Assembly (NCBI RefSeq): GCF_014200375.1
Contig: NZ_JACHBP010000001.1
Span: 1,798,001-1,862,000, forward strand
DNA from: Terrimesophilobacter mesophilus
Lineage (GTDB): Bacteria > Actinomycetota > Actinomycetes > Actinomycetales > Microbacteriaceae
DNA length: 64,000 nucleotides
Direction: 5' to 3'
This document shows, one piece after another, positions 1 to 64,000 of the stretch; position 1 is the stretch's first letter, and each line of letters starts with the position of its first letter. A program made the position numbers and the translations under genes. The notes under the pieces were generated by a model. It did no database searches and was not told where the DNA came from. It saw only the letters and a list, made by a program, of their open reading frames with translations.

Positions 1-897
1 GAACTCATGATCGCGCGCGTGCTGGTCCCTGCGTCGGATGCTTCTGCGCGCGGTACGCTCGCGCGCGTGGAGCGGCTGGAGCGGAGGGTCGGTGTGGAAG
101 AGGCTGGCGAGGCTCCTACGGCATCGCGAGGGTCGTCGGAGGCCGTACCCGCGGAGGAAGTACCGGTCCCCGAGATCGCCGAAGGCCGTCACGAAGGGGG
201 CATCGAAGAGACTTCGGCCGCCGCTCCCGACAAGGCAGTCACGTTCCAACAGCTCTCCGACGCCTGGGCCGAGATCCTCGAGATAGTCGGCAAGAAGAAA
301 CGCGCTGCCTGGGCCGTCGCCTTCACCGCGAAGCCGATGGGCCTCAAGGAGGACGTCCTCGCCCTCGCCTTCCCCAGCCAGAATGACGTCGAAAACTTCA
401 AGAAGCCGCAGGCGGCCGACCAGAGCGTGAGCGAGATCCTGCGGCAGGCCATCATCGAGGTGCTCGGGCTCCGCGTGAAGTTCATCGCGAGAGCGGACGC
501 AGCGGCCGCGAACGCCGCCGACGTTGAGGCGGATGCCCCGCCGACTGAGCCCGGCCCCGACCATCCTGCCGAGGTCGCACCCGAGCCTCGCCCCGCGGTC
601 GACGCGGAGGGCTGGGCCGTGGCGCCGATCCCGACCGAGGAGCCCGCCTCCTCTCCTGCTGCACCCGAATCCCGACACGCTCGGCCCAAGAAGGCTCCGG
701 TCGAGCCAGTTTCTTCCCCGGTCGAACCAGTAGAGACTGCCGCGCCCGCACCCGCAGCGAAGCCCAAGCCGGAGTCGAAGATCCCATCCGGTGGGAAGCA
801 GCGCTACGGGGAAGCGGTCGTCCGTGAGATCCTCGGCGCGAACTTCATCGAGGAGCAGGCGATCGCCCCTCGCGTCACACCCACATCGGAGGCGTGA
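1..897 (+). CDS. dnaX: DNA polymerase III subunit gamma/tau, C-terminal part (5' end outside window)
   Basis: Only the tail of the clamp-loader/tau subunit is present; the reading frame is open from the first base, so the gene begins upstream. The 298 visible residues have an Ala/Pro/Glu-rich linker, then a folded stretch at about residues 80-160 (starting VTFQQLSDAWAEIL) typical of the actinobacterial tau C-terminal domain, another low-complexity linker, and a short conserved tail ending near GEAVVREILGANFIEE. The AAA+ domain is not in the window. The identity rests on this tail architecture and on recR following after three bases, a very common bacterial pair. ATG codons inside this stretch are internal, not starts. 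Confidence 0.85.
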   Translation, partial: ELMIARVLVPASDASARGTLARVERLERRVGVEEAGEAPTASRGSSEAVPAEEVPVPEIAEGRHEGGIEETSAAAPDKAVTFQQLSDAWAEILEIVGKKKRAAWAVAFTAKPMGLKEDVLALAFPSQNDVENFKKPQAADQSVSEILRQAIIEVLGLRVKFIARADAAAANAADVEADAPPTEPGPDHPAEVAPEPRPAVDAEGWAVAPIPTEEPASSPAAPESRHARPKKAPVEPVSSPVEPVETAAPAPAAKPKPESKIPSGGKQRYGEAVVREILGANFIEEQAIAPRVTPTSEA

Positions 898-900
898 CCC

Positions 901-1500
901 GTGTACGAAGGCATTGTCCAGGAACTCATCGACGAACTCGGACGACTCCCCGGAATCGGGCCGAAGTCGGCCCAGCGCATCGCATTCCACATCCTCCAGA
1001 CGGAGGCATTCGACGTGTCCCGGCTTGCCGAAGTGCTCGTCGAGGTGCGCGAGAAGGTGCGCTTCTGCGAAGTGTGCGGCAACGTCACAGAACAGGAACG
1101 ATGCGCCATCTGCCGCGATCCGCGACGCTCGGCTGCCACGATCTGTGTCGTCGAGGAGGCGAAGGATGTCGCCGCCATCGAACGTACGCGTGAATTCAAG
1201 GGTCTCTACCACGTGCTGGGCGGGGCCATCAGCCCGATCGACGGCGTCGGCCCTGAAGACCTCCGCATCCGCCAGCTCATGGAGCGCCTCGCTGATGGCA
1301 CGGTCACCGAGGTCATCATCGCAACCGACCCCAACCTCGAGGGCGAGGCGACCGCGAGCTATCTCAGCAGGCTGCTCGTCCAGCCGAACCTGCGCGTCAC
1401 CCGATTGGCGTCGGGGCTGCCGGTCGGCGGCGACCTCGAGTACGCGGACGAGGTGACGCTCGGTCGAGCCTTCGAGGGTCGACGCGTCGTACAGGGCTGA
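901..1500 (+). CDS. recR: recombination mediator protein RecR
   Basis: RecR works with RecO (and RecF) to load RecA on gapped DNA. The 199 residues match the usual family length and order: helix-hairpin-helix ([20 protein letters not shown]), a four-cysteine zinc finger ([16 protein letters not shown]), then a Toprim domain ([14 protein letters not shown] to [18 protein letters not shown]) and a Walker-like C-terminal tail. It starts with GTG three bases after the dnaX stop, so the two are very probably co-transcribed. Nothing is missing from the motifs. Confidence 0.97.
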
Positions 1501-1548
1501 CGGTCGCGCTCTCAGCGGAAATCAACCTTCATTACATAATATATACAT
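1501..1548 (+). promoter_or_regulatory. AT-rich leaderless promoter of the SDR gene
   Basis: The last 30 bases before the ATG at 1549 are strikingly A/T-rich compared with the surrounding high-GC DNA. A TAATAT hexamer at 1537-1542 fits the actinobacterial -10 consensus TANNNT and lies six bases before the ATG, so the transcript probably starts at the start codon; there is no Shine-Dalgarno sequence. The overlapping TATATA-like repeats could also bind a regulator. This is inference from spacing. Confidence 0.55.
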
Positions 1549-2301
1549 ATGAATATAAATGAGGGCCGGTTTGCCGGCAAAGTCGCCATAGTCACAGGGT
1601 CAGGGTCAGGAATCGGCGCTGCGGTCACGCGGAGGCTCATCGCCGAGGGCGCGAGCGTCGTCGGCGCCGACCTCAACCCGGGTGACGGGTCGGAGTACTA
1701 CGTTCCCGTCGTCACCAACGTCACGGTCGAGGCCGACCTCGAGGCGGCCGTCGCGACCGCGGTGTCGTCGTTCGGCGGCCTCGATCTCGCTTTCAATATC
1801 GCGGGGGCCGCCAAGGGTGCGCCGATCGTCGACCACTCCGAGTCAGACTGGGACTTCACCGTCGACCTCGTACTGAAGGGCATCTTCCTCAGCACCAAGC
1901 ACGAAGCTCGCGCCATGAAGAGCGGTGGCGCGATCGTCAACGTCTCGAGCCTCAACGCCCACGTCCCCATGTTCGGTGGGAGCGCCTATGCCTCCGCGAA
2001 GGCCGGAGTCGAGATGTTCAGCAAGAATGCCGCTCTCGAGCTCGGCCGAAGCGGCATCCGGGTGAACGCCATCCTCCCGGGACTTGTGTCGACACCACTG
2101 ACCTCCGCCTTCAGCGAGAACGAAGCACTGGCAGCCGACTTCAACAGCAAGATCGTGCTGGGCCGTCCCGCCGATCCGGACGAGCTCGCTGGACCGATTC
2201 TCTACCTCGCGAGCGAGGATGCCGGTTACATCACCGGAACGAGCCTGGTCGTCGACGGCGGCTGGGAGATCACCGGTTACCCGGACCTCAGCAAGTACTA
2301 G
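1549..2301 (+). CDS. SDR family NAD(P)-dependent oxidoreductase
   Basis: A classical short-chain dehydrogenase/reductase of 250 residues, the normal length. The N-terminal cofactor motif is GSGSGIG (TGxxxGxG type), followed by a substrate-domain NIAGAA motif (NxAG), the catalytic Ser in VSSLNAHV and the Tyr-x-x-x-Lys pair YASAK, and a C-terminal [10 protein letters not shown]. An Asp (ADLNPG) at the end of strand beta-2 suggests NAD(H) rather than NADP(H). It stands alone between recR and lysC, with its own promoter and a strong terminator, so context gives no substrate. It should be called only a dehydrogenase/reductase. Confidence 0.9.
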
Positions 2302-2324
2302 AGCGGGCCAACCGGCTCGCCCCG

Positions 2325-2355
2325 GGGCCGAGCCGCGTAACGGGTGGCTCGGCCC
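2325..2355 (+). terminator. intrinsic terminator after the SDR gene
   Basis: A perfect 10-bp inverted repeat (GGGCCGAGCC ... GGCTCGGCCC) with an 11-base loop is followed by GTTTAG. It sits 24 bases past the SDR stop and directly upstream of the lysC -10 box, insulating the two genes. Confidence 0.8.
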
Positions 2356-2358
2356 GTT

Positions 2359-2364
2359 TAGAAT
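2359..2364 (+). promoter_or_regulatory. -10 box of lysC-asd
   Basis: TAGAAT (TANNNT type) lies just after the terminator arm. The transcript would start near 2371 and carry a short 5' leader with the GGAG ribosome-binding site before the GTG at 2396. No lysine riboswitch-like structure fits in this short leader. Confidence 0.55.
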
Positions 2365-2395
2365 GGGGAGTCACCCCGCAAATCCAGGAGCGTCC

Positions 2396-4704
<2,309 letters not shown>

Positions 4705-4715
4705 GCGCGCGAGAC

Positions 4716-4721
4716 TAAACT
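4716..4721 (+). promoter_or_regulatory. leaderless promoter of mqo
   Basis: TAAACT, six bases before the GTG start at 4728. With no ribosome-binding site in the 23-base gap, the mqo message is probably leaderless. Confidence 0.5.
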
Positions 4722-4727
4722 GGGTTC

Positions 4728-6212
4728 GTGAGTCCCGCAAAGCCATACGACGTCGTTCTCATCGGCGGTGGCATCATGAGTGCCACACTCGGTGCCATTC
4801 TCAAACAGGTCGAACCGGACTGGAGCATCCGACTCATCGAGGCGCTGCCGGAGTTGGCCCTCGAGAGCTCGAACCCATGGAACAACGCCGGAACCGGGCA
4901 CTCTGCGCTGTGCGAACTCAACTACACGAAGGACCTTCCCGACGGCACGGTCGACATTTCGAGCGCCGTGAAGATCAACGAGCAGTTCCAGGTCTCGCGG
5001 CAGTTCTGGTCGTACCTCGTCAAGAAGGACCTCCTGCCGGAGCCGGAGCAGTTCATCAACTCGGTTCCGCACATGAGCTTCGTGTGGGGCGACGACAATG
5101 TGGCTTTCCTCAAGCGACGTTTCGATGCGCTCAAGGTCCACCCGCTCTTCGCGGGAATGGAGTTCAGTGAAGACCCCGCTGTCATCCACTCCTGGGCGCC
5201 GACGCTCATGTCCGGCCGGCCGCGGGCGCAGCACTTCGCCGCGACGCGGATGGCGGCGGGAACCGATGTCGACTTCGGATCGCTCACACGCGACCTCGCC
5301 GCCTACCTTGCGAACCACGGCGCGGTCCTGAGCACCGACGAGAAGGTCACCGGGCTGTCGCGTGGCGACGATGGCGTCTGGACCATCCGCCTGCGCCGCA
5401 CGATCGGCAAGGCCACGAGCCGGCTGCGTTCTCGCTTCGTCTTCGTCGGCGCGGGTGGCGGTGCGCTGGGTCTCCTCCAGAGATCGGGGATCCCGGAAGC
5501 GCGGGGGTACGGAGGCTTCCCGGTGAGCGGCCAGTTCCTGCGCACCGACAATCCGAAGGTCGTGGCACGGCACAGGGCCAAGGTGTACGGCAAGGCGTCC
5601 GTCGGCGCTCCTCCCATGTCGGTGCCGCACCTGGACACGCGCATCATCGGTGGCACGGCGAGCCTCATGTTCGGGCCCTACGCGGGGTTCAGCCCGAAGT
5701 TCCTGAAGTCGGGTTCATGGCTCGACCTTCCGCTCTCGATCCGGCCGGGCAACATCATCCCGATGCTCGCCGCGTTCAAGGACAATCTCGATCTCTCCTG
5801 GTACCTCATCACGCAGTTGCTCGCGAGCAAGCGGACCAAGTTCGCGGCCCTTCGCGAGTTCATGCCGGATGCCCGCCCATCGGACTGGTACCTGATCACC
5901 GCCGGGCAGCGGGTCCAGGTGATCAAGAAGGATGCGAAGAAGGGCGGCATCCTTCAGTTCGGAACCGAAGTGGTGACCGGGGCGGACGGGACGATCGCCG
6001 GACTTCTGGGGGCATCCCCCGGCGCATCGACGGCAGTGCCGATCATGCTCGAGTTGATCGAGCGGTGCTTCCCCGACCGGGTCAAGGGCTGGACTCCCGC
6101 CCTGCGCGCGATGATCCCCACCTATGGCAAAGCACTTTCCGATTCACCGGCTCTCGCCGAGAAGACGCTCGGAGTCACTGCCCGTCAGCTCGACATCGCT
6201 CAAGGGGCTTAG
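4728..6212 (+). CDS. mqo: malate:quinone oxidoreductase
   Basis: FAD-dependent, membrane-associated malate dehydrogenase that passes electrons from malate to the quinone pool; in many actinobacteria it replaces or supplements the soluble enzyme. At 494 residues it is full length. The N-terminus carries the FAD-binding motif [15 protein letters not shown], followed by the family segment [39 protein letters not shown] and [14 protein letters not shown] are also characteristic. Start is GTG, consistent with a leaderless transcript. It seems to be a single-gene unit. Confidence 0.96.
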
Positions 6213-6226
6213 CCCCAATTCGGGGC
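6204..6226 (+). terminator. overlapping GC hairpins at the mqo 3' end
   Basis: GGGGC (6204-6208), GCCCC (6212-6216) and GGGGC (6222-6226) form two mutually exclusive small hairpins across the mqo stop codon. They may act as a weak terminator; no T-run follows. Confidence 0.4.
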
Positions 6227-6266
6227 ACAGAAAGCCACAGATCACGGGCTTCCGCGGGATATTGCT

Positions 6267-6327
6267 CCCAAGTTGGGGTACAAGTGTCGCACGTTCGATG
6301 CGATACTCGAGTCACGCGATACCCGAG
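6267..6327 (+). promoter_or_regulatory. control region of the kinase/regulator operon with inverted and direct repeats
   Basis: CCCAA-G-TTGGG at 6267-6277 is a perfect inverted repeat. Further on, GCGATACTCGAG (6300-6311) and GCGATACCCGAG (6316-6327) are tandem copies differing at one base with a 16-base period. Regularly spaced direct repeats just upstream of a two-component operon suggest autoregulatory sites, but this is inference. Confidence 0.45.
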
Positions 6328-6342
6328 CGGAAGTTATCTGAC

Positions 6343-7563
6343 GTGTCTATAGGATTGCCTGCCCACCTGGCACCGGACGTCGTCCGGCGATCCTTCGTCG
6401 CCGCCCAGCACACCGTGGCCGTCACCCTTCTTGCTGTGGCCATGTTCGCCGTGCTGGTCTTCCAGAGTGCGTTGCCTACTGCCACGTTGTGGCCGGCGCT
6501 CATCGCGCTCGTACCCGCAGTCGCGCTCCTCGTCATCCGCCGAAGCATCCGAACGATGCTGTGGATCATCTCCTACCTCGTCGTCGGCGGGGTCGGCATC
6601 CATCTCTATGCGGTCGTCCTCCTCGGCCAGTCGATTCCGGTCGAGAACACCGACGGGTTCTCCTTCCTTTCCGTGAAGGTCGCGCTCATCATGATCGGCG
6701 GTGCGGTTCTCGGGGTGTGGCCGGGGATCCTGTGCTCGATTGCCGGATATCTTGTCGCCGAGGTCGCCGTCGGAATCGCGAAGGTCGGCGCGGGGACACC
6801 GCTCAGCTTTGACCCCGCAGCGCTCGTGGCGCTTGTTGCGACGGTGATCGTCATCCCCCTCATCGGCATCGACAACGGCAGACAGATGTGGGCTCAGCCG
6901 CGCCTTCACCGTGCCGCCCAGGACGAAGAGGTCGCGCTGCTCCGCTACCGGATCGAGGTGAAGGCGGCGACCCTCATGCACGACACGGTTCTCAATCACC
7001 TCGCCGCCGTTGCCGATTCGAGCGGAGAGGATCTGGTTCCCGAACTGCGGAATCAGATTCGTGAGGATGTGGATTCGCTGGTCGGAGAGGGGTGGCTGAC
7101 AGAACCGGCGGATGCCGCCAATCATCGAAGCCGTCTCGAGTGGCAGCACAGCGGGCTGTTCACAGCCATCCAGGAGGGCCGCATGCTCGGTCTGGACATC
7201 GAGACGACCGGCGACCTCACCGCCGTGGGGCGCCTGGACCGAGACACCTCGATCGCCCTCGGACTCGCTGTCAAGCAGTGCCTCGTCAACGTGGTGAAGC
7301 ACTCGGGGACGAACCGTGCCGAGGTTGCAGTGTACGGTTCCGGTTCGATTCTCTCGGTCATGGTCGTCGACACCGGACGCGGATTCACCGAAGCCGCCAC
7401 CGGTGCCGACCGGCTCGGGCTGCGATCGTCCGTGCGCAAACGCATCGAGCTCGTGGGCGGGCAGGTGAGCGTCTGGTCCACCCCAGGGCGGGGAACCTCG
7501 ATCATGATCAGGGTGCCGGCGGCCGGATCGGAAGTCTTGTCCCAGGCGGGTGAGAACGGATGA
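6343..7563 (+). CDS. sensor histidine kinase, NarL-type, membrane-bound
   Basis: A 406-residue sensor kinase. Residues ~20-180 hold about five or six hydrophobic segments; the cytoplasmic part has a putative phosphoacceptor His213 in LMHDTVLNHL (HisKA_3-like HDxxxN), an N-box with Asn316 (QCLVNVVKH), a G1 box DTGRGF (343-348) and a G2 region LGLRSSVRKRIELVGGQVSVWSTPGRG. There is no obvious extracellular sensor domain, so the signal may be sensed in or at the membrane. The GTG at 6343 is chosen because it clears the mqo end; an in-frame ATG at 6298 would start inside the repeat region. The stop overlaps the next gene by four bases. The stimulus is unknown. Confidence 0.85.
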   Translation: MSIGLPAHLAPDVVRRSFVAAQHTVAVTLLAVAMFAVLVFQSALPTATLWPALIALVPAVALLVIRRSIRTMLWIISYLVVGGVGIHLYAVVLLGQSIPVENTDGFSFLSVKVALIMIGGAVLGVWPGILCSIAGYLVAEVAVGIAKVGAGTPLSFDPAALVALVATVIVIPLIGIDNGRQMWAQPRLHRAAQDEEVALLRYRIEVKAATLMHDTVLNHLAAVADSSGEDLVPELRNQIREDVDSLVGEGWLTEPADAANHRSRLEWQHSGLFTAIQEGRMLGLDIETTGDLTAVGRLDRDTSIALGLAVKQCLVNVVKHSGTNRAEVAVYGSGSILSVMVVDTGRGFTEAATGADRLGLRSSVRKRIELVGGQVSVWSTPGRGTSIMIRVPAAGSEVLSQAGENG

Positions 7564-8711
7564 GCACTCTGGAGCGAACCCGGCAACAACTCGACCCGGT
7601 CGGAACGCTGGGCAGCCGCCGTGTCGCCGTCGCCCTGGCCGGCGGAGCGTTCCTCTACGGCCTCGCGATGACGATCAGGTCATTCGGCCAGGTGAGCAAT
7701 CCCATGCTCGCGGTGCTGGCGCTCGCCTGGCTCGCCGCAGCGGCGATCACCGTCGCGATCGCGAGTTCGCCGAGCCGTGCCCCGTTCACCCGGTCATCCC
7801 ACACCGTCGTCCAGCTGCTCGCCCTCGGTTCGGTTGCACTCTCGGCGGCCAGTCAATGGGGGACGAACCGCTACATCCAGGATGATTTCGGTGCGGTCGC
7901 GCTCGGTCTGCTGATCCTGTCCATGGGCGTCTACCGACCGGCGACCGAACTCGCGACGGTCGGGGCGCTCGCCGCCATTTTCGTGGGATTCGTGACGCTG
8001 CTGCAGGTGCCAGGACTTGAGTCGTCGACTCCGCCCGTGTCGTTCGTTCTGGTGGGGATGACACCCATTCTCGCGCTCGCGTTCGGGGCCGCCAGCTACT
8101 CCGGCGGGCTGGTGTACTCCCTGGAGAGGTGGAACGAGCGTGTTCGCCGGTCGGTGGCACGACGTACCGATCGGATGCGGGACGGGATCGCCGAGTCGGT
8201 CAGGCAGGACAGGGTCATGATCCTCGGCCGGGATGTCCTGCCGTTCTTCAATTCGCTCCTCGAGCGCGACACGATTGGGCCGGATGACCGTGCGCGTGCG
8301 AGGGACATCGCCGAGTCGATCAGGGCGCTCATGGTGGCGGAAGCCGACCGCACCTGGCTCGAGGTCGTTGCGGGTGACGACGGACTCGCAGTCAGCGACG
8401 TGAAGGGATCCATTCTCGATGTCGACGGGCGCGCATCGTGGATGAGCATCGACCAGCGCACGGCGCTGCGTGCGCTGATCGTCGCGTTACTGGACGAACC
8501 ATCCTTCCTTCCTGGGTCGATGACGATCACGCTCGTCGGGTCGCCGACCACGAGCCGGGGGGTGATGACGGCCGCATTCGACCGGGAGGCGCACGACATC
8601 CGGACTGCGCTGGCGCCGTACTTCGCAGTCCTGCGAGTCGTCTTCGTCGGACTCGTCGTCGACTACCAGAATTCCACTCTGACGCTAAGGTTTTCTTATG
8701 AGCAGCGCTGA
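7560..8711 (+). CDS. membrane protein with degenerate histidine-kinase-like cytoplasmic half
   Basis: A 383-residue protein with about five membrane segments (residues ~20-180) and a soluble second half. The segment RVMILGRDVLPFFNSLLERD resembles the phosphoacceptor helix of the upstream kinase, but Arg224 stands where the histidine would be. The C-terminal ~120 residues retain the position of an ATPase domain but no N-box or glycine boxes. I infer a pseudokinase that pairs with the neighbouring active kinase. It overlaps the kinase by four bases and the response regulator by 14, which indicates fixed stoichiometry. The gene order and matched topology support this; the sequence similarity is weak. 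Confidence 0.65.
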   Translation: MSTLERTRQQLDPVGTLGSRRVAVALAGGAFLYGLAMTIRSFGQVSNPMLAVLALAWLAAAAITVAIASSPSRAPFTRSSHTVVQLLALGSVALSAASQWGTNRYIQDDFGAVALGLLILSMGVYRPATELATVGALAAIFVGFVTLLQVPGLESSTPPVSFVLVGMTPILALAFGAASYSGGLVYSLERWNERVRRSVARRTDRMRDGIAESVRQDRVMILGRDVLPFFNSLLERDTIGPDDRARARDIAESIRALMVAEADRTWLEVVAGDDGLAVSDVKGSILDVDGRASWMSIDQRTALRALIVALLDEPSFLPGSMTITLVGSPTTSRGVMTAAFDREAHDIRTALAPYFAVLRVVFVGLVVDYQNSTLTLRFSYEQR

Positions 8712-9387
8712 CCCGGGCATGCCTGCCACGCAGGTTGCTGCCGGCCATGCGCCGATCCGGCTTGCCATCCTCGACGACCACGAGGTACTGCTGGACACCC
8801 TCGGGAGCTGGATCTCCACGAATGCGCCGGACTTCGACCTGGTTCTCAGCGCGCAGACCTGGCTGGAGCTCGTGCACAGCGACCAGTTCCCGACAGAGCT
8901 GGTCTTCCTCGACTTCCAGCTCAGGGAGTCGGTATCGATCGAGGCGCGAGTGCGCACCTGCCGCGCGGCGGGAGCGAAGGTCATCGTCCTGAGCAGTCTT
9001 GACACGCGGGAGGCGCGCGAGCGGGCGAAGGCGGCCGGTGCATCCGACTTCCTCTCGAAGTCGCTTCCGATGCGCGAGGTCATGGATACCGCTCGGCGCG
9101 TCATGGGGATGAATATCGCCGACCACGGGCAGCGGGACTGGCGACCACTGCCGGCCGGCGCCGTCATCCAGGCACGCCCAAAACTCAGCCGTGGCGAGGA
9201 AGATGCCCTCCGGCTCTACGTCTCCGGTCTCAGCACGAACGAAGTGGCGGAGAATATGAGTGTGCAATATGAGACGGCGAAGACCTACCTTCGACGCGTG
9301 CGGGAGAAGTACGCGAAAGTGAACAGACCGGCCAGCAAGAAGGCGGACCTCATCCGCAGGGCGGCCGAGGACGGATATCTGGAATAG
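8698..9387 (+). CDS. LuxR/NarL-family response regulator
   Basis: Output protein of the upstream kinase pair (229 residues). The receiver domain has the acidic pair Asp26-Asp27 (ILDDHE), phospho-acceptor Asp72 (LVFLDFQ), the Ser in VIVLSS and Lys121 (FLSKS). The C-terminal ~65 residues form a LuxR-type HTH (LSRGEEDALRLYVSGLSTNEVA), with the recognition helix in ENMSVQYETAKTYLRRV. The ATG overlaps the pseudokinase gene by 14 bases; the alternative would need a much shorter receiver. Targets are unknown; the repeats before the operon are candidates for autoregulation. Confidence 0.9.
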   Translation: MSSADPGMPATQVAAGHAPIRLAILDDHEVLLDTLGSWISTNAPDFDLVLSAQTWLELVHSDQFPTELVFLDFQLRESVSIEARVRTCRAAGAKVIVLSSLDTREARERAKAAGASDFLSKSLPMREVMDTARRVMGMNIADHGQRDWRPLPAGAVIQARPKLSRGEEDALRLYVSGLSTNEVAENMSVQYETAKTYLRRVREKYAKVNRPASKKADLIRRAAEDGYLE

Positions 9388-10064
9388 TGGCGAAGCTGTA
9401 CTTTCGTTATGGGGCGATGAACAGCGGCAAGAGCACGAACATGCTCCAGGCCGCATACAACTATGAGGAGCGCGGCCAGCAGGTGCTCCTCGCGAAGCCC
9501 CGGATCGACACGAAGGGCGACTCCGACATCGTGTCGCGGCTCGGCGTTCGGCGACCAGTCGACTTCGTGATCGCGCCGGAGGACGACCTCTGGGAGCTGT
9601 TCGCCGCCGAGCGGGCGAAGCTCGAGGAGGCGACCGGGAAGCCGCTCAACTGCCTGCTCGTCGATGAGGCGCAGTTCCTCACCGAGACCCAGGTGGATGA
9701 CCTGCTGCGCATCGCGATCCTCGCGGATGTCCCGGTGCTGGCGTACGGCATCCGCACCGACTTCCAGACGGTCGCCTTTCCCGGCAGCAGGAGGCTGCTC
9801 GAGATCGCGCACTCGCTCGAGGAGCTCAAGACGATCTGCCGCTGCGGCCGCAAGGCGGTGTTCAACACGCGCACCGTGGGCGGGCAGTACATCTTCGACG
9901 GCGACCAGGTGGCGATCGAGGACGGCGTGGATGTCGTGTACGAGTCGCTCTGCGGCGCGTGCTATCTCGAGGAGAGCGGTGGTGTCTTCAATCGCGGCCG
10001 TCGCGTGCTCGTCGAGCCTCTCGGCACCGTCTACAACTCGGCTCCGGACCCGGATTTCACGTAG
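9387..10064 (+). CDS. tdk: thymidine kinase
   Basis: Phosphorylates thymidine in the salvage pathway. The 225 residues show the P-loop GAMNSGKSTNML, a second nucleotide motif LLVDEAQFL, an F-rich feedback/substrate segment (YGIRTDFQTVAFPGSRRLLEIA) and a zinc-binding lasso region with CRCGRKAVFN and CGACY. Start GTG shares one base with the stop of the response regulator gene, so it is probably in the same transcript. Family length and motifs are normal. Confidence 0.95.
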   Translation: MAKLYFRYGAMNSGKSTNMLQAAYNYEERGQQVLLAKPRIDTKGDSDIVSRLGVRRPVDFVIAPEDDLWELFAAERAKLEEATGKPLNCLLVDEAQFLTETQVDDLLRIAILADVPVLAYGIRTDFQTVAFPGSRRLLEIAHSLEELKTICRCGRKAVFNTRTVGGQYIFDGDQVAIEDGVDVVYESLCGACYLEESGGVFNRGRRVLVEPLGTVYNSAPDPDFT

Positions 10065-10098
10065 CAGTACGACGTGGGCGTCCTCGTCGGCTGCATTG

Positions 10099-11448
10099 CT
10101 ATTTCGGCCGATCAGCTGGGTGACGGCGACGGACGGTGACGGCTGCGGCACCGGTCAGGAGCAACAGCCAGGCCAGGCCGGCGAGTCCTGAGGTGTCTGC
10201 TCCGGTAGCGGCAAGTTCTGTCTGCACCGTCCAGCCGGCGACAAGCGTCGTCGGTGCCGTGATCGGCGTGGCGAAGTTCCACAAGGCTCCGGATGTCGTG
10301 CCCAGGTGCCACCCCGTGAACTCATATCCGCCTCTGGTGGGCGCCGGAGGCTCAGTTGCCGCGTCGCCGTCGTCGACGATCTGGTCGGCGACGAGGCTGC
10401 CGGAGGCGCTGTCGAAGCCGACCAGGAAGTGGAACACGATGGTGACGGTTCCGCCCGAGGAGGCTGGAATGTAGCCGTCGGCGGCCGTCGCGGTGTAGCT
10501 CACTCCGGGCGGCGTCACCGAACTGCTCAGCGTCGCGGCCATGCCTCCTCCGATTCCGAACGCGACGCCGTCGCCGGCGCTCGTCGCGGATCCGAGTGTC
10601 GCCGTCGCCTGGACATCGATACCGGTTCCACCGGAGCCGCCTGCAGAACCGCCTGGAGGGCCGCCACTGCCGGCGCCCCCGCCGCCGATGCCGCTTCCAC
10701 TGCCGTCGTAAGTGCCGAAGTCGCCGTCGCCGCCTGTCGCGGTGACCGTGCCGCCGGTGATCGTGACGCTGCCGCCTGCGCCGCCGTCGCTTCCACCCCC
10801 ACCTCCGCCGATGCCGCTGCCGCCTCCGCCGAGGTAGCCGCCGGCCCCGACTGCTGTGACAGTGCCGCCGGTGATCGTGACGTTCCCGCCGCCGCCGCCA
10901 GGGGCATAGATCGAGGTCGAGGCGTTACCCCCTCCGCCGATGCCGCTTCCGCCGCCGCCGCCGCCGAGGCGGCTCCGGCCGCCGTGCGCGAAGACTGTGC
11001 CGCCGGTGATCGTGACACTGCCGCTGCTGGAGAGGTCGTCGCCGTTGAGGCCGATCCCGCTTCCGCCGCCGCCGCTGCCGAGACCGTCACTGCCGCCGGT
11101 GGCGAAGAGGCTGCCGCCGCCTGTGGCCTGAATCGTCAGATGCGCCGTTGCCGGTACGTGGATGCCCGCATATCCTGGGCCGAGGCTCTCGATCGTCAAG
11201 GTGTGGCCGTTGAGGTCCAGGACGAGCGTGCTGCCCGGCGCGACCGCGAGTCCCGCCCCGCCCGTGTCTGCGGTGATATCGGCGCCGAGAGCGACGATGT
11301 CGCTTGACGACGCCGTGGCCATGGCAGCCTGCAATTGCGCCCAGGTGTTGGGCGTGAGGGTGACGGCATCAGCGGGAGATACCCCGGCGACGATGCTCAA
11401 CGGAATCGCGAGTGCGACCGAGGCGAACAGTACGAGGAGACGAGTCAT
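10099..11448 (-). CDS. glycine-rich secreted surface protein with LAATG (sortase E-type) anchor
   Basis: A 449-residue exported protein. A signal peptide (MTRLLVLFASVALAIPLSIVAG) is followed by a domain resembling right-handed beta-helix passengers (SSDIVALGADITADTG, LVLDLNGHTLTI), three glycine-rich repeats each centred on VTITGGTV, and a ~70-residue InlB B-repeat-like (Flg_new) domain with FTGWHLGTTSGALWNF and VAGWT. The C-terminus carries LAATGADTS, a hydrophobic helix and RRRHPADRPK, the layout of a sortase substrate; LAXTG is the signal known for class E sortases of actinobacteria. No sortase gene is in the window. The ATG at 11448 starts the signal peptide. The role is probably adhesion or envelope structure, by inference. 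Confidence 0.8.
   Translation of the reverse strand: MTRLLVLFASVALAIPLSIVAGVSPADAVTLTPNTWAQLQAAMATASSSDIVALGADITADTGGAGLAVAPGSTLVLDLNGHTLTIESLGPGYAGIHVPATAHLTIQATGGGSLFATGGSDGLGSGGGGSGIGLNGDDLSSSGSVTITGGTVFAHGGRSRLGGGGGGSGIGGGGNASTSIYAPGGGGGNVTITGGTVTAVGAGGYLGGGGSGIGGGGGGSDGGAGGSVTITGGTVTATGGDGDFGTYDGSGSGIGGGGAGSGGPPGGSAGGSGGTGIDVQATATLGSATSAGDGVAFGIGGGMAATLSSSVTPPGVSYTATAADGYIPASSGGTVTIVFHFLVGFDSASGSLVADQIVDDGDAATEPPAPTRGGYEFTGWHLGTTSGALWNFATPITAPTTLVAGWTVQTELAATGADTSGLAGLAWLLLLTGAAAVTVRRRHPADRPK
10660..11100 (-). repeat. degenerate glycine-codon tandem repeats in the surface-protein gene
   Basis: A 20-base block is repeated identically at 10748-10767, 10862-10881 and 10997-11016 (encoding part of VTITGGTV), separated by variable Gly/Ser-rich stretches of CCGCC-type triplets. 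Unit lengths differ (114 and 135 bases), so this is a candidate for repeat-number variation. Confidence 0.75.
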
Positions 11449-11499
11449 GGGTCTTTGCCTTCGACAGGTGTGCCTCGCCGTGGGCCGACTCGGTGCGTC

Positions 11500-11529
11500 A
11501 CTGTAGCACGGGTGAAATCGGTCCCACAA
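11500..11529 (-). promoter_or_regulatory. promoter of the glycine-rich surface protein
   Basis: Read on the minus strand, TTGTGG (11529-11524) and TACAGT (11505-11500) are separated by 18 bases and lie about 50 bases before the ATG, a reasonable sigma-70-type promoter. Confidence 0.5.
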
Positions 11530-11622
11530 GAGACGTTGGAGCCGCCCGAAACGGTGACGCAATAACACGCAGTGCTGGTCGGATCGATCCTGAAGTCCCC
11601 TTCGCCCCATCGGGGTAAACCA

Positions 11623-12540
11623 TCAGGGCCGAACGCGGATGACCGTCTTACCCTTCGATCGCTCGGTCGGGTTGAGGGCGGCGACGGCATCCTCCAGCGA
11701 CGCGATGGTGCCGATGTTCGTCCGCAGCCGACCGTCTCGCACCCGCTGGACGATCTCACCCAGCTGGGCGCGGTCGGACTCGACGACGAAGTCGACGCTC
11801 ATTCCGTTCTCGGGTCGCGATTCGACCGGGCCGGAGGCGGTCACGAGCGTTCCGCCCGCCCGTACCAGCCGTGCCGACCGCGTCAGGATGTCCCCGCCGA
11901 TGACATCGAACACCAGATCGACGACTCCGACGTCGTCGAGGGAATCGTTGTCGAGGTCGATGAATTCATGGGAGCCGAACTCGAGCGCCTTCTGGCGGTC
12001 GGCGGCGCGTCCCGCCCCGATCACATGAGCACCCGCCAGGCGCGCGAGTTGGGTGACCATCGTCCCGACGGCGCCCGCCGCACCGTTCGCGAGGACGCTT
12101 TGTCCCGCCTGGAGGCGGCCGTGCACGAAGTGCCCCTGCCACGCCGTCAGACCTGAGATCGGCAGGCTCGCGCCCACCGTGAAGTCGACGTCGCCGGGAA
12201 GCGGAGCGAGGTTTCGCGACTCGATCGCAACATACTCCGCCAGAGTGCCGTCGCGGTGCCAGTCCGAGAGGCCGAAAACCCGCTGCCCCACGGAAAGTCC
12301 GGTCGTGCCATAGCCGAGTGCGCTGACCACCCCGGCCAGTTCGTGCCCGACGATCGAGGGCGCCCGGTCGTGCCCGGCGCGATCCGTCCAGGTCGAGGGC
12401 CACCCCACCTCGGTCGGAACGAATCCCGCCGCATGAACCTCGACGATGACGTCGTTGATCGCCGGCTGCGGATCCGCAAGCTCGACGAGCCTCGCGCCCG
12501 CAGTCCCCGCGGATGCATCCGTTACTGCAATCGCCTTCAT
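11623..12540 (-). CDS. medium-chain NADP-dependent quinone/alcohol oxidoreductase (zinc-free)
   Basis: A 305-residue MDR-superfamily reductase. It has the GroES-like N-terminal half (VGHELAGVVSALG), the cofactor-binding Rossmann motif GAAGAVGTMVTQLARLAG, and the C-terminal stretch NPTERSKGKTVIRV common in quinone-oxidoreductase-like members. The cysteine/histidine ligands of zinc alcohol dehydrogenases are not evident, so a zinc-free quinone reductase type is likelier. It diverges from a TetR gene with a palindromic operator between them, the usual set-up for induction by a reactive or xenobiotic substrate. The actual substrate is unknown. Confidence 0.85.
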   Translation of the reverse strand: MKAIAVTDASAGTAGARLVELADPQPAINDVIVEVHAAGFVPTEVGWPSTWTDRAGHDRAPSIVGHELAGVVSALGYGTTGLSVGQRVFGLSDWHRDGTLAEYVAIESRNLAPLPGDVDFTVGASLPISGLTAWQGHFVHGRLQAGQSVLANGAAGAVGTMVTQLARLAGAHVIGAGRAADRQKALEFGSHEFIDLDNDSLDDVGVVDLVFDVIGGDILTRSARLVRAGGTLVTASGPVESRPENGMSVDFVVESDRAQLGEIVQRVRDGRLRTNIGTIASLEDAVAALNPTERSKGKTVIRVRP

Positions 12541-12566
12541 CGAGGCCTCCTGTCTTCTGCTAAAAC

Positions 12567-12582
12567 TGGACTAAATGGTCCA
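12567..12582. promoter_or_regulatory. TetR operator between the MDR reductase and its regulator
   Basis: TGGAC-TAAATG-GTCCA, perfect 5-bp arms with a 6-base spacer, lies just upstream of the reductase start and in the shared intergenic region. Position and symmetry fit the binding site of the adjacent TetR protein. Confidence 0.65.
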
Positions 12583-12697
12583 TTCCATTCGATGATACTC
12601 GGATGGGCCGCATCGGGGAATCGTCGACCGGCTTCGGGCAAGGAGCCGATCGCCTCGCGGCGCAGGGTGCGAGAGGGCGGCTCGATACCATGGAGTC

Positions 12698-13327
12698 GTG
12701 ATGACAACCGTCGACGAGCCCGCCGGCCGACGCCTGACGGAGCGCGGCGCGAAGACGCGAACGCGGATCATCACCGCGGCAACCGATCTCATGTACACCC
12801 GGGGAGTCGGGGCCACAACGCTCGACGACGTCGTCGCGGCGAGTGGAGTGAGCAAGTCGCAGTTGTATCACCACTTCGCCGGCAAGGATGCGCTCGTCCG
12901 GGCCGTGATCGACCACTCGGGCAAGCGGGTCATCGATCGCGAACGCGAGGCACTCCGCCGAGTCTCCTCGATCGCGGGCCTGCGGCGATGGCGGGACGCG
13001 TTGGTGCGGAACAACGCTGTGCAGCACGGCGCCTACGGTTGCGCGCTCGGCTCACTGGCGTCCGAGGTCGCCGATCGCGATGATGTTGCGCGTCAGACCT
13101 TGTCCGGGCTCTTCGCCGAATGGGAGGGGCTCCTGGCGGACGTGCTGGGAAGGCTCCAGGATGCCGGCACGCTTCCCGACGACGCCCCGATCGACGAGCT
13201 CACGACGGGGCTCATGGGCGCCCTCCAGGGTGGCTACCTGATGGCGCAGACCGCGCATGACGTCACACCGATGGCGACCTCGATCGACATGGCGCTCAAC
13301 TATATCGAGAGCCTGTCGGCGGAATGA
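12698..13327 (+). CDS. TetR/AcrR family transcriptional regulator
   Basis: A 209-residue repressor with an N-terminal TetR HTH (RTRIITAATDLMYTRGVGATTLDDVVAASGVSKSQLYHHFAGKDAL) and a variable ligand-binding domain (residues ~85-205). It is transcribed away from the MDR reductase and presumably represses it, and itself, through the palindrome at 12567. The start could be GTG 12698 or ATG 12701. A TACCAT -10 box at 12686-12691 puts GTG at the leaderless spacing of six bases, so GTG is preferred slightly; the protein differs by one residue. Confidence 0.9.
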   Translation: MMTTVDEPAGRRLTERGAKTRTRIITAATDLMYTRGVGATTLDDVVAASGVSKSQLYHHFAGKDALVRAVIDHSGKRVIDREREALRRVSSIAGLRRWRDALVRNNAVQHGAYGCALGSLASEVADRDDVARQTLSGLFAEWEGLLADVLGRLQDAGTLPDDAPIDELTTGLMGALQGGYLMAQTAHDVTPMATSIDMALNYIESLSAE

Positions 13328-13401
13328 CCCCGCTCTGGGGTCGCGTGCCACGGATCGGCAATTTTTCGTCCAACCCATCGGTCAGTGAAATCAATTTCCT
13401 G

Positions 13402-13475
<74 letters not shown>

Positions 13476-13511
13476 ATACTGCATCCGAACCGCCTGGCGG
13501 ACCGAACCTCA

Positions 13512-14480
13512 TCAAGAATAGCCGAAATCATCTCCGGTCAGTGTCACGACCACCGCTTCCGGCGGGCAGGCGAATCTCACCGGAGCGTAGATCGACGTTC
13601 CGATGCCGGCGGAGACCTCGAGGTACGCCGCGTTGAACGCGTGGTGCCACACGTGCAGGCCGTTCGCGTACTCACGAGGCAGGTCGCAATTTGTGACGAG
13701 AGCGCCGAATCCGGGCACCTGCACCTGGCCACCGTGGGTGTGCCCGGCGAAGATCACGTCTGCGCTGTGATTCACGAAGGAATTGAGAACCCGCTGGTAC
13801 GGAGCGTGGGTGAGTCCGATCGTCACCGGCTCCGGCCCATCGCGGTCATCCTGCCATCCGACGTTCTCCCGCATCTCATCGAGCGCGCCCGGCAGCTTGT
13901 CGAGCCGGTCCCAATTCCTGTGCGCATCGTTCACACCCAGGAACTCGAGGCGCGATCCGTTGATCGACATCGCGCGCGCCGTGTTGTCGAGGTTCAGCCA
14001 TCCGAGGGACTCCAGGAAATCGTCGAGGCTCCTGGTGTCCAGTCGCGCCGACTCCTTGTCCCCGGATGATCCAGCCATGAGGTAGCGGAACGGATTCTTC
14101 GCCGCGGGGGCGAAGTAGTCGTTGGAGCCGTGGACGAACACTCCGGGGATCCCGTGGAACGGTTCGAGCGCTCGCTGCACCCCTTCGAGCCCGCGTTCGT
14201 GCCCGAGAAGGTCCCCGGTGAGCACGACGAGGTCCGGTTCATAATCCGTAAGTGACCGAATCCACTCCTGCTTGGCGGTCTGCCATGGAGCCATGTGCAG
14301 ATCGGACAAGTGCAGCACGGTGACCGGGCGCGCTGCCGGGTCGAGCACAGGGACGCTGTCTCGGCGCACGGTGAATCGATTGCGCTCCACGAGGGCACCC
14401 CACGCGAACGCGCCGAGGGCCGCGGCACCGAGGGTCGCGAGCACCGACCCCGCTATGCGCGCGCCCCCAGCAGTCGTCAC
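13512..14480 (-). CDS. membrane-anchored metallophosphoesterase
   Basis: A 322-residue calcineurin-like phosphoesterase with the metal-ligand motifs in order: HLSDLHMAPWQ (DxH), VLTGDLLGHE (GDxx), HGSNDYF (GNHD variant with Ser and Asp for the usual Asn and His), GLTHAPYQ and FAGHTHGGQVQVPG (GHxHGGQ). A hydrophobic N-terminal helix (SVLATLGAAALGAFAWGAL) tethers it to the membrane. The substrate is unknown; family members act on lipid A precursors, UDP-sugars or phosphodiesters. Its start overlaps the PBP stop by four bases, and this PBP-phosphoesterase pairing is common in actinobacteria, hinting at a cell-envelope role. Confidence 0.88.
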   Translation of the reverse strand: MTTAGGARIAGSVLATLGAAALGAFAWGALVERNRFTVRRDSVPVLDPAARPVTVLHLSDLHMAPWQTAKQEWIRSLTDYEPDLVVLTGDLLGHERGLEGVQRALEPFHGIPGVFVHGSNDYFAPAAKNPFRYLMAGSSGDKESARLDTRSLDDFLESLGWLNLDNTARAMSINGSRLEFLGVNDAHRNWDRLDKLPGALDEMRENVGWQDDRDGPEPVTIGLTHAPYQRVLNSFVNHSADVIFAGHTHGGQVQVPGFGALVTNCDLPREYANGLHVWHHAFNAAYLEVSAGIGTSIYAPVRFACPPEAVVVTLTGDDFGYS

Positions 14481-17029
14481 GGGGTGCAGCCCGGTGGTGG
14501 TGTTCCGTCCGCGTCACTTCCCACGGTGAGTGTCACCGGATCATTCTTGGATGCCGGTGCGCCACCAGCGGGGTCAGAGTCGATCACCTTGCAGAACTCG
14601 CCAGGGTTCTGCACCATGACCCACGTATACGAGATGTTGTTCTTCTTGAAGCCGAGAGCCACCAACTCGTCGACGGCGCTATTCAGATGCTGCCCTGGCA
14701 GGTCGGTGGGCATATCGACGTAGAGCGTTCCATCACTCGTGAAGATTGTGATGTTGTAGCCCTTCGAGACCTTGGTGCCGGGGGGCGGGTCGGTTGTGGC
14801 CACCGTCCCGACCGGGAATGACGACGCCTTCTTGCCGCCGATCGTCACCGTGAATCCGAGACTCTCGAGGAGCGTCTTCGCGGCTTCAGGGTCCTGGCCC
14901 GCGACGGAGGGAATCGGAATCGTGACGCCGTGGAGCATGCTCGCCGGCGGGGCCGGGAATGCACTTCCACCGTATTCCCTGGTCAACGGGCCGAGAACTC
15001 CGAGGCCGATTCTGTGTCGGATCAGAGCGCCGAACGTGCCGGCGACACTGATCGACCTGAGCGACTGGTGGCCGACGATGTTTCCCACCCAGACCGCCAT
15101 GGCCACCTTCGTGCTGGAGCTGATCACCCAGGTGTGCCAGGCGTGGTCATCCGTACCCGACTTGCCGATGAGGGGTGTGCCGTTCCTGGGGTTGGACGCG
15201 TAACCGGTACCACCGCCATCCATCACCGCCTTGAGCGCGTATGCGGCGCCGGCCGCGACATCCTTCGGGATCGCCTGGTGGCAATCCGACTTCTGTCCGC
15301 CCAGGTCGTTTCCGTTGGCATCCACCATCTTGTCGACGGCGATGGGGGCGCAGTAGACACCTCCGCCGCCGACGGTCGCGATGGCGGACGCCATCGTCAT
15401 CGGCGCGACTTCGTTGACTCCGAGCACCGAGGACGGAAGCGTCAACAGTGGTTCGCCGTCCGCACGGTGGACGCCCATCGACTTCGCGACGTTCGCGATG
15501 TCGCACAGGTCGAGCTGGGATGCCATGGAGAGGAAGATTCCGTTGACGGAACGTGCCGTACCTCTCAAGACCGACCACGGTCCGGATTCGCCGGCATCGT
15601 TGGCCGACCGGTACGGGCCGTAGTAACCGCCACCGCTCACGCAGGAGGCTTTGAAGTAGGTCCAGACCTGTGGGGTCGCGTTGAGGACCTCGTTCACGCC
15701 GTGTCCGTTCAGGAGCCAGTCGGTGAGGGTGAAGAGCTTGTAGGTGGATGCGGCGGGAAAGCCGGAGGATCCGCCGTAGGCCCGGTCCGTGTTGAAGTTG
15801 ACGGCGGTCGTCTTGACCTTGTCGCCCTGGCCTGTGTCGTCGAACCCCTTGTTCTGCGCCATCACGAGGATGCGCCCGGTGCCGACCTGGACCGCCGAGA
15901 CGGTCGCGCCGAGTTTGAACCGGTTCTCGGAACTGGGAGCGTATGTTGACAGTTGCTTCTGCGCGTTGTCCTGCTGGTCGAGGTCCAGGGTCGTGTACAC
16001 GTTGTACCCGCCGCGATCCCAATTGGCCTGACGTTCTGCTTCGGAGTTGCCGAGCATCGTGAAGTCCTTGACCGACTTGAGGATGTAGTCGCAGAAGGTC
16101 TTCGCGTCTGCAGCGTACGTGCATCCGCTCGTCGGGTAGGAGTAGTGCACGTAATCCTCGACGGGAGTGTTGATCGCCTCTGTGTACTGTTCCTGGGTCA
16201 ACATGTTCAACTCGAGCATGTTGCCGAGGATGAAGTCGCGACGCTTCTGGTTCGCCGGGTACTTCTCCGGCTTGTCGAGGTTTCGATCGTTCGGCAATTG
16301 GACGATCGCGATGAGGCTCGCGGCCTCGGCAGGGGTCACGTCGATGGCCGACTTTCCGAGATATTCCTTGGCGGCAGCCTGAATTCCGTAGGTGTTGCCA
16401 CCGAACCCCGTGATGTTCAGGTAGGCCAGCATGATCTGATTCTTCGTATAGTTCTTCTCCAGGCCGATCGCGAACTTCGCTTCCTGGAGCTTGCGGTCGA
16501 GCGTCTTCGCCTGGGCGTCGGCGATCGCCTTGTCACGCGCGGCCTTGTCCGGGAGCAGGAGTGCTTCCTGGATGTTGATGTTCTTGACGAGCTGCATGGC
16601 CAGTGTCGACGCGCCACTGCCGATCTCGTTGCTCGAGAGGTTGCCGATGGCAGCGCGCACGATCGACTGGATGTCCACGCCCCCGTGCTCGTAGAAGCGG
16701 CGGTCCTCTCCCGCGACCAGCGCATTCTTGATGTAGGGGGACACCTGATCCCAGCTGACCTCTTCGCGGTTGTGCTTGTAGACCTCCGCGAATTGCACGT
16801 ACTTTCCGCCGCGCTTGGCCCACATGACGTTCTTCTGCGACAACGCCCCGATCTCCATGTATTCGGGGAGGCCCTCGAAGACGCTGATCGACGCATTCGC
16901 GGTCATGCTCGTGACGGCCAGTGCAGGTGTCACGAGCGCGGTCACGAGGACTCCGGCGAGGACGCTGAAGCTCACGAGTCCGGCGATACCGGAGAGCACG
17001 CCAAGCGGCTTGTTGTTCGGTCGGGGCAT
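14477..17029 (-). CDS. class A penicillin-binding protein (transglycosylase/transpeptidase) with PASTA domains
   Basis: Bifunctional peptidoglycan synthase of 850 residues. After a membrane anchor (LVSFSVLAGVLVTALVTPALA) comes a GT51 transglycosylase with EDRRFYEHGGVD and GASTLAMQLVKN, then a transpeptidase with SxxK in PAASTYKLF, SVN in ARSVNGIFL and KSGTDDHAW. Two PASTA repeats occupy the last ~150 residues (IPSVAGQDPEAAKTLLESLGF and MPTDLPGQHLNSAVDELVALGF). The MPRPNNK start is chosen because it precedes the anchor; a TACTCT -10 box seven bases upstream suggests a leaderless message. The stop overlaps the phosphoesterase start. This resembles PonA-type PBPs of actinobacteria. Confidence 0.95.
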   Translation of the reverse strand: MPRPNNKPLGVLSGIAGLVSFSVLAGVLVTALVTPALAVTSMTANASISVFEGLPEYMEIGALSQKNVMWAKRGGKYVQFAEVYKHNREEVSWDQVSPYIKNALVAGEDRRFYEHGGVDIQSIVRAAIGNLSSNEIGSGASTLAMQLVKNINIQEALLLPDKAARDKAIADAQAKTLDRKLQEAKFAIGLEKNYTKNQIMLAYLNITGFGGNTYGIQAAAKEYLGKSAIDVTPAEAASLIAIVQLPNDRNLDKPEKYPANQKRRDFILGNMLELNMLTQEQYTEAINTPVEDYVHYSYPTSGCTYAADAKTFCDYILKSVKDFTMLGNSEAERQANWDRGGYNVYTTLDLDQQDNAQKQLSTYAPSSENRFKLGATVSAVQVGTGRILVMAQNKGFDDTGQGDKVKTTAVNFNTDRAYGGSSGFPAASTYKLFTLTDWLLNGHGVNEVLNATPQVWTYFKASCVSGGGYYGPYRSANDAGESGPWSVLRGTARSVNGIFLSMASQLDLCDIANVAKSMGVHRADGEPLLTLPSSVLGVNEVAPMTMASAIATVGGGGVYCAPIAVDKMVDANGNDLGGQKSDCHQAIPKDVAAGAAYALKAVMDGGGTGYASNPRNGTPLIGKSGTDDHAWHTWVISSSTKVAMAVWVGNIVGHQSLRSISVAGTFGALIRHRIGLGVLGPLTREYGGSAFPAPPASMLHGVTIPIPSVAGQDPEAAKTLLESLGFTVTIGGKKASSFPVGTVATTDPPPGTKVSKGYNITIFTSDGTLYVDMPTDLPGQHLNSAVDELVALGFKKNNISYTWVMVQNPGEFCKVIDSDPAGGAPASKNDPVTLTVGSDADGTPPPGCTP

Positions 17030-17080
17030 AGGATACAGAGTAACGGGTGAACCGCCCGGGAAACCTGAATGGATGCCGTG

Positions 17081-17257
17081 ATGCCGCGCTGGGAGTACCT
17101 CACGACGCCGCTCATCGTTCACAACACCACTGCCATCCTCAATAACTGGGGCGATCAGGGCTGGGAGCTCGTGCAGGTCGTCCAGGGTCCGGAAGGCGGG
17201 CTCGTGGCGTACCTGAAGCGCGAGTCGGCACCCGACACATCGAAGGAGAACAGCTGA
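17081..17257 (+). CDS. DUF4177 small protein
   Basis: A 58-residue protein beginning MPRWEYLTTPL with the family's NNWGDQGWELVQVV motif. Its function is not known. It shares one base with the start of the ridA-like gene and so is probably co-translated with it; in actinobacteria these two commonly follow a divergent PBP gene. The ATG at 17081 matches the conserved N-terminus; an in-frame ATG at 17069 would add four residues. Confidence 0.8.
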   Translation: MPRWEYLTTPLIVHNTTAILNNWGDQGWELVQVVQGPEGGLVAYLKRESAPDTSKENS

Positions 17258-17718
17258 TGTCCGCTCTCGACGACCGCATCGCCGAACTGGGACTCGTGAT
17301 TCCTGAGGGCTCCAAGCCGGTTGCCGCCTACATTCCGGCCGTCGTGAGCGGGAGCCTCGTCTACACGTCCGGTCAACTGCCGATGGTGGGGGGAGTGCTC
17401 CCCGCGACCGGCAAGGTGGGTGCGGCCGTGACTCCAGAGGATGCCAAGACTCTCGCGCGCACGTGCGTGCTCAATGGGCTTGCGGCCGCTCGGTCGGCGA
17501 TCGGATCGCTCGACCGCATCACCCGCGTTGTGAAGGTGGTCGGATTCGTCGCCTCCGACCCGTCGTTCACCGGCCAGCCGGGTGTCATCAACGGCGCGTC
17601 AGAGTTGCTGGGCGACATCTTCGGGGAGTCCGGTCAGCACGCGAGAAGCGCCGTCGGCGTTGCGGTGCTGCCGCTGGATGCCCCGGTCGAGATCGAGTTC
17701 GTCTTCGAATTCGCCTGA
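17257..17718 (+). CDS. RidA family protein
   Basis: Member of the YjgF/YER057c/UK114 family (153 residues, at the longer end). RidA enzymes hydrolyse reactive 2-aminoacrylate and other enamine/imine intermediates from PLP enzymes. Visible family features include AAYIPAVVSGSLVYTSGQLPM near the N-terminus, an internal ARTCVLNGLAAARSAIGSLD helix and the C-terminal HARSAVGVAVLPLDAPVEIEF, which contains the conserved Arg followed by VxxLP. The gene overlaps DUF4177 by one base and converges on acs with a seven-base gap. The substrate is unassigned. Confidence 0.85.
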   Translation: MSALDDRIAELGLVIPEGSKPVAAYIPAVVSGSLVYTSGQLPMVGGVLPATGKVGAAVTPEDAKTLARTCVLNGLAAARSAIGSLDRITRVVKVVGFVASDPSFTGQPGVINGASELLGDIFGESGQHARSAVGVAVLPLDAPVEIEFVFEFA

Positions 17719-17724
17719 TCCGCG

Positions 17725-19704
<1,980 letters not shown>

Positions 19705-19808
19705 GTTTCTCCCGGGCGCTTCTTCGCGTATCGCGCGGCATGCACGGCCGCACAAAACTCGACACTACTCGCTGGGAAAGTCGCCCCCCAAACGGGAGTG
19801 CGCTGCGT

Positions 19809-19814
19809 TAGACT
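19809..19814 (+). promoter_or_regulatory. -10 box of the 6C RNA
   Basis: TAGACT (TANNNT) ends eight bases before the first hairpin of the RNA at 19823, at the right distance for a transcript starting at about 19820-19822. No good -35 box is visible. Confidence 0.5.
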
Positions 19815-19819
19815 GATCG

Positions 19820-19925
19820 GTGCCGGACGAGAGTCCGGTCTGCAGCGAACACCAATGATTCCCCCCAATCAGTTCGTTGCCGTGGCGGCGCCCGTTCCCC
19901 CCAACAGGCGCCGCCCCTCTCGTTA
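19820..19925 (+). ncRNA. 6C small RNA (actinobacterial, B11-like)
   Basis: Three hairpins follow one another: CCGGAC-GAGA-GTCCGG (19823-19838); CGAAC...TGATT-CCCCCC-AATCA-GTTCG (19846-19876) with a five-base bulge; and a 9-bp stem GGCGGCGCC/GGCGCCGCC (19884-19915) whose 14-base loop again holds CCCCCC. Two stem-loops each displaying six cytosines define the known actinobacterial 6C RNA motif. The setting also agrees: in M. tuberculosis the 6C RNA lies beside the tad-like locus and near acs. The C-rich loops are thought to pair with G-rich stretches in target mRNAs. A 23-codon ORF (19855-19926) across it has no ribosome-binding site and is probably incidental. The 3' end is estimated from the last hairpin. 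Confidence 0.85.
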
Positions 19926-19955
19926 AGGCGTTGTCGCGGTATCCGGTACAGGCGG

Positions 19956-21155
19956 ATGATGGTGGTCATGTCTTCAGACCCGGCTCCCACGGCGCAGAAT
20001 CCGACGGTGCGCCACGGCGCAGCGGACTGGTACGAATTGTTCTTCGATCTCGTGTTCGTCGTGGTCGTCGCCGTCTCGGTTCACCTCATCGAGGTCGATC
20101 CGTCGCTCGGCACGATCGTCGCCTTCGTGCTCCTGCTCTTCCCGCTGTGGTGGGCATGGGCGAACCTCATGATCACCAACAACCTGTTTGGTGAGCGGTT
20201 CCGAGTGATGGGGGCACTCGTCGTCGCGGCGATGCCGGGCCCCGCCATGATGGCTGTCGCGATCTCGGGCGGAATCGACCGTTTCGCCTGGCTTTACGCG
20301 GCAGGGGCGGCGTGGATCCGCATCCTTCTCCTCATCATGTGGATGGTGCCGCGCACGACGTCGGCGAGTTCGATCTCCCCGTGGCGCACGGTCGCCTACA
20401 ACCTGGTGACTGCCGCTCTGTGGCTCGTGTCGATCGTGGTGCCGGCTCCGTATCAGTACGTGCTCTGGGCGGTCGCGGTCGGCGGCGAGATGCTGCTTCT
20501 CGCGATCCGCTCGCGCTTCTCCTTCGAGATCTACGACCGCGCTTCGGTCTCGCACTCCCTCGAGCGGATCGGTCTCTTCGTCGTCATCGTGATCGGCGAG
20601 GCCGTGTACCTCTCGGTCACCGGACTGGCCGGTCATCCGAGCGTCGAAGGGGGCGCTTCCGCCCTCTTCGGGCTCGTGGTGTGCGCCATGATCGCGCGCG
20701 GATTCTTCCGGTGGGGAATACCGTCGACGGAGGTCGGATTGGAGTCCGCACAGCGCGCCCAACGTTACGGCGCGTTACGTGACGTGGTCATGTACCTTCC
20801 GTTCCTGCTCATCGTCGGGCTCACTTTCGTGGCGGCGTCGATCGGCACCGCGGTGGTCGAGGCGGCAGAGCCGCTTCCACCCGGAGTGCGACTTCTCCTG
20901 GCGACGGGGGTCGGCATCCTCTACCTGACGAACGGGACCATCGGGCTGCGACTGGGCCGGCATCGTGCACGTCTCGCGCTGCTGGTCGTCCCCGGCGTGC
21001 TGCTGCCCGCGCTCGCCTGCCTCGTCAGCGGCGGCCTCCCGGCGTGGGTCACGATCGCGCTCATCGCTGTCACCCTCGTGGCGCTCGACCTGGTGGCGCT
21101 GGCGTTGGAGCGGACCGCGGCGCACACATCCGGTCCTCCACAACTCGTCGACTGA
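19956..21155 (+). CDS. low temperature requirement protein A (LtrA) family membrane protein
   Basis: A 399-residue integral membrane protein with about ten hydrophobic segments. The family signature is at the N-terminus (TVRHGAADWYELFFDLVFVVVVAVSVHLIE), and SLERIGLFVVIVIGEAVYLS is a second conserved element. LtrA proteins are named after a Listeria mutant unable to grow in the cold; the biochemical role is not known. ATGs at 19956 and 19968 are both possible starts. It is downstream of the 6C RNA on the same strand, but with a likely terminator hairpin between them. Confidence 0.85.
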   Translation: MMVVMSSDPAPTAQNPTVRHGAADWYELFFDLVFVVVVAVSVHLIEVDPSLGTIVAFVLLLFPLWWAWANLMITNNLFGERFRVMGALVVAAMPGPAMMAVAISGGIDRFAWLYAAGAAWIRILLLIMWMVPRTTSASSISPWRTVAYNLVTAALWLVSIVVPAPYQYVLWAVAVGGEMLLLAIRSRFSFEIYDRASVSHSLERIGLFVVIVIGEAVYLSVTGLAGHPSVEGGASALFGLVVCAMIARGFFRWGIPSTEVGLESAQRAQRYGALRDVVMYLPFLLIVGLTFVAASIGTAVVEAAEPLPPGVRLLLATGVGILYLTNGTIGLRLGRHRARLALLVVPGVLLPALACLVSGGLPAWVTIALIAVTLVALDLVALALERTAAHTSGPPQLVD

Positions 21156-21207
21156 GCGGATGGCCCCGGATGCCGGGCACGCCTTCTGGTCGCGTAACCG
21201 GGGCACC

Positions 21208-21213
21208 TAGCCT
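21208..21213 (+). promoter_or_regulatory. leaderless promoter of the tad-like operon
   Basis: TAGCCT lies six bases before the ATG at 21220, and no Shine-Dalgarno sequence is present, which fixes that ATG as the probable start. Confidence 0.5.
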
Positions 21214-21219
21214 GTCCGC

Positions 21220-22329
21220 ATGCCCCCGGATGCTGCACCGCGCTTCGTGGCCGTGCGCCCAGGAACCCCATCGCGGCCGAGAGAGTTGCTGGGGGATGGC
21301 CCATCGCGGGTCGGCTCTGGGGGTGCCGACCCTTTCGGCTCGGGCACCTCGACGCCGCCCGCACGAAACCTCCCGGAGTTCGGCGAACTCGCCTCCTTCG
21401 TGTCGGACCCGGCCGTCACCGACGTCTTCGTCAACAGCGCGGGCGAACTGTGGGTCGACCGGGGGGAGGGTCCGGAGCGAGGGCCGTCGCTTCCGCTGGC
21501 TGAGCCTGAACTGCGCGCGCTCGCCGTCCGCCTCATCGCGCTCGGCGGGCGTCACATCGATGAGGCGACCCCGTGTGTGGATGTCCGCCTGCACGACGGC
21601 ATCCGGGTGCACGCCGTGCTCCCGCCCGTCTCGCCGCGAGGGACGCTGCTGTCGATCAGGCTCCCGCGCGTGCGGCGACTCGCGATCGACGATCTCGCCG
21701 CAGCGGGGTTCTTCGACGAGGTCCCCGTCGAGGCGGTGTTCGACCTCGTGGCGCGGCGAGCCAACATCCTCGTGACCGGGGCCGGCGGCAGCGGCAAGAC
21801 GACGCTGCTCTCCGCCCTGCTCGCGGCCGCGGCGCCGACCGAGCGCATCATCGCGATCGAGGATGTCGCCGAGCTGCAGGTGGACCACCCGCACTTCGTC
21901 TCCCTGGAGGCGAGGCAGCCCAACCTGGAAGGCGCGGGCGAGATCGGGCTCGCCCGTCTCGTGCGCGAGGCGCTGCGGATGCGGCCGGACCGGCTCGTAC
22001 TCGGCGAGTGCCGCGGCGCCGAGGTGCGCGAGCTGCTCGCCGCCCTCAACACGGGGCACGACGGCGGAGCGGGAACCCTGCACGCCAATTCGCTCGAGGA
22101 TGTTCCGGCCAGGCTCGAGGCCCTCGGCGCACTCGCCGGGCTCGGGGTCACCGCGATCGCGCGGCAGGCGGTCAGTGCGATCGGCGCCGTGCTGCACGTC
22201 GGGAGGCGGAACGGCATCCGTCGCCTTCTCGCTATCGGGAGGTTCACGGTGGATGCCGCAGGCAGGCTGCGCACCGAGGCGTTGCCCGGCCCGGCGCCGG
22301 CGCTCCCGGCGGAGGCATCCGATGGTTGA
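21220..22329 (+). CDS. tadA: TadA-like type II/IV secretion ATPase (Flp pilus)
   Basis: VirB11/GspE-superfamily ATPase that powers assembly of Tad/Flp pili (369 residues). After a ~48-residue low-complexity start, the N-terminal domain (FGELASFVSDPAVTDVFVN) leads to Walker A GAGGSGKTTLL (187-197), the Asp box IIAIEDVAELQ, Walker B-like LVLGECRGAEVRELLAALNTGHDGG and the His box GTLHANS. It is the homologue of M. tuberculosis Rv3659c by context. The CpaE/SSD-type gene that normally precedes it is missing: only 64 bases separate it from ltrA. It overlaps the next gene by eight bases. Confidence 0.9.
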   Translation: MPPDAAPRFVAVRPGTPSRPRELLGDGPSRVGSGGADPFGSGTSTPPARNLPEFGELASFVSDPAVTDVFVNSAGELWVDRGEGPERGPSLPLAEPELRALAVRLIALGGRHIDEATPCVDVRLHDGIRVHAVLPPVSPRGTLLSIRLPRVRRLAIDDLAAAGFFDEVPVEAVFDLVARRANILVTGAGGSGKTTLLSALLAAAAPTERIIAIEDVAELQVDHPHFVSLEARQPNLEGAGEIGLARLVREALRMRPDRLVLGECRGAEVRELLAALNTGHDGGAGTLHANSLEDVPARLEALGALAGLGVTAIARQAVSAIGAVLHVGRRNGIRRLLAIGRFTVDAAGRLRTEALPGPAPALPAEASDG

Positions 22330-23293
22330 GTCCGGGAGCCTCGAACCGGTGGCTGGCGTCGTGCAGCGACTCGGTGTCCTGCTCGCCGCCGGTGTCGCGC
22401 CGATATCGGCCTGGGGCTACCTCGCCGAGTCCCTCGAGCCATCGTCTCGTGGCCGACCGGATGGCGATGTGGCGCGGGCCATCGTCGCGACCGTCGCTAC
22501 GCGGTCCGCCGGCGAACCGATCGCCGAGGCGATCCTGGCGGCTGTGCCCCGAGACGCGGCTTCGCCGCGGCGGAATGCCCGGGTATCGGCTGCGGCGGCC
22601 TGGCGCGGTCTCGCCGCCGCGTGGTTCGTCGCTTCGGATGCCGGCGCTCCGCTTGCCCGGAGCCTCCGCGACTTCGCGACGTCGCTCCGCGACCTCGCCG
22701 AGACCCAGCGCGACGTCGCTGTGGCGCTCGCCGGGCCGGCCGCGACCGCGAGGTTCGTCACGGTGCTGCCGGTCGTCGGCATCCTCTTCGGTCTCGGTCT
22801 CGGATTCGACACGCTCGGGGTGCTGTTCGGGACCATACCCGGAGCGTTGTGTCTCGTCGCGGGAATCGCACTCATGCTCGCGGCCCGCGCCTGGAACCGC
22901 CGACTGCTGCGCGCGGCGAGACCCGCGGATCTCACCCCGGGCCTGTCGCTCGAACTGCTGGCGATCGCGGTCTCCGGCGGAGCCGCCCTCGATCGTGCCC
23001 GCGCGACCGTCATCGAGGCGCTCGAACGCTGCGGACTCCCGAGTGCCGGGACCGGCGGCGCTGACAGTGTGCTGGAACTGTCACGGCGGGCCGGGATTCC
23101 CGCGGCCGCCCTCCTGCGCGCCGAGGCGGAGCAGGCGAGGGCCGAGGCGCGGTTCGCCGCTCAGGCGAAGGCGGCAGCGCTCTCGGTGACCCTCATGATG
23201 CCGCTCGGGCTGTGCATCCTGCCGGCGTTCCTCCTCCTGGGAGTCGCGCCGCTCATGATCGCGGTCGTCTCGGTTACGGTCGTCGGGTTGTGA
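22322..23293 (+). CDS. TadB-TadC fusion, type II secretion system F-domain membrane protein
   Basis: Inner-membrane platform of the pilus machine. The 323 residues appear to contain two T2SSF units. The first helical domain (residues ~10-130, VVQRLGVLLAAGVAPISAWGYL...) is followed by two membrane helices (TVLPVVGILFGLGLGF and ALCLVAGIALMLAA). A second helical domain (~205-280, LELLAIAVSGGAALDRARATVIEAL) is followed by a final hydrophobic region. In M. tuberculosis these are separate TadB-like and TadC-like proteins. The ATG at 22322 overlaps tadA by eight bases. The last 20 bases overlap the convergent surface-protein gene. Confidence 0.8.
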   Translation: MVESGSLEPVAGVVQRLGVLLAAGVAPISAWGYLAESLEPSSRGRPDGDVARAIVATVATRSAGEPIAEAILAAVPRDAASPRRNARVSAAAAWRGLAAAWFVASDAGAPLARSLRDFATSLRDLAETQRDVAVALAGPAATARFVTVLPVVGILFGLGLGFDTLGVLFGTIPGALCLVAGIALMLAARAWNRRLLRAARPADLTPGLSLELLAIAVSGGAALDRARATVIEALERCGLPSAGTGGADSVLELSRRAGIPAAALLRAEAEQARAEARFAAQAKAAALSVTLMMPLGLCILPAFLLLGVAPLMIAVVSVTVVGL

Positions 23294-24509
23294 ACAGCCG
23301 GAGTCGACGGCGTGCGGCCAGGAGTGCGCCCACTCCGATCACGAGGAACGCGCCGAGCGCCACAGGCCAGGAATCGACGCCCGTGTCGGCGAGTGCGGGC
23401 GCGGGGGGCGGCACCGGTGCTGCGCGCAGCCAGTGCAGGAGCACGCCGGATTCTGCACCTTGCGTGATGTACTCGATGGAGTAGATCTGCCCGTTCGACG
23501 TGAACTCGTCACCGTCGGCGAGCGATACTCCCTCGGGAGAGCTGAACTGGCCCGTGTAGGAGATATCGGATCCGAGGATCTTCACAGCGTCGCCGACGGA
23601 AGGCGATCCGGCCAGCCGGACATCGAGTTTCGTCCCGTTCACCGAGATGGCCTGGTTGGCGCCGTGCACGTAGTCCGAGTCCGCGGCCGTCGCATCCCAG
23701 TCGACCTGATAGGTGCCGCCGGTCCAGTTCGAGGTTCCCCAGAGGTCGATCTTGCCGATGTCGTCCCCGTTCGTGGCTCCCGGGCTCAACACTCCGGCCG
23801 CGGCGAGGCTGAGCGAGTGCACCACGGCCGCCGTGGAGTCGGTGCCCCCGGTGAGGGCGCCACCGGTGACCGCGAAGTCCTTGCCGCCGAGGTTCGGGCT
23901 GCCGACGATCGCGACCTCGCCGGCCTTGACGTCGAGGCCGGCGAGGTCGCCTGCGCAGGTACCCATGCCGCCACCCCCGCCGAGCAGGCGGAGCAGCCCA
24001 GAGCCATCCTTGATCACGCATCCGGTGGCGAGAGCGTCGAGATTGCCGGTCGCCTCGATGGTCATGGTCCCCTCGATGTCGAGGGTCAGGGCACTTGCTC
24101 CGTCGGTCTTCACCGCGGAAGGGAAGGACAACTCGGCACCCTGCTCGACCGACCACACCTGAGGGGCGTCGATGCTGAGCAGCGGATCGATGCGCACCAC
24201 TGAGGGCGCGAGCACGTTGAGACCGCTGTGCAGGGTGATCGAACCCGTGCCGTTGGCGACCTCGTGCGTCGAGAGGAAGGTGAAGGTTCCGAAGGTGAGG
24301 TTGCCCAGGTCGTAGGTCGACCTCGGTCCTCCGTCGAAGGTCACGTCGTCTCCCGCGACCGGAACGCCGCCGCCCCAGGATGCGACGGACCAGGACGCAT
24401 CCGTCGGCGAGGTCCAGGTGCGCGTCAGCGCCAATGCTGGAGCGGCGATCGCGAGTGCGAGGACGGTGCCTCCTGCGATCGTGAGCGGAATCGAGCTTCG
24501 TAGACGCAT
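23274..24509 (-). CDS. secreted beta-helix-like surface protein with LADTG (sortase E-type) anchor
   Basis: A 411-residue exported protein. It has a signal peptide (SIPLTIAGGTVLALAIAAPALA), then an autotransporter-passenger-like region rich in short beta-strand and turn repeats (DDVTFDGGP, LNVLAPSVVRIDPLL, GAELSFPSAVKTDG, VTGGALTGGTDSTAAV), and a C-terminal LADTGVDSW motif, hydrophobic helix and RRRLRLFTTRR tail. LADTG fits the LAXTG class E sortase signal, as in the other surface protein at 10.1 kb. The gene lies antisense inside the tad-like locus, between the TadB-TadC fusion and the pilin, which suggests insertion into that operon. The function is probably adhesive, by inference. Confidence 0.8.
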   Translation of the reverse strand: MRLRSSIPLTIAGGTVLALAIAAPALALTRTWTSPTDASWSVASWGGGVPVAGDDVTFDGGPRSTYDLGNLTFGTFTFLSTHEVANGTGSITLHSGLNVLAPSVVRIDPLLSIDAPQVWSVEQGAELSFPSAVKTDGASALTLDIEGTMTIEATGNLDALATGCVIKDGSGLLRLLGGGGGMGTCAGDLAGLDVKAGEVAIVGSPNLGGKDFAVTGGALTGGTDSTAAVVHSLSLAAAGVLSPGATNGDDIGKIDLWGTSNWTGGTYQVDWDATAADSDYVHGANQAISVNGTKLDVRLAGSPSVGDAVKILGSDISYTGQFSSPEGVSLADGDEFTSNGQIYSIEYITQGAESGVLLHWLRAAPVPPPAPALADTGVDSWPVALGAFLVIGVGALLAARRRLRLFTTRRP

Positions 24510-24823
24510 GGCGTTTCCGTTCAGACTCAAGGGTCGAATTCGACCGCAGGGAGTGCGGATCGAGTTCAGAGTAGTCGCGCGGGATTCCGGTTGACAAGGA
24601 CAAAATTCCTCAGTATTTCCGGCGGTTGGGGGACCCTCCCGTTGAGGCAATGACAAGAACTCATGGACGGTGTGTCGGCGTGCGAGCGGGGCGTCTGAAC
24701 CGGCCGTCCTCCCGTCCTCAACAGGCGCCGGGTTCTCCGTTATCCCCGATCCGAAGACTCTCGCGTTCGGTCTGGTCGAGTCTCGGCGCACACTGGCACG
24801 ACCAATAGACAAGGAGGACCAGG
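24510..24823. other. intergenic region between the LADTG protein and the pilin remnant
   Basis: This 314-base gap holds a promoter for the LADTG gene on the minus strand: TTGTCA at 24597-24592 and TACTCT at 24573-24568 with an 18-base spacer. A perfect 14-bp palindrome GGTCGAATTCGACC (24532-24545) lies in its leader. On the plus strand AAGGAGG at 24811-24817 is the ribosome-binding site of the pilin. No convincing coding sequence is present. Confidence 0.55.
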
Positions 24824-25004
24824 ATGATGGTCTGGATTCGACGCCGCATGGTGGAAGAACGCGGCGCCGCGACGGCAGAGTACGCCATCGTGACAATGGC
24901 AGCGGGTGGCCTTTGCAGGCCTGCTCGTCGCCATCCTGCGCAGCGACGAGGTGCGGGGCATACTGTTCGACCTCGTACAGCGCGCACTCGCGTTCGGCGG
25001 TTGA
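24824..25004 (+). pseudogene. DUF4244 Flp-type pilin, frameshifted
   Basis: The N-terminal frame reads MMVWIRRRMVEERGAATAEYAIVTMAA, the prepilin-like start of the actinobacterial DUF4244 family (GxATAEYA). After that the reading runs off frame. Removing one G from the GGG at 24903-24905 restores VAFAGLLVAILRSDEVRGIL and a stop at 25002-25004, giving a normal ~59-residue pilin. So the gene is either broken by a single-base insertion or the base is a sequencing error. A strong AAGGAGG ribosome-binding site precedes it. It lies exactly where M. tuberculosis has Rv3656c. Confidence 0.8.
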
Positions 25005-25007
25005 CGG

Positions 25008-25334
25008 ATGCTGCGCGACCAGCGCGGCAGCGTCACGGCCGAGTTCGCTGCAGTCGTGCCCGCCGTCATGATCGTGCTCGCGCTCTGCCTCGGCGGCCTG
25101 CAGCTCTCCACCCGTCAACTGCGGGTGCAGGATGCCGCTGCGCTCGCCGCGAGGAGCGCCGCACGGGGTACATCCTTCGATGTCGCGGCACTCGTGGCCG
25201 GTGCGGCGATGCAAATCGAGCGGCGCGGCAATCTCGTCTGCGCTGTCGTCACCGTGCCGGGCACACCGCTCGCCGGTATTCTCGGCGCGGTCGAGGTCTC
25301 GGCATCCAGTTGCGCGCTCGCCGGTGGCGGATGA
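25008..25334 (+). CDS. TadE-like pilus assembly protein
   Basis: A 108-residue minor-pilin-like protein. The N-terminus DQRGSVTAEFAAVVPAVMIVLALCLGGLQLS is the typical TadE segment: short positive start, TAEFA motif and one membrane helix. The rest is a small periplasmic or extracellular domain with two cysteines. It begins three bases after the pilin stop and overlaps the next gene by four bases. It corresponds in position to Rv3655c. Confidence 0.85.
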   Translation: MLRDQRGSVTAEFAAVVPAVMIVLALCLGGLQLSTRQLRVQDAAALAARSAARGTSFDVAALVAGAAMQIERRGNLVCAVVTVPGTPLAGILGAVEVSASSCALAGGG

Positions 25335-25708
25335 CGACGCCGCTCCCGGGCGCCGGCCGGGTGAGCCTGCACGCCGAGTCCGGAGCCGGCACTGTGCTCG
25401 GGCTCGCAGTCGTGAGCGCGATCCTCGTCGCCCTCCTCCTCGCCGTACCTCTTTGTAGCGTGCTCGTCGCGAGGGCTCGGGCCACCTCCGCTGCGGATGC
25501 CGCTGCGCTCGCCGCAGCCGACGTCGCGGTCGGGATCGCGCCGGGTGTTCCCTGCTCTACCGCAGCATCCGTCGCGAGAGCCAATCGCGCCGTGGTGACA
25601 GAATGTCAGGCAGATGGGGTTATTGTGACCGTGAGGGTCAGCATCGCGGTTCTCGGGTTTCCCGTGGCGGCGACCGCCACGGCGGGACCGCCACCGACAG
25701 GGAAGTGA
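25331..25708 (+). CDS. Rv3654c-like TadE/TadG-type pilus-locus protein
   Basis: A 125-residue single-span protein with SGAGTVLGLAVVSAILVALLLAVPL followed by ARATSAADAAALAAADVA and a pair of cysteines (PCSTAA and TECQADG). This matches the "helicase/secretion neighbourhood" TadE-like family that closes the tad-like locus in actinobacteria. The ATG at 25331 overlaps the TadE-like gene (ATGA). Its role is presumed minor pilin or pilus accessory. Confidence 0.75.
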   Translation: MTTPLPGAGRVSLHAESGAGTVLGLAVVSAILVALLLAVPLCSVLVARARATSAADAAALAAADVAVGIAPGVPCSTAASVARANRAVVTECQADGVIVTVRVSIAVLGFPVAATATAGPPPTGK

Positions 25709-25776
25709 CGAGTCCACGCGCTGTTTCTGTGTGTAGGGTGTCCCGTGTTGCAGTAGACCAAAGTTGAAGGAGTCGC

Positions 25777-28530
25777 GTGCCCGGCACGAAGAAGCTTGTC
25801 ATCGTCGAGTCGCCGGCGAAGGCCAGGACCATCGCGCAGTACCTCGGCGACGGCTACGAGGTGCAGGCCTCCGTCGGTCACATCCGCGACCTCATCGAGC
25901 CGAAGAACCTCCCGCCGGAGCTCAAGAAGGGTTCGCTCGGCAAATTCTCGGTGGACGTTGAGAATGACTTCGAGCCCTACTATGTGATCTCCGAACAGAA
26001 GCGCAAGACCGTCGCGGACCTCAAGCGCGCGCTGAAGGATGCCGACGAGCTCTACCTCGCAACAGATGAGGACCGCGAGGGGGAGGCGATCGCCTGGCAC
26101 CTCTTGCAGGTGCTGAACCCGAAGGTTCCGGTCAAGCGGATGGTCTTCCACGAAATCACGAAGGATGCCATCCAGTTCGCTCGCGAGAACACGAGGGACA
26201 TCGACACGGACCTCGTCGATGCGCAGGAGACCCGGCGAATCCTCGACCGGCTCTATGGCTATGAGGTATCGCCCGTGCTGTGGCGCAAGGTAGGGCCGGG
26301 GCTCTCGGCAGGGCGCGTGCAGTCCGCGGCGACCCGACTCGTCGTCGACCGCGAACGCGAACGCCTGGCCTTCGTCAGTGCTGGCTACTGGGACCTGCTC
26401 GCCGAACTCTCGCCTCAGGCGTCGGCAGAACGCTTCGAGGCGAAACTCGTTCGCCTCGACGGTACGCGCATCGCGACGGGCAGGGACTTCGACGACACGG
26501 GCAGACTGAAGGCCGACGTCGTCGCCCTCGATGAGAAGGCCGCGGAGGCGCTCGCGGCCGCGCTGCGCGAGGACTCCACCTCCTTCACGGTCGCTTCGCT
26601 CGAATCGAAGCCGTACACGAGGCGGCCGGCCGCGCCGTTCACCACCTCGACGCTGCAGCAGGAGGCAGCGAGGAAACTGCGCTTCTCCGCCCGCCAGACC
26701 ATGAGCGTCGCGCAGGGCCTGTACGAGAACGGATTCATCACGTATATGCGTACGGACTCGCCTGCCCTTTCGCAGCAGGCGGTGCACGCCGCTCGGAGCC
26801 AGGCCGCCGCGCTCTACGGGCCGGAGACGGTTCCGGATGCGCCGAGGGTCTACACCGGCCGCTCCAAGAACGCGCAGGAGGCGCACGAGGCGATCCGGCC
26901 ATCCGGCGACACCTTCCGCACCCCGACGCAACTCGAAGGAACGCTGCGCGGAAACGACTGGAAGCTGTACGACCTCATCTGGAAGCGCACCGTCGCATCC
27001 CAGATGGCGGATGCACGCGGATCGACGGCCACCGCCACGATCGCCGCGCAGGCGGGTGGCACACTCGCAGAGTTCTCGGCGAGCGGGACCGTCATCACGT
27101 TCCGCGGGTTCCTGGCCGCGTACGAGGAGGGCCGGGACGAGGAGCGCAACGAATCCGCGGAACCCACGGAGGCGAAGCTCCCGCAGCTGGCTGAGGGGCA
27201 GACGCTCGACCTGTCCGACGTCGAGGCCAAGGGGCACGAGACCTCGCCGCCGCCGCGGTACACCGAAGCGAGTCTCATCAAGACGCTCGAGGAGCTCGGT
27301 ATCGGGCGGCCGTCGACATTCACGTCGATCATCTCGACCATCATCGATCGGGGCTACGTCACGCCCCGAGGAACCGCCCTCGTTCCGAACTGGATCGCCT
27401 TCTCGGTCGTGCGCCTCCTCGAGGACTACTTCACGGAGCTCGTGCAGTACGACTTCACCGCGGGGATGGAGAACGACCTCGACCGCATCGCAGACGGCAG
27501 CGAGAAGCGGGTCGACTGGCTCAACAGTTTCTATTTCGGCGGCGCGAACTATCGAGGCCTGCGAAACGTGATCGACAACCTGGGCGAGATCGACGCGAAG
27601 TCCATCAATTCGATCCGGCTCGATGACACGGTGACCCTGCGCATCGGCAAATACGGGCCGTACCTTGAGGTCGAGAACCCGGATGCGGGGCCCGACGCGA
27701 AACCGCGCCGTGTGAACATCCCCGACGGCCTGGCCCCGGACGAGTTGACCGTCGAGAAGGCGCACGAACTCATCGACGCGCCCGTCGTCGAGGATCGCGT
27801 CATCGGAGTGAACCCCGAGAACGGCAAGGAGATCGTCGCGAGGAACGGACGGTACGGACCCTATGTGACCGAGCTCGAGCCGGAGCCGCCCGCTTCTGCG
27901 GTCGAGTCCGTCGATACCGCAACCGGCGAGGTCACCGACAAGCCCAGGAAGAAGGCGTCCAAGAAGTCGACTGCGCCCAAGCCGCGCACAGCATCGATTT
28001 TCGCGACCATGGATCTCGCCACGATCGACCTCGAAACCGCGCTGCGCCTCCTGAACCTGCCCCGCGTGGTCGGCCAGGACCCCGAGTCCGGGGAGGACAT
28101 CACCGCCCAGAACGGCAAGTTCGGGCCGTACCTGAAGAAGGGTGCCGACTCGCGGTCACTGACCTCCGAGGAGCAGATCTTCGAGATCGACCTCGCCGGT
28201 GCCCTCGAGGTCTTCGCCCAGCCGAAGTACGGTGCACGTCGCCCTTCGAGTGCTCTCAAGGAGTTCGACGCGGATCCGGAGTCCGGCAAGCCGGTCAAGG
28301 TCAAGGACGGCCGGTTCGGGCCGTACGTGACGGATGGCGTGACGAACGCGACGATCCCGCGCGGAGAATCCGTCGAGGACATCGACTTCGAACGGGCCGT
28401 CCAGCTCCTGGCCGACAAGCGCGCGAAAGGGCCGGCGAAGCCGAAGGCGAAGTCCACCACGCGAAAGCCCGCGGCGAAGAAGACCGCCGCCAAGAAACCC
28501 GCAGCGAAGAAGACGGCAGCGAAGAAGTAG
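25777..28530 (+). CDS. topA: DNA topoisomerase I
   Basis: Type IA topoisomerase relaxing negative supercoils (917 residues). The Toprim domain has VIVESPAKARTI and TDEDREGEAIAWHL; the catalytic tyrosine is Tyr323 in GFITYMRTDSPAL. The C-terminal part holds three to four repeats with GRYGPYV/GKFGPYL/GRFGPYV, as in actinobacterial enzymes that lack zinc fingers, and a Lys/Ala-rich basic tail (KKTAAKKPAAKK) known to aid processivity in this group. GTG 25777 follows a GAAGGAG ribosome-binding site. tmk starts two bases after the stop. Confidence 0.97.
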   Translation: MPGTKKLVIVESPAKARTIAQYLGDGYEVQASVGHIRDLIEPKNLPPELKKGSLGKFSVDVENDFEPYYVISEQKRKTVADLKRALKDADELYLATDEDREGEAIAWHLLQVLNPKVPVKRMVFHEITKDAIQFARENTRDIDTDLVDAQETRRILDRLYGYEVSPVLWRKVGPGLSAGRVQSAATRLVVDRERERLAFVSAGYWDLLAELSPQASAERFEAKLVRLDGTRIATGRDFDDTGRLKADVVALDEKAAEALAAALREDSTSFTVASLESKPYTRRPAAPFTTSTLQQEAARKLRFSARQTMSVAQGLYENGFITYMRTDSPALSQQAVHAARSQAAALYGPETVPDAPRVYTGRSKNAQEAHEAIRPSGDTFRTPTQLEGTLRGNDWKLYDLIWKRTVASQMADARGSTATATIAAQAGGTLAEFSASGTVITFRGFLAAYEEGRDEERNESAEPTEAKLPQLAEGQTLDLSDVEAKGHETSPPPRYTEASLIKTLEELGIGRPSTFTSIISTIIDRGYVTPRGTALVPNWIAFSVVRLLEDYFTELVQYDFTAGMENDLDRIADGSEKRVDWLNSFYFGGANYRGLRNVIDNLGEIDAKSINSIRLDDTVTLRIGKYGPYLEVENPDAGPDAKPRRVNIPDGLAPDELTVEKAHELIDAPVVEDRVIGVNPENGKEIVARNGRYGPYVTELEPEPPASAVESVDTATGEVTDKPRKKASKKSTAPKPRTASIFATMDLATIDLETALRLLNLPRVVGQDPESGEDITAQNGKFGPYLKKGADSRSLTSEEQIFEIDLAGALEVFAQPKYGARRPSSALKEFDADPESGKPVKVKDGRFGPYVTDGVTNATIPRGESVEDIDFERAVQLLADKRAKGPAKPKAKSTTRKPAAKKTAAKKPAAKKTAAKK

Positions 28531-28532
28531 CC

Positions 28533-29153
28533 ATGGCCGGGTTGTTCATCACGTTCGAGGGTGGCGATGGCTCCGGCAAGTCGACCCAGCTGGATCTCCT
28601 GGTCGCGTGGCTCGTCGAGCATGGTCACAGAGTCCTGACGACGAGAGAGCCCGGTGGAACCGAGCTCGGCGACGAACTCCGGGAGATCGTGCTGCACAGC
28701 CGCGGTCACATCGCCCCGAAGTCCGAGGCACTCATCTACGCGGCAGACCGAGCCCACCACATCGCGACGAAGGTGCGGCCCGCGCTCGAGAGCGGCGAGA
28801 TGGTGGTGCAGGACCGCTACTTCGATTCCTCCGTCGCGTACCAGGGGGTCGCGCGGGGGCTCGGGGCCGACGAGGTCAAGAACATCTCCCTGTGGGCGAC
28901 GGATGGTCTCGTGCCCGACCTCACCGTGCTCCTCGACCTCGACGCGAACCTCGGCAGGGGCAGGCTCACCGCATCCCGAACGCGCTACGACCGGCTCGAG
29001 GCTGAGGAACAGGAGTTCCACGATCGCGTGCGCGCGGCCTACCTCGAGGCGGCCCATGCCGAGCCGGAACGGTTCCTCGTGCTCGACGCGACCCAGCCGG
29101 TCGACGACATCGCCACCGAGATCCGCGCCAGGGTCTCAGCGCTCCTGGCCTGA
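28533..29153 (+). CDS. tmk: thymidylate kinase
   Basis: Converts dTMP to dTDP. The 206 residues include the P-loop FEGGDGSGKSTQ, the DR(Y/H) motif in VVQDRYFDSSVAYQG and a lid region following the P-loop arginine-poor type (LTASRTRYDRLEAEEQEF). The gene begins two bases after topA and precedes holB, an order common in actinobacteria. Confidence 0.96.
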   Translation: MAGLFITFEGGDGSGKSTQLDLLVAWLVEHGHRVLTTREPGGTELGDELREIVLHSRGHIAPKSEALIYAADRAHHIATKVRPALESGEMVVQDRYFDSSVAYQGVARGLGADEVKNISLWATDGLVPDLTVLLDLDANLGRGRLTASRTRYDRLEAEEQEFHDRVRAAYLEAAHAEPERFLVLDATQPVDDIATEIRARVSALLA

Positions 29154-29173
29154 GCGTCAATACACTGGGCGCT

Positions 29174-30358
29174 ATGTCGATCTGGGACGAACTGACCGGT
29201 CAGTCGGAGGCCATCGCGGTCTTCAGGGCCGCAGCGGGCGACCCTGCCTTCAGCGACCGGGATGCGGCGGCGTCGCCGTCGCATCCCGAGGGTTCGATGA
29301 CCCACTCCTGGCTCATCACGGGCCCTCCGGGATCCGGGCGCTCCAACCTCGCGTTCGCGTTCGCGACGGCACTTCTGAGCCCCGGCGACCCTGAGGGCGA
29401 CGCGGCCGCACGCAGGCAGGTGGAGGCGCGGACGCATCCGGATCTCGGAGTGCTCAGCACGGAGCGCGTCATCATCTCCATCGACGAGGTCCGTTCGCTC
29501 GTCACGAGCTCCCAGTTCTCGCCATCGGTGGCCCGCTACCGCGTCATGATCATCGAGGATGCCGATCGGATGACAGAGCGTACCTCTAACGTCCTCCTCA
29601 AAGCCCTCGAGGAACCCCCGCCCCGCACCGTATGGATCCTGTGCGCACCGAGCGAAGCGGACCTGATCCCCACCGTCCGCTCCCGTGTGCGCAGTGTGCG
29701 GCTGCGGATACCCGCGGTTGCGGACGTCGCCGAACTGATCGCGCGCAGGGACGGTGTCGACCTCGCGCTGGCCACGAGAGCTGCGCGCGAATCGCAGAGC
29801 CACATCGGGATGGCGCATCGGCTCGCCACCAACGAGCAGGCGCGCGTCCGCCGCGAGCGCACCCTCGATGCTGCGCTCGGCATCCGGACCGTCTCGGATG
29901 CGGTGCTGGCCGCCGGCGCGCTCCTGGAGGCCGCGGCGGACGATGCGAAGTCGATCACGGAGGAACGCGATGCCGAGGAGCGGGAGAGCGCACTCCGGTC
30001 GCTCGGCGTGGAGCCCGGCGGTACGATCCCACCCGCCCTGCGCGCGCAACTCAGGTCGCTCGAGGAGGACCAGAAGCGGCGCGCCACGAGGAGCCTCCGC
30101 GATGGCCTCGACCGCATCATGGTCGACCTGCTCTCCCTGTACCGGGACATCCTTCTCGTTCAGCTCGGTTCGGATGTCGAACCGATCAACCTCGCGGTGA
30201 TCGACCGCGTGCGGGCGGCGGCCGCGTCCGCGAGCCCGGCGCAGACTCTCGCGACCCTCGACGCCATCGCGACGGCACGTCGCCGCATCGGCAACAACGT
30301 CTCCCCGGCACTCGCACTCGAGGCCATGCTCATCACCGCGAGAAGGGCACCATCATGA
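29174..30358 (+). CDS. holB: DNA polymerase III subunit delta'
   Basis: Clamp-loader delta' subunit (394 residues). An AAA+ core is visible with LITGPPGSGRSNLAFAFA (a Walker A with Arg for the catalytic Lys, as expected of non-hydrolysing delta'), RVMIIEDADRMTERTSNVLLKALEEPPP and the sensor-like IPTVRSRVRSVRL. The C-terminal helical part is typical of long actinobacterial versions. TACACT seven bases before the ATG suggests its own leaderless promoter. It overlaps the next gene by four bases. Confidence 0.93.
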   Translation: MSIWDELTGQSEAIAVFRAAAGDPAFSDRDAAASPSHPEGSMTHSWLITGPPGSGRSNLAFAFATALLSPGDPEGDAAARRQVEARTHPDLGVLSTERVIISIDEVRSLVTSSQFSPSVARYRVMIIEDADRMTERTSNVLLKALEEPPPRTVWILCAPSEADLIPTVRSRVRSVRLRIPAVADVAELIARRDGVDLALATRAARESQSHIGMAHRLATNEQARVRRERTLDAALGIRTVSDAVLAAGALLEAAADDAKSITEERDAEERESALRSLGVEPGGTIPPALRAQLRSLEEDQKRRATRSLRDGLDRIMVDLLSLYRDILLVQLGSDVEPINLAVIDRVRAAAASASPAQTLATLDAIATARRRIGNNVSPALALEAMLITARRAPS

Positions 30359-31899
30359 CGCGCACGACGACTCGCGGGATTCGGGTGGCGCTCGTTGCAG
30401 CCTGCCTCGCACTCGTTGTCCCCTTGAGCGGATGCGTGTCCGCCTTTCTCCCGCCGGAGCCGGCGAAGACCTCGGTGCCCACGGGGGAGACGGTCGCGGC
30501 AGATCTCCAGCCGTACTATTCGCAGGTGCTCCGGTGGTCGAAGTGCGAAGGCACCTTCCAGTGTGCGACGGCGACTGCTCCCATGGACTGGAGCAACCCG
30601 TCCGGCAAGTCGATCGAGCTCGCACTCATTCGTGCGTCGGCGACGGGCCAACGGCTGGGTTCCTTGCTCGTGAACCCGGGTGGACCCGGCGGATCCGGCT
30701 ACGACTTCATTCGTGACAGCCTGACGTACGCCGTGGATGCGACCCTCACCACGCACTACGACATCGTCGGCTTCGACCCCCGCGGCGTCAACAAGTCCTC
30801 TGCGGTATCGTGCTACAGCGACCCGTCGCAGATGGATGCCTTCCTGTTCGACATCCCGCCGAATCCGGTCGGGTCGGATGCCTGGATCAGCGACCTGGAG
30901 AAGTCCAACGCCGACTTCGGGCAGGCCTGCCTCAAATACACCGGCGACCTTCTCGGATTCGTGGACACGGTGAGCGCCGCGCGCGACCTGGACCTGCTTC
31001 GCGCGGTCCTGGGCGACACGAAGCTCAACTACCTTGGCTACTCGTACGGGACGTTCCTCGGCGCCACCTACGCGGACCTGTACCCGACGAAGACGGGCCA
31101 TCTCGTTCTCGACGGTGCGATCGATCCAGCGACGACCGACTTCGAGGTCACCGAGACCCAGGCGGTGGGGTTCGAGAATGCCGCTCGCGCCTACCTCAAG
31201 GACTGCATGACCGGGAAGGGCTGCCCGTTCAGCGGCACGGTGGACGGCGCCATGGCGAAGATCCGGTCGATCCTGGACGGTCTCGATGCGAGCCCGCTGC
31301 GAGCATCCGATGGTCGGATGCTCGGCTCCGCCGCCATGTTCAACGCGATCATCCTGCCGCTCTACAGCGAGTCGAACTGGAAGTACCTCAATGACCTCTT
31401 CGCGGATGTCATGAAGGGGAACGCCGACTACGCGTTCCAGCTCGCGGACGCCTACTACGGCCGAAACGCCGACGGCACCTACGCGGACAATTCCACCGAG
31501 GCCTTCATCGCGATCAACTGCCTCGACTACATCTCCACGAGCTCGAGGGCGACGCTGCGCGCCGAGGCAGCAGAACTGGCCAGGGCGGCGCCCACCTTCG
31601 GGCCGCAGATGTCCTATGGCGGAACGTCCTGCGACGACTGGCCGTTCAAGGCGACCCGCGTGCGAGGACCGATCCACGCTGCGGGTTCGGCGCCGATCAT
31701 CGTCGTCGGGACGACGAACGACCCGGCCACGCCGTACCAGTGGGCGAAGAATCTCGCCTCAGAGCTCGACAACGGGCACCTCGTCACCTACCACGGTGAG
31801 GGCCACACGGCATACAACAAGTCCAACGCGTGTGTGAACAACGCGGTGGACCAGTTCTTCGTGAGCGGCACGGTGCCCACGAGCGACCCCGACTGCTGA
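30355..31899 (+). CDS. secreted alpha/beta-hydrolase lipoprotein, tripeptidyl-aminopeptidase type
   Basis: A 514-residue exported hydrolase. A lipoprotein signal peptide ends in the lipobox LSGC. The catalytic region has the oxyanion segment LLVNPGGPGGSGYDF, the nucleophile elbow GYSYGTFLG (Ser in GxSxG), and a C-terminal TAP-like domain with PIIVVGTTNDPATPYQWA (Asp) and GEGHTAYNKS (His), all typical of SlpD/SlpE and tripeptidyl aminopeptidases of actinobacteria. It likely trims peptides outside the membrane. It overlaps holB by four bases, which is a conserved arrangement. Confidence 0.9.
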   Translation: MTRTTTRGIRVALVAACLALVVPLSGCVSAFLPPEPAKTSVPTGETVAADLQPYYSQVLRWSKCEGTFQCATATAPMDWSNPSGKSIELALIRASATGQRLGSLLVNPGGPGGSGYDFIRDSLTYAVDATLTTHYDIVGFDPRGVNKSSAVSCYSDPSQMDAFLFDIPPNPVGSDAWISDLEKSNADFGQACLKYTGDLLGFVDTVSAARDLDLLRAVLGDTKLNYLGYSYGTFLGATYADLYPTKTGHLVLDGAIDPATTDFEVTETQAVGFENAARAYLKDCMTGKGCPFSGTVDGAMAKIRSILDGLDASPLRASDGRMLGSAAMFNAIILPLYSESNWKYLNDLFADVMKGNADYAFQLADAYYGRNADGTYADNSTEAFIAINCLDYISTSSRATLRAEAAELARAAPTFGPQMSYGGTSCDDWPFKATRVRGPIHAAGSAPIIVVGTTNDPATPYQWAKNLASELDNGHLVTYHGEGHTAYNKSNACVNNAVDQFFVSGTVPTSDPDC

Positions 31900-31912
31900 C
31901 CCCGCTCGTCTG

Positions 31913-31926
31913 GTGCAATTTTGCAC
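31913..31926. promoter_or_regulatory. palindromic operator before the TetR gene
   Basis: GTGCAA-TT-TTGCAC, perfect 6-bp arms, ends 19 bases before the TetR ATG. Its position suggests autorepression by that regulator. Confidence 0.6.
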
Positions 31927-31945
31927 AATCTGCAAGAATGATCCC

Positions 31946-32593
31946 ATGATCGATGCTTCGGAGAAGAGCGAGCCGGGCCTTCGAGAGCGCAAACGCCGTG
32001 CCACCCGCCGCGCGATCCAGCACGCCGTGCTGGACCTCGCAACGGAACATGGCTATGAGCGGGTCACGATCGACGAGATCAGTGCCGCGGCTGACGTGTC
32101 CCCTCGCACGTTCTTCAACTATTTCGCGTCGAAAGAAGAGGCGGTCCTCGGCGATTTCCCGTCGCTGGCGGACCTCGCCGCTGCCGAGGACTTCCTCACG
32201 GAAGGCAGCGGTGCAGACGTCCTCTCGGGCCTCGGCCGGCTGTTCGAGGCCGCATCGGATGCGATAGTGGACGACCGGACGGTCAACCAGCGGCGCAGGG
32301 TGCTGCTTCGCGAGCATCCGGAACTCTTCGCCAAGCGGATGTCGTCCCTCCATTTGTTCGAGGACGAACTCGCGGAGCTCGTCCGGCGGCGGCTCGCCGC
32401 CGATGACCCGATGCTCGTGGGAGAGCCGGATGCACTCGCGAGGAGGGCGCACCTCTTGAGCCTCGTCGGTTTCGCCACGATGCGCTTCGCGTACCGGAGC
32501 TGGATCGACATGGACGACTCGGAGCCGCTCGCGCGTCGCGTCCGCCAGGCGTTCGAGGAGCTGCAGCAGACTCTCGCGGCAACCGTGCGCTGA
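31946..32593 (+). CDS. TetR family transcriptional regulator
   Basis: A 215-residue repressor with a standard HTH (RRATRRAIQHAVLDLATEHGYERVTIDEISAAADVSPRTFFNYFASKEE); the SPRTFFNYF helix is of the type seen in regulators of efflux pumps and mycofactocin-like systems. The ATG at 31946 excludes an unlikely Cys-rich extension from an upstream in-frame ATG. No transporter is adjacent, so the regulated gene is not evident apart from itself. Confidence 0.9.
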   Translation: MIDASEKSEPGLRERKRRATRRAIQHAVLDLATEHGYERVTIDEISAAADVSPRTFFNYFASKEEAVLGDFPSLADLAAAEDFLTEGSGADVLSGLGRLFEAASDAIVDDRTVNQRRRVLLREHPELFAKRMSSLHLFEDELAELVRRRLAADDPMLVGEPDALARRAHLLSLVGFATMRFAYRSWIDMDDSEPLARRVRQAFEELQQTLAATVR

Positions 32594-32638
32594 TGATCCG
32601 CTAAGCTTTCATGCTGTGTCTCCTCTCGTGGGAGGCCC

Positions 32639-32711
32639 GCCGCCTTAGCTCAGTCGGTAGAGCATCTCACTCGTAATGAGAAGGTCGTCAGTTCGATTCT
32701 GACAGGCGGCT
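32639..32711 (+). tRNA. tRNA-Thr(CGT)
   Basis: Complete cloverleaf: acceptor GCCGCCT with AGGCGGC, D-arm GCTC...GAGC, anticodon loop CTCGTAA giving anticodon CGT, T-arm GTCAG TTCGATT CTGAC, and T73. CCA is not encoded. It is a stand-alone gene between the TetR gene and the CAP-protein gene. Confidence 0.97.
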
Positions 32712-32729
32712 CCCGAAAGGCCTTTGGGG

Positions 32730-32759
32730 GTCGATCAGTCCTCCATTAGGGGGACCGAC
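32730..32759 (+). terminator. hairpin downstream of tRNA-Thr
   Basis: GTCCTCC and GGGGGAC pair (one wobble) around ATTA, extended by GTCG/CGAC with a four-base bulge. It lies 19 bases after the tRNA and may end its transcript; there is no T-run. The palindrome AAAGGCCTTT just before it (32716-32725) adds to the structure. Confidence 0.45.
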
Positions 32760-32889
32760 GAGCTGTTCCACCCCCCGAGCGCGTCACATTTCCGGTAACG
32801 AATCGCCCCCAAAACAGGGGAGATACGGGCAATCCGAGCCCACGCGCATTGCGATCGGGCACCAGTCGACATAGCGTGGAATACGCGCA

Positions 32890-32928
32890 CCGTTGGGGAA
32901 CGGTGGCAGAAACCAGTGCCTGGGGGGG
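32890..32928 (+). promoter_or_regulatory. structured leader with a seven-G ribosome-binding site
   Basis: CCGTT-GGGG-AACGG (32890-32903) forms a hairpin with a G4 loop, followed by CCAG-TGC-CTGG (32913-32923), whose 3' arm runs into a run of seven G (32922-32928). That run is the only candidate Shine-Dalgarno sequence, six bases before the GTG at 32935. Such G-runs could be masked by the hairpin or bound by the C-rich loops of the 6C RNA. Confidence 0.5.
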
Positions 32929-32934
32929 ACTGTT

Positions 32935-33795
32935 GTGAAGCGTTCCGCATTTCTCATCGCCGTATTCACGGCTGTGTTGACGCTCGTGCTTCCTTTCGTC
33001 GGGGGCAGCGGGCCTTCGCTCTTCGGCACGGTGTCTGCGGCGAACGCCGGCCAGCAGACACTGCTTCCCATTTTCGCCTCGGCTCCGCAGGCCGTCACCA
33101 CGACGAGCGCGTCGGTCGAGGTCGCGAACCTCAGCGAAGCAGCCATCGCCGCTCAGGCCAAAACGCGAGCCGCACAACTCACGAAGGATTCGGAGCACCT
33201 GGCGCAGAAGCCGGTACCGAAGCCCGTCGTGAAGGTATCGGCCGCAGACCGAGCGAGCGGTACCGCTGCACGTCGCGCCGCCGTGGAGGCCTCGGGCGGC
33301 AGTTGCCCCTCGGCCGTCAGCGGAACGGTTCCCGGTGCGCCAGGACGCACATCGGCCGGGGGTGTGGCCGGCACGACCAGCGCCGACCTCGCATCCTTCG
33401 CTCTCACGTACAACGCGATTCGAGTGGCCAACTGCCTGAAGCCCATCGCCCTGAGTCACTTCCGCTACGACAGCTGCATGGAGACCAGGCTCTTCTGGAT
33501 GGCGGAGGATCCGAGCACCGATCCGAACAGCGCATGGGGGCACATCGGTTCGACGCGCAGCGATGGCGTTCCGAGCGTCGGCTGCGACGGGAACCTTGCC
33601 GGCGGCTACGGCAACACGGGAGCGACGGTCGCGACGAAGTGGTGGAACTCGCTGCCTCACCGCGCCTCTCTCTATCGCCCCACTTACACCGGAAGCGTCA
33701 GCGGTGTGTGCATCTACTTCGCGATGACACACGGTGGAATCCCGAACGAGCCGTACTCCTTCACCCGCGCCGCGTCGCGATGGGGCGGCTGCTAG
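32935..33795 (+). CDS. secreted CAP (SCP/PR1)-domain-like protein
   Basis: A 286-residue exported protein with signal peptide MKRSAFLIAVFTAVLTLVLPF, a ~130-residue Ala/Lys/Thr-rich linker, and a C-terminal CAP-like domain with FALTYNAIRVANCLKPI, GHIGSTRSDGV, a WWNSLPHRASLY element and four or more cysteines likely forming disulfides, ending in GGC. CAP proteins are secreted; in bacteria their activity is mostly unknown, with some linked to peptidoglycan or lipids. The GTG at 32935 places the signal peptide at the N-terminus; the seven-G run before it serves as ribosome-binding site. Confidence 0.75.
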   Translation: MKRSAFLIAVFTAVLTLVLPFVGGSGPSLFGTVSAANAGQQTLLPIFASAPQAVTTTSASVEVANLSEAAIAAQAKTRAAQLTKDSEHLAQKPVPKPVVKVSAADRASGTAARRAAVEASGGSCPSAVSGTVPGAPGRTSAGGVAGTTSADLASFALTYNAIRVANCLKPIALSHFRYDSCMETRLFWMAEDPSTDPNSAWGHIGSTRSDGVPSVGCDGNLAGGYGNTGATVATKWWNSLPHRASLYRPTYTGSVSGVCIYFAMTHGGIPNEPYSFTRAASRWGGC

Positions 33796-33805
33796 ATTCG
33801 CCTCC

Positions 33806-34807
33806 ATGGGTTCACTTCGCTGGGGCATCCTCGGCACGGGTGGAATAGCTCACGCGTTCACCTCTGACCTCGTCGGACACGGCTTCACCGTCACAGCGGT
33901 CGGATCGCGAAGTCAGGTCGGCGCCGAGAGATTCGCGTCGGTGTTCGGAATCGAGCACGCGCACGCGAGCTACGAGTCGCTCGTCGCGGACGACGCGGTC
34001 GATGCCGTCTACATCGCGACTCCGCATCCGGTGCACGCCGAGAACACACTCCTTGCGCTGGATGCCGGAAGGCATGTGCTCGTCGAGAAGCCTTTCGCCC
34101 TGAATGCCGCACAGGCGCGCGCCATGGTCTCGCGGGCGCAATCCGGCGGGCAGGTCATCCTGGAGGCCATGTGGACCAGGTTCCTTCCGCACATGGTCCG
34201 GATCCGGGAACTCATCGCAAGCGGCGCCATCGGGGACGTCCACACGCTCCTCGCCGACCACAACCAGCGGCTGTCGAATGATCCGCTGGGGCGCATCCGA
34301 AATCCCGAGCTCGGAGGCGGGGCGCTTCTCGATCTCGGAATCTATCCGATCTCGCTCGCCTGGGACCTCTTCGGGGGGCCGGACCGCATCCTCGCCAGTG
34401 CGAGCATGACCGAGACGGGCGTCGACCGGCAGACGGGCATCATCCTCGCCTACCGGGGCGGCGCCCACGCCGTGCTGCAGACCGCGCTCGACACCAGGGG
34501 GCCGAACGGGGCGAGCATCATCGGCACGGCGGGAAGGATCGACATCGATGCCGTCTGGTACATGCCGACCTCCTTCACCGTGTTCGACAGCGCCGGCAAC
34601 ACCGTCGAACGCTGGGACGAACCGGTGACCGGCCGGGGCATGCAGTTCCAGGCGTGGGAGCTCGAACGTCTCGTCGCCGAGGGGTCGAGCGACAACGATG
34701 TGCTCCCACCGGCCGAATCGATCGCCATCATGGAGACGCTCGACGAGATCCGACGCCAGATCGGACTGGTTTACCCGCAGGAATCGACGGGAGTCGCACA
34801 GGCTTAG
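33806..34807 (+). CDS. Gfo/Idh/MocA family oxidoreductase
   Basis: A 333-residue NAD(P)-dependent dehydrogenase of the glucose-fructose oxidoreductase / inositol dehydrogenase family. The N-terminal Rossmann motif is WGILGTGGIAHAF; the catalytic-loop EKP motif occurs in HVLVEKPFALNAAQ; and GGGALLDLGIYPISLAWDLFG holds the conserved Asp and Gly-Ile-Tyr segment of the C-terminal domain. A TAGATT box seven bases before the ATG suggests a leaderless transcript. Substrates in this family are sugars, inositols or trans-dihydrodiols; this one cannot be assigned. Confidence 0.9.
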   Translation: MGSLRWGILGTGGIAHAFTSDLVGHGFTVTAVGSRSQVGAERFASVFGIEHAHASYESLVADDAVDAVYIATPHPVHAENTLLALDAGRHVLVEKPFALNAAQARAMVSRAQSGGQVILEAMWTRFLPHMVRIRELIASGAIGDVHTLLADHNQRLSNDPLGRIRNPELGGGALLDLGIYPISLAWDLFGGPDRILASASMTETGVDRQTGIILAYRGGAHAVLQTALDTRGPNGASIIGTAGRIDIDAVWYMPTSFTVFDSAGNTVERWDEPVTGRGMQFQAWELERLVAEGSSDNDVLPPAESIAIMETLDEIRRQIGLVYPQESTGVAQA

Positions 34808-34840
34808 GCCGGTGGGCAGGCGGAGCGGGGTTTGCCCCGA

Positions 34841-34846
34841 TATCAT
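34841..34846 (+). promoter_or_regulatory. leaderless promoter of dacB
   Basis: TATCAT, six bases before the GTG at 34853; no ribosome-binding site is visible. Confidence 0.5.
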
Positions 34847-34852
34847 GGGCGG

Positions 34853-36376
34853 GTGAGTGACGAGGAGCCCCAGACCAGACGGTCAGCACGCCAGAGGAGA
34901 GACTCCACCGCCTCGCGTTCGGAACCCGCGACGCAGGTCCTGGGCGGCACCGGCGGTTCGGATGGGAGACCGCCGCGAGGTCTCGCGGCGACGATCGCCC
35001 GGCATCCGAACGCCTGGATGTTCTCCGCACTCGGTGTGATCTTCCTGCTCCTCGGTACGGCGGCCGTGTTCTCCGGCGTCGCCGTTGGCTCTGTCAAACC
35101 CGTCGCCCTGGTCGAGTCCGACACCCCTGCGCCCATTCCGCCACGCGACGTTCCGCTCGAGCCCGCCGCTGCCACGGCGCTGCGCACCTGTTCGATCAAC
35201 ACGGCGGCGAAGGACAAGCGACTGCTCACGTTCGAGGGCTCCGTCATCAACGTGACGACCGGAGAGGTGCTGTTCGATCGCAACGCGGACAAGCCGGCAT
35301 CGCCGGCGAGCGTGCTCAAGGTGTTCACGGCTGCGGCCGCGCTCATGACGATCGGCCCCGACTTCCGGATGACGACGAAGGTTGTCGAGGGATCGACACC
35401 GGGGAGCATCGTGCTTGTCGGTGGAGGGGACCCGACGCTCAGCGCGCTTCCACCCGGATCCGAGAGCGTCTACAAGGGGGCGCCCAAGCTCGCAGACCTC
35501 GCAGCGCAGACGACGGCCGCGTGGGAGGAGGCGCATCCCGGCGAGCAGATCACGAGCGTCATCCTCGACGCGAGCTACTGGGATCCGTCTGACAAGTGGG
35601 ACTCCACCTGGCAGCGCAGCGAGCAGACGATCGGATACCACTCCGAGGTGACCGCGCTCATGGTGGACGGCGACCGTGCGAACCCGAAGGCGATGACGAG
35701 CCCGCGAAGCACCGACCCCATCGGCCGCGCTGGCGCAGCGTTCATCGCGGCGTTGAATCTCGGCTACCCGGTCGAGGTCTCGAAGGGTACGGCCCTCCCC
35801 GGCGCCGCCAAGCTCGCGGAAGTCAAGTCCCAGCCGATCAAGACCCTGATCGGGCAGATGCTGCCGTACTCCGACAACACTCTCGGAGAGATGATCGCTC
35901 GAGTCGTGTCGAAGGAGTGGGGCGGCGGAGGGACCGCGGCATCGCTCAATTCCATCTTCAACTCGACCATCGGCAACCTCGGTCTCGACACGACGGGGAT
36001 GTTCGTGAGGGACGGTTCAGGGCTCAGCGCGAAGAATGTCATTCCGCCTCTGCTCGTCGCCCAGCTCATGGCGAAGGTGGCGACGGGTGAACAGGGCCTC
36101 GGCCCCGTGAAATCCGCCATGCCGGTCGCCGGGGTCTCCGGCTCGCTCGCCACCCGGTTCACCGGAGGAAACGCGGTGGCGAAGGGCCACGTGACGGCGA
36201 AGCCCGGCTGGATCAATTCGTCGCGAACGCTGGCCGGATGGACGAAGGCGGATGACGGTTCGGTGCTGGCGTTCGCGTTCTACGCACTCGGTCCCGTGAA
36301 GTCGGAAGCGACGATCGCGCTCGACACCCTGGCGACCAGCATCTACAAGTGCGGAAACAACCTCTCCAACAACTGA
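34853..36376 (+). CDS. dacB: D-alanyl-D-alanine carboxypeptidase/endopeptidase (PBP4, peptidase S13)
   Basis: Trims peptidoglycan stem peptides outside the membrane. The 507 residues begin with a cytoplasmic ~55-residue Arg/Ser/Pro-rich tail, then one membrane helix (AWMFSALGVIFLLLGTAAVFSGVAV). The catalytic domain has SxxK in PASPASVLKVF, SxN in YSDNTLGEM and, at the KTG position, AKPGWINSS. The threonine of the third motif is therefore replaced by proline, a deviation noted below. GTG 34853 is supported by the -10 box. pncA follows after 13 bases. Confidence 0.9.
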   Translation: MSDEEPQTRRSARQRRDSTASRSEPATQVLGGTGGSDGRPPRGLAATIARHPNAWMFSALGVIFLLLGTAAVFSGVAVGSVKPVALVESDTPAPIPPRDVPLEPAAATALRTCSINTAAKDKRLLTFEGSVINVTTGEVLFDRNADKPASPASVLKVFTAAAALMTIGPDFRMTTKVVEGSTPGSIVLVGGGDPTLSALPPGSESVYKGAPKLADLAAQTTAAWEEAHPGEQITSVILDASYWDPSDKWDSTWQRSEQTIGYHSEVTALMVDGDRANPKAMTSPRSTDPIGRAGAAFIAALNLGYPVEVSKGTALPGAAKLAEVKSQPIKTLIGQMLPYSDNTLGEMIARVVSKEWGGGGTAASLNSIFNSTIGNLGLDTTGMFVRDGSGLSAKNVIPPLLVAQLMAKVATGEQGLGPVKSAMPVAGVSGSLATRFTGGNAVAKGHVTAKPGWINSSRTLAGWTKADDGSVLAFAFYALGPVKSEATIALDTLATSIYKCGNNLSNN

Positions 36377-36389
36377 GACACTTCGGGAG

Positions 36390-36986
36390 ATGACCATGAG
36401 CAGGACGCTGTTCATCATCGATGTTCAGAACGACTTCACCGAGGGCGGAGCTCTCGGCGTCGCCGGCGGGGCAGCGGTCGCCGCCGGGATCACGAGTCTC
36501 CTGCGTGGCCACGCAGGACTGTACGACCACGTGTTCGCATCGCGGGACTGGCACAACGCGGATGGCGACAACGGCGGGCACTTCGCGACGGATGCTGAGC
36601 CCGACTTCGTGACCACGTGGCCGGTGCACTGCGTGGCGGAGACCCGCGGGGCCGAGTATCACCCGGACCTCGACACGACGTTCGTGACCGAGCACATCCT
36701 CAAGGGACAGGGCGTCCCGGCCTATTCGATCTTCGAGGGGACGACGGCCGATGGCCGAACCCTCGCAGAGGTCCTCGACGAACAGGGCGTCATCGACATC
36801 GATGTCGTCGGCATCGCGACGGACTACTGCGTTCGGGCATCCGCTCTCGACGCGCTTGCGCACGGGCGTCACGTGCGCGTGTTCACCGACCTCGTCGCGG
36901 GAGTGAACCCGCAGAGTTCGGAGGCCGCCATCGCCGAGCTCGGCCATGCCGGAGCGGAGATCACGGTGTCGACATCTCTCGAGTGA
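36390..36986 (+). CDS. pncA: nicotinamidase (isochorismatase family)
   Basis: Hydrolyses nicotinamide to nicotinate for NAD salvage; in mycobacteria the same enzyme activates pyrazinamide. The 198 residues carry the catalytic triad elements Asp (FIIDVQNDFTEGGAL), Lys (HILKGQGVPAYSIFEG) and Cys (VGIATDYCVRASALDA), plus the metal-site pattern SRDWHNADGDNGGHF. ATG 36390 or 36396 could be the start. It overlaps no gene but the following MFS gene is very close. Confidence 0.92.
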   Translation: MTMSRTLFIIDVQNDFTEGGALGVAGGAAVAAGITSLLRGHAGLYDHVFASRDWHNADGDNGGHFATDAEPDFVTTWPVHCVAETRGAEYHPDLDTTFVTEHILKGQGVPAYSIFEGTTADGRTLAEVLDEQGVIDIDVVGIATDYCVRASALDALAHGRHVRVFTDLVAGVNPQSSEAAIAELGHAGAEITVSTSLE

Positions 36987-37006
36987 ATCGAGGAGGGATC
37001 GCCTTC

Positions 37007-38185
37007 ATGGCGACATCCCACCTCATCGACGATTTCTACCAGGGTGTCGTGCCCGCACTGCTGCCGTTCCTGGTTCTCGAACGCCAATACAGTTACGCGG
37101 CCGTCGCGGGGTTGACCCTCGCGGCGAACCTGCTGTCCTCCGTCGCCCAGCCCGCGTTCGGATGGTGGGGAGATCGAACTCCACGGCGCTGGTTGATACC
37201 GGCCGGCATGGTCACGGCGGCGATCGGCGTGAGCCTCGTCGCGTTCACCCCCGAATACTGGATGACCTGGCTCGTGATTGCACTCTCCGGCATCGGGATT
37301 TCGGCGTTCCATCCCGAGGCGGCGCGGGCCGCGCGCATCGCGGCCGGGAACAGCAACCGAGCGATGAGCGTGTTCGCAGTCGGAGGAAACCTGGGCTTCG
37401 CGACCGGTTCTCTGGTCGCAACACCGCTCCTGCTGTTCACCGGGCTCGGCGGTACCCCGTACCTGCTCATCCCCGCCGCCGTCATGGCGGTCGTGATCGT
37501 GCTGCGGCTGCAGCGGGTGCTCGATGGCCCGCGGGACGCCCCGAAGCCGGTTCAGCATCCGCCCGGACCGGACAATTGGCCGGGGTTCCTGCGCCTCACG
37601 GCCGTCGTGGTGGTGCGCTCGATCGTGTTCTTCGGGTCCGTCTCCTTCATCGCTCTGTACTTCATTCACGACTTCCGGACCTCCCAGGCTCTGGGTGGCG
37701 CCGCACTCACGGTGTTCCTCACCTTCGGGGCCGTCGGCACGCTCTTCGGTGGCTGGCTTGCGGATCGCGTGGGCAGGCTTGTGAGCATCCGCATCGGGTT
37801 CGCCGTGTCGATCCCGTCGCTCCTCGGACTCGTTCTCGCGCCCACCTGGCCGATTGCGCTCGTCTTCGTGGCCGTGTTCGGCATCGCGATCTTCGTACCG
37901 TTCGCGGTGTTCGTGATCCTCGGGCAGGACTACCTGCCCAACCGGATCGGCATCGCGAGCGGTGTGACGGTCGGTCTCGCCGTCACGGTCGGTGGGTTGT
38001 TCAGCCCGCTCCTCGGCTGGATCGCCGACCAGACGAACCTCCGGGTGAGCTTCTTCATCCTCATCGGGCTCACCGTACTGAGCCTCGGACTCGCGTTCCT
38101 GCTCCGGGAGCCGGCGTCGGGACCGCGTCATCCGCGACCGCTCGGGGACACGACGGCCGAAGCGGCCGACGAGGGCGCGCTGTGA
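37007..38185 (+). CDS. MFS transporter, fosmidomycin-resistance-like
   Basis: A 392-residue major facilitator with ~12 hydrophobic segments. Features such as LIDDFYQGVVPALLPFLV at the N-terminus and GWWGDRTPRRW between helices 2 and 3 (the MFS motif A position) match the Fsr subgroup of drug exporters; DRVGRLVSIRIGF repeats this loop in the second half. The ATG at 37007 has a good GGAGGG site nine bases upstream; an in-frame GTG at 36983 overlaps pncA by four bases and is the alternative. The substrate is unknown; it ends three bases from the convergent hpaD. Confidence 0.85.
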   Translation: MATSHLIDDFYQGVVPALLPFLVLERQYSYAAVAGLTLAANLLSSVAQPAFGWWGDRTPRRWLIPAGMVTAAIGVSLVAFTPEYWMTWLVIALSGIGISAFHPEAARAARIAAGNSNRAMSVFAVGGNLGFATGSLVATPLLLFTGLGGTPYLLIPAAVMAVVIVLRLQRVLDGPRDAPKPVQHPPGPDNWPGFLRLTAVVVVRSIVFFGSVSFIALYFIHDFRTSQALGGAALTVFLTFGAVGTLFGGWLADRVGRLVSIRIGFAVSIPSLLGLVLAPTWPIALVFVAVFGIAIFVPFAVFVILGQDYLPNRIGIASGVTVGLAVTVGGLFSPLLGWIADQTNLRVSFFILIGLTVLSLGLAFLLREPASGPRHPRPLGDTTAEAADEGAL

Positions 38186-38188
38186 CTC

Positions 38189-39238
38189 CTAGACCTGGTT
38201 TCCGAGCTTGTACTCCGGCATCGCTTCGCCCTTGCGCGTGTAGCTGAAGCCGTCGGCGCCGATCGTGACCTCGGACTCCTCCGTCTCGGTGCGCTCGGTG
38301 ATGGTGATCGGGCTTCCGCCGAGATCGAGCACGGTGGAACCCTCCGAGTACCAACTCGGCACGACCGGGTTGCCCCACCAGTCGCGACGCTGGTTGTCGT
38401 GCACGTCCCAGGTGACGACCGGGTTGTCGGGGTCGCCGGTGTAGTAGTCGTGCGTGTAGATCTCGACGCGGTGGCCGTCGGGGTCGCGCAGGTAGAGGTA
38501 GAAGGCGTTGGAGACCCCATGGCGGCCGGGGCCGCGCTCGATGCGATCCGAGAGGCGGTACGCCCCGAGGGTGTCGCAGATGTTCACGATCTGGTTCCGC
38601 TCGTGGGTCGCGAACGCGATGTGGTGCAGGCGCGGTCCGCCGCCTCCGGTGAGGGCGATGTCGTGCACCGTCGCCTTGCGGTACAGCCAGCTCGCGTACA
38701 CGGTTCCCGCCTCGTCCTGGATGTCCTCGCTCACCCGAAAGCCGAGGCTCTCGTAGTACGCCTGAGCGGCCGGCACGTCGGGAGTGAAGATGTTGAAGTG
38801 GTCGAGCCGGGAGATCGCCCCGGAGCCCTGCACGTCGTAGCGGCGCGTGTAGCGCTCGACGTGGTCGGCGTCGTAGAAGAACTCCACGGGGAATCCGAGG
38901 GGGTCGATGACGCGAACCGCCTCGCCGATTCCGCGGGTGGCGCCGGATGCGCGGTGCTCGACCGAGCATCCGAGGGACTCGAAGTGGGCGGCGGCCTTGG
39001 CGACCTCGGCCTGCGATCGCACGCGGTAGGCGAGCGCGGCGAGGGCCGGCACCGGCCCCTGGCGCAGGACGAGCGAGTGGTGCAGATACTCCTCGAACGC
39101 GCGCAGGTAGATCGCCTCGTCGTCCTCGTGGGTGACGACGAGGCCGAGGATGTCGACGTAGAACCTCCGGCTCTCCGCGAGGTCGCGCACGATGAGTTCG
39201 GCGTATGCGGCACGGATGATGTCAAAGTCTGCGGTCAT
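38189..39238 (-). CDS. hpaD: homoprotocatechuate (3,4-dihydroxyphenylacetate) 2,3-dioxygenase
   Basis: Extradiol ring cleavage of homoprotocatechuate to 5-carboxymethyl-2-hydroxymuconate semialdehyde. The 349 residues belong to the vicinal-oxygen-chelate fold: the metal ligands are His147 (RLDHFNIF), His206 (RLHHIAFAT) and Glu259 (HRVEIYTHDYY), with the same mutual spacing as in the Brevibacterium fuscum enzyme. The C-terminal DVHDNQRRDWWGNPVVPSWY is also diagnostic. It is the last gene of the five-gene operon and overlaps hpaE by four bases. Confidence 0.95.
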   Translation of the reverse strand: MTADFDIIRAAYAELIVRDLAESRRFYVDILGLVVTHEDDEAIYLRAFEEYLHHSLVLRQGPVPALAALAYRVRSQAEVAKAAAHFESLGCSVEHRASGATRGIGEAVRVIDPLGFPVEFFYDADHVERYTRRYDVQGSGAISRLDHFNIFTPDVPAAQAYYESLGFRVSEDIQDEAGTVYASWLYRKATVHDIALTGGGGPRLHHIAFATHERNQIVNICDTLGAYRLSDRIERGPGRHGVSNAFYLYLRDPDGHRVEIYTHDYYTGDPDNPVVTWDVHDNQRRDWWGNPVVPSWYSEGSTVLDLGGSPITITERTETEESEVTIGADGFSYTRKGEAMPEYKLGNQV

Positions 39239-40731
39239 CGGGAGGCTCCGAATCGTGGGGTGTGGATGGGGGACAGGCTGATGTGCACGGCCTGCTGCTC
39301 GCTGTAGAAGTCGAGCGACCGGTAGCCGCCCTCGTGGCCGAGGCCGCTCGCCTTCACGCCACCGAATGGGGTGCGGAGGTCCCGCACGTTGTGCGAGTTG
39401 AGCCACACCATGCCGGCCTCGATGCCGTGGGCGAACGTGTGGGCGCGCTTCAGGTCGCTCGTCCACAGGTAGGCCGCGAGGCCGTACTTCACGGCGTTCG
39501 CGAGTTCGAGCGCCTCGGCGTCGGTGTCGAACGGGGTGATCGCCACCACGGGGCCGAAGATCTCCTCCTGGAAGATGCGGGCGTCCGGCTTCACGTCGAC
39601 GAACACGGTCGGCGCGACGTAGTTGCCGGTCTCGAGTCCGGCCGGGCGTCCGCCGCCCGCGACGAGGCGCCCTTCGCCCTTGCCGAGCTCCACGTAGCTC
39701 ATGACTTTCGCGTAGTGCTCTGGGTGCACAAGAGCACCGACCTCTGTCTTCGGGTCGTGCGGGTCGCCGACGACGATGTTCTTCGCGCGCTCCGCATACT
39801 GCGAGACGAAGTCGTCGTAGATGCTGCGCTCGACGAGGATGCGGCTGCCGGCCGTGCAGCGCTCGCCGTTGAGCGAGAAGACCCCGAAGAGGGTCGAGTC
39901 GATGGCCGCGTCGAGATCGGCGTCGGCGAAGACGATCGCCGGCGACTTGCCTCCGAGCTCCATCGAGAGACCTTTGAGGTGCTTCGCCGCGTTACCGAAG
40001 ATGGTCTGCCCCGTCGTCGTCTCGCCCGTGAACGAGATGAGACGGACATCCGGATGCTTGACGAGCGCGTCTCCCGCCTCCTCGCCGAGACCGTTGACGA
40101 GGTTGAAGACGCCCTTCGGCAGCCCGGCCTCTTCGAAGATACCGGCCCACAGGCTCGCCGAGAGCGGGGTGAACTCTGCCGGCTTGAGCACGACCGTGCA
40201 GCCGGAGGCGAGGGCGGGCGCGAGCTTCCAGCTCTCGAGCATGAATGGAGTGTTCCACGGCGTGATGAGCCCTGCGACGCCCACCGGCTTGCGGTGCACG
40301 TAGTTCACCTGGGCTCCGGGCACCTGGTAGGTGTCGTCGCGCTGCGCGACGATCAGGTCGGCGAAGAAGCGGAAGTTCTCCGCCGCCCGCTGCGCCTGCC
40401 CGAGCGCCTGGGTGATCGGCAGCCCGGTGTCGAAGGTCTCGAGCTCGGCGAGCTCGGCATCCCTCGTCTCGACCTGGTCAGCGATGCGGTTCAGGATGCG
40501 CGCCCGCTCGCGGTTCTTCATGCCCGGCCACGGCCCGTCGTCGAACGCGCGTTTCGCCGACGCGACCGCGAGGTCGATGTCGGCCTGTCTCCCGGCGGCC
40601 GCCTGCACGTAGGTCGTGTTCGAGACGGGGTCGAGCACGTCGAACGTCGATCCACCGACACTGTCGACGAGCTCGCCGTCGATGTAATGGCGGATGCGGT
40701 CCGGCAGGTTCTGAGGGATGAAGTGCGTCAT
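39235..40731 (-). CDS. hpaE: 5-carboxymethyl-2-hydroxymuconate semialdehyde dehydrogenase
   Basis: Oxidises the HpaD ring-cleavage product with NAD+. The 498 residues are a full aldehyde dehydrogenase with TPWNTPFMLESWK, the glutamate motif LSMELGGKSPAIVF, the catalytic cysteine in LNGERCTAGSRILVE and EEIFGPVVAITPF. Its N-terminus DRIRHYIDGELVDSVGGSTFDVLDPVSN and location next to hpaD support the specific name. The start codon directly abuts the stop of the DapA-like gene. Confidence 0.93.
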   Translation of the reverse strand: MTHFIPQNLPDRIRHYIDGELVDSVGGSTFDVLDPVSNTTYVQAAAGRQADIDLAVASAKRAFDDGPWPGMKNRERARILNRIADQVETRDAELAELETFDTGLPITQALGQAQRAAENFRFFADLIVAQRDDTYQVPGAQVNYVHRKPVGVAGLITPWNTPFMLESWKLAPALASGCTVVLKPAEFTPLSASLWAGIFEEAGLPKGVFNLVNGLGEEAGDALVKHPDVRLISFTGETTTGQTIFGNAAKHLKGLSMELGGKSPAIVFADADLDAAIDSTLFGVFSLNGERCTAGSRILVERSIYDDFVSQYAERAKNIVVGDPHDPKTEVGALVHPEHYAKVMSYVELGKGEGRLVAGGGRPAGLETGNYVAPTVFVDVKPDARIFQEEIFGPVVAITPFDTDAEALELANAVKYGLAAYLWTSDLKRAHTFAHGIEAGMVWLNSHNVRDLRTPFGGVKASGLGHEGGYRSLDFYSEQQAVHISLSPIHTPRFGASR

Positions 40732-41676
40732 CTAGTGTCCACCGATCTGGAATCCATCGACCGGGGTGAGGTACTGCTCACCCTCGGTCATGAGCTGTCT
40801 GATCTTCTGGAGCCCGGCATCCGTCGGCTCGATGAGCGGCGGTCGCACGTGGCCGCTCGAGATGAGGCCGCGCTGCTCGAGCACCCATTTGCCCGGCGCC
40901 GGGTTGGTCTCGACGAAGAGCAGGTCGACGAGCGGGTGCAGCCCGTAGTGAAAGGTGCGGGCGCGATCGAAGTCGCCGGCCTCCCAGGCCTCGAACATCT
41001 GGGCGACGGCCGCGGGCGCGATGTTGGCCGTCGCGCTCACGAAGCCGGCCCCTCCGAGAGCCAGGAGCGGAAGGCACAGCAATTCGATGCCCGACCAGAC
41101 GAGCAGCTCGGGGCCGCACAGGTGCAGGACGCGGGAGAAGTGCTCGAAGTCCTTCGTGGTCTCCTTGACGCCCACGAAGTTCTCGACATCGTGGAAGAGC
41201 CGTGCGACCGTCTCCGGCGCGATGTCGACGGCCGTGCGGCTGGGCACGTTGTAGGCGACGATCGGCAGGTCGGGGAATTCCTCGGCGACCGTCTTGTACC
41301 AGCGGTAGAGCGCCTCCTGCGTCGGTCTCGCGTAGTACGGCGTGATGATGAGTGCCGCATCGACGCCGGCGTCGCGGGCGGCGGCCGTGAGCTCGAGGGT
41401 CTCGTCGAGCTTCGCCGAGCCGGTGCCCGGCATGAAGGGGACGCGGTCGCCGATCGCGGTGGCGACGGTGCGGATGGCCTCCGCGCGCTCGGCGATCGTC
41501 TGTGCGCTCGGCTCGCCCGTCGACCCGCCGATCGAGATGCCGTGGCTTCCGGATGCCAGCTGCCAGTTCACGAGGTTCGTGAGGCCCGCGTGGTCGACGG
41601 CCCCGTCGCTCGTGAAGGGGGTCATGAGGGGGGCGATGGATCCGCGGATCTGTGCCGGGTCGCTGCGGAACTTCAT
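40732..41676 (-). CDS. DapA-family (N-acetylneuraminate lyase/DHDPS) aldolase in the hpa operon
   Basis: A 314-residue class I aldolase-type barrel. Motifs are GGSTGEPSAQT (GGTTGE loop), YNVPSRTAVDIAPE with the conserved Tyr, and the Schiff-base lysine in VGVKETTKDFEHF. Such DapA homologues recur in actinobacterial and proteobacterial homoprotocatechuate clusters, often annotated as dihydrodipicolinate synthase. In this operon it may replace the HpaI aldolase or the HpaH-type step, releasing pyruvate. It overlaps the GntR gene by four bases and abuts hpaE. A lysine-biosynthetic role is unlikely here. Confidence 0.85.
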   Translation of the reverse strand: MKFRSDPAQIRGSIAPLMTPFTSDGAVDHAGLTNLVNWQLASGSHGISIGGSTGEPSAQTIAERAEAIRTVATAIGDRVPFMPGTGSAKLDETLELTAAARDAGVDAALIITPYYARPTQEALYRWYKTVAEEFPDLPIVAYNVPSRTAVDIAPETVARLFHDVENFVGVKETTKDFEHFSRVLHLCGPELLVWSGIELLCLPLLALGGAGFVSATANIAPAAVAQMFEAWEAGDFDRARTFHYGLHPLVDLLFVETNPAPGKWVLEQRGLISSGHVRPPLIEPTDAGLQKIRQLMTEGEQYLTPVDGFQIGGH

Positions 41677-42359
41677 GGTGTCTCCCTGGTTCTGTGCTGG
41701 TGGGCGAGAAACGCGTCGAGAGTGGCCAGCCGGTGGTTGCGGGCGGCGAGCTCGAGCTCGAAGGGTTCGGCGTTCGACTCGATGAGGCCCAGGATGGCCT
41801 CGTGCTCTGCGACCGAGTCCCGCGCGCGACCGGGAACGAAACTGAACGTCGACTCGCGCAGCGCGCGCAGCCGAGCCCACCCCCGGTCGACGAGGTCGAG
41901 GATGTGCGGGTTCGGGCAGTGTTCGAAGAGCACCGAATGGAAGTCGAGGTTTAACGCGGTGAACGCGACGGGGTCGAAGTGGTGCAGGCTCTCGGCGAGC
42001 GCGTCGTTGATGGCTCGCGCGCGGGCCACGTCATCCGACGTCATGTGCGGGGCGGATGCCGCGGTCGCCCAGCCCTCGACGAGGCTCAGCGTCTGCATTG
42101 TGACCTGGTATTCGGTCGGGTCGAGCATCGCGACCTGCGCGCCGACATTGCGTTCGAACTGAACGAGGCCCTCGGCCTCGAGCCGCCGGATCGCCTCACG
42201 CACCGGCACGACGCTCACTCCGAGCTCCGCCGCGATCGCCCCCAGTACGAGGCGATACCCGGGGGTGTAGCTCGAGTCCTCGATGCGGGACTTGATGAAA
42301 TCGTATGCGCGCTGCGACTTGCTCGGAGTGAGCGTTGCGGCTACCGCGCTGCCAGCCAT
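41673..42359 (-). CDS. GntR/FCD family transcriptional regulator
   Basis: A 228-residue regulator with an N-terminal winged HTH (QRAYDFIKSRIEDSSYTPGYRLVLGAIAAELGVSVVPVREAIRRLEAEGLV) and a C-terminal FCD ligand-binding domain with the metal-binding pattern LNLDFHSVLFEHC, WARLRALREST and EHEAIL. It is embedded within the operon it probably controls, overlapping the FAH-RraA gene by 19 bases and the DapA-like gene by four. The ATG at 42359 has a GAGG site upstream; GTG 42380 is an alternative. The effector is probably an hpa-pathway metabolite. Confidence 0.9.
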   Translation of the reverse strand: MAGSAVAATLTPSKSQRAYDFIKSRIEDSSYTPGYRLVLGAIAAELGVSVVPVREAIRRLEAEGLVQFERNVGAQVAMLDPTEYQVTMQTLSLVEGWATAASAPHMTSDDVARARAINDALAESLHHFDPVAFTALNLDFHSVLFEHCPNPHILDLVDRGWARLRALRESTFSFVPGRARDSVAEHEAILGLIESNAEPFELELAARNHRLATLDAFLAHQHRTRETP

Positions 42360-43834
42360 TGCTCGTACCTCGCCTTCCACTCCGCGTTCATCGGGTACAG
42401 GCCGTCGACGCTCTCGCCTGCACCGACTCGTTCGGCGATGAAGGCCTCCTGCCGCTCCTGCTCGATCGCGTCGCGGACAACCTCATCGACGATCCCGGGC
42501 GGGATCACGAGCACCCCGTCGTCGTCCCCGACGATGACGTCGCCCGGTTGCACGGCCGTGCCGCCGCAGGCGATCGTGGCGTCGACCTCCCAGGGGACGT
42601 GCCTTCTCCCGAGCACGGCCGGGTGCGGGCCGGCGTGGTAGGTCGGGATGCCGAGCGCCGTCACGGCGTCCAGATCGCGGATGCCGCCATCCGTCACGAT
42701 GCCGGCAGCGCCGCGCACCTGCGCGCGGAGGGCCAGGATGTCGCCGACGGTGCCCGTGCCGCGTTCGCCGCGCGCGTCGATCACGAGCACCTCGCCGGCA
42801 CCCAGCGAGTCGAACGCCTGCTTCTGTGCGTTGAAGCCCCCGCCGTGGGAGGCGAAGAGATCTTCGCGGCCCGGAATGAAGCGCAGAGTGCGGGCGAGGC
42901 CGACCATGCGCGTGCGCGGCTGGGTCGGTGTGAGGCCGTCGATGCTGACCGTGTTCAAGCCGCGTTTGCGAAGCTGCGAACTCAGGGTCGCTGTGCCGAC
43001 CGAATTGATCTGCGCCTTCAGGCCTTCGCTCAATGAGTCGCCGGTCGAGGCGGCCGCCTTCGGCTGTGTCGAAACCACTCCGGCCGCTTCCGCCGAACCC
43101 CATGCCTCCGCCAGCACGTCGTCATCCACTTTCGGCCCGAACCCGAAGTCCCCGAAACCCGCAACACCTTCGACCACGGGCGTCACGAGGCGGCCGGTCG
43201 TGCGGCCAGCGGCATCCTCGACCGCCACTTCCACCACATCCCCCGGTTGCACCACGGTCGACCCGGCCGGCGTTCCGGTGAGGATGACGTCGCCGGGCTC
43301 GAGGGTCACGAGTTGCGACAGGTCGGCGACGAGCTGCCCGAACGGGAACAGCAGGGTGGCGGTCGTGTCGTCCTGCACGAGCTCACCGTTCACCCAGGTG
43401 CGGATGCGCAGCCCCGCCGGGTCGAGCAGGTTCGCGGCCAGGATCGCCGGGCCGATCGGAGTGAACCCGTCGCCGCCTTTCGAGCGCAGGTTGGATCCCT
43501 TGTCCGCGTATTTGAGGTCGTACACTCCGAAGTCGTTGGCCGCCGTGACACCGGAGACGTGGCTCCAGCCTTCCTCCGGGGTCACGCGGCGTGCGCTCTT
43601 GCCGATGATGAGCGCGATCTCTCCCTCGAAGGCGAGCAACTCGCATCCCGCCGGTCGCTCGATGGGCGTTCCGGATGCCGACAGCGAGGTCGACGGCTTC
43701 AGGAAATAACCGGGCTGGGCGGGCGTGCGTCCGCGCTGGGCAGCGCGACTCGGATAGTTCAGGTGGACGGCGATGACCTTGCCGGGGCGCCGGCCGATCA
43801 TGGCGTCCACATCCGGGGCGATGCTCTCGTTCAC
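42341..43834 (-). CDS. FAH-domain / RraA-domain fusion protein of homoprotocatechuate degradation
   Basis: A 497-residue two-domain enzyme. Residues ~1-250 are a fumarylacetoacetate hydrolase-like domain of the HpaG type (YFLKPSTSLSASG, CELLAFEGEIALIIGK, NDFGVYDLKYADKGSNLRSKGGDGFTPIGP in two pieces, VILTGTPAGSTVVQPGD), expected to decarboxylate and/or isomerise the hpa intermediates. Residues ~280-490 are an RraA-like domain (TATLSSQLRKRGL, GDILALRAQVRGAAGIVTDGGIRD, VDATIACGGTAVQPGDVIVGDDDGV), a family that includes 4-hydroxy-2-oxoacid aldolases and oxaloacetate decarboxylases. Thus two or three pathway steps may be united. GTG 43834 with a GGAGG site is the start; it is the first gene of the operon. 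Confidence 0.85.
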   Translation of the reverse strand: MNESIAPDVDAMIGRRPGKVIAVHLNYPSRAAQRGRTPAQPGYFLKPSTSLSASGTPIERPAGCELLAFEGEIALIIGKSARRVTPEEGWSHVSGVTAANDFGVYDLKYADKGSNLRSKGGDGFTPIGPAILAANLLDPAGLRIRTWVNGELVQDDTTATLLFPFGQLVADLSQLVTLEPGDVILTGTPAGSTVVQPGDVVEVAVEDAAGRTTGRLVTPVVEGVAGFGDFGFGPKVDDDVLAEAWGSAEAAGVVSTQPKAAASTGDSLSEGLKAQINSVGTATLSSQLRKRGLNTVSIDGLTPTQPRTRMVGLARTLRFIPGREDLFASHGGGFNAQKQAFDSLGAGEVLVIDARGERGTGTVGDILALRAQVRGAAGIVTDGGIRDLDAVTALGIPTYHAGPHPAVLGRRHVPWEVDATIACGGTAVQPGDVIVGDDDGVLVIPPGIVDEVVRDAIEQERQEAFIAERVGAGESVDGLYPMNAEWKARYEQWLAAR

Positions 43835-43870
43835 GACACCTCCGTGGTGTACGAAATAATATACGATCTC
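43835..43870 (-). promoter_or_regulatory. AT-rich promoter/operator of the hpa operon
   Basis: On the minus strand GTATATTATTTCGTAC precedes the GGAGG site of the first gene. It is a clear A/T island in high-GC DNA and carries TATATT as a -10 candidate; the near-symmetric GTAT...GTAC ends may bind the operon's GntR protein. The exact operator is not resolved. Confidence 0.5.
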
Positions 43871-43959
43871 ACCACGACGGGGCGGTGAAGTCAACACCCC
43901 CGGCCCCGCCGATACCGCTGGACTCACCGATATCCCCGGACTCGTCTGCCTCACGATGA

Positions 43960-43985
43960 GGGGAAGGGGAAGGGAAAGGGAAGGG
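43960..43985 (+). other. five-run G-tract with G-quadruplex potential
   Basis: Five runs of three or four G separated by AA or AAA occur in 26 bases between the hpa promoter and the 3' end of the IclR gene. On the complementary strand this is a C/T tract following the IclR stop codon. Its function is unknown. Confidence 0.6.
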
Positions 43986-44002
43986 AGATAGGAGTTGGGG
44001 TG

Positions 44003-44695
44003 TCACAACTCGGCGGCGATCGCGCGCGCGGCCTCCGAGAGTCGCGCAGCCAACTGCTCGACGGGGCGCTCGGTCGCGATGTAGACGACGGAGACGGCAG
44101 CGGGCGGCTGCCCAGCGACCAGGAGAGGAACCGCGACGGAGGAGAGGCCCTTGATGACCTCATCGTGACTCGTCGCGAACCGGCGGGCGATGACGACCCC
44201 GACTTCGTCCCGGGGCGATTCGCCCAGTGTTCGCCACTGCACGGACGACAGGATGGACTGGATCGCGAGGCCCGGAGCCCCCAGCAGCAGCGGATGCCGC
44301 GACCCGGGTCGCTGGGCGACGCTCGCGTGCTCGTGACTGGGTTCGACGCTCACGAGGGTGACGACCTCGTCGCGGTCGAGCACGGCGAGGAAGGCGGTCA
44401 TCCCCAGGTCATTCGCCGCGGCGGTGAGCGCCGGGAGCGCAGCAGCCTGCAGGTCGCGCGAGACGCTGCGGGCGAGGGCGGCCATCCGAGGGGCCAGCTG
44501 AACGCCACCTCCGGCATCCCGGGAGACGAGTCCGTGGTCCTCCAGGGTCCTGAGGATGCGGTACGCGATCGAGCGGTGGACGCCGAGGGATGCTGCGAGT
44601 CCGGCGATCGACGGGGGTATCGTCGATTCTGCGACGATTTCCAGCATCCGGAGCCCCCGGGAGAGCGTCTGGGAATGCGGTGATTCCAGGCTCAT
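44003..44695 (-). CDS. IclR family transcriptional regulator
   Basis: A 230-residue regulator with a winged HTH (LSRGLRMLEIVAESTIPPSIAGLAASLGVHRSIAYRILRTLEDHGLV) and a GAF-like effector domain. It diverges from the hpaC-hpaB genes and is separated from the hpa operon by 168 bases, so it probably governs 4-hydroxyphenylacetate hydroxylation. IclR proteins commonly control aromatic catabolism. A GTTCC/GGAAC inverted repeat lies in the shared promoter region. Confidence 0.9.
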   Translation of the reverse strand: MSLESPHSQTLSRGLRMLEIVAESTIPPSIAGLAASLGVHRSIAYRILRTLEDHGLVSRDAGGGVQLAPRMAALARSVSRDLQAAALPALTAAANDLGMTAFLAVLDRDEVVTLVSVEPSHEHASVAQRPGSRHPLLLGAPGLAIQSILSSVQWRTLGESPRDEVGVVIARRFATSHDEVIKGLSSVAVPLLVAGQPPAAVSVVYIATERPVEQLAARLSEAARAIAAEL

Positions 44696-44726
44696 GGCTC
44701 GCCGATCGTCCGAAGTGCGCGAGGTC

Positions 44727-44741
44727 GTTCCCTGTCGGAAC
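44727..44741. promoter_or_regulatory. inverted repeat, candidate IclR operator
   Basis: GTTCC-CTGTC-GGAAC, perfect arms, lies between the IclR gene and hpaC, directly before TACTCT/TATATT -10-like hexamers at 44746-44756 serving hpaC. Confidence 0.5.
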
Positions 44742-44774
44742 GCGGTACTCTATATTAGAACGCCAGAGAAATGA

Positions 44775-45314
44775 GTGTCAACGATGATGGCCAAGGATCC
44801 CCGGGGATTCCAGCCCGGGTCCAGGCTGTACCGGACGCCTGCGCAGTACCTGCGCGGCAGCTATGGCAGGTTCGCGACGGGGGTCGCCGTCGTGACATTC
44901 GAGGGTGCAGCCGGGCGGCACGGGATCACCGTGAACTCGTTCACCTCGGTCTCCATGGAGCCTCCGCTCGTTCTCGTGAGCATTGCGCGCGACAGCAACA
45001 GCCACGATGAGCTCGTCGACAATCCGTTCACCGTGAACGTGCTGGGTGCGGAGCAGGAGGCGCTCGCGTGGCACTTCGCCGGCGGACCGACCCTGGAACC
45101 CGTGTGGATCGATGGCGATCCAGCGCCGCGCCTGAGCGGGGTCCTCTCCTGGTTCTCGTGCACGCCATGGGCGTCCTACGACGGCGGCGACCACACGATC
45201 TACGTCGGCGAGGTCCAGGATCACGACTACCGCAACGGCGACGCGCTCGGCTTCGTCGGCGGGCGGTTCACCGTCATCCCGGAATTCAGACCAGGACACG
45301 AAGCCCTGCTCTAG
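44775..45314 (+). CDS. hpaC: flavin reductase (HpaC-like) for 4-hydroxyphenylacetate 3-monooxygenase
   Basis: Supplies reduced flavin to the oxygenase encoded just downstream. The 179 residues form a flavin-reductase-like split beta-barrel: LRGSYGRFATGVAVVTF, GITVNSFTSVSMEPPLVLVSIARDS and DHTIYVGEVQDHDYRNGDALGF are the family motifs. Starts at GTG 44775, ATG 44784 and ATG 44787 are all possible; the first is used. Pairing with hpaB 42 bases downstream supports the role. Confidence 0.88.
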   Translation: MSTMMAKDPRGFQPGSRLYRTPAQYLRGSYGRFATGVAVVTFEGAAGRHGITVNSFTSVSMEPPLVLVSIARDSNSHDELVDNPFTVNVLGAEQEALAWHFAGGPTLEPVWIDGDPAPRLSGVLSWFSCTPWASYDGGDHTIYVGEVQDHDYRNGDALGFVGGRFTVIPEFRPGHEALL

Positions 45315-45356
45315 GCTCAGCGCACAACCGTCCGCCACAACGAAGGAGCAACCACG

Positions 45357-46811
45357 ATGGGAGCACGGACCGGTCAGCAGTACCTCGACGCGCTGAACGC
45401 GATGCGGCCGCACATCACGATCGACGGCGAGGTCGTGAGCGAGAACGTCGCGGAGCATCCCGCCTTCAGTAACGTCGCCCGGACCTTCGCCCAGCTCTTC
45501 GACCTGCAGCACGACCCGAAGTACCGGGACGCCCTGACCTACTCGTCGCCCACGACGGGCGACCCCGTGAACGTGTCCTTCCTCATCCCCAAGACGATTG
45601 CAGATCTCGAGAAGCGCCGTGCAGGCATCCGGGTCTGGGCCGAGTACTCGAACGGGTTCCTCGGCCGAACGAGCGACTACATGAACTCGGCGCTCACCGC
45701 GCTCGCCGCTGCGAAGAAGTGGTTCGAGCAGGCCGACCCGGTCTTCGGCGAGCGCATCGAGGCCTATTACGAGTTCGCCCGCGAGAACGACCTGCTGGCG
45801 GCGCACACCCTCATCCCTCCCCAGGTGAACCGCTCGGTCTCCGGCAGCGAGCAACTCGGTGGCCAGCTCGCGGCCCGCATCGTGGAGGAGCGCGAGGACG
45901 GCATCGTCATCCAGGGCGCCCGGATGCTCGCGACCGTCGCGCCGATCGCCGACGAGCTGCTCGTCTTCCCGTCCACCGTGCTGCGCAGCACGCCGGAGGA
46001 TGCGCCGTACTCGTACGCGTTCGCCATCCCGAACGATGCGCCGGGACTGCGCTACCTGTGCCGCACGAGCCTGCACAACGGCGGATCGCACTTCGACGAG
46101 CCGCTCGCGAGTCGGTTCGAGGAGATGGACGCCGTTGTCGTGTTCGACAAGGTGTTCGTGCCGAACGAGCGGGTCTTCATGCTCGGACATCCGGAACTCT
46201 GCAATAACTTCTACACGGACACCGGCGCCACCGCCCTCATGACGCAGCAGGTCGTGACGCGCACGATTGCCAAAAGCGAGTTCTACCTCGGGCTCGCCAC
46301 GGAGATCGCGGAGTCGATCGGTATCGACGGGTTCCTGCACATCCAGGAGGCGCTCGCCGAACTCGTGGTGGACGTCGAGATCGGCAAGGCACTCATGCGT
46401 GCGGCCGAGGTCGACGCGAAGATGAACGAGTGGGGCATGATGACGCCGCACTGGCCGACGCTCAACGCCGCGCGCAACTGGTATCCGAAGATCTCCCAGC
46501 GCTTCCCGCAGATCATCCGCACGTTCTGCGCGAGCGGGCTCATGGCACTCCCGGGCGAGGCGGACCTCGCGAGCGACGCACTGCCGGACATCGAGCTGTA
46601 CCTCCAGGGCAAATCGCTCACCGGACCCGAGCGGGTGAAACTGTTCAAGCTCGCGTTCGACGCGTCGATCTCGGGATTCTCCAGCCGGCAGGCGCTCTAC
46701 GAGTACTACTTCTTCGGCGACCCGGTGCGGATGGCGGGCGCACTCGTGGGCAGCTACGACACGGCGCCCCTTCAGGAGCGCATCGCGGACCTCCTCGCAC
46801 GCGCCGACTGA
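45357..46811 (+). CDS. hpaB: 4-hydroxyphenylacetate 3-monooxygenase, oxygenase component
   Basis: Two-component flavin-dependent hydroxylase converting 4-hydroxyphenylacetate to homoprotocatechuate using reduced flavin and O2. The 484 residues match the HpaB/PvcC family: RTGQQYLDALN at the N-terminus, GRTSDYMNSALTALAAAKKWF, RSVSGSEQLGGQLAARIVEERE, and the acyl-CoA-dehydrogenase-like C-terminal half with the LPGEADLASDALPDIELYLQG segment. A GAAGGAG site precedes the ATG. The product is the substrate of the hpaD-encoded dioxygenase nearby. Confidence 0.93.
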   Translation: MGARTGQQYLDALNAMRPHITIDGEVVSENVAEHPAFSNVARTFAQLFDLQHDPKYRDALTYSSPTTGDPVNVSFLIPKTIADLEKRRAGIRVWAEYSNGFLGRTSDYMNSALTALAAAKKWFEQADPVFGERIEAYYEFARENDLLAAHTLIPPQVNRSVSGSEQLGGQLAARIVEEREDGIVIQGARMLATVAPIADELLVFPSTVLRSTPEDAPYSYAFAIPNDAPGLRYLCRTSLHNGGSHFDEPLASRFEEMDAVVVFDKVFVPNERVFMLGHPELCNNFYTDTGATALMTQQVVTRTIAKSEFYLGLATEIAESIGIDGFLHIQEALAELVVDVEIGKALMRAAEVDAKMNEWGMMTPHWPTLNAARNWYPKISQRFPQIIRTFCASGLMALPGEADLASDALPDIELYLQGKSLTGPERVKLFKLAFDASISGFSSRQALYEYYFFGDPVRMAGALVGSYDTAPLQERIADLLARAD

Positions 46812-46902
46812 GGGCCGCGCTCCGCCCGCGGTCATAGGGGCTCGGGCGCACCCGGGGGCCGCGGAATCGCTACGCTGGAACCAGACCCTAAGGAGTGCTC
46901 TC

Positions 46903-48375
46903 ATGAGTGATGTGCGCGAGGCCGAACTGCTGGCTTCCGTTCCCGACAAGCTGTTCATCGCGGGGAAGTGGGTCGCGGCATCCGGCGGTGGAACCCTCGA
47001 TGTCCACGATCCTTCGACCGGGAAGGTGATCCGTCAGATCGCGGACGCGACGGCCGAAGACGCGCAGAAGGCCATGGATGCCGCGGCCGAGACGCAGGAC
47101 TCCTGGGCGGCCACCGCTCCGCGCATGCGCAGCAACATCCTGCGCCGCGCATTCGATCTCCTCATGGAGCGGGCGGACGACTTCGCATTGTTGATGACGC
47201 TCGAGATGGGCAAGCCGCTCGCCGAGTCGATGGGCGAAGTGAAGTACGGCGGCGAGTTCCTGCGCTGGTTCAGCGAGGAGGCGGTGCGCATTCAGGGCCG
47301 TTACGGCTCGAACCCCGAGGGCACCGGCACGATGATCGTGACGCAGCGCCCGGTCGGCCCTTGCTACCTCATCACCCCCTGGAACTTCCCTCTCGCAATG
47401 GCGACGCGCAAGATCGCGCCGGCGCTCGCGGCGGGCTGCACGGTCGTGGTCAAGCCGGCTGCGCTGACCCCCCTCACGACGCTCGCCTTCGTGAAGCTGC
47501 TCGAAGAGGCCGGGCTGCCGGCCGGGGTCGTGAACGTGCTCACGACCTCGTCATCGAGTGCGGTGTCGAAGCCGATCTTCGCCGACTCCCGCCTGCGCAA
47601 GCTGAGCTTCACCGGGTCGACCCCGGTCGGCGTCGCCCTGCTCAAGCAGGCGGCCGACGGCGTGCTGCGCACCTCGATGGAGCTCGGCGGCAACGCGCCG
47701 TTCGTCGTGTTCGAGGACGCCGACCTGGGTGCTGCGGTCGACGGTGCCATGATCGCGAAGTTCCGCAACATCGGCCAGGCCTGCACGGCCGGTAACCGTT
47801 TCATCGTGCAGGAGTCGGTCGCGGACGCGTTCGCGCAGAAGGTGACCGAGCGCGTCAAGGCGTTCAAGGTGGGTCGGGGCACCGACGACGGCGTCACGAT
47901 CGGCCCGCTCATCGACGCGAAGGCGGTCGAGAAGGTCGGCGCGCTCGTGGCGGATGCCGTGAAGCGCGGTGCGACGGTTCACACCGGCGGCTCGGCGATC
48001 GACGGCGATGGGACCTTCTTCGAGCCGACCGTCATCAGCGACGTGAAGCCGGGGAGCGACATCCTGACCGAGGAGATCTTCGGGCCGGTGCTGTCGATCG
48101 CCACCTTCAAAGACGAGGCGGATGCCGTTCGCATGGCCAACGCCACAGAGTACGGCCTCATCGGCTACGTCTACACGAAAGACCTCGCGCGCGGCCAGCG
48201 GATGATCGACGCGATCGACACCGGAATGATGGGCTTGAACGTCGGGGTCGCCTCGAACGCGGCGGCGCCGTTCGGCGGGGTCAAACAGTCCGGCCTCGGC
48301 CGCGAGGGCGGCTTCGAGGGCATCCACGAGTACCTCTCCACGAAGTACACGCTGACGCCCGCGCACTCCGGCTGA
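46903..48375 (+). CDS. gabD: NAD(P)-dependent succinate-semialdehyde dehydrogenase
   Basis: Oxidises succinate semialdehyde, an end product of the homoprotocatechuate pathway, to succinate. The 490 residues show LITPWNFPLAMATRKIAPAL, LRTSMELGGNAPFVVF with the general-base Glu, GQACTAGNRFIVQ with the catalytic Cys, and EEIFGPVLSIATF. Its close relation to GabD-type enzymes and position after hpaB support the name, though other aldehydes are possible. A hairpin terminator follows directly. Confidence 0.88.
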   Translation: MSDVREAELLASVPDKLFIAGKWVAASGGGTLDVHDPSTGKVIRQIADATAEDAQKAMDAAAETQDSWAATAPRMRSNILRRAFDLLMERADDFALLMTLEMGKPLAESMGEVKYGGEFLRWFSEEAVRIQGRYGSNPEGTGTMIVTQRPVGPCYLITPWNFPLAMATRKIAPALAAGCTVVVKPAALTPLTTLAFVKLLEEAGLPAGVVNVLTTSSSSAVSKPIFADSRLRKLSFTGSTPVGVALLKQAADGVLRTSMELGGNAPFVVFEDADLGAAVDGAMIAKFRNIGQACTAGNRFIVQESVADAFAQKVTERVKAFKVGRGTDDGVTIGPLIDAKAVEKVGALVADAVKRGATVHTGGSAIDGDGTFFEPTVISDVKPGSDILTEEIFGPVLSIATFKDEADAVRMANATEYGLIGYVYTKDLARGQRMIDAIDTGMMGLNVGVASNAAAPFGGVKQSGLGREGGFEGIHEYLSTKYTLTPAHSG

Positions 48376-48376
48376 G

Positions 48377-48402
48377 AGCGAAGGCGATTTCTCGCCTTCG
48401 CT
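48377..48402 (+). terminator. intrinsic terminator after the succinate-semialdehyde dehydrogenase gene
   Basis: A perfect 11-bp stem AGCGAAGGCGA/TCGCCTTCGCT closes on a TTTC loop one base after the stop codon. There is no T-run, as is usual in high-GC actinobacteria. Confidence 0.8.
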
Positions 48403-48468
48403 GCCGGTGCCAGCGCCGACGGCCGTCTCGGCCGCCGGTCGACCTCGGCGGCGAACGCGCATCGACCG

Positions 48469-48474
48469 TAGGCT
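48469..48474 (+). promoter_or_regulatory. leaderless promoter of the thiolase gene
   Basis: TAGGCT lies six bases before the ATG at 48481; no ribosome-binding site is visible. Confidence 0.45.
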
Positions 48475-48480
48475 GGGGCT

Positions 48481-49641
48481 ATGCACGAAGCAGTCATCGT
48501 CGACGTCATCCGCACACCGAGCGGACGGGGCAAGCCGGGCGGCCAACTCTCCGGCACCCATCCGGTCGACCTTCTCGCGGGGGTGCTCGAGTCGCTCGTG
48601 CAGCGCAGCGACCTCGACCCGGCGCTCGTCGACGACGTGATTGGCGGATGCGTGTCGCAGATCGGCGAGCAGGGCTACAACGTCGCGAGGAACGCGCTGC
48701 TCGCGGCGGGCTTCCCCGACTCGGTGCCCGGCACGACCGTCGACCGGCAGTGCGGGTCCAGCCAGCAGGCCGCCATGTTCGCGGCGCAAGGGGTCATGAC
48801 CGGCCAGTACGACATCGCGATCGCGTGCGGTGTCGAATCGATGAGCCGCATTCCGCTCGGTACCTCCGCCGCAGGCATGGACAGATACGGTTCGAAGCTG
48901 CGCGCCCGCTACCCGGATGGGCTCGTCAACCAGGGAGTCTCCGCCGAGCTCATCGCACACAAGTGGGAACTGGACCGAGACGCGCTCGACGAGTTCTCCG
49001 CACGCTCGCACCGGCTCGCTGTCGAGGCGCGCGAGGCGTTCGCGGACGAGATCGTCGCGGTCGACGGGCACACGATCGACGAGACGGTGCGCGATGCGAC
49101 GACTGTGGAGGGTCTCGCCGGACTGAATCCGGCGTTCCGCACCGACGAGCTCGCGGCACGCTTCCCCGAACTCGACTGGCGGATCACCCCCGGCAACTCG
49201 AGCCCGCTCACCGACGGCGCCTCCGCCGCCCTCATCATGAGCGCCGAGAAGGCCGAGAGTCTGGGCCTGAAGCCGCGGGCGCGATTCCACGCCTTCGCGG
49301 TGACCGGCAGCGATCCGATCTTCATGCTCACGGGCGTCATCCCGGTGACCCGCAGAGTGCTCGAGCGTGCCGGGCTCACCGCCGACGACATCGACTGGTT
49401 CGAGGTCAACGAGGCGTTCGCGTCCGTGCCGCTCGCCTGGCAGAAAGAGCTCGGCACCGACCCCGACAAACTCAACCCGCGCGGCGGCGCGATCGCCCTC
49501 GGGCACGCGCTCGGGTCATCCGGAACCCGCCTGCTCACGACCCTCGTCAACCAGCTCGAGGCGAGCGGCGGTCGCTGGGGCCTGCAGACCATGTGCGAGG
49601 GCGGCGGGATGGCCAACGCGACGATCATCGAACGACTCTGA
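48481..49641 (+). CDS. acetyl-CoA acyltransferase (thiolase)
   Basis: Degradative-type thiolase of 386 residues. The acyl-accepting cysteine lies in [28 protein letters not shown] provides the NEAF motif and the C-terminal [18 protein letters not shown] and [11 protein letters not shown] hold the His and second Cys. It forms a transcription unit with the SDR 35 bases downstream, so the pair may run the last two beta-oxidation steps on an acyl-CoA from aromatic or branched-chain catabolism. The precise substrate is not shown. Confidence 0.92.
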
Positions 49642-49675
49642 ACCGGCCGGAGGAACCCATGCAGGAGGTCTCGGA

Positions 49676-50434
49676 ATGAACATCGACGGATGCTCGGCGC
49701 TCGTCACAGGCGGCGCCTCGGGCCTCGGGCTGGCGACGGCGCAGGCGCTCGCCGCGGCCGGTGCCGAGGTCGTGATCATCGACCTGCCGAACTCGAAGGG
49801 TGAGCAGATCCCGGATGTCGTGTTCGCCCCCGCGGACGTCACCGACGAGGCGCAGGTGCGGGCTGCCATCGCGATGGCGACCATGCCGCTGCGGATCGTC
49901 GTGAACTGCGCCGGCATCGCCACGGCGGAGCGCGCCCTCGGCAAGGAGGGGCCGCTGCCGCTCGAGCGGTTCGAGCGGGTCATCCGGGTGAACCTCATCG
50001 GAACCTTCAACGTCATCCGGCTCGCCTCCGAGGTGATGGCCGCGACGGAGCCGCTGGGCGGGCCCGGCCAGGGCGAGGCGGAGCGCGGTGTCATCGTCAA
50101 CACTGCTTCGGTCGCCGCGTTCGACGGTCAGATCGGTCAGGCCGCGTACTCGGCGTCGAAGGGTGGTGTTGCCGCCATGACGCTGCCTCTCGCTCGCGAA
50201 CTCGCGGCTCGGCTCATCCGAGTCATGACGATCGCGCCGGGAACCTTCGACACCCCGATGCTGGCGGCCCTGCCCGAGGCCGCGCGAGACTCCCTCGGGG
50301 CACAGGTGCCGCATCCGTCTCGCCTCGGCCGGCCGGAGGAGTACGCGGCGCTCGTGAAGCACATCGTCGAGAACCCGATGCTCAACGGGGAGGTCATCCG
50401 GCTCGACGGCGCCATCCGGATGCAGCCGAAGTAG
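49676..50434 (+). CDS. SDR family 3-hydroxyacyl-CoA dehydrogenase-like protein
   Basis: A 252-residue short-chain dehydrogenase resembling type II 3-hydroxyacyl-CoA dehydrogenase (HSD17B10): cofactor motif [23 protein letters not shown], a characteristic insertion before the catalytic region ([24 protein letters not shown]), YSASK and [12 protein letters not shown]. The ATG at 49676 with a GGAGG site is preferred over the longer frame that overlaps the thiolase gene. Partnership with the thiolase supports a beta-oxidation role. Confidence 0.88.
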
Positions 50435-50444
50435 CCCTCCCGCG

Positions 50445-51236
50445 ATGTCCGTCGTCGAGATCACCGAGCTTGCGGACCCGCGCCTCGCCGACTTCGCCCA
50501 CGCGACGGACGTCGGGCTCAAGAACGACCGCGGCCCGCACGGCCTCTACATCGCCGAGTCCGCGCTCGTGCTGGAGCGGGCACTCCGCGTGGGCCACGCG
50601 CCGCGCGCGGTGCTGGCGCTCGGCGAGTCGGTCGAGCAGGCGGTCGCCCTCGTCGGGCCGGATGTCCCGGTGTTCTCCGGACCGGGTGCGCTGCTCGCCG
50701 AGCTCACCGGTTACCAACTCCACCGGGGGCTCATCGCCTCACTCGAGCGTCCTCCGCTGCCGGCGCCGGAGTCGCTGCTCGCCGATGCTCGGCGAATCGT
50801 CGTCCTCGAGAACGTCGTCGACCCGACGAACGTCGGCGCGATCTTCCGCTCGGTCGCGGCGATCGGGGCGGATGTCGTGCTCGTCACCCCGCGCTGCTCC
50901 GACCCGTTCTACCGGCGCGCGATCCGTGTGTCGATGGGCACCGTGCTGCAAGTGCCGTGGACGCGCGTCGGGGAGTGGGGACCGACTCGCGAACTGCTCA
51001 CGGCATCCGGATTCCATATCGCAGCGCTCGCTCTCGCCGACGGGGCGGTGAGCCTGCGCGACTTCGCCGCGGGCCCGCCGGAGCGCGTCGCACTCGTGCT
51101 CGGCACCGAGGGCGACGGCTTGACCCCGGATGCGTTGGCCGCCGCCGACACGATCGTGCAGATCCCGATGCGGCATGGCATCGACTCGCTCAACGTGGCC
51201 GCGGCAGCCGCCGTCGCGATGTGGGCGATCGCCTAG
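50445..51236 (+). CDS. TrmH/SpoU family RNA 2'-O-methyltransferase
   Basis: A 263-residue SPOUT methyltransferase. An N-terminal substrate-binding segment (residues ~1-100) precedes the knotted catalytic domain with its three motifs: VLENVVDPTNVGAIFRSVAA, LVLGTEGDGL and IPMRHGIDSLNVAAAAAVAMW. Target RNA (rRNA or tRNA) cannot be told from the sequence. It starts ten bases after the SDR stop. Confidence 0.92.
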   Translation: MSVVEITELADPRLADFAHATDVGLKNDRGPHGLYIAESALVLERALRVGHAPRAVLALGESVEQAVALVGPDVPVFSGPGALLAELTGYQLHRGLIASLERPPLPAPESLLADARRIVVLENVVDPTNVGAIFRSVAAIGADVVLVTPRCSDPFYRRAIRVSMGTVLQVPWTRVGEWGPTRELLTASGFHIAALALADGAVSLRDFAAGPPERVALVLGTEGDGLTPDALAAADTIVQIPMRHGIDSLNVAAAAAVAMWAIA

Positions 51237-51276
51237 CTCTCGAGCGGTTGGCCCTGTGCGGTCGGCTCTCGAGCGC

Positions 51277-51717
51277 CTAGTTTTCCAGCGGCGGGGTCGG
51301 CAGATGCGTGCTGATCCCGATGCGGTTCCAGATCGCGATCGTGCCGATCGCCAGGATGAGGTCGCCGAGGCCCTTCTCGCCGAACTCCGCTTCTGCCCGC
51401 GCCCATAGGTCGTCGCTCACTCCGCCCGCGATGTCGGTGACGTCATCCGTGAGCTCGAGGGCGAGCCGTTCGCGTTCGGTGAAGAACGTCGACTCCTCCC
51501 AGGTGGACACCGAGACGATCTTGCGCTCCGGCATCCCGCCTGTGCGCAAGTCGGTCGAGTGGCTGTCGACGCAGTAGTTGCAGCCGTTGAGGAAGGAGGC
51601 GCGCAGGTAGACAAGGTTCATGAGGTCGGGGCCGAGGGCATCCGCGATGTAGTTGTCGAGCTCGACGACCTTGCGGTAACCCTCGCGGGCGGATCTGCTG
51701 ATCGGGGTGCGGGTCAT
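51277..51717 (-). CDS. carboxymuconolactone decarboxylase family / AhpD-like protein
   Basis: A 146-residue member of the CMD/AhpD family. The redox CxxC-x3-H motif is present in FLNGCNYCVDSHSTDLR, favouring an alkylhydroperoxidase-like rather than a true decarboxylase function. The C-terminal half (ERLALELTDDVTDIAGGVSDDLWARAEAEFGEKGLGDLILAIGTIAIWNRIG split over two helices) is standard. A GAGAGG ribosome-binding site precedes the ATG. It may protect against peroxides; direct evidence is lacking. Confidence 0.85.
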   Translation of the reverse strand: MTRTPISRSAREGYRKVVELDNYIADALGPDLMNLVYLRASFLNGCNYCVDSHSTDLRTGGMPERKIVSVSTWEESTFFTERERLALELTDDVTDIAGGVSDDLWARAEAEFGEKGLGDLILAIGTIAIWNRIGISTHLPTPPLEN

Positions 51718-51772
51718 GATGGTGCCTCTCGTGTTGTAGCACCTCCCACGCTACGCCCGCGCGCCGACGACT

Positions 51773-51848
51773 AAAACGAAGGTGATGCGGCTCGATCGCG
51801 CCACATCGGGGTCGAAGTGGTCGACACCGGCCGGATCTCCTTCGTTTT
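51773..51848 (-). terminator. long inverted repeat downstream of the ABC exporter gene
   Basis: Arms 51773-51790 and 51831-51848 are 18 bases with two mismatches around a 40-base loop. The bases at the outer ends are AAAACGAAGG and CCTTCGTTTT, so the transcript in either direction would end in UUUU. It starts four bases past the ABC gene stop and is probably its terminator, although the loop is unusually large. Confidence 0.6.
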
Positions 51849-51851
51849 CGT

Positions 51852-53705
51852 TCACGCCAGAAGCTGGTGGTGCGCCAGCTCTTTGTAGAGCGGCGTCGAG
51901 GCGATGAGTTCGGCGTGCGTGCCGACGCCGATGACGCGGCCGTGGTCGAGGACCACGATCTGGTCGGAGTCGACGACGGTCGAGAGTCGATGCGCGATGA
52001 CGATGAGGGTGCGGTTCTCGGCGACGGCATCGATCGACTTGCGCAGCAGTTGCTCGTTGAGACCGTCGAGCGATGATGTCGACTCGTCGAGCAGCAGGAT
52101 GGGTGGCGCAGCCAGCAGCGCCCGTGCGATCGCGAGCCGCTGGCGCTCGCCGCCGGAGAGCATGACGCCATCCTCACCGACGGGAGCATCGAGGCCGAGC
52201 GGGTTCCGCTCGAGCACCTCGGTGAGGTTGACGGCGTGGAGCACGTCGATGCACTGCGCATCCGTCGCATTCGGGGTCGCAAGGGTGAGGTTCTGGCGGA
52301 TGCTCCCGGCCAGTACTGGCGCATCCTGCTCGACGTAGCCGATCTGCGCGCGCAACTCTGCGCGATCGAGAGAGCGGATGTCGACCCCGCCGAGGCGGAC
52401 GACTCCGGCATCCGGGTCGTAGAACCGCTCGATGAGGGCGAGGATGGTGCTCTTGCCGGCGCCGGACGGCCCGACGAGGGCCGTGCGCCTGCCGCGGGCG
52501 GCGCCGAAGGTGACCGAGTCCAGGACGGCTTGTGGGGCGCCGACGCCCGAGTCAGGCATCGGCGGCGATGGTGAGAAGTCTCCTTCGCTCGACGCCGGAG
52601 CGCGCGTGTACCCGAACGACACCCCTTCGAAGCCGATCGCGTCGTCCGACGCGACGGTGGCGGCCGGTTCGACCGTGGCATCCGCCTCGCCTTCACCCGG
52701 CAGGTCGATGATCTCCTGGATTCGCCCGAGTGCGCCGAGTGCGGCGTTCACCGAGGTGACCGCCCCGAACGCCTGACCGAGGGGCAGGATCATGAGGAAC
52801 AGGAACAGAATGAATGCCACGAGCGAGGCGACGGTGATCGCACCGCTTGCGACCCGGAATCCGCCGACGCCCAGCACGACGAGGAATGACACCTGCATGG
52901 CGATTCCCGCGATCGGCACGACGAGGGCGGAGATCTTCGCAACGGTGATGCCCATCCTCCACGCGCCGACCGCGTCGTTCTCGACGGCGGCGATCTCGCG
53001 GTCCGTCGCGTTCGCAGCGCGCACGGTGCGCACGGCGCTGATCGCCCGCTCCACGGATGCCGCGAGGTCGCCCACCCGGTCCTGCGCCTTCCGGCTGGCC
53101 ACCCGGATGCGCGCCGAGAGCAGCGTGACCGTCACGACCGAGGCGGCGATCACCAGCACGGTCAGCCCGAGCAGGATGGGGTCGATGATGAGCATGGCGA
53201 TGAGCGCGCCGACGAACGTGAGCGAGCCGCCGATCGCCTCGACGAGGCCCTGGGTGAGCACGGCGCGCAGAAGGGTCGTGTCGGAGCCGACACGGGAGAC
53301 CAGGTCACCGGTGCGACGCGTGTCGAATTCGCTGATCGGCAGCCGCAGCATCCGGCCGACGAGCCGTCTTCGGCTGGAGAGCACGACGCCTTCGCCAGTG
53401 CGCTGCAGCAGGTAGTGCTGATAGCCGGAGATGAGTCCGGATGCGACGACGAGCCCGACGAGCAGCCAGACGAGGGCGCCAAGCCCGCGACCCTTCTCGA
53501 CGACCGTGATGACCTGGCTCACGAGCAGCGGCTGGGCGAGCGAGGCCGCGGCGCCGAGGATGCTGAGCACCGTGACGACGCTGAGCACCTTCTTGTGCTC
53601 GAACAGGTAGGGGAGAAGCTGGCTGAACCGGGCGCGAGGCCCCTCCTCGCCGGTTTCCGCGCGCCGGCGCATCATTCCGCGCCGATCCTGTGCTGCTGTG
53701 CTCAT
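51852..53705 (-). CDS. ABC exporter, fused membrane and ATPase domains (MDR/lipid type)
   Basis: A 617-residue half-transporter. Residues ~30-330 form the six-helix ABC exporter membrane domain (FEHKKVLSVVTVLSILGAAASLAQPLLVSQVI); the ATPase domain has Walker A LVGPSGAGKSTI, the Q-loop YVEQDAPVLAG, signature LSGGERQRLAIARALL, Walker B ILLLDESTSSLDG and the H-loop IVIAHRLSTV. It probably works as a homodimer exporting a drug, lipid or peptide. It is the second gene of an operon with a small HTH regulator. Confidence 0.92.
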   Translation of the reverse strand: MSTAAQDRRGMMRRRAETGEEGPRARFSQLLPYLFEHKKVLSVVTVLSILGAAASLAQPLLVSQVITVVEKGRGLGALVWLLVGLVVASGLISGYQHYLLQRTGEGVVLSSRRRLVGRMLRLPISEFDTRRTGDLVSRVGSDTTLLRAVLTQGLVEAIGGSLTFVGALIAMLIIDPILLGLTVLVIAASVVTVTLLSARIRVASRKAQDRVGDLAASVERAISAVRTVRAANATDREIAAVENDAVGAWRMGITVAKISALVVPIAGIAMQVSFLVVLGVGGFRVASGAITVASLVAFILFLFLMILPLGQAFGAVTSVNAALGALGRIQEIIDLPGEGEADATVEPAATVASDDAIGFEGVSFGYTRAPASSEGDFSPSPPMPDSGVGAPQAVLDSVTFGAARGRRTALVGPSGAGKSTILALIERFYDPDAGVVRLGGVDIRSLDRAELRAQIGYVEQDAPVLAGSIRQNLTLATPNATDAQCIDVLHAVNLTEVLERNPLGLDAPVGEDGVMLSGGERQRLAIARALLAAPPILLLDESTSSLDGLNEQLLRKSIDAVAENRTLIVIAHRLSTVVDSDQIVVLDHGRVIGVGTHAELIASTPLYKELAHHQLLA

Positions 53706-53745
53706 GGTTGTCTTCCTGTCGGTGTTGCGCGGTGGCCCGGCGGCT

Positions 53746-53976
53746 TCACCGGCGTCCGTATTTCTTGTGTACCGCCTGGCGGGTGACCCCGAGCGCCGTG
53801 GCGATCATCTGCCAGCCGTAACCCGCATTCCGGGCCTTGCGGACCAGTGCGGCCTGCTCGCGGTCGAGTGCGGTGTTTGCCGCGATGAGGCGCTTTCGCT
53901 CTTCGGCGAGCAATTGAAGCAGAGCGAGAGGGTGGTCACCATTCTCGTCGCTCAGGGTGTGTGGATAGTGCGGCAC
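53746..53976 (-). CDS. small HTH DNA-binding protein, probable repressor of the ABC exporter
   Basis: A 76-residue protein: an amphipathic N-terminal helix (LALLQLLAEERKRLIAANTALDREQAAL) then a helix-turn-helix YGWQMIATALGVTRQAVHKKYGRR at the extreme C-terminus. It has no effector domain. The GTG start at 53976 lies two bases from a perfect palindrome that covers its promoter, and the ABC exporter gene follows after 40 bases, so self-regulation of the two-gene operon is likely. Confidence 0.8.
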   Translation of the reverse strand: MPHYPHTLSDENGDHPLALLQLLAEERKRLIAANTALDREQAALVRKARNAGYGWQMIATALGVTRQAVHKKYGRR

Positions 53977-53977
53977 C

Positions 53978-53995
53978 TGTCAACCATAGTTGACA
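53978..53995. promoter_or_regulatory. operator 1 of the HTH-ABC operon
   Basis: TGTCAAC-CATA-GTTGACA, perfect 7-bp arms. On the minus strand it contains TATGGT, the -10 box, six bases before the GTG start, so a bound repressor would block polymerase. Confidence 0.8.
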
Positions 53996-54006
53996 ATCCG
54001 AGCCTC

Positions 54007-54022
54007 GTCAACCGCGGTTGAC
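54007..54022. promoter_or_regulatory. operator 2 of the HTH-ABC operon
   Basis: GTCAAC-CGCG-GTTGAC, the same half-sites as operator 1, centred 28 bases away. On the minus strand it contains TTGACG, which lies 17 bases upstream of the TATGGT -10 box and is a good -35. Confidence 0.8.
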
Positions 54023-54037
54023 AGCCGCCGCATTTCG

Positions 54038-54868
54038 CTACGGGCCGCCCAATGGTTGCGTTGACCCGCCCACGACGCAGCGGTCGGGAGCGAACTCCTG
54101 GCCCCACGAGTTGGATGGGTAGCCGAGAGTCGAGGCGAGCGCCGTGATGGTCGCCACACAGTTGGTGAACGATACGCGGCTGGAATCGACCCCGCCGAAC
54201 GGCTTCGACCCGACGAACCCGGCCGGGCTGTTGATGTCGAAGCCGTATGCGAAGTCCGCCCAGCGCGTGAAGGGCGGATTGTCGGACGCATCCCCGGCGA
54301 GGGCGACGATGGTCGAGCCGTCTCCCGGACCGGTCAGGAACGCGAACTGCTGACAATGCGGGACGTAGTCGCCCGGCGACGGCGGTGCGGCGAGGACCTC
54401 GATCTGATGAGCGGCGCCGCTCGACGCGAGGCCGACATCCTGAGCGGTCGGAAACAGTAGAAGCGGCAGGTCAGGCGGCCAGGTCTTCGAACCGACGAGC
54501 GTCGCGGTGTAGTCCACCTGGACGAGCCCGTATGCCTGGCCCGCGAGAGTGTTGGCATCCAACTCTCCTGCGCACCAGTCCGTGATCACCGCCGATCCAG
54601 TGGCCGCGTCCGGCGCTGTGGCCGCCTTCGACGCGTGCACGACCAGTGTCAGCGCGAGTTCAGCACCGTTGTCGGCGGTGACGGTGCCGGTCATCCCGAG
54701 CACGCTGTCCGGCGGCAGGGCCTGGACCGGAGGGCCGGGTGGGGCGCTCGGCGCCTCCATGACCGTCGGTGAAGGCGATTCGAGCGGCGACTTCTCCGGC
54801 TGGCACGCGGTGAGGAGAAGAAGAGGTACAAGGGCGACGGCTGCGAACGTCAAGCGCGGGACTCTCAT
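54038..54868 (-). CDS. secreted lipoprotein of unknown function
   Basis: A 276-residue protein with a lipoprotein signal peptide (LTFAAVALVPLLLLTAC), a Pro/Ser-rich linker of ~35 residues, and a domain with four cysteines (DWCAGEL, VPHCQQF, FTNCVATI, PDRCVVGG) that could form two disulfides. No family was recognised. The ATG at 54868 places the signal peptide at the N-terminus. It stands alone between the HTH gene and the ABC-2 exporter. Confidence 0.75.
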   Translation of the reverse strand: MRVPRLTFAAVALVPLLLLTACQPEKSPLESPSPTVMEAPSAPPGPPVQALPPDSVLGMTGTVTADNGAELALTLVVHASKAATAPDAATGSAVITDWCAGELDANTLAGQAYGLVQVDYTATLVGSKTWPPDLPLLLFPTAQDVGLASSGAAHQIEVLAAPPSPGDYVPHCQQFAFLTGPGDGSTIVALAGDASDNPPFTRWADFAYGFDINSPAGFVGSKPFGGVDSSRVSFTNCVATITALASTLGYPSNSWGQEFAPDRCVVGGSTQPLGGP

Positions 54869-54991
54869 GGCGACCTTTCGGCGCGGACGGTGAGGCGTGC
54901 CCATGTTATTGCCCGTGAACGGTCGGCCGGAGCAGCCACGCTCGGGGCCCGCCGAGGATAATGTGGGTGGTTACGGGTTATCCTTTCCCTC

Positions 54992-55948
54992 GTGCCATCA
55001 CCAGACACCCTCTCCTCCACAGCGAACAACGCCGTCATTTCCGCGAGCAATCTGACCAAGAAGTACAAGGATTTCGCCGCCGTCGACGGGATCTCCTTCG
55101 ACATCGCGCCGGGCGAGTCCTTCGGATTCCTCGGCCCCAACGGTGCGGGCAAATCGACGACGATGCGGATGATCGGGGCCGTGTCCACGCGCACGTCAGG
55201 CGACCTGTCCGTCGTCGGCCTCGACCCCAACCAGTTCGGTCCGGAGATCCGGTCGCAGCTCGGAGTCGTGCCGCAGGAGGACAACCTCGACTCCGAGCTC
55301 AAGGTGCGGGACAACCTCATCGTCTACGGCCGATACTTCGGTCTGCCGCACAGCTACCTCGGCCCGAAAGCAGACGAGCTGCTGGAGTTCGCACAACTAG
55401 GGGAGAAGGCGAAATCCAGGGTCGACGATCTCTCCGGCGGGATGAAGAGGCGCCTCACGATCGCGCGTGCGCTCATCAACAACCCGCGCATCCTCATGCT
55501 CGACGAACCGACGACGGGCCTCGACCCGCAGGCCAGGCACATTCTCTGGGACCGCCTGTTCCGCCTCAAGGAGCAGGGGACGACGCTCGTCCTGACGACC
55601 CACTACATGGATGAGGCCGAGCAGCTGTGCGACCGGCTCGTGGTCATCGACAAGGGCACCATCATGGCGGAAGGCTCCCCTTCCTCCCTCATCAAGAAGT
55701 ATTCGACTCGGGAGGTCCTCGAACTCCGGTTCGGGTCGGACCGGAACGCCGATGTTGCGCAGCAGGTGGAGCCCCTCGGCGAGCGCATCGAGGTGCTGCC
55801 GGACCGCATCCTCGTCTACAGCGATAACGGAGAAGTGGTCCTGCAGAAGGTCACCGACCTCGGACTCAACCCGTTGACATCCCTCGTGCGCCGTTCGAGC
55901 CTCGAGGACGTGTTCCTTCGTCTGACCGGAAGGTCACTCATCGAATGA
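54992..55948 (+). CDS. ABC-2 exporter ATPase (DrrA/NodI-like)
   Basis: A 318-residue ATPase with Walker A GPNGAGKSTTMRM, Q-loop VVPQEDNLDSEL, signature LSGGMKRRLTIARALI and Walker B ILMLDEPTTGLDPQ; the C-terminal ~90 residues are the DrrA/NodI-type extension. It energises the two permeases encoded immediately downstream with overlapping starts. TATCCT seven bases before the GTG suggests a leaderless transcript. The substrate may be a drug, polyketide or lipid; it cannot be told from sequence. Confidence 0.93.
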   Translation: MPSPDTLSSTANNAVISASNLTKKYKDFAAVDGISFDIAPGESFGFLGPNGAGKSTTMRMIGAVSTRTSGDLSVVGLDPNQFGPEIRSQLGVVPQEDNLDSELKVRDNLIVYGRYFGLPHSYLGPKADELLEFAQLGEKAKSRVDDLSGGMKRRLTIARALINNPRILMLDEPTTGLDPQARHILWDRLFRLKEQGTTLVLTTHYMDEAEQLCDRLVVIDKGTIMAEGSPSSLIKKYSTREVLELRFGSDRNADVAQQVEPLGERIEVLPDRILVYSDNGEVVLQKVTDLGLNPLTSLVRRSSLEDVFLRLTGRSLIE

Positions 55949-56835
55949 CGCACTCTTCTCCTCTCGGGCCCGGCTCATCGCCGGTCACGCCGGTCGGGAC
56001 TCGCATCGGAACCCCGGAACACGCCATGGCAGGCGGTCTCAAGCCTCGCCGATTCGGCGGCCTGTACGTCGCGGAGCACCGGCTGAAGGTCATGCGCGGC
56101 TACCTGCAGACGATGGTCGCGACCGGGATCGGCACGCCTCTGCTCTACCTCTACGCGCTCGGCGTGGGCCTTGCGACTCTCGTCGACGCCAATATGGCGA
56201 ACGGCGGATCAGGGGGCAGCGAGGTGAGCTACCTGATCTTCGTGGCGCCTGCGCTCCTGTGCAGCGCGGCGATGACGACCGCGACGGAGGAATTCAGCTA
56301 CCCCATCATGCTCGGGTTCAAGTGGAACCCGACCTTCTTCGGGATGAACGCAGCGCCTCTGCAGGGCGGCCAGATCATCAACGGCGTGACCTACGCCGTG
56401 ATCGTGCGCCTCGTCGCCCAGAGCATCGTCTACTACCTGTTCATGCTCCTGTTCGGGGCCATCCCGGGACCCTTCGGATGGCTCGTGATCGTCGTCGGCG
56501 TTCTGACCGGCATGTCGCTCGGTGCGTTGCTCATGGCGTACGCGACGCACCTCAAGGAGGATAAGGGCCAGTTCAACTACATCATGCGGTTCGGCGTGAT
56601 CCCGTTGACGCTCTTCTCCGGCACGTTCTTCCCGCTCTCGACCCTCCCGGTGTGGCTCCACTGGATCGGATGGATCTCCCCGCTCTGGCACGGAACGGAG
56701 CTGTCGAGGGTGCTCTCCTACGGCTATCAGGAACCCGCGTGGCTCTCGGTGGTCCACGTCGCCTACCTCGTGCTCCTGATCGTCGTCGGCTGGTGGCTTG
56801 CGCGTCGACTCGCCGTGAAGAGGTTGAACCGATGA
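55945..56835 (+). CDS. ABC-2 type permease (first)
   Basis: A 296-residue membrane protein with six hydrophobic segments of the ABC-2/NodJ-like type (TPLLYLYALGVGLATLVDANM, PALLCSAAMTTATEEFSYP, LTLFSGTFFPLSTLPVWLHW). Its ATG overlaps the ATPase stop by four bases. It pairs with the second permease to form the pore. Confidence 0.9.
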   Translation: MTHSSPLGPGSSPVTPVGTRIGTPEHAMAGGLKPRRFGGLYVAEHRLKVMRGYLQTMVATGIGTPLLYLYALGVGLATLVDANMANGGSGGSEVSYLIFVAPALLCSAAMTTATEEFSYPIMLGFKWNPTFFGMNAAPLQGGQIINGVTYAVIVRLVAQSIVYYLFMLLFGAIPGPFGWLVIVVGVLTGMSLGALLMAYATHLKEDKGQFNYIMRFGVIPLTLFSGTFFPLSTLPVWLHWIGWISPLWHGTELSRVLSYGYQEPAWLSVVHVAYLVLLIVVGWWLARRLAVKRLNR

Positions 56836-57665
56836 CGATCACGAGAGAGGCCGCGCCGCTGGTCCAGGTGAAGCGGCCCCTGCTGCTCCCGTCGCTGTAT
56901 GCGGGCAACGCACGCTCCGTCATGGAGCGAGGCATCCTCGCGACGGCGAAGACCAACTGGCTCATTGTGGTCTCCGGATTCTTCGAGCCGGTGTTCTATC
57001 TCCTCGCTATGGGTATCGGCCTCGGCAGCTACATCGGTGCGATCCAGCTCCCCGGCGGGCAGACGATCCCCTACGCCGCCTACATCGCGCCGGCGCTTCT
57101 CGCTGTCGCCGCGATGAACGGCGCGGTCTTCGACTCCACGTGGAACGTCTTCTTCAAGATGAACTTCGGCAAGATCTACGACGGCATGCTCGCGACATCC
57201 CTCGGCCCGTTCGACGTCGCGCTCGGCGAGATCCTGCTCGCCCTCGCCCGCGGGTTCGTCTACGCCTGCGGCTTCATGATCGTGATGCAGGCGCTGGGAC
57301 TCAATCTCGCCTGGACCGCGATTCTCGCGCTGCCGGCGGTGCTGCTCATCGCGTTCGCGTTCGCGAGCTTCGGGATGGGCATCACGAGCTACATGAAGAC
57401 GTTTCAGCAGATGGACTGGATCAACTTCATCATGCTGCCGATGTTCCTGCTGTCGGCGACGTTCTACCCCATCACGGTGTACCCGGCCGGCCTGCAGTGG
57501 GTCATCCAGGCGATGCCGCTGTGGCACGGCGTGGAACTGGTTCGCGGCTTCACGACGGGTCTCCTCGATTCGGCGACGCCGTGGCACATCCTGTACTTCG
57601 TCGTCATGATCCTCGTCGGGATGACGCTGACCACCCGCCGACTGAAGGCGCTGTTCCTGAACTGA
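56832..57665 (+). CDS. ABC-2 type permease (second)
   Basis: A 277-residue paralogue of the preceding permease with the same fold (EPVFYLLAMGIGLGSYIG, APALLAVAAMNGAVFDSTWNVFF, LPMFLLSATFYPITVYPAGLQWV). The ATG at 56832 overlaps the first permease (ATGA). Two distinct permeases with one ATPase suggest a heterodimeric exporter. Confidence 0.9.
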   Translation: MTITREAAPLVQVKRPLLLPSLYAGNARSVMERGILATAKTNWLIVVSGFFEPVFYLLAMGIGLGSYIGAIQLPGGQTIPYAAYIAPALLAVAAMNGAVFDSTWNVFFKMNFGKIYDGMLATSLGPFDVALGEILLALARGFVYACGFMIVMQALGLNLAWTAILALPAVLLIAFAFASFGMGITSYMKTFQQMDWINFIMLPMFLLSATFYPITVYPAGLQWVIQAMPLWHGVELVRGFTTGLLDSATPWHILYFVVMILVGMTLTTRRLKALFLN

Positions 57666-57674
57666 GTCGTGCGG

Positions 57675-58037
57675 TCAGTGCCAGAGAACGGCGATGCAGA
57701 TGTTGGCGAGCGTGAAAGCGCCGATGACCCAGATCACCCAGGACGGTGCCGCCGCCTTCTTGCGGAACAGGAAAACGAGCACGGTGATGAGCAGGACGAT
57801 GGCGAGCTTCGTGCCGATCTTCCCGTTGTTGATCGACCCGCCACCCATCTCGATGAACGCGACGAGCAGGATGCCCGTCACGAGCTGCGTGAGTGCGCCG
57901 TGAATCATCGCCGCGATGATGCGGCCCTTTCCTGCGATCGTGTCCTTCACCTGGACGAGCACGCCGCCGAGCAGCGAGGCGAGCCCGACGAAGTGGAGGA
58001 TGAGGACGATGCCGAAGACGATGGGCGGGATAGTCAT
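57675..58037 (-). CDS. conserved four-helix membrane protein
   Basis: A 120-residue hydrophobic protein with four predicted membrane spans (IPPIVFGIVLILHFVGLASLLGG; ALTQLVTGILLVAFI; LAIVLLITVLVFLF; WVIWVIGAFTLANICIAVLWH). The family is unknown to me. ATG 58037 is preferred; GTG 58043 would add two residues. It converges with the second permease gene with a nine-base gap. Confidence 0.7.
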   Translation of the reverse strand: MTIPPIVFGIVLILHFVGLASLLGGVLVQVKDTIAGKGRIIAAMIHGALTQLVTGILLVAFIEMGGGSINNGKIGTKLAIVLLITVLVFLFRKKAAAPSWVIWVIGAFTLANICIAVLWH

Positions 58038-58118
58038 GCCCACATCATCCCAGAGGGCTCAGCCGCGCGCGAATCCCGGTCGCACCTCGCCGCACGCGAC
58101 TCGGCATCCGCCTGTCGC

Positions 58119-58217
58119 TCAGCGCTGGAAGAACACCACGTACACCCACATCGCGAAGAGCACGACGGAGGCGAGCGCGACGATGGTCAGGAGCACGCGG
58201 GGAAAATTGAAGCTCAC
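58119..58217 (-). CDS. 32-residue single-span membrane microprotein
   Basis: A short ORF with a GTG start that overlaps the stop of the HMGR-mevalonate kinase gene by four bases, implying translational coupling. It encodes two charged/polar ends around one hydrophobic helix (VLLTIVALASVVLFAMWVYV). No family was recognised. Position at the end of the mevalonate operon suggests a link with isoprenoid enzymes or their membrane environment, but chance overlap cannot be excluded. Confidence 0.55.
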   Translation of the reverse strand: MSFNFPRVLLTIVALASVVLFAMWVYVVFFQR

Positions 58218-60505
58218 GGGGCCAGCTTACCGTTCCCGTTGGTGCGGATCTCGGTGAGGTAGGTCTGGTACCCGGCCACGTCGAGGGTGTTGGCGACGGA
58301 GTGGATGCGGTCCGGCTCAGCGATCGCGATCATCGCGCCGCCGCCGCCACCGCCCGTCAGTTTGGCACCGAGCGCGCCAGACCTGCGGGCGAGGTCGATG
58401 ACGGCCTCGAGTTCCGGGCTCGACACCTGCAGCGCATTGAGCAGCCCATGGTTGAGGTTCATGACCTCGCCGAGGGCCGACAGGTCGCCTCGTGTGAGGG
58501 CATCCAGACCCGTCATGACGAGCCCGTCGATCTCGTCGAAGATCGCCTCGTAGTGCTGCGGGTTCTTCTGCCAGCCGGCATGCACTCGTCCCACCGTGTC
58601 GGCGGTGAGGGATCGAACGCCGGTGAGGCCCACGACGACCGGAATCGATACGGGGGTGCTGATGTCGCGGATCTCGTTGCCGGCATCCGATCGACGAAAC
58701 AGGATCATCCTCCCGAACGTGGCGACGGTGTTGTCGATCCCGGAGGGAGTGCCGTGTACGAGTCCCTCGCACTCGAATGCGAGTTGGGAGATCGCCTCGT
58801 CGGAGACACTGAGCCCGAAGTGGTGCACGATCGCCCGGATGACGGCGACCGCGAGGGCCGCCGATGCGCCGAGGCCGCTGGCCCGCGGAAGCTCGGGGAC
58901 GACATCGACATGCACGGGAAGGTCGCCCACTCCGAGACGCTGCGCGATGAGCTTCGCGACACGCTCCGCGAGTTGCGCGCCGGCCGGGTTGTGGGCCGCA
59001 GGGTCGGAGTCCCAGCCGGTGATCGTGAGTTCGCTGGTGTGCGCCGGCCCCGTGACGTCGGCCCGGATGACGAGGCTGAGCGGTGCGGCGATGGCGTGCC
59101 TGCCGTAGACGACGGAGTGTTCGCCGAGCAGGATGATCTTCCCGTAGCCGACGTTCTGGCCGAGGTCGACGCTCGCGGGCCCGAGCGGCATGATGTCGAT
59201 GGTTCCGGTCGGTGTAGCGCCGCCCTTGAGTGCCTCGATGATCTTCTGCGCCTTCCACACTTTGATGTCGCCGCTGGCGACAAGCCAGTCCACCACATCC
59301 TCGAATTGTTCTTCGCTCGCCCCGGCCGCGACGGCGACGCTCCTCGCGTGCAGTCGCATGTGGCCGGGCTGGATGCCCTCCGTCGACAGCGCCTTGAGCG
59401 CCGCGAGGTTCTGCGCCAGTCCGACCGCTGCCATGATCTCCGCGAGCTCGCGCGCCGATCGGGTCCCCAGGATGTCATAGGCGATGCGGATGACGGGGTT
59501 CGACTCAACCTGGCCACCGACCGTTCCCACCTTGAGCGGCAGTTCGATCTCGCCCACCAGGTTGCCGTCGTCATCCGTGGACCAGCGCGTGAGCGGGCGG
59601 TAGGCGCCGGTCGTGGCCGCGAACGCGTGGGCGGCGGCCTCGACCGCCCTCCAGTCGTTCCCCGTGGCGATCGCGACGGCATCGATCCCGTTCATGATGC
59701 CCTTGTTGTGCGTCGTGGCGCGATACACGTCGAGTTCGGCGAACTCTCCGGCCAGAACGATGCCGTCCCGCACTGCTTCACCCGAGAAGTGCTCTGTCCC
59801 GAGCACCTCCGGCGGCAGGACGCATCGGGCTCTCACCATGGCGCGATCGGTGAGGTTGGAGAGGATGCGCAGAAAGACCCGCCCCCCGCTCAGCTCCTCC
59901 AGCACGGGGCCGATCGCCTCGCACATGGTGTTCACCAGATTGGCGCCCATCGCATCCTTGGAGTCGACGATGAGATGGACGACGAGTAGTTCACCGTGGG
60001 ATGCCGTCTGCCCGCGCCGGTGCACCTCCAGGTCCACCGCCCCGCCGCCGCGCGCCACCATGTTCGGGTGTGTCGCGTTGGCGACCTGAAGGATACGGGA
60101 CGAGCCGGCGAGGATCCGCTCGGCCGCGGCATCCGCGTCGGCGACATCCAGAATCTGCACCTGCCCGATGATGAGAGGTTCGTCCGCAATACTCGTGAAG
60201 CCGCCGGCCTTGCGCACGAGGAGGGCGGCCGAGCTCACCGCGGCGATGATGGATGGCTCTTCGACCACCATGGGGATGAGGTGGTCGCGACCGTTGATGT
60301 CGAAGTTCAGGCCGAGGCCCATGGGCATGGAGAACACACCCACGACGTTCTCGGTGAGCCGATCGGCCTTCATCGCCGTGAGAATGTACGAGCCCGTGCT
60401 GAGCGACTCGTAGTTCTCCGGTGTGAGGATGCCGCGGTCTCGCAGTTCGCGCAGCCGCTCTTCGACGCTCAGCTGGTAGAAGCGGGGGATGCGGGAGTCC
60501 TTCAT
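58214..60505 (-). CDS. HMG-CoA reductase (class II) fused to mevalonate kinase
   Basis: A 763-residue fusion. Residues ~1-425 are class II HMG-CoA reductase: ENVVGVFSMPMGLGLNF, DAMGANLVNTMCE, THNKGIMNGIDAVAIATGNDWR and GTVGGQ, with a late histidine in HMRLHARSVAVAAG. Residues ~440-763 are a GHMP kinase (YGKIILLGEHSVVYGRHAIAAPLS, LPRASGLGASAALAVAV, GAKLTGGGGGGAMIAI), i.e. mevalonate kinase. One polypeptide thus produces and phosphorylates mevalonate. It overlaps the phosphomevalonate kinase gene by four bases. Confidence 0.92.
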   Translation of the reverse strand: MKDSRIPRFYQLSVEERLRELRDRGILTPENYESLSTGSYILTAMKADRLTENVVGVFSMPMGLGLNFDINGRDHLIPMVVEEPSIIAAVSSAALLVRKAGGFTSIADEPLIIGQVQILDVADADAAAERILAGSSRILQVANATHPNMVARGGGAVDLEVHRRGQTASHGELLVVHLIVDSKDAMGANLVNTMCEAIGPVLEELSGGRVFLRILSNLTDRAMVRARCVLPPEVLGTEHFSGEAVRDGIVLAGEFAELDVYRATTHNKGIMNGIDAVAIATGNDWRAVEAAAHAFAATTGAYRPLTRWSTDDDGNLVGEIELPLKVGTVGGQVESNPVIRIAYDILGTRSARELAEIMAAVGLAQNLAALKALSTEGIQPGHMRLHARSVAVAAGASEEQFEDVVDWLVASGDIKVWKAQKIIEALKGGATPTGTIDIMPLGPASVDLGQNVGYGKIILLGEHSVVYGRHAIAAPLSLVIRADVTGPAHTSELTITGWDSDPAAHNPAGAQLAERVAKLIAQRLGVGDLPVHVDVVPELPRASGLGASAALAVAVIRAIVHHFGLSVSDEAISQLAFECEGLVHGTPSGIDNTVATFGRMILFRRSDAGNEIRDISTPVSIPVVVGLTGVRSLTADTVGRVHAGWQKNPQHYEAIFDEIDGLVMTGLDALTRGDLSALGEVMNLNHGLLNALQVSSPELEAVIDLARRSGALGAKLTGGGGGGAMIAIAEPDRIHSVANTLDVAGYQTYLTEIRTNGNGKLAP

Positions 60506-61506
60506 GCGTCGCCCGTCCGCACTCCGTCGGGGCTGAACGGTGCGGGGATCACGGTGGCTCCGGCTTCGGTGAAGACGGACTGAAGTTGGTCCGTGGAGTC
60601 AAGCTTGGCAAAGACTAGGCCGAGGTCGCCACCTCCGGCGCCGCTCGTCTTGAAAACGGCCCCGGATGCTGTGGCGAGTTCCCGCAGTTCGCGGTGCCGT
60701 TCGCTGACGATTCCGGCTCCGGCGTGCCGGTCGAGGGTTTCCACCCCGGCGAAGTACTCGGCGGCCAGTTCGAGGAACGAGTCGGCGTCCGCGAGCGCGT
60801 CGTCGACTCGCGCCGCGAGCGAGCCGAGACGGTCGAGATCGCGCCGGTGGGCGCGCGGGTCACGCACTGCGAAGTCGGCGACGCGGGACACGAGGTCGAC
60901 GGTGCTGCTTCCGGAGCCCGTCGTGACGGCGAAGAATCCGAGCCCGTTCGGCCAGCCGCGGGGTGCCGGAGGCTCGCCCCGCGTGTACCGGAGGAGTCCT
61001 CCGTACACGCCGGCCGCGACGTCGCCGCCGCTGCCTCGCCCGCCCTGCGCCTCCGTGTGGGCGCGCGAGGCGGTCGCGAAAAGCGCTTCAGGGGTGAGCG
61101 GGGGGCCGTACGCGGCCGCGAGCGCTGCCGTGAGCGCGACGGCGACGGCGGCGCTCGAGCCGAGGCCGAGCTTGTGGGAGTCCACGAAGAACGGTGAGCT
61201 GTCGATGTCGATGTGCACTGCCGGGCCGGCAGCGGACCGTTCGGCGACGGCCGATCGCACCCGATCGAAGAGTCGGAGCCTCCTGCGAAGCGCGTCCTCG
61301 ATCCCTTCTGGGAGGGCGCCGCCTTCGCCGAGGTCGAGTCGGTCGATGCCGAGTTGGGGGCTCGTGATGCTCCACGACTCCGAGTCGGTCACGGACACGG
61401 AGACCCTGCGCTCGATGGCCGCGAGGAGCGCGGGCGCTCCGTCCAGCACGGCATACTCTCCGACCAGGTACAGCTTGCCCGGCGCCGTGACCGTCACGGT
61501 GTTCAC
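60502..61506 (-). CDS. mvaK2: phosphomevalonate kinase
   Basis: GHMP kinase of 334 residues: TVTAPGKLYLVGEYAVLDG, KLGLGSSAAVAVALTAAL and, near the C-terminus, KTSGAGGGDLGLVF. Phosphorylates mevalonate 5-phosphate. GTG 61506 is the start; it overlaps the decarboxylase stop by four bases and the fusion gene likewise, so the three are co-translated. Confidence 0.93.
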   Translation of the reverse strand: MNTVTVTAPGKLYLVGEYAVLDGAPALLAAIERRVSVSVTDSESWSITSPQLGIDRLDLGEGGALPEGIEDALRRRLRLFDRVRSAVAERSAAGPAVHIDIDSSPFFVDSHKLGLGSSAAVAVALTAALAAAYGPPLTPEALFATASRAHTEAQGGRGSGGDVAAGVYGGLLRYTRGEPPAPRGWPNGLGFFAVTTGSGSSTVDLVSRVADFAVRDPRAHRRDLDRLGSLAARVDDALADADSFLELAAEYFAGVETLDRHAGAGIVSERHRELRELATASGAVFKTSGAGGGDLGLVFAKLDSTDQLQSVFTEAGATVIPAPFSPDGVRTGDA

Positions 61507-62501
61507 GGCACCGCGACCAGGTGGGCCGCGGGGCCGAGGACACTCGTGCGCGTCTCCTGCACGCCCGGCACGAGGGTGAGAGCCGATGCCACGGCAGCGG
61601 CATCCGCAGGGAGGCAGAGCGCCTTCACCTGCGGGCCGGCGTCGATCGTGAAATACACCGGCAGGCCGCCGGCGCGCAGCCCGCGTACGGCGTGGATGGC
61701 GGACATGGTCGCAGCATTCCAATAGATGAGCGCAGGCCGGGTCGTGAGCATGAGCGAGTGGAGGGCGAGGCAGCTGTGCTCTGCGAGTTCGCCGACCGTC
61801 TCGAGGTCGTGGGCGAGGATGGCGGCCCGCATCCGGTCGAGGTCGGCCGGAGCCGATTCGACCCACGCGGGGTAGAACGGAGAGCTCGCGCTCGTGGCCT
61901 GCATGCCCACCGTCGAGGAGACAGCCTTCTGCCCCGGATCGGTGATCGCGACGACGACGCTGAGCGGCCAGGCATCACCGTCGAGGAGCGGCTCGGCGAA
62001 GGAGTCGTTGCCGTCGGTCGACTCGCCTGCGTGGAGCTCCGCGTATCCGCCGAAGATCGACCTGGCTGCGGATGCCGAACCGCGCCGAGCGAGCACAGAC
62101 AGTTCGCGCGGGGTCGCCTCGATCCCCGCCGCGGCGGTCGCCGCGACCGCGAGAGCTGCGAACCCGGACGCGGAGGAGGCGAGCCCAGCACCGGTCGGGA
62201 AGTTGTTCTCCGACACGACCCTGGCCCGGAGGTCGATCCCGGCGCGTTCGCGCACCAGGTCGAGCACGAGGCCGGCCCTGCCGACCTGCTGTTCGCGGCC
62301 ATCCAGCCACAACTCGTCCTTCGTGAGCCCGGCATCGAAGGTCACCCTCGTGTCGGTGTGCAGGGCATCGAGTGTGATCGAGATCGATCCGACCGCCGGG
62401 ATGTTCAGCGCCGCATCGCGCTTTCCCCAATACTTCGCGAGGGCGATATTGCTGTGGGCCTGAGCCGACGCACTGGTGTCACCGCCGTTGGTGTGCTCCA
62501 C
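61503..62501 (-). CDS. mvaD: diphosphomevalonate decarboxylase
   Basis: Produces isopentenyl diphosphate. The 332 residues include SNIALAKYWGKRD, NNFPTGAGLASSASGFAALAVAA (with the catalytic-loop serine) and YFTIDAGPQVKALCL with the catalytic-region Asp. The GTG start is preceded by a TAAAAT -10 box (62533-62528 on the minus strand). It is the first gene of the minus-strand mevalonate operon. Confidence 0.94.
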   Translation of the reverse strand: MEHTNGGDTSASAQAHSNIALAKYWGKRDAALNIPAVGSISITLDALHTDTRVTFDAGLTKDELWLDGREQQVGRAGLVLDLVRERAGIDLRARVVSENNFPTGAGLASSASGFAALAVAATAAAGIEATPRELSVLARRGSASAARSIFGGYAELHAGESTDGNDSFAEPLLDGDAWPLSVVVAITDPGQKAVSSTVGMQATSASSPFYPAWVESAPADLDRMRAAILAHDLETVGELAEHSCLALHSLMLTTRPALIYWNAATMSAIHAVRGLRAGGLPVYFTIDAGPQVKALCLPADAAAVASALTLVPGVQETRTSVLGPAAHLVAVP

Positions 62502-62550
62502 AGTGGTGCTCCGATCCTGTCGGGAACATTTTAGCCGCCCGACTGCTTGC

Positions 62551-62566
62551 TACAGTCGGTACTGTA
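62551..62566. promoter_or_regulatory. palindromic operator in the mevalonate divergent promoter
   Basis: TACAGT-CGGT-ACTGTA, perfect 6-bp arms, midway between mvaD and mvaS. TACTGT within it is a -10 candidate for mvaS. A nearby CGACTG/CAGTCG pair (62540-62558) overlaps it. It could be a shared control site for both units. Confidence 0.55.
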
Positions 62567-62595
62567 CCCAAGCGGCCTCGAACGTAAGGAACCGC

Positions 62596-64000
62596 GTGCT
62601 CCCTGGAATCAGCGGAATTTCGCTCTATCTGCCCCCGTACCGCGTCCAACTTCAGGACTGGTGCGCGTGGAATGACGAGTCGTGGGAGAAGACGCGCAGC
62701 GTCGTCGGCCGCAGCTTCCGGATGCGCGGGCCGGCCCAGAGCGTGTACACGCTCGCCGCGACCGCCGTGCTGCGTCTCATCGAGGACTACGGGCTCGACC
62801 CGCAGCGCGTCGGGATGCTGGCGCTCGGCACGGAATCCAGCAGCGACAACTCTGCGGGGGCGATCATCGTCAAGGGAATGATCAACGACGCCCTCGAGGC
62901 GAAGGGGATGTCCCCTCTCGCCCGCGACTGCGAGGTTCCGGAGTTCAAGCACGCCTGTCTCGCCGGGGTGTACGGGCTCAAGGCGGCGCTGCGTTACCTC
63001 GCCGCGGATGGTGTCGGCCGGCAGGCGATCGTCGTCTCTTCCGACATCGCCGAGTATGCGCTCGGCAGCACGGGGGAGCCGACGCAGGGTGCCGGGGCGG
63101 TCGCCATGCTCGTCGACGGCGATGCGCGACTGCTCGAGGTGGATCTCGCCGCAGGGGGCAGCGACTCCGACTACCGCACGGTCGACTTCCGTAAGCCGTT
63201 CGCGCGCTTCCGGCAGCCGCCGCGCGACGACGGCCAGATGCAGGACCTCCCGGTCTTCAACGGTCGGTACTCCACAAGCTGCTACATCGACGCGACGCAC
63301 CACGCCATGGCGGCCATGCTCGCCAAGCGCGGCGGCCGACCTGTCGACTACTTCACCGAGGTCGACCGCGTCTTCATGCACCGGCCGTACAACCAGATGC
63401 CGACGACCGGATGGGTCATGGCCTACCTGTTCGCGCTCGCCGCCGACGATGAGGGACGCGACAGGCTTCGCGAGTACTGCGCGGCATCCGGGGTCGACGC
63501 GGATGCCCTTCTCACCGAGCTGGACACCGCCTCGCCCTTCGACGAGTCGATCGTGACCGGTGCGAGCGACGGAGACGTGTTCCCGCTCTCGCGCAAGCTC
63601 CGGCAGCACCTGCGCGGGCTCGACCTGTGGCAATCGCTCGTCGTCGACAAGCTGAGCCTCGGCGCGGAGGCCATGCGCGACCTCGGCAACCTCTACTCCG
63701 CTGCGCTTCCCGCCTGGCTCGCCTCGGGACTGCGCCAGGCGGCGGATGACGGCCTCGACATCGCAGGCCAGTTTTGGCTCGCGCTCGGCTACGGCAGCGG
63801 CGACGCGGCGGAGGCGATCCCGATGCGGGTCGCGACGGGCTGGCAGGAGGCGGCCCGGCGCATCAACTTCGCCGAGGCGCTCGGAAACCCCGTCGACCTC
63901 ACCGAGGCGCAGTACCTCGCCCTGCACGAGGGCCGCTCGAGCGACCTCATTCCGGTGCCGCCGAGCGGCGAGTTCGTCGTCGAGTCCGTCGGTACCATCG
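62596..64000 (+). CDS. mvaS: hydroxymethylglutaryl-CoA synthase (3' end outside window)
   Basis: Condenses acetyl-CoA with acetoacetyl-CoA to HMG-CoA, the first committed step. The frame is open from GTG 62596 (AAGGA site nine bases upstream) to the window edge, 468 codons, with no stop. It starts LPGISGISLYLPPYRVQLQDW and has the acid/base Glu region in ALGTESSSDNSAGA, the catalytic cysteine in EFKHACLAGVYGLKAAL and a later His in FMHRPYNQMP, all positioned as in thiolase-fold HMG-CoA synthases. It diverges from mvaD. Confidence 0.88.
   Translation, partial: MLPGISGISLYLPPYRVQLQDWCAWNDESWEKTRSVVGRSFRMRGPAQSVYTLAATAVLRLIEDYGLDPQRVGMLALGTESSSDNSAGAIIVKGMINDALEAKGMSPLARDCEVPEFKHACLAGVYGLKAALRYLAADGVGRQAIVVSSDIAEYALGSTGEPTQGAGAVAMLVDGDARLLEVDLAAGGSDSDYRTVDFRKPFARFRQPPRDDGQMQDLPVFNGRYSTSCYIDATHHAMAAMLAKRGGRPVDYFTEVDRVFMHRPYNQMPTTGWVMAYLFALAADDEGRDRLREYCAASGVDADALLTELDTASPFDESIVTGASDGDVFPLSRKLRQHLRGLDLWQSLVVDKLSLGAEAMRDLGNLYSAALPAWLASGLRQAADDGLDIAGQFWLALGYGSGDAAEAIPMRVATGWQEAARRINFAEALGNPVDLTEAQYLALHEGRSSDLIPVPPSGEFVVESVGTI

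Follow-up and report, generated by a model that had tools for sequence, protein, structure and literature searches.

The window analysed here is a 64,000-nucleotide stretch of the Terrimesophilobacter mesophilus genome, and all positions are given in its coordinates. Within positions 6343-9387, three forward-strand reading frames encode a sensor histidine kinase (HK), a histidine-kinase-like membrane protein (PK) and a response regulator (RR) (Table 1). HK and PK overlap by 4 bases and PK and RR by 14, confirming the overlap of the first two genes and the position of a LuxR-type regulator after PK that a preliminary description of this DNA had reported.

Table 1. Coordinates of the HK-PK-RR genes and associated features in the window.
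Feature	Position	Strand	Details
HK, sensor histidine kinase with six helices and all catalytic boxes intact	6343..7563	+	GTG start, 406 aa
PK, histidine-kinase-like membrane protein, predicted from sequence to be catalytically dead	7560..8711	+	ATG start, 383 aa
RR, LuxR-type response regulator	8698..9387	+	ATG start, 229 aa
Phosphoacceptor His213 codon (HK)	6979..6981	+	His in 161/166 relatives
Arg224 codon (PK)	8229..8231	+	Acceptor position or one residue past it
Predicted CA domain of PK (residues 265-383), a degenerate ATPase fold that lacks the G box	8352..8708	+	Model, fold match and motif count
Distal GGGGNACA box, probable response-regulator site	6221..6229	+	Sequence CGGGGCACA; box in relatives' upstream regions
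Proximal GGGGNACA box	6274..6282	+	Sequence TGGGGTACA; 53 bases after distal box, conserved spacing
-10-like element GATACT	6302..6307	+	19 bases past proximal box; sequence and relatives' spacing
Malate:quinone oxidoreductase gene (upstream neighbour, context only)	4728..6212	+	Matched at 64/74 named relatives' loci
Thymidine kinase gene (downstream neighbour, context only)	9387..10064	+	Matched at 73/74 named relatives' loci

HK and RR form an intact two-component core. HK is a DesK/NarL-type histidine kinase with acceptor His213, and its boxes (N316, H320 and D343-x-G345-x-G347-F348) are near-invariant among relatives: across 166 HK-PK pairs, the Asn is kept in 165 and DxGxG in all, and the acceptor His is absent from five. 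The earlier reading of this protein as an intact NarL-type kinase was therefore right, and the His lies at the position given there. The pairs were drawn from 218 places, of which 214 satisfied rules on adjacency and length and 166 remained once identical ones had been removed; the 218 places are themselves 240 loci minus 22 (ten re-fetched copies and twelve order-search loci), and many are repeats of one place. Helices in the HK model span residues 7-43, 50-68, 72-95, 102-121, 125-150 and 158-225. Residue 218, which we take to be where DesK-family kinases carry the Gln of their phosphatase motif, is mostly Asn, Ser or Gly (22, 22 and 7 of 54 sequences). RR scores above the Pfam cut-offs for Response_reg and GerE, with D72 and K121 present in 41/41 rows. 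The kinase boxes of a canonical two-component system are thus found in HK, and the receiver Asp and LuxR-type HTH in RR, but the canonical rule of one kinase and one regulator only does not describe this system, since HK adjoins PK, and precedes it, at 217 of the 218 places.

PK falls below every Pfam cut-off (the best, PrgI, gives 13.1 of the 27 bits required) and matches no NCBIfam family at cut-off; MctS/MctR, among its best NCBIfam neighbours, were rejected with scores far under their cut-offs. Its predicted structure (pLDDT 88.5) shows a DHp-like hairpin together with a degenerate form of the ATPase fold, with helices at residues 13-40, 48-68, 78-98, 111-121, 128-152 and 159-236. Structure prediction, which the preliminary description had proposed as a check, thus reveals a kinase-like fold in the soluble half, and the matching membrane topology described there is seen in two separate models, of HK and of PK, each with five helices and a long sixth that extends into the DHp region. 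Residues 265-383 of PK align with histidine kinase CA domains of known structure (5epv_D, Z 10.8, rmsd 2.9 over 112 residues), and residues 184-383 align with DesK (5iul_A, Z 10.1, 188 residues), where the rmsd of 8.4 indicates a different domain arrangement. Among the 50 structure matches shown, 48 are histidine-kinase or related ATPase-fold proteins and the other two fit the membrane half.

In the models, three PK residues replace the 14-residue lid loop of HK, and DxGxG occurs in 0/166 PK relatives against 166/166 for HK, in agreement with the reported absence of a G box. The acceptor column, at Arg224, contains Arg in 94 of the 166 relatives and otherwise Ala, Glu, Gln, Ser, Asp or others, with His in three. 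Because the profile alignment places HK His213 opposite Gly223, one residue before Arg224, the register is uncertain by one, and the two candidate columns hold His in 1/166 and 3/166 relatives. The claim that Arg224 stands in place of His is accordingly correct in its position and in the near absence of His, but the Arg itself is not conserved. No PK column has His in more than 59/166 relatives, and His exceeds 20% in just two of them, at residue 81 within a membrane helix and at the final residue of the protein; the soluble half has no conserved His save at that last residue (46/166). Judged from sequence and model, PK is a pseudokinase in which the histidine-kinase fold appears to be kept and the catalytic residues lost.

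PK could retain an enzymatic role hidden from its sequence, for example as a phosphatase of RR-phosphate; with HK residue 218 mostly Asn, Ser or Gly and not Gln, another phosphatase would be useful. In keeping with such a role, RcsD is reported, in the portion of the source available, to autophosphorylate without a conserved His (PMC3762810), so that the loss of motifs is no proof of PK inactivity. Nevertheless, the lack of any well-conserved His column and of DxGxG argues against a hidden activity, which we regard as very unlikely. A phosphate relay through PK is likewise unlikely in view of the missing conserved acceptor His. An HPt domain at the PK C terminus was also considered and none was seen, the protein ending with the CA fold at residue 383.

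The same 2.4-Mb genome contains three additional homologous HK-PK pairs (types II, III and IV). In profile comparisons, PK matches the type III protein, PK3, with an E value of 5e-21, and the type IV protein, PK4, matches PK with 1.7e-12. The type II pair has no RR nearby, type III is a trio in 12/12 regions, and type IV has the order RR-HK-PK in all 11 regions fetched. Complete reading frames in which HK4 and PK4 are fused were found in two type IV regions (981 aa in L293 and 862 aa in L257). Beyond the Microbacteriaceae, HK4 lies immediately before PK4 in 9/9 type IV regions; for types I-II, the sole two matches outside the family (G058 and G480) proved to be unrelated proteins.

Pairing is nearly perfect. 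A survey of 100 Microbacteriaceae genomes gave 142 HK-family matches, of which 141 have a PK as the next gene, and the remaining one is a deletion remnant in which HK, cut within its DHp domain, is fused in frame to RR, with the HK-CA domain and PK lost. The fixed pseudokinase partner of the preliminary description is thus even stricter than claimed. It should be noted that this count excludes the PK rows of one search from E 1.2e-25 upward, bar a G104 half, and the rows of the other from E 7.8e-15 upward. By position, the former are type III genes that the other search lists too, except in G107, where the row is a further fragment of a type I gene, and in G014, where the gene is of type IV; the latter are mostly type I genes, together with type III pieces, one gene of type IV (G065) and two weak rows (G072, G094). 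Both PK rows left without a partner are the second portion of a gene whose remainder is paired, and type IV pairs lie outside the count. Among the 218 places, the sole one lacking HK (L194) is covered by a larger region (L259) in which HK appears in two overlapping frames.

When proximity is scored by a fixed distance, HK, PK and RR occur together in 72 of 74 named relatives, an arrangement that is not due to chance; in one exception the contig ends after PK (L114), and in the other none of the genes is missing but the HK frame runs on (L122). Salinibacterium amurskyense is one relative with the trio (L106). PK-related genes are found in 168 of 299 Microbacteriaceae genomes, and the trio in 0/23 same-order genomes from other families. 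The expected conservation of the trio therefore stands among named relatives but does not extend across the Micrococcales, the trio being found only in Microbacteriaceae. Since HK precedes PK almost everywhere and RR lies directly downstream at 171 of the 218 places, the conserved unit is HK plus PK.

Loss of the kinase motifs could also mean that PK is a functionless, decaying HK duplicate. Yet twelve PK positions are kept in at least 90% of relatives, and dN/dS in 11 pairs is 0.07-0.24 for PK, 0.095-0.21 for HK and 0-0.11 for RR. PK is under selection, with HK-like values in 11/11 pairs, and this, along with the 141/142 pairing, in effect refutes decay, which we consider exceedingly improbable; the spread of PK-related genes through the family also counts against it.

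The DHp hairpin is the usual docking site for response regulators, and the most conserved PK residues include P228, A247 and R255, all within the hairpin. PK might therefore act on RR, its hairpin docking RR or RR-phosphate and either feeding that state to the kinase or titrating RR. There is a model for this in the pseudokinase DivL, which binds DivK-phosphate according to the available part of PMC4211667. However, PK stays beside HK where RR was not found nearby (43 of the 218 places, a few of them truncated regions), as is true of the type II pair, and the natural fusions join PK to HK and not to RR, so that an RR-directed role seems unlikely.

Upstream of the operon, the GGGGNACA box recurs in 95 of 124 relatives' upstream regions (those of 171 that were distinct and long enough), with a density of 6.8 per kb, compared with 0.017 per kb for adjacent HK and PK coding DNA. 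Neighbouring boxes are spaced 53-55 bases apart in 36 pairs. Within 40 bases past the last box, NATANT occurs 53 times in 92 upstream regions, always 17-20 bases after the box and 41 times at 19. Single boxes number eight in the window against 2.9 expected, and 59 genome-wide against 59 for the reversed control. Box pairs were present in 20 of 60 genomes, compared with 6/60 for the reversed control, and once in this genome, at the HK-PK-RR operon; the other paired-box places in the 60 genomes share no common target gene. As single boxes equal their control and no common target emerges, self-control alone is predicted for RR.

Live and dead partners are almost never apart in relatives, and three more pairs are present in this genome; PK therefore probably controls HK, and we think it likely that the two are subunits of a single membrane sensor, with PK gating HK. 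PK may descend from an old HK paralogue that lost its acceptor His and ATP-site boxes while keeping the six-helix membrane half, DHp hairpin and CA fold. It would join HK, most simply DHp hairpin to DHp hairpin, or as dimer beside dimer, adding a second sensing half and setting whether HK autophosphorylates on His213. HK would phosphorylate Asp72 of RR, and RR would in turn bind the GGGGNACA boxes before its own operon, making the proposed circuit self-regulating. As to direction, we lean toward PK restraining HK until a putative membrane signal comes.

Physical contact between HK and PK is suggested by operon proximity and by fusion, the fusions being of type IV and not of the type of this trio. 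Low-rank Gaussian direct-coupling analysis of the 166 pairs (776 columns, effective number 134) gave scores of similar size within and between the proteins. DHp-DHp couplings showed no significant enrichment (12 in the top 400 against 8.6 expected, P 0.16), and five fell close to the predicted helix diagonal, where 1.7 were expected and shifted controls gave 0-3. Only the HK-CA/PK-membrane block exceeded expectation (100 of the top 400 couplings where 73 were expected; uncorrected P 0.001), a result without a simple structural interpretation. The five pairs whose HK lacks its own acceptor His also count against the sensor proposed here. For RcsC and RcsD, an analogous live/dead pair, the accessible part of a preprint reports structures arguing for homodimers that meet as a tetramer, with a 1:1 heterodimer unlikely (PMC13317618), which counts against a direct HK-PK heterodimer. 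PK could thus be a separate homodimeric membrane accessory resembling LiaF or RcsD, meeting HK dimer to dimer, with its kinase-like half as scaffold and its membrane half sensing; the short lid segment and missing G box would suit such a scaffold. We find this reading quite unlikely: the type IV fusions suit a heterodimer at least equally well, and two-hybrid assays detected FasB-FasC heterodimers but no homodimers in the text available (PMC12675982).

Several known systems resemble gated HK-PK sensing in part. In LiaF-LiaS-LiaR and similar three-component systems, a membrane accessory, a DesK-type kinase and a LuxR-type regulator share one operon, as do HK, PK and RR; LiaF is, to our knowledge, not kinase-like, and PK differs by its DHp and CA folds. 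DivL of Caulobacter is, like PK, a pseudo-histidine kinase steering a live kinase (CckA), beside which, as far as we know, it is not encoded. DivL has PAS domains and reads DivK-phosphate (PMC4211667, as available), whereas PK is a six-helix membrane protein adjoining its kinase. RcsC/RcsD/RcsB likewise combines a live kinase and a regulator with a partner whose kinase domain is inactive, but RcsD has ABL and HPt domains and relays phosphate (PMC13317618, in part), in contrast to the 383-residue PK. In Corynebacterium glutamicum, a dead ChrS variant forms two-hybrid heterodimers with HrrS and raises output; according to the portion available, it is a frameshift mutant from laboratory evolution (PMC9491836), whereas PK is a natural fixed partner. 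The closest named system is FasBCA(X) of group A Streptococcus, which also has two adjacent six-helix kinase-like proteins and one regulator; as far as the accessible text goes, FasC is a proposed pseudokinase but keeps a phosphoacceptor, His246, phosphorylated by FasB in the authors' model (PMC12675982). PK, with no acceptor His or conserved DHp/CA His, is unlikely to fill the part of FasC, and here four parallel pairs share one genome. The view that this is not a recognised named system thus survives in the missing acceptor His but must admit FasBCA, as described in the available text, as a partial precedent. No description of the HK-PK family was found in the open-access literature searched, which is weak evidence of absence.

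Eukaryotic pseudokinases have been studied extensively as regulators, but the bacterial histidine pseudokinases in the literature searched amount to a handful of single cases. On balance, we favour the broader view that Actinobacteria may possess a sensor kinase lineage of obligate live-and-dead pairs, with four types (I-IV) in one genome, one type reaching beyond the family and the two halves sometimes forming one chain, in which the dead half would be a built-in regulator of the live half and a counterpart of eukaryotic kinase-pseudokinase receptor pairs. These results suggest that for many actinobacterial sensors one subunit goes unrecognised in genome annotation, and the HK-PK family, paired in 141 of 142 cases, present four times in a genome and lacking any Pfam match, offers a system for the direct test of pseudokinase control of a histidine kinase.

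The genes for the sensor histidine kinase (HK), its kinase-like partner (PK) and the LuxR-type response regulator (RR) lie head to tail on the plus strand of the window, overlapping by 4 bases (HK/PK) and 14 bases (PK/RR). The preliminary description of a kinase, pseudokinase and regulator trio was correct, and the trio is genuine and conserved. Its flanking genes are shared by most of the 74 named relatives (malate:quinone oxidoreductase in 64 and thymidine kinase in 73 of the 74 fetched loci), suggesting that this neighbourhood is old. These relatives comprise Microbacteriaceae (Cryobacterium, Homoserinimonas, Frigoribacterium, Salinibacterium, Frondihabitans, Curtobacterium, Glaciihabitans and other genera) and unclassified actinobacterial metagenome bins. 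The window also encodes, at 10099-11610 on the minus strand, a glycine-rich and perhaps surface protein with a List_Bact_rpt (Flg_new) repeat, a C-terminal hydrophobic stretch and a basic tail.

Coordinates of the trio, related systems and associated elements (window positions unless a genome, contig or locus is named; G000, the window's genome; L, fetched locus)
Feature	Location	Strand	Remark
Malate:quinone oxidoreductase gene	4728-6212		Flank on HK side
GGGG[TCG]ACA boxes	6221 and 6274		Before type I operon
GATACT	6302		After boxes
HK	6343 (GTG) to stop 7563	+	Gene call
PK	7560 (ATG) to 8711	+	Gene call
RR	8698 (ATG) to 9387	+	Gene call
Thymidine kinase gene	9387-10064		Flank on RR side
Type II HK-PK pair	G000:C1 2.072-2.074 Mb		
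Type III HK3-PK3-RR3	G000 ~2.237-2.240 Mb		
Type IV RR4-HK4-PK4	G000 ~0.951-0.954 Mb		
Hairpin core behind type IV PK gene	L308 (G000:C1:946000-957000), G000:C1:951070-951098	-	15 pairs
His-less HK copies	L185, L190, L197 (one genus), L023, L029		Asn, Arg or Gly at acceptor

In the Microbacteriaceae, 168 of 299 genomes, from 50 of 85 genera, carry genes that match the window PK at E 0.001 or better; these are mainly of types I and II, with some weak matches of type III. HK precedes PK at 217 of 218 places (repeats included). The RR gene lies directly downstream at 171 places and upstream at 4; at the other 43, which include a few cut regions, none was found close by. Likewise, PK comes next after HK in 141 of 142 HK-family matches (100 genomes, E 1e-30 or better, types I-III). 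The search profile derived from type I and II kinases that stand in pairs; type III kinases, outside its training set yet caught by it, are paired with PK too. The sole exception is a remnant in one genome (L293, G090:C5:228000-236000), in which HK is cut inside the phosphoacceptor hairpin (DHp) and runs in-frame into RR, the HK ATPase domain and PK having been deleted together. Judged from these sequences, HK and PK have stayed together through evolution.

HK and RR are both intact by sequence. The HK ATPase (CA) domain is recognised by Pfam, and across 166 non-identical pairs of HK and PK, 161 HKs have His213, 165 have Asn316 and all 166 have the G-box motif DxGxG; RR retains Asp72 and Lys121 in 41/41 rows, with an almost invariant recognition region. 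PK misses every Pfam and NCBIfam cut-off and is a pseudokinase by its sequence and predicted fold. Its AlphaFold2 model (53 sequences, pLDDT 88.5), whose plan is matched by the HK model (pLDDT 87.7), has five helices and a long sixth helix leading into a hairpin (to 236, then 241-262), followed by a domain with the core order helix-strand-strand-helix-strand-strand. Against solved structures, residues 265-383 align with histidine-kinase CA domains, the best being 5epv_D (Z 10.8, rmsd 2.9 over 112), and residues 184-383 align with DesK 5iul_A (Z 10.1 over 188, rmsd 8.4), values to be read against the comparison tool's own warning that a model with no relatives can score Z 7-8. Of the 50 structure matches shown, two cover the membrane half only and the remaining 48 are proteins with a histidine-kinase or related ATPase fold; the single Foldseek match at E < 0.001 is a bacteriophytochrome.

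The catalytic features of this fold are missing from PK. The lid spans 14 residues in HK (strand 343 to helix 358) versus three in PK (strand 340 to helix 344), DxGxG is found in the CA region of none of the PK sequences of the 166 pairs, and the acceptor column holds Arg in 94/166 and His in 3/166 (1/166 if shifted by one residue, as profile alignment suggests). A phosphate relay through PK is very unlikely, since His reaches 20% of sequences in just two PK columns, residue 81 of the membrane half (59/166) and the last residue (46/166). As RcsD, which lacks the conserved His, is reported to autophosphorylate (PMC3762810), PK is 'dead' only as far as sequence and model go. PK is nevertheless under selection: dN/dS, from 11 independent pairwise comparisons of related loci, was 0.07-0.24 for PK, like the 0.095-0.21 of HK, and tighter, 0-0.11, for RR, and twelve PK positions are kept at 90% or more, including Asp12, Pro13, Pro228, Ala247, Arg255, Trp266, Leu267, Asp287 and Arg300. 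Five of the 166 pairs have an HK whose acceptor His is replaced, by Asn in three (all from one genus), by Arg in one and by Gly in one. The PK of these pairs lacks His too, and it seems that some pairs have moved away from phosphotransfer altogether. In five genomes of the Asn-bearing genus the type I RR was not seen nearby, and in three of these a type IV-like system adjoins the pair.

We propose that HK and PK probably form a single membrane sensor whose two six-helix halves differ. The sensor could be a heterodimer, as FasB and FasC form only heterodimers in a two-hybrid test (PMC12675982) and ChrS and HrrS also form heterodimers (PMC9491836); however, RcsC and RcsD structures favour homodimers (preprint PMC13317618) and would speak for an HK dimer beside a PK dimer. 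Coevolution analysis of HK with PK gave no usable signal. Because PK lacks ATP-site boxes and an acceptor His, shape is what it would most easily pass on. By analogy with DivL, described in PMC4211667 as a pseudokinase reading a regulator, PK may instead read the regulator. With PK as a transmitter of shape, we lean towards PK keeping HK inactive until a membrane signal arrives, the sign of control being a guess; phosphate would then pass from HK to RR, and phosphorylated RR to its DNA boxes.

The boxes, GGGG[TCG]ACA and usually preceded by C, occur in 95 of 124 distinct 200-base regions upstream of type I operons, at least twice in 66. Their density is 6.8 per kb upstream, as against 0.017 per kb within the HK and PK coding sequences of these loci; shuffled upstream DNA has 0.14 per kb. 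Neighbouring boxes lie 53-55 bases apart, about five helical turns, in 36 cases, and NATANT follows the last box within 40 bases 53 times (92 regions with a plus-strand copy), always 17-20 bases on. Pair loci without a downstream RR carry a box in 6/44 (two of the six are repeats, and one is a type I locus cut by a contig end), and type III loci in 0/6. We infer that RR binds these boxes as its predicted site. Across G000 single boxes are not enriched (59 versus 59 in the control), and paired boxes occur in one place, the type I operon (control 0). Elsewhere, paired GGGGNACA boxes precede two related proteins with signal-peptide-like starts (L271 and L287, both G084).

G000 carries four HK-PK forms. 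No RR was found within the 14 kb examined around the type II pair. The type III trio was present in 12/12 regions examined, HK3 with and PK3 without His; upstream of it lies another LuxR-type regulator of this kind (L241, G000:C1:2234000-2243000, minus strand, 1272-2108 in reverse coordinates). In type IV the order RR4-HK4-PK4 held in 11/11 fetched regions, PK4 occurs in 72/100 genomes, and the acceptor His is present in 20/20 HK4 and 0/20 PK4 (nine regions outside the family included). Two complete reading frames encode HK4 and PK4 as a single protein (981 aa, L293; 862 aa, L257), and similar frames in L258 and L259 reach the end of the fetched region; in L293 this natural fusion adjoins the HK-RR deletion fusion. 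Profile comparison relates PK to PK3 (99.4%, E 5e-21), to PK4 (97.7%, E 1.7e-12) and, more weakly, to HK (76.9%, E 2e-5); the last match spans 285 columns including the membrane half, consistent with an ancient kinase-gene duplication. A Pro invariant in PK (166/166) is also invariant in PK4 (20/20); PK3 lacks it.

The PK profile matched 12/248 genomes of the order, ten within the family (one weak: G471, E 6e-5); the two matches outside are unrelated proteins. The PK3 profile matched 7/296 genomes of the class, all within the family. Type IV ranges more widely than found with either profile (34/296 genomes of the class, 20 of them outside the family, of which ten have E < 1e-20 and ten are weak). 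In nine regions examined of the ten with E < 1e-20, HK4 directly precedes PK4 in 9/9 and RR4 precedes the pair in six.

A hairpin in the gap behind PK4 is strongly conserved in five genera and is a candidate small RNA or regulatory element. Its exact core pattern occurs once each in 19/100 family genomes, in each case on the strand of PK4 and ~0.15-1.1 kb downstream of it, with fold z of -6.7 and -8.4 on the two strands and no Rfam match in five loci; it recalls FasX, which adjoins fasBCA. Clusters of three or more GGGG[TCG]ACA also lie 198-532 bases behind PK4 in 5/11 type IV loci (L308, L309, L310, L311, L312); through these boxes the type I regulator may be connected with the element that lies behind type IV.

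HK-PK probably works most like FasBC. The trio is not classed as FasBCA, RcsCDB, LiaFSR or DivL, a defining feature of each being either not found here or beyond sequence analysis. The fixed pseudokinase partner first described was an understatement: a partner that by its sequence is dead almost never parts from its kinase, and one genome holds four homologous forms of the pair.
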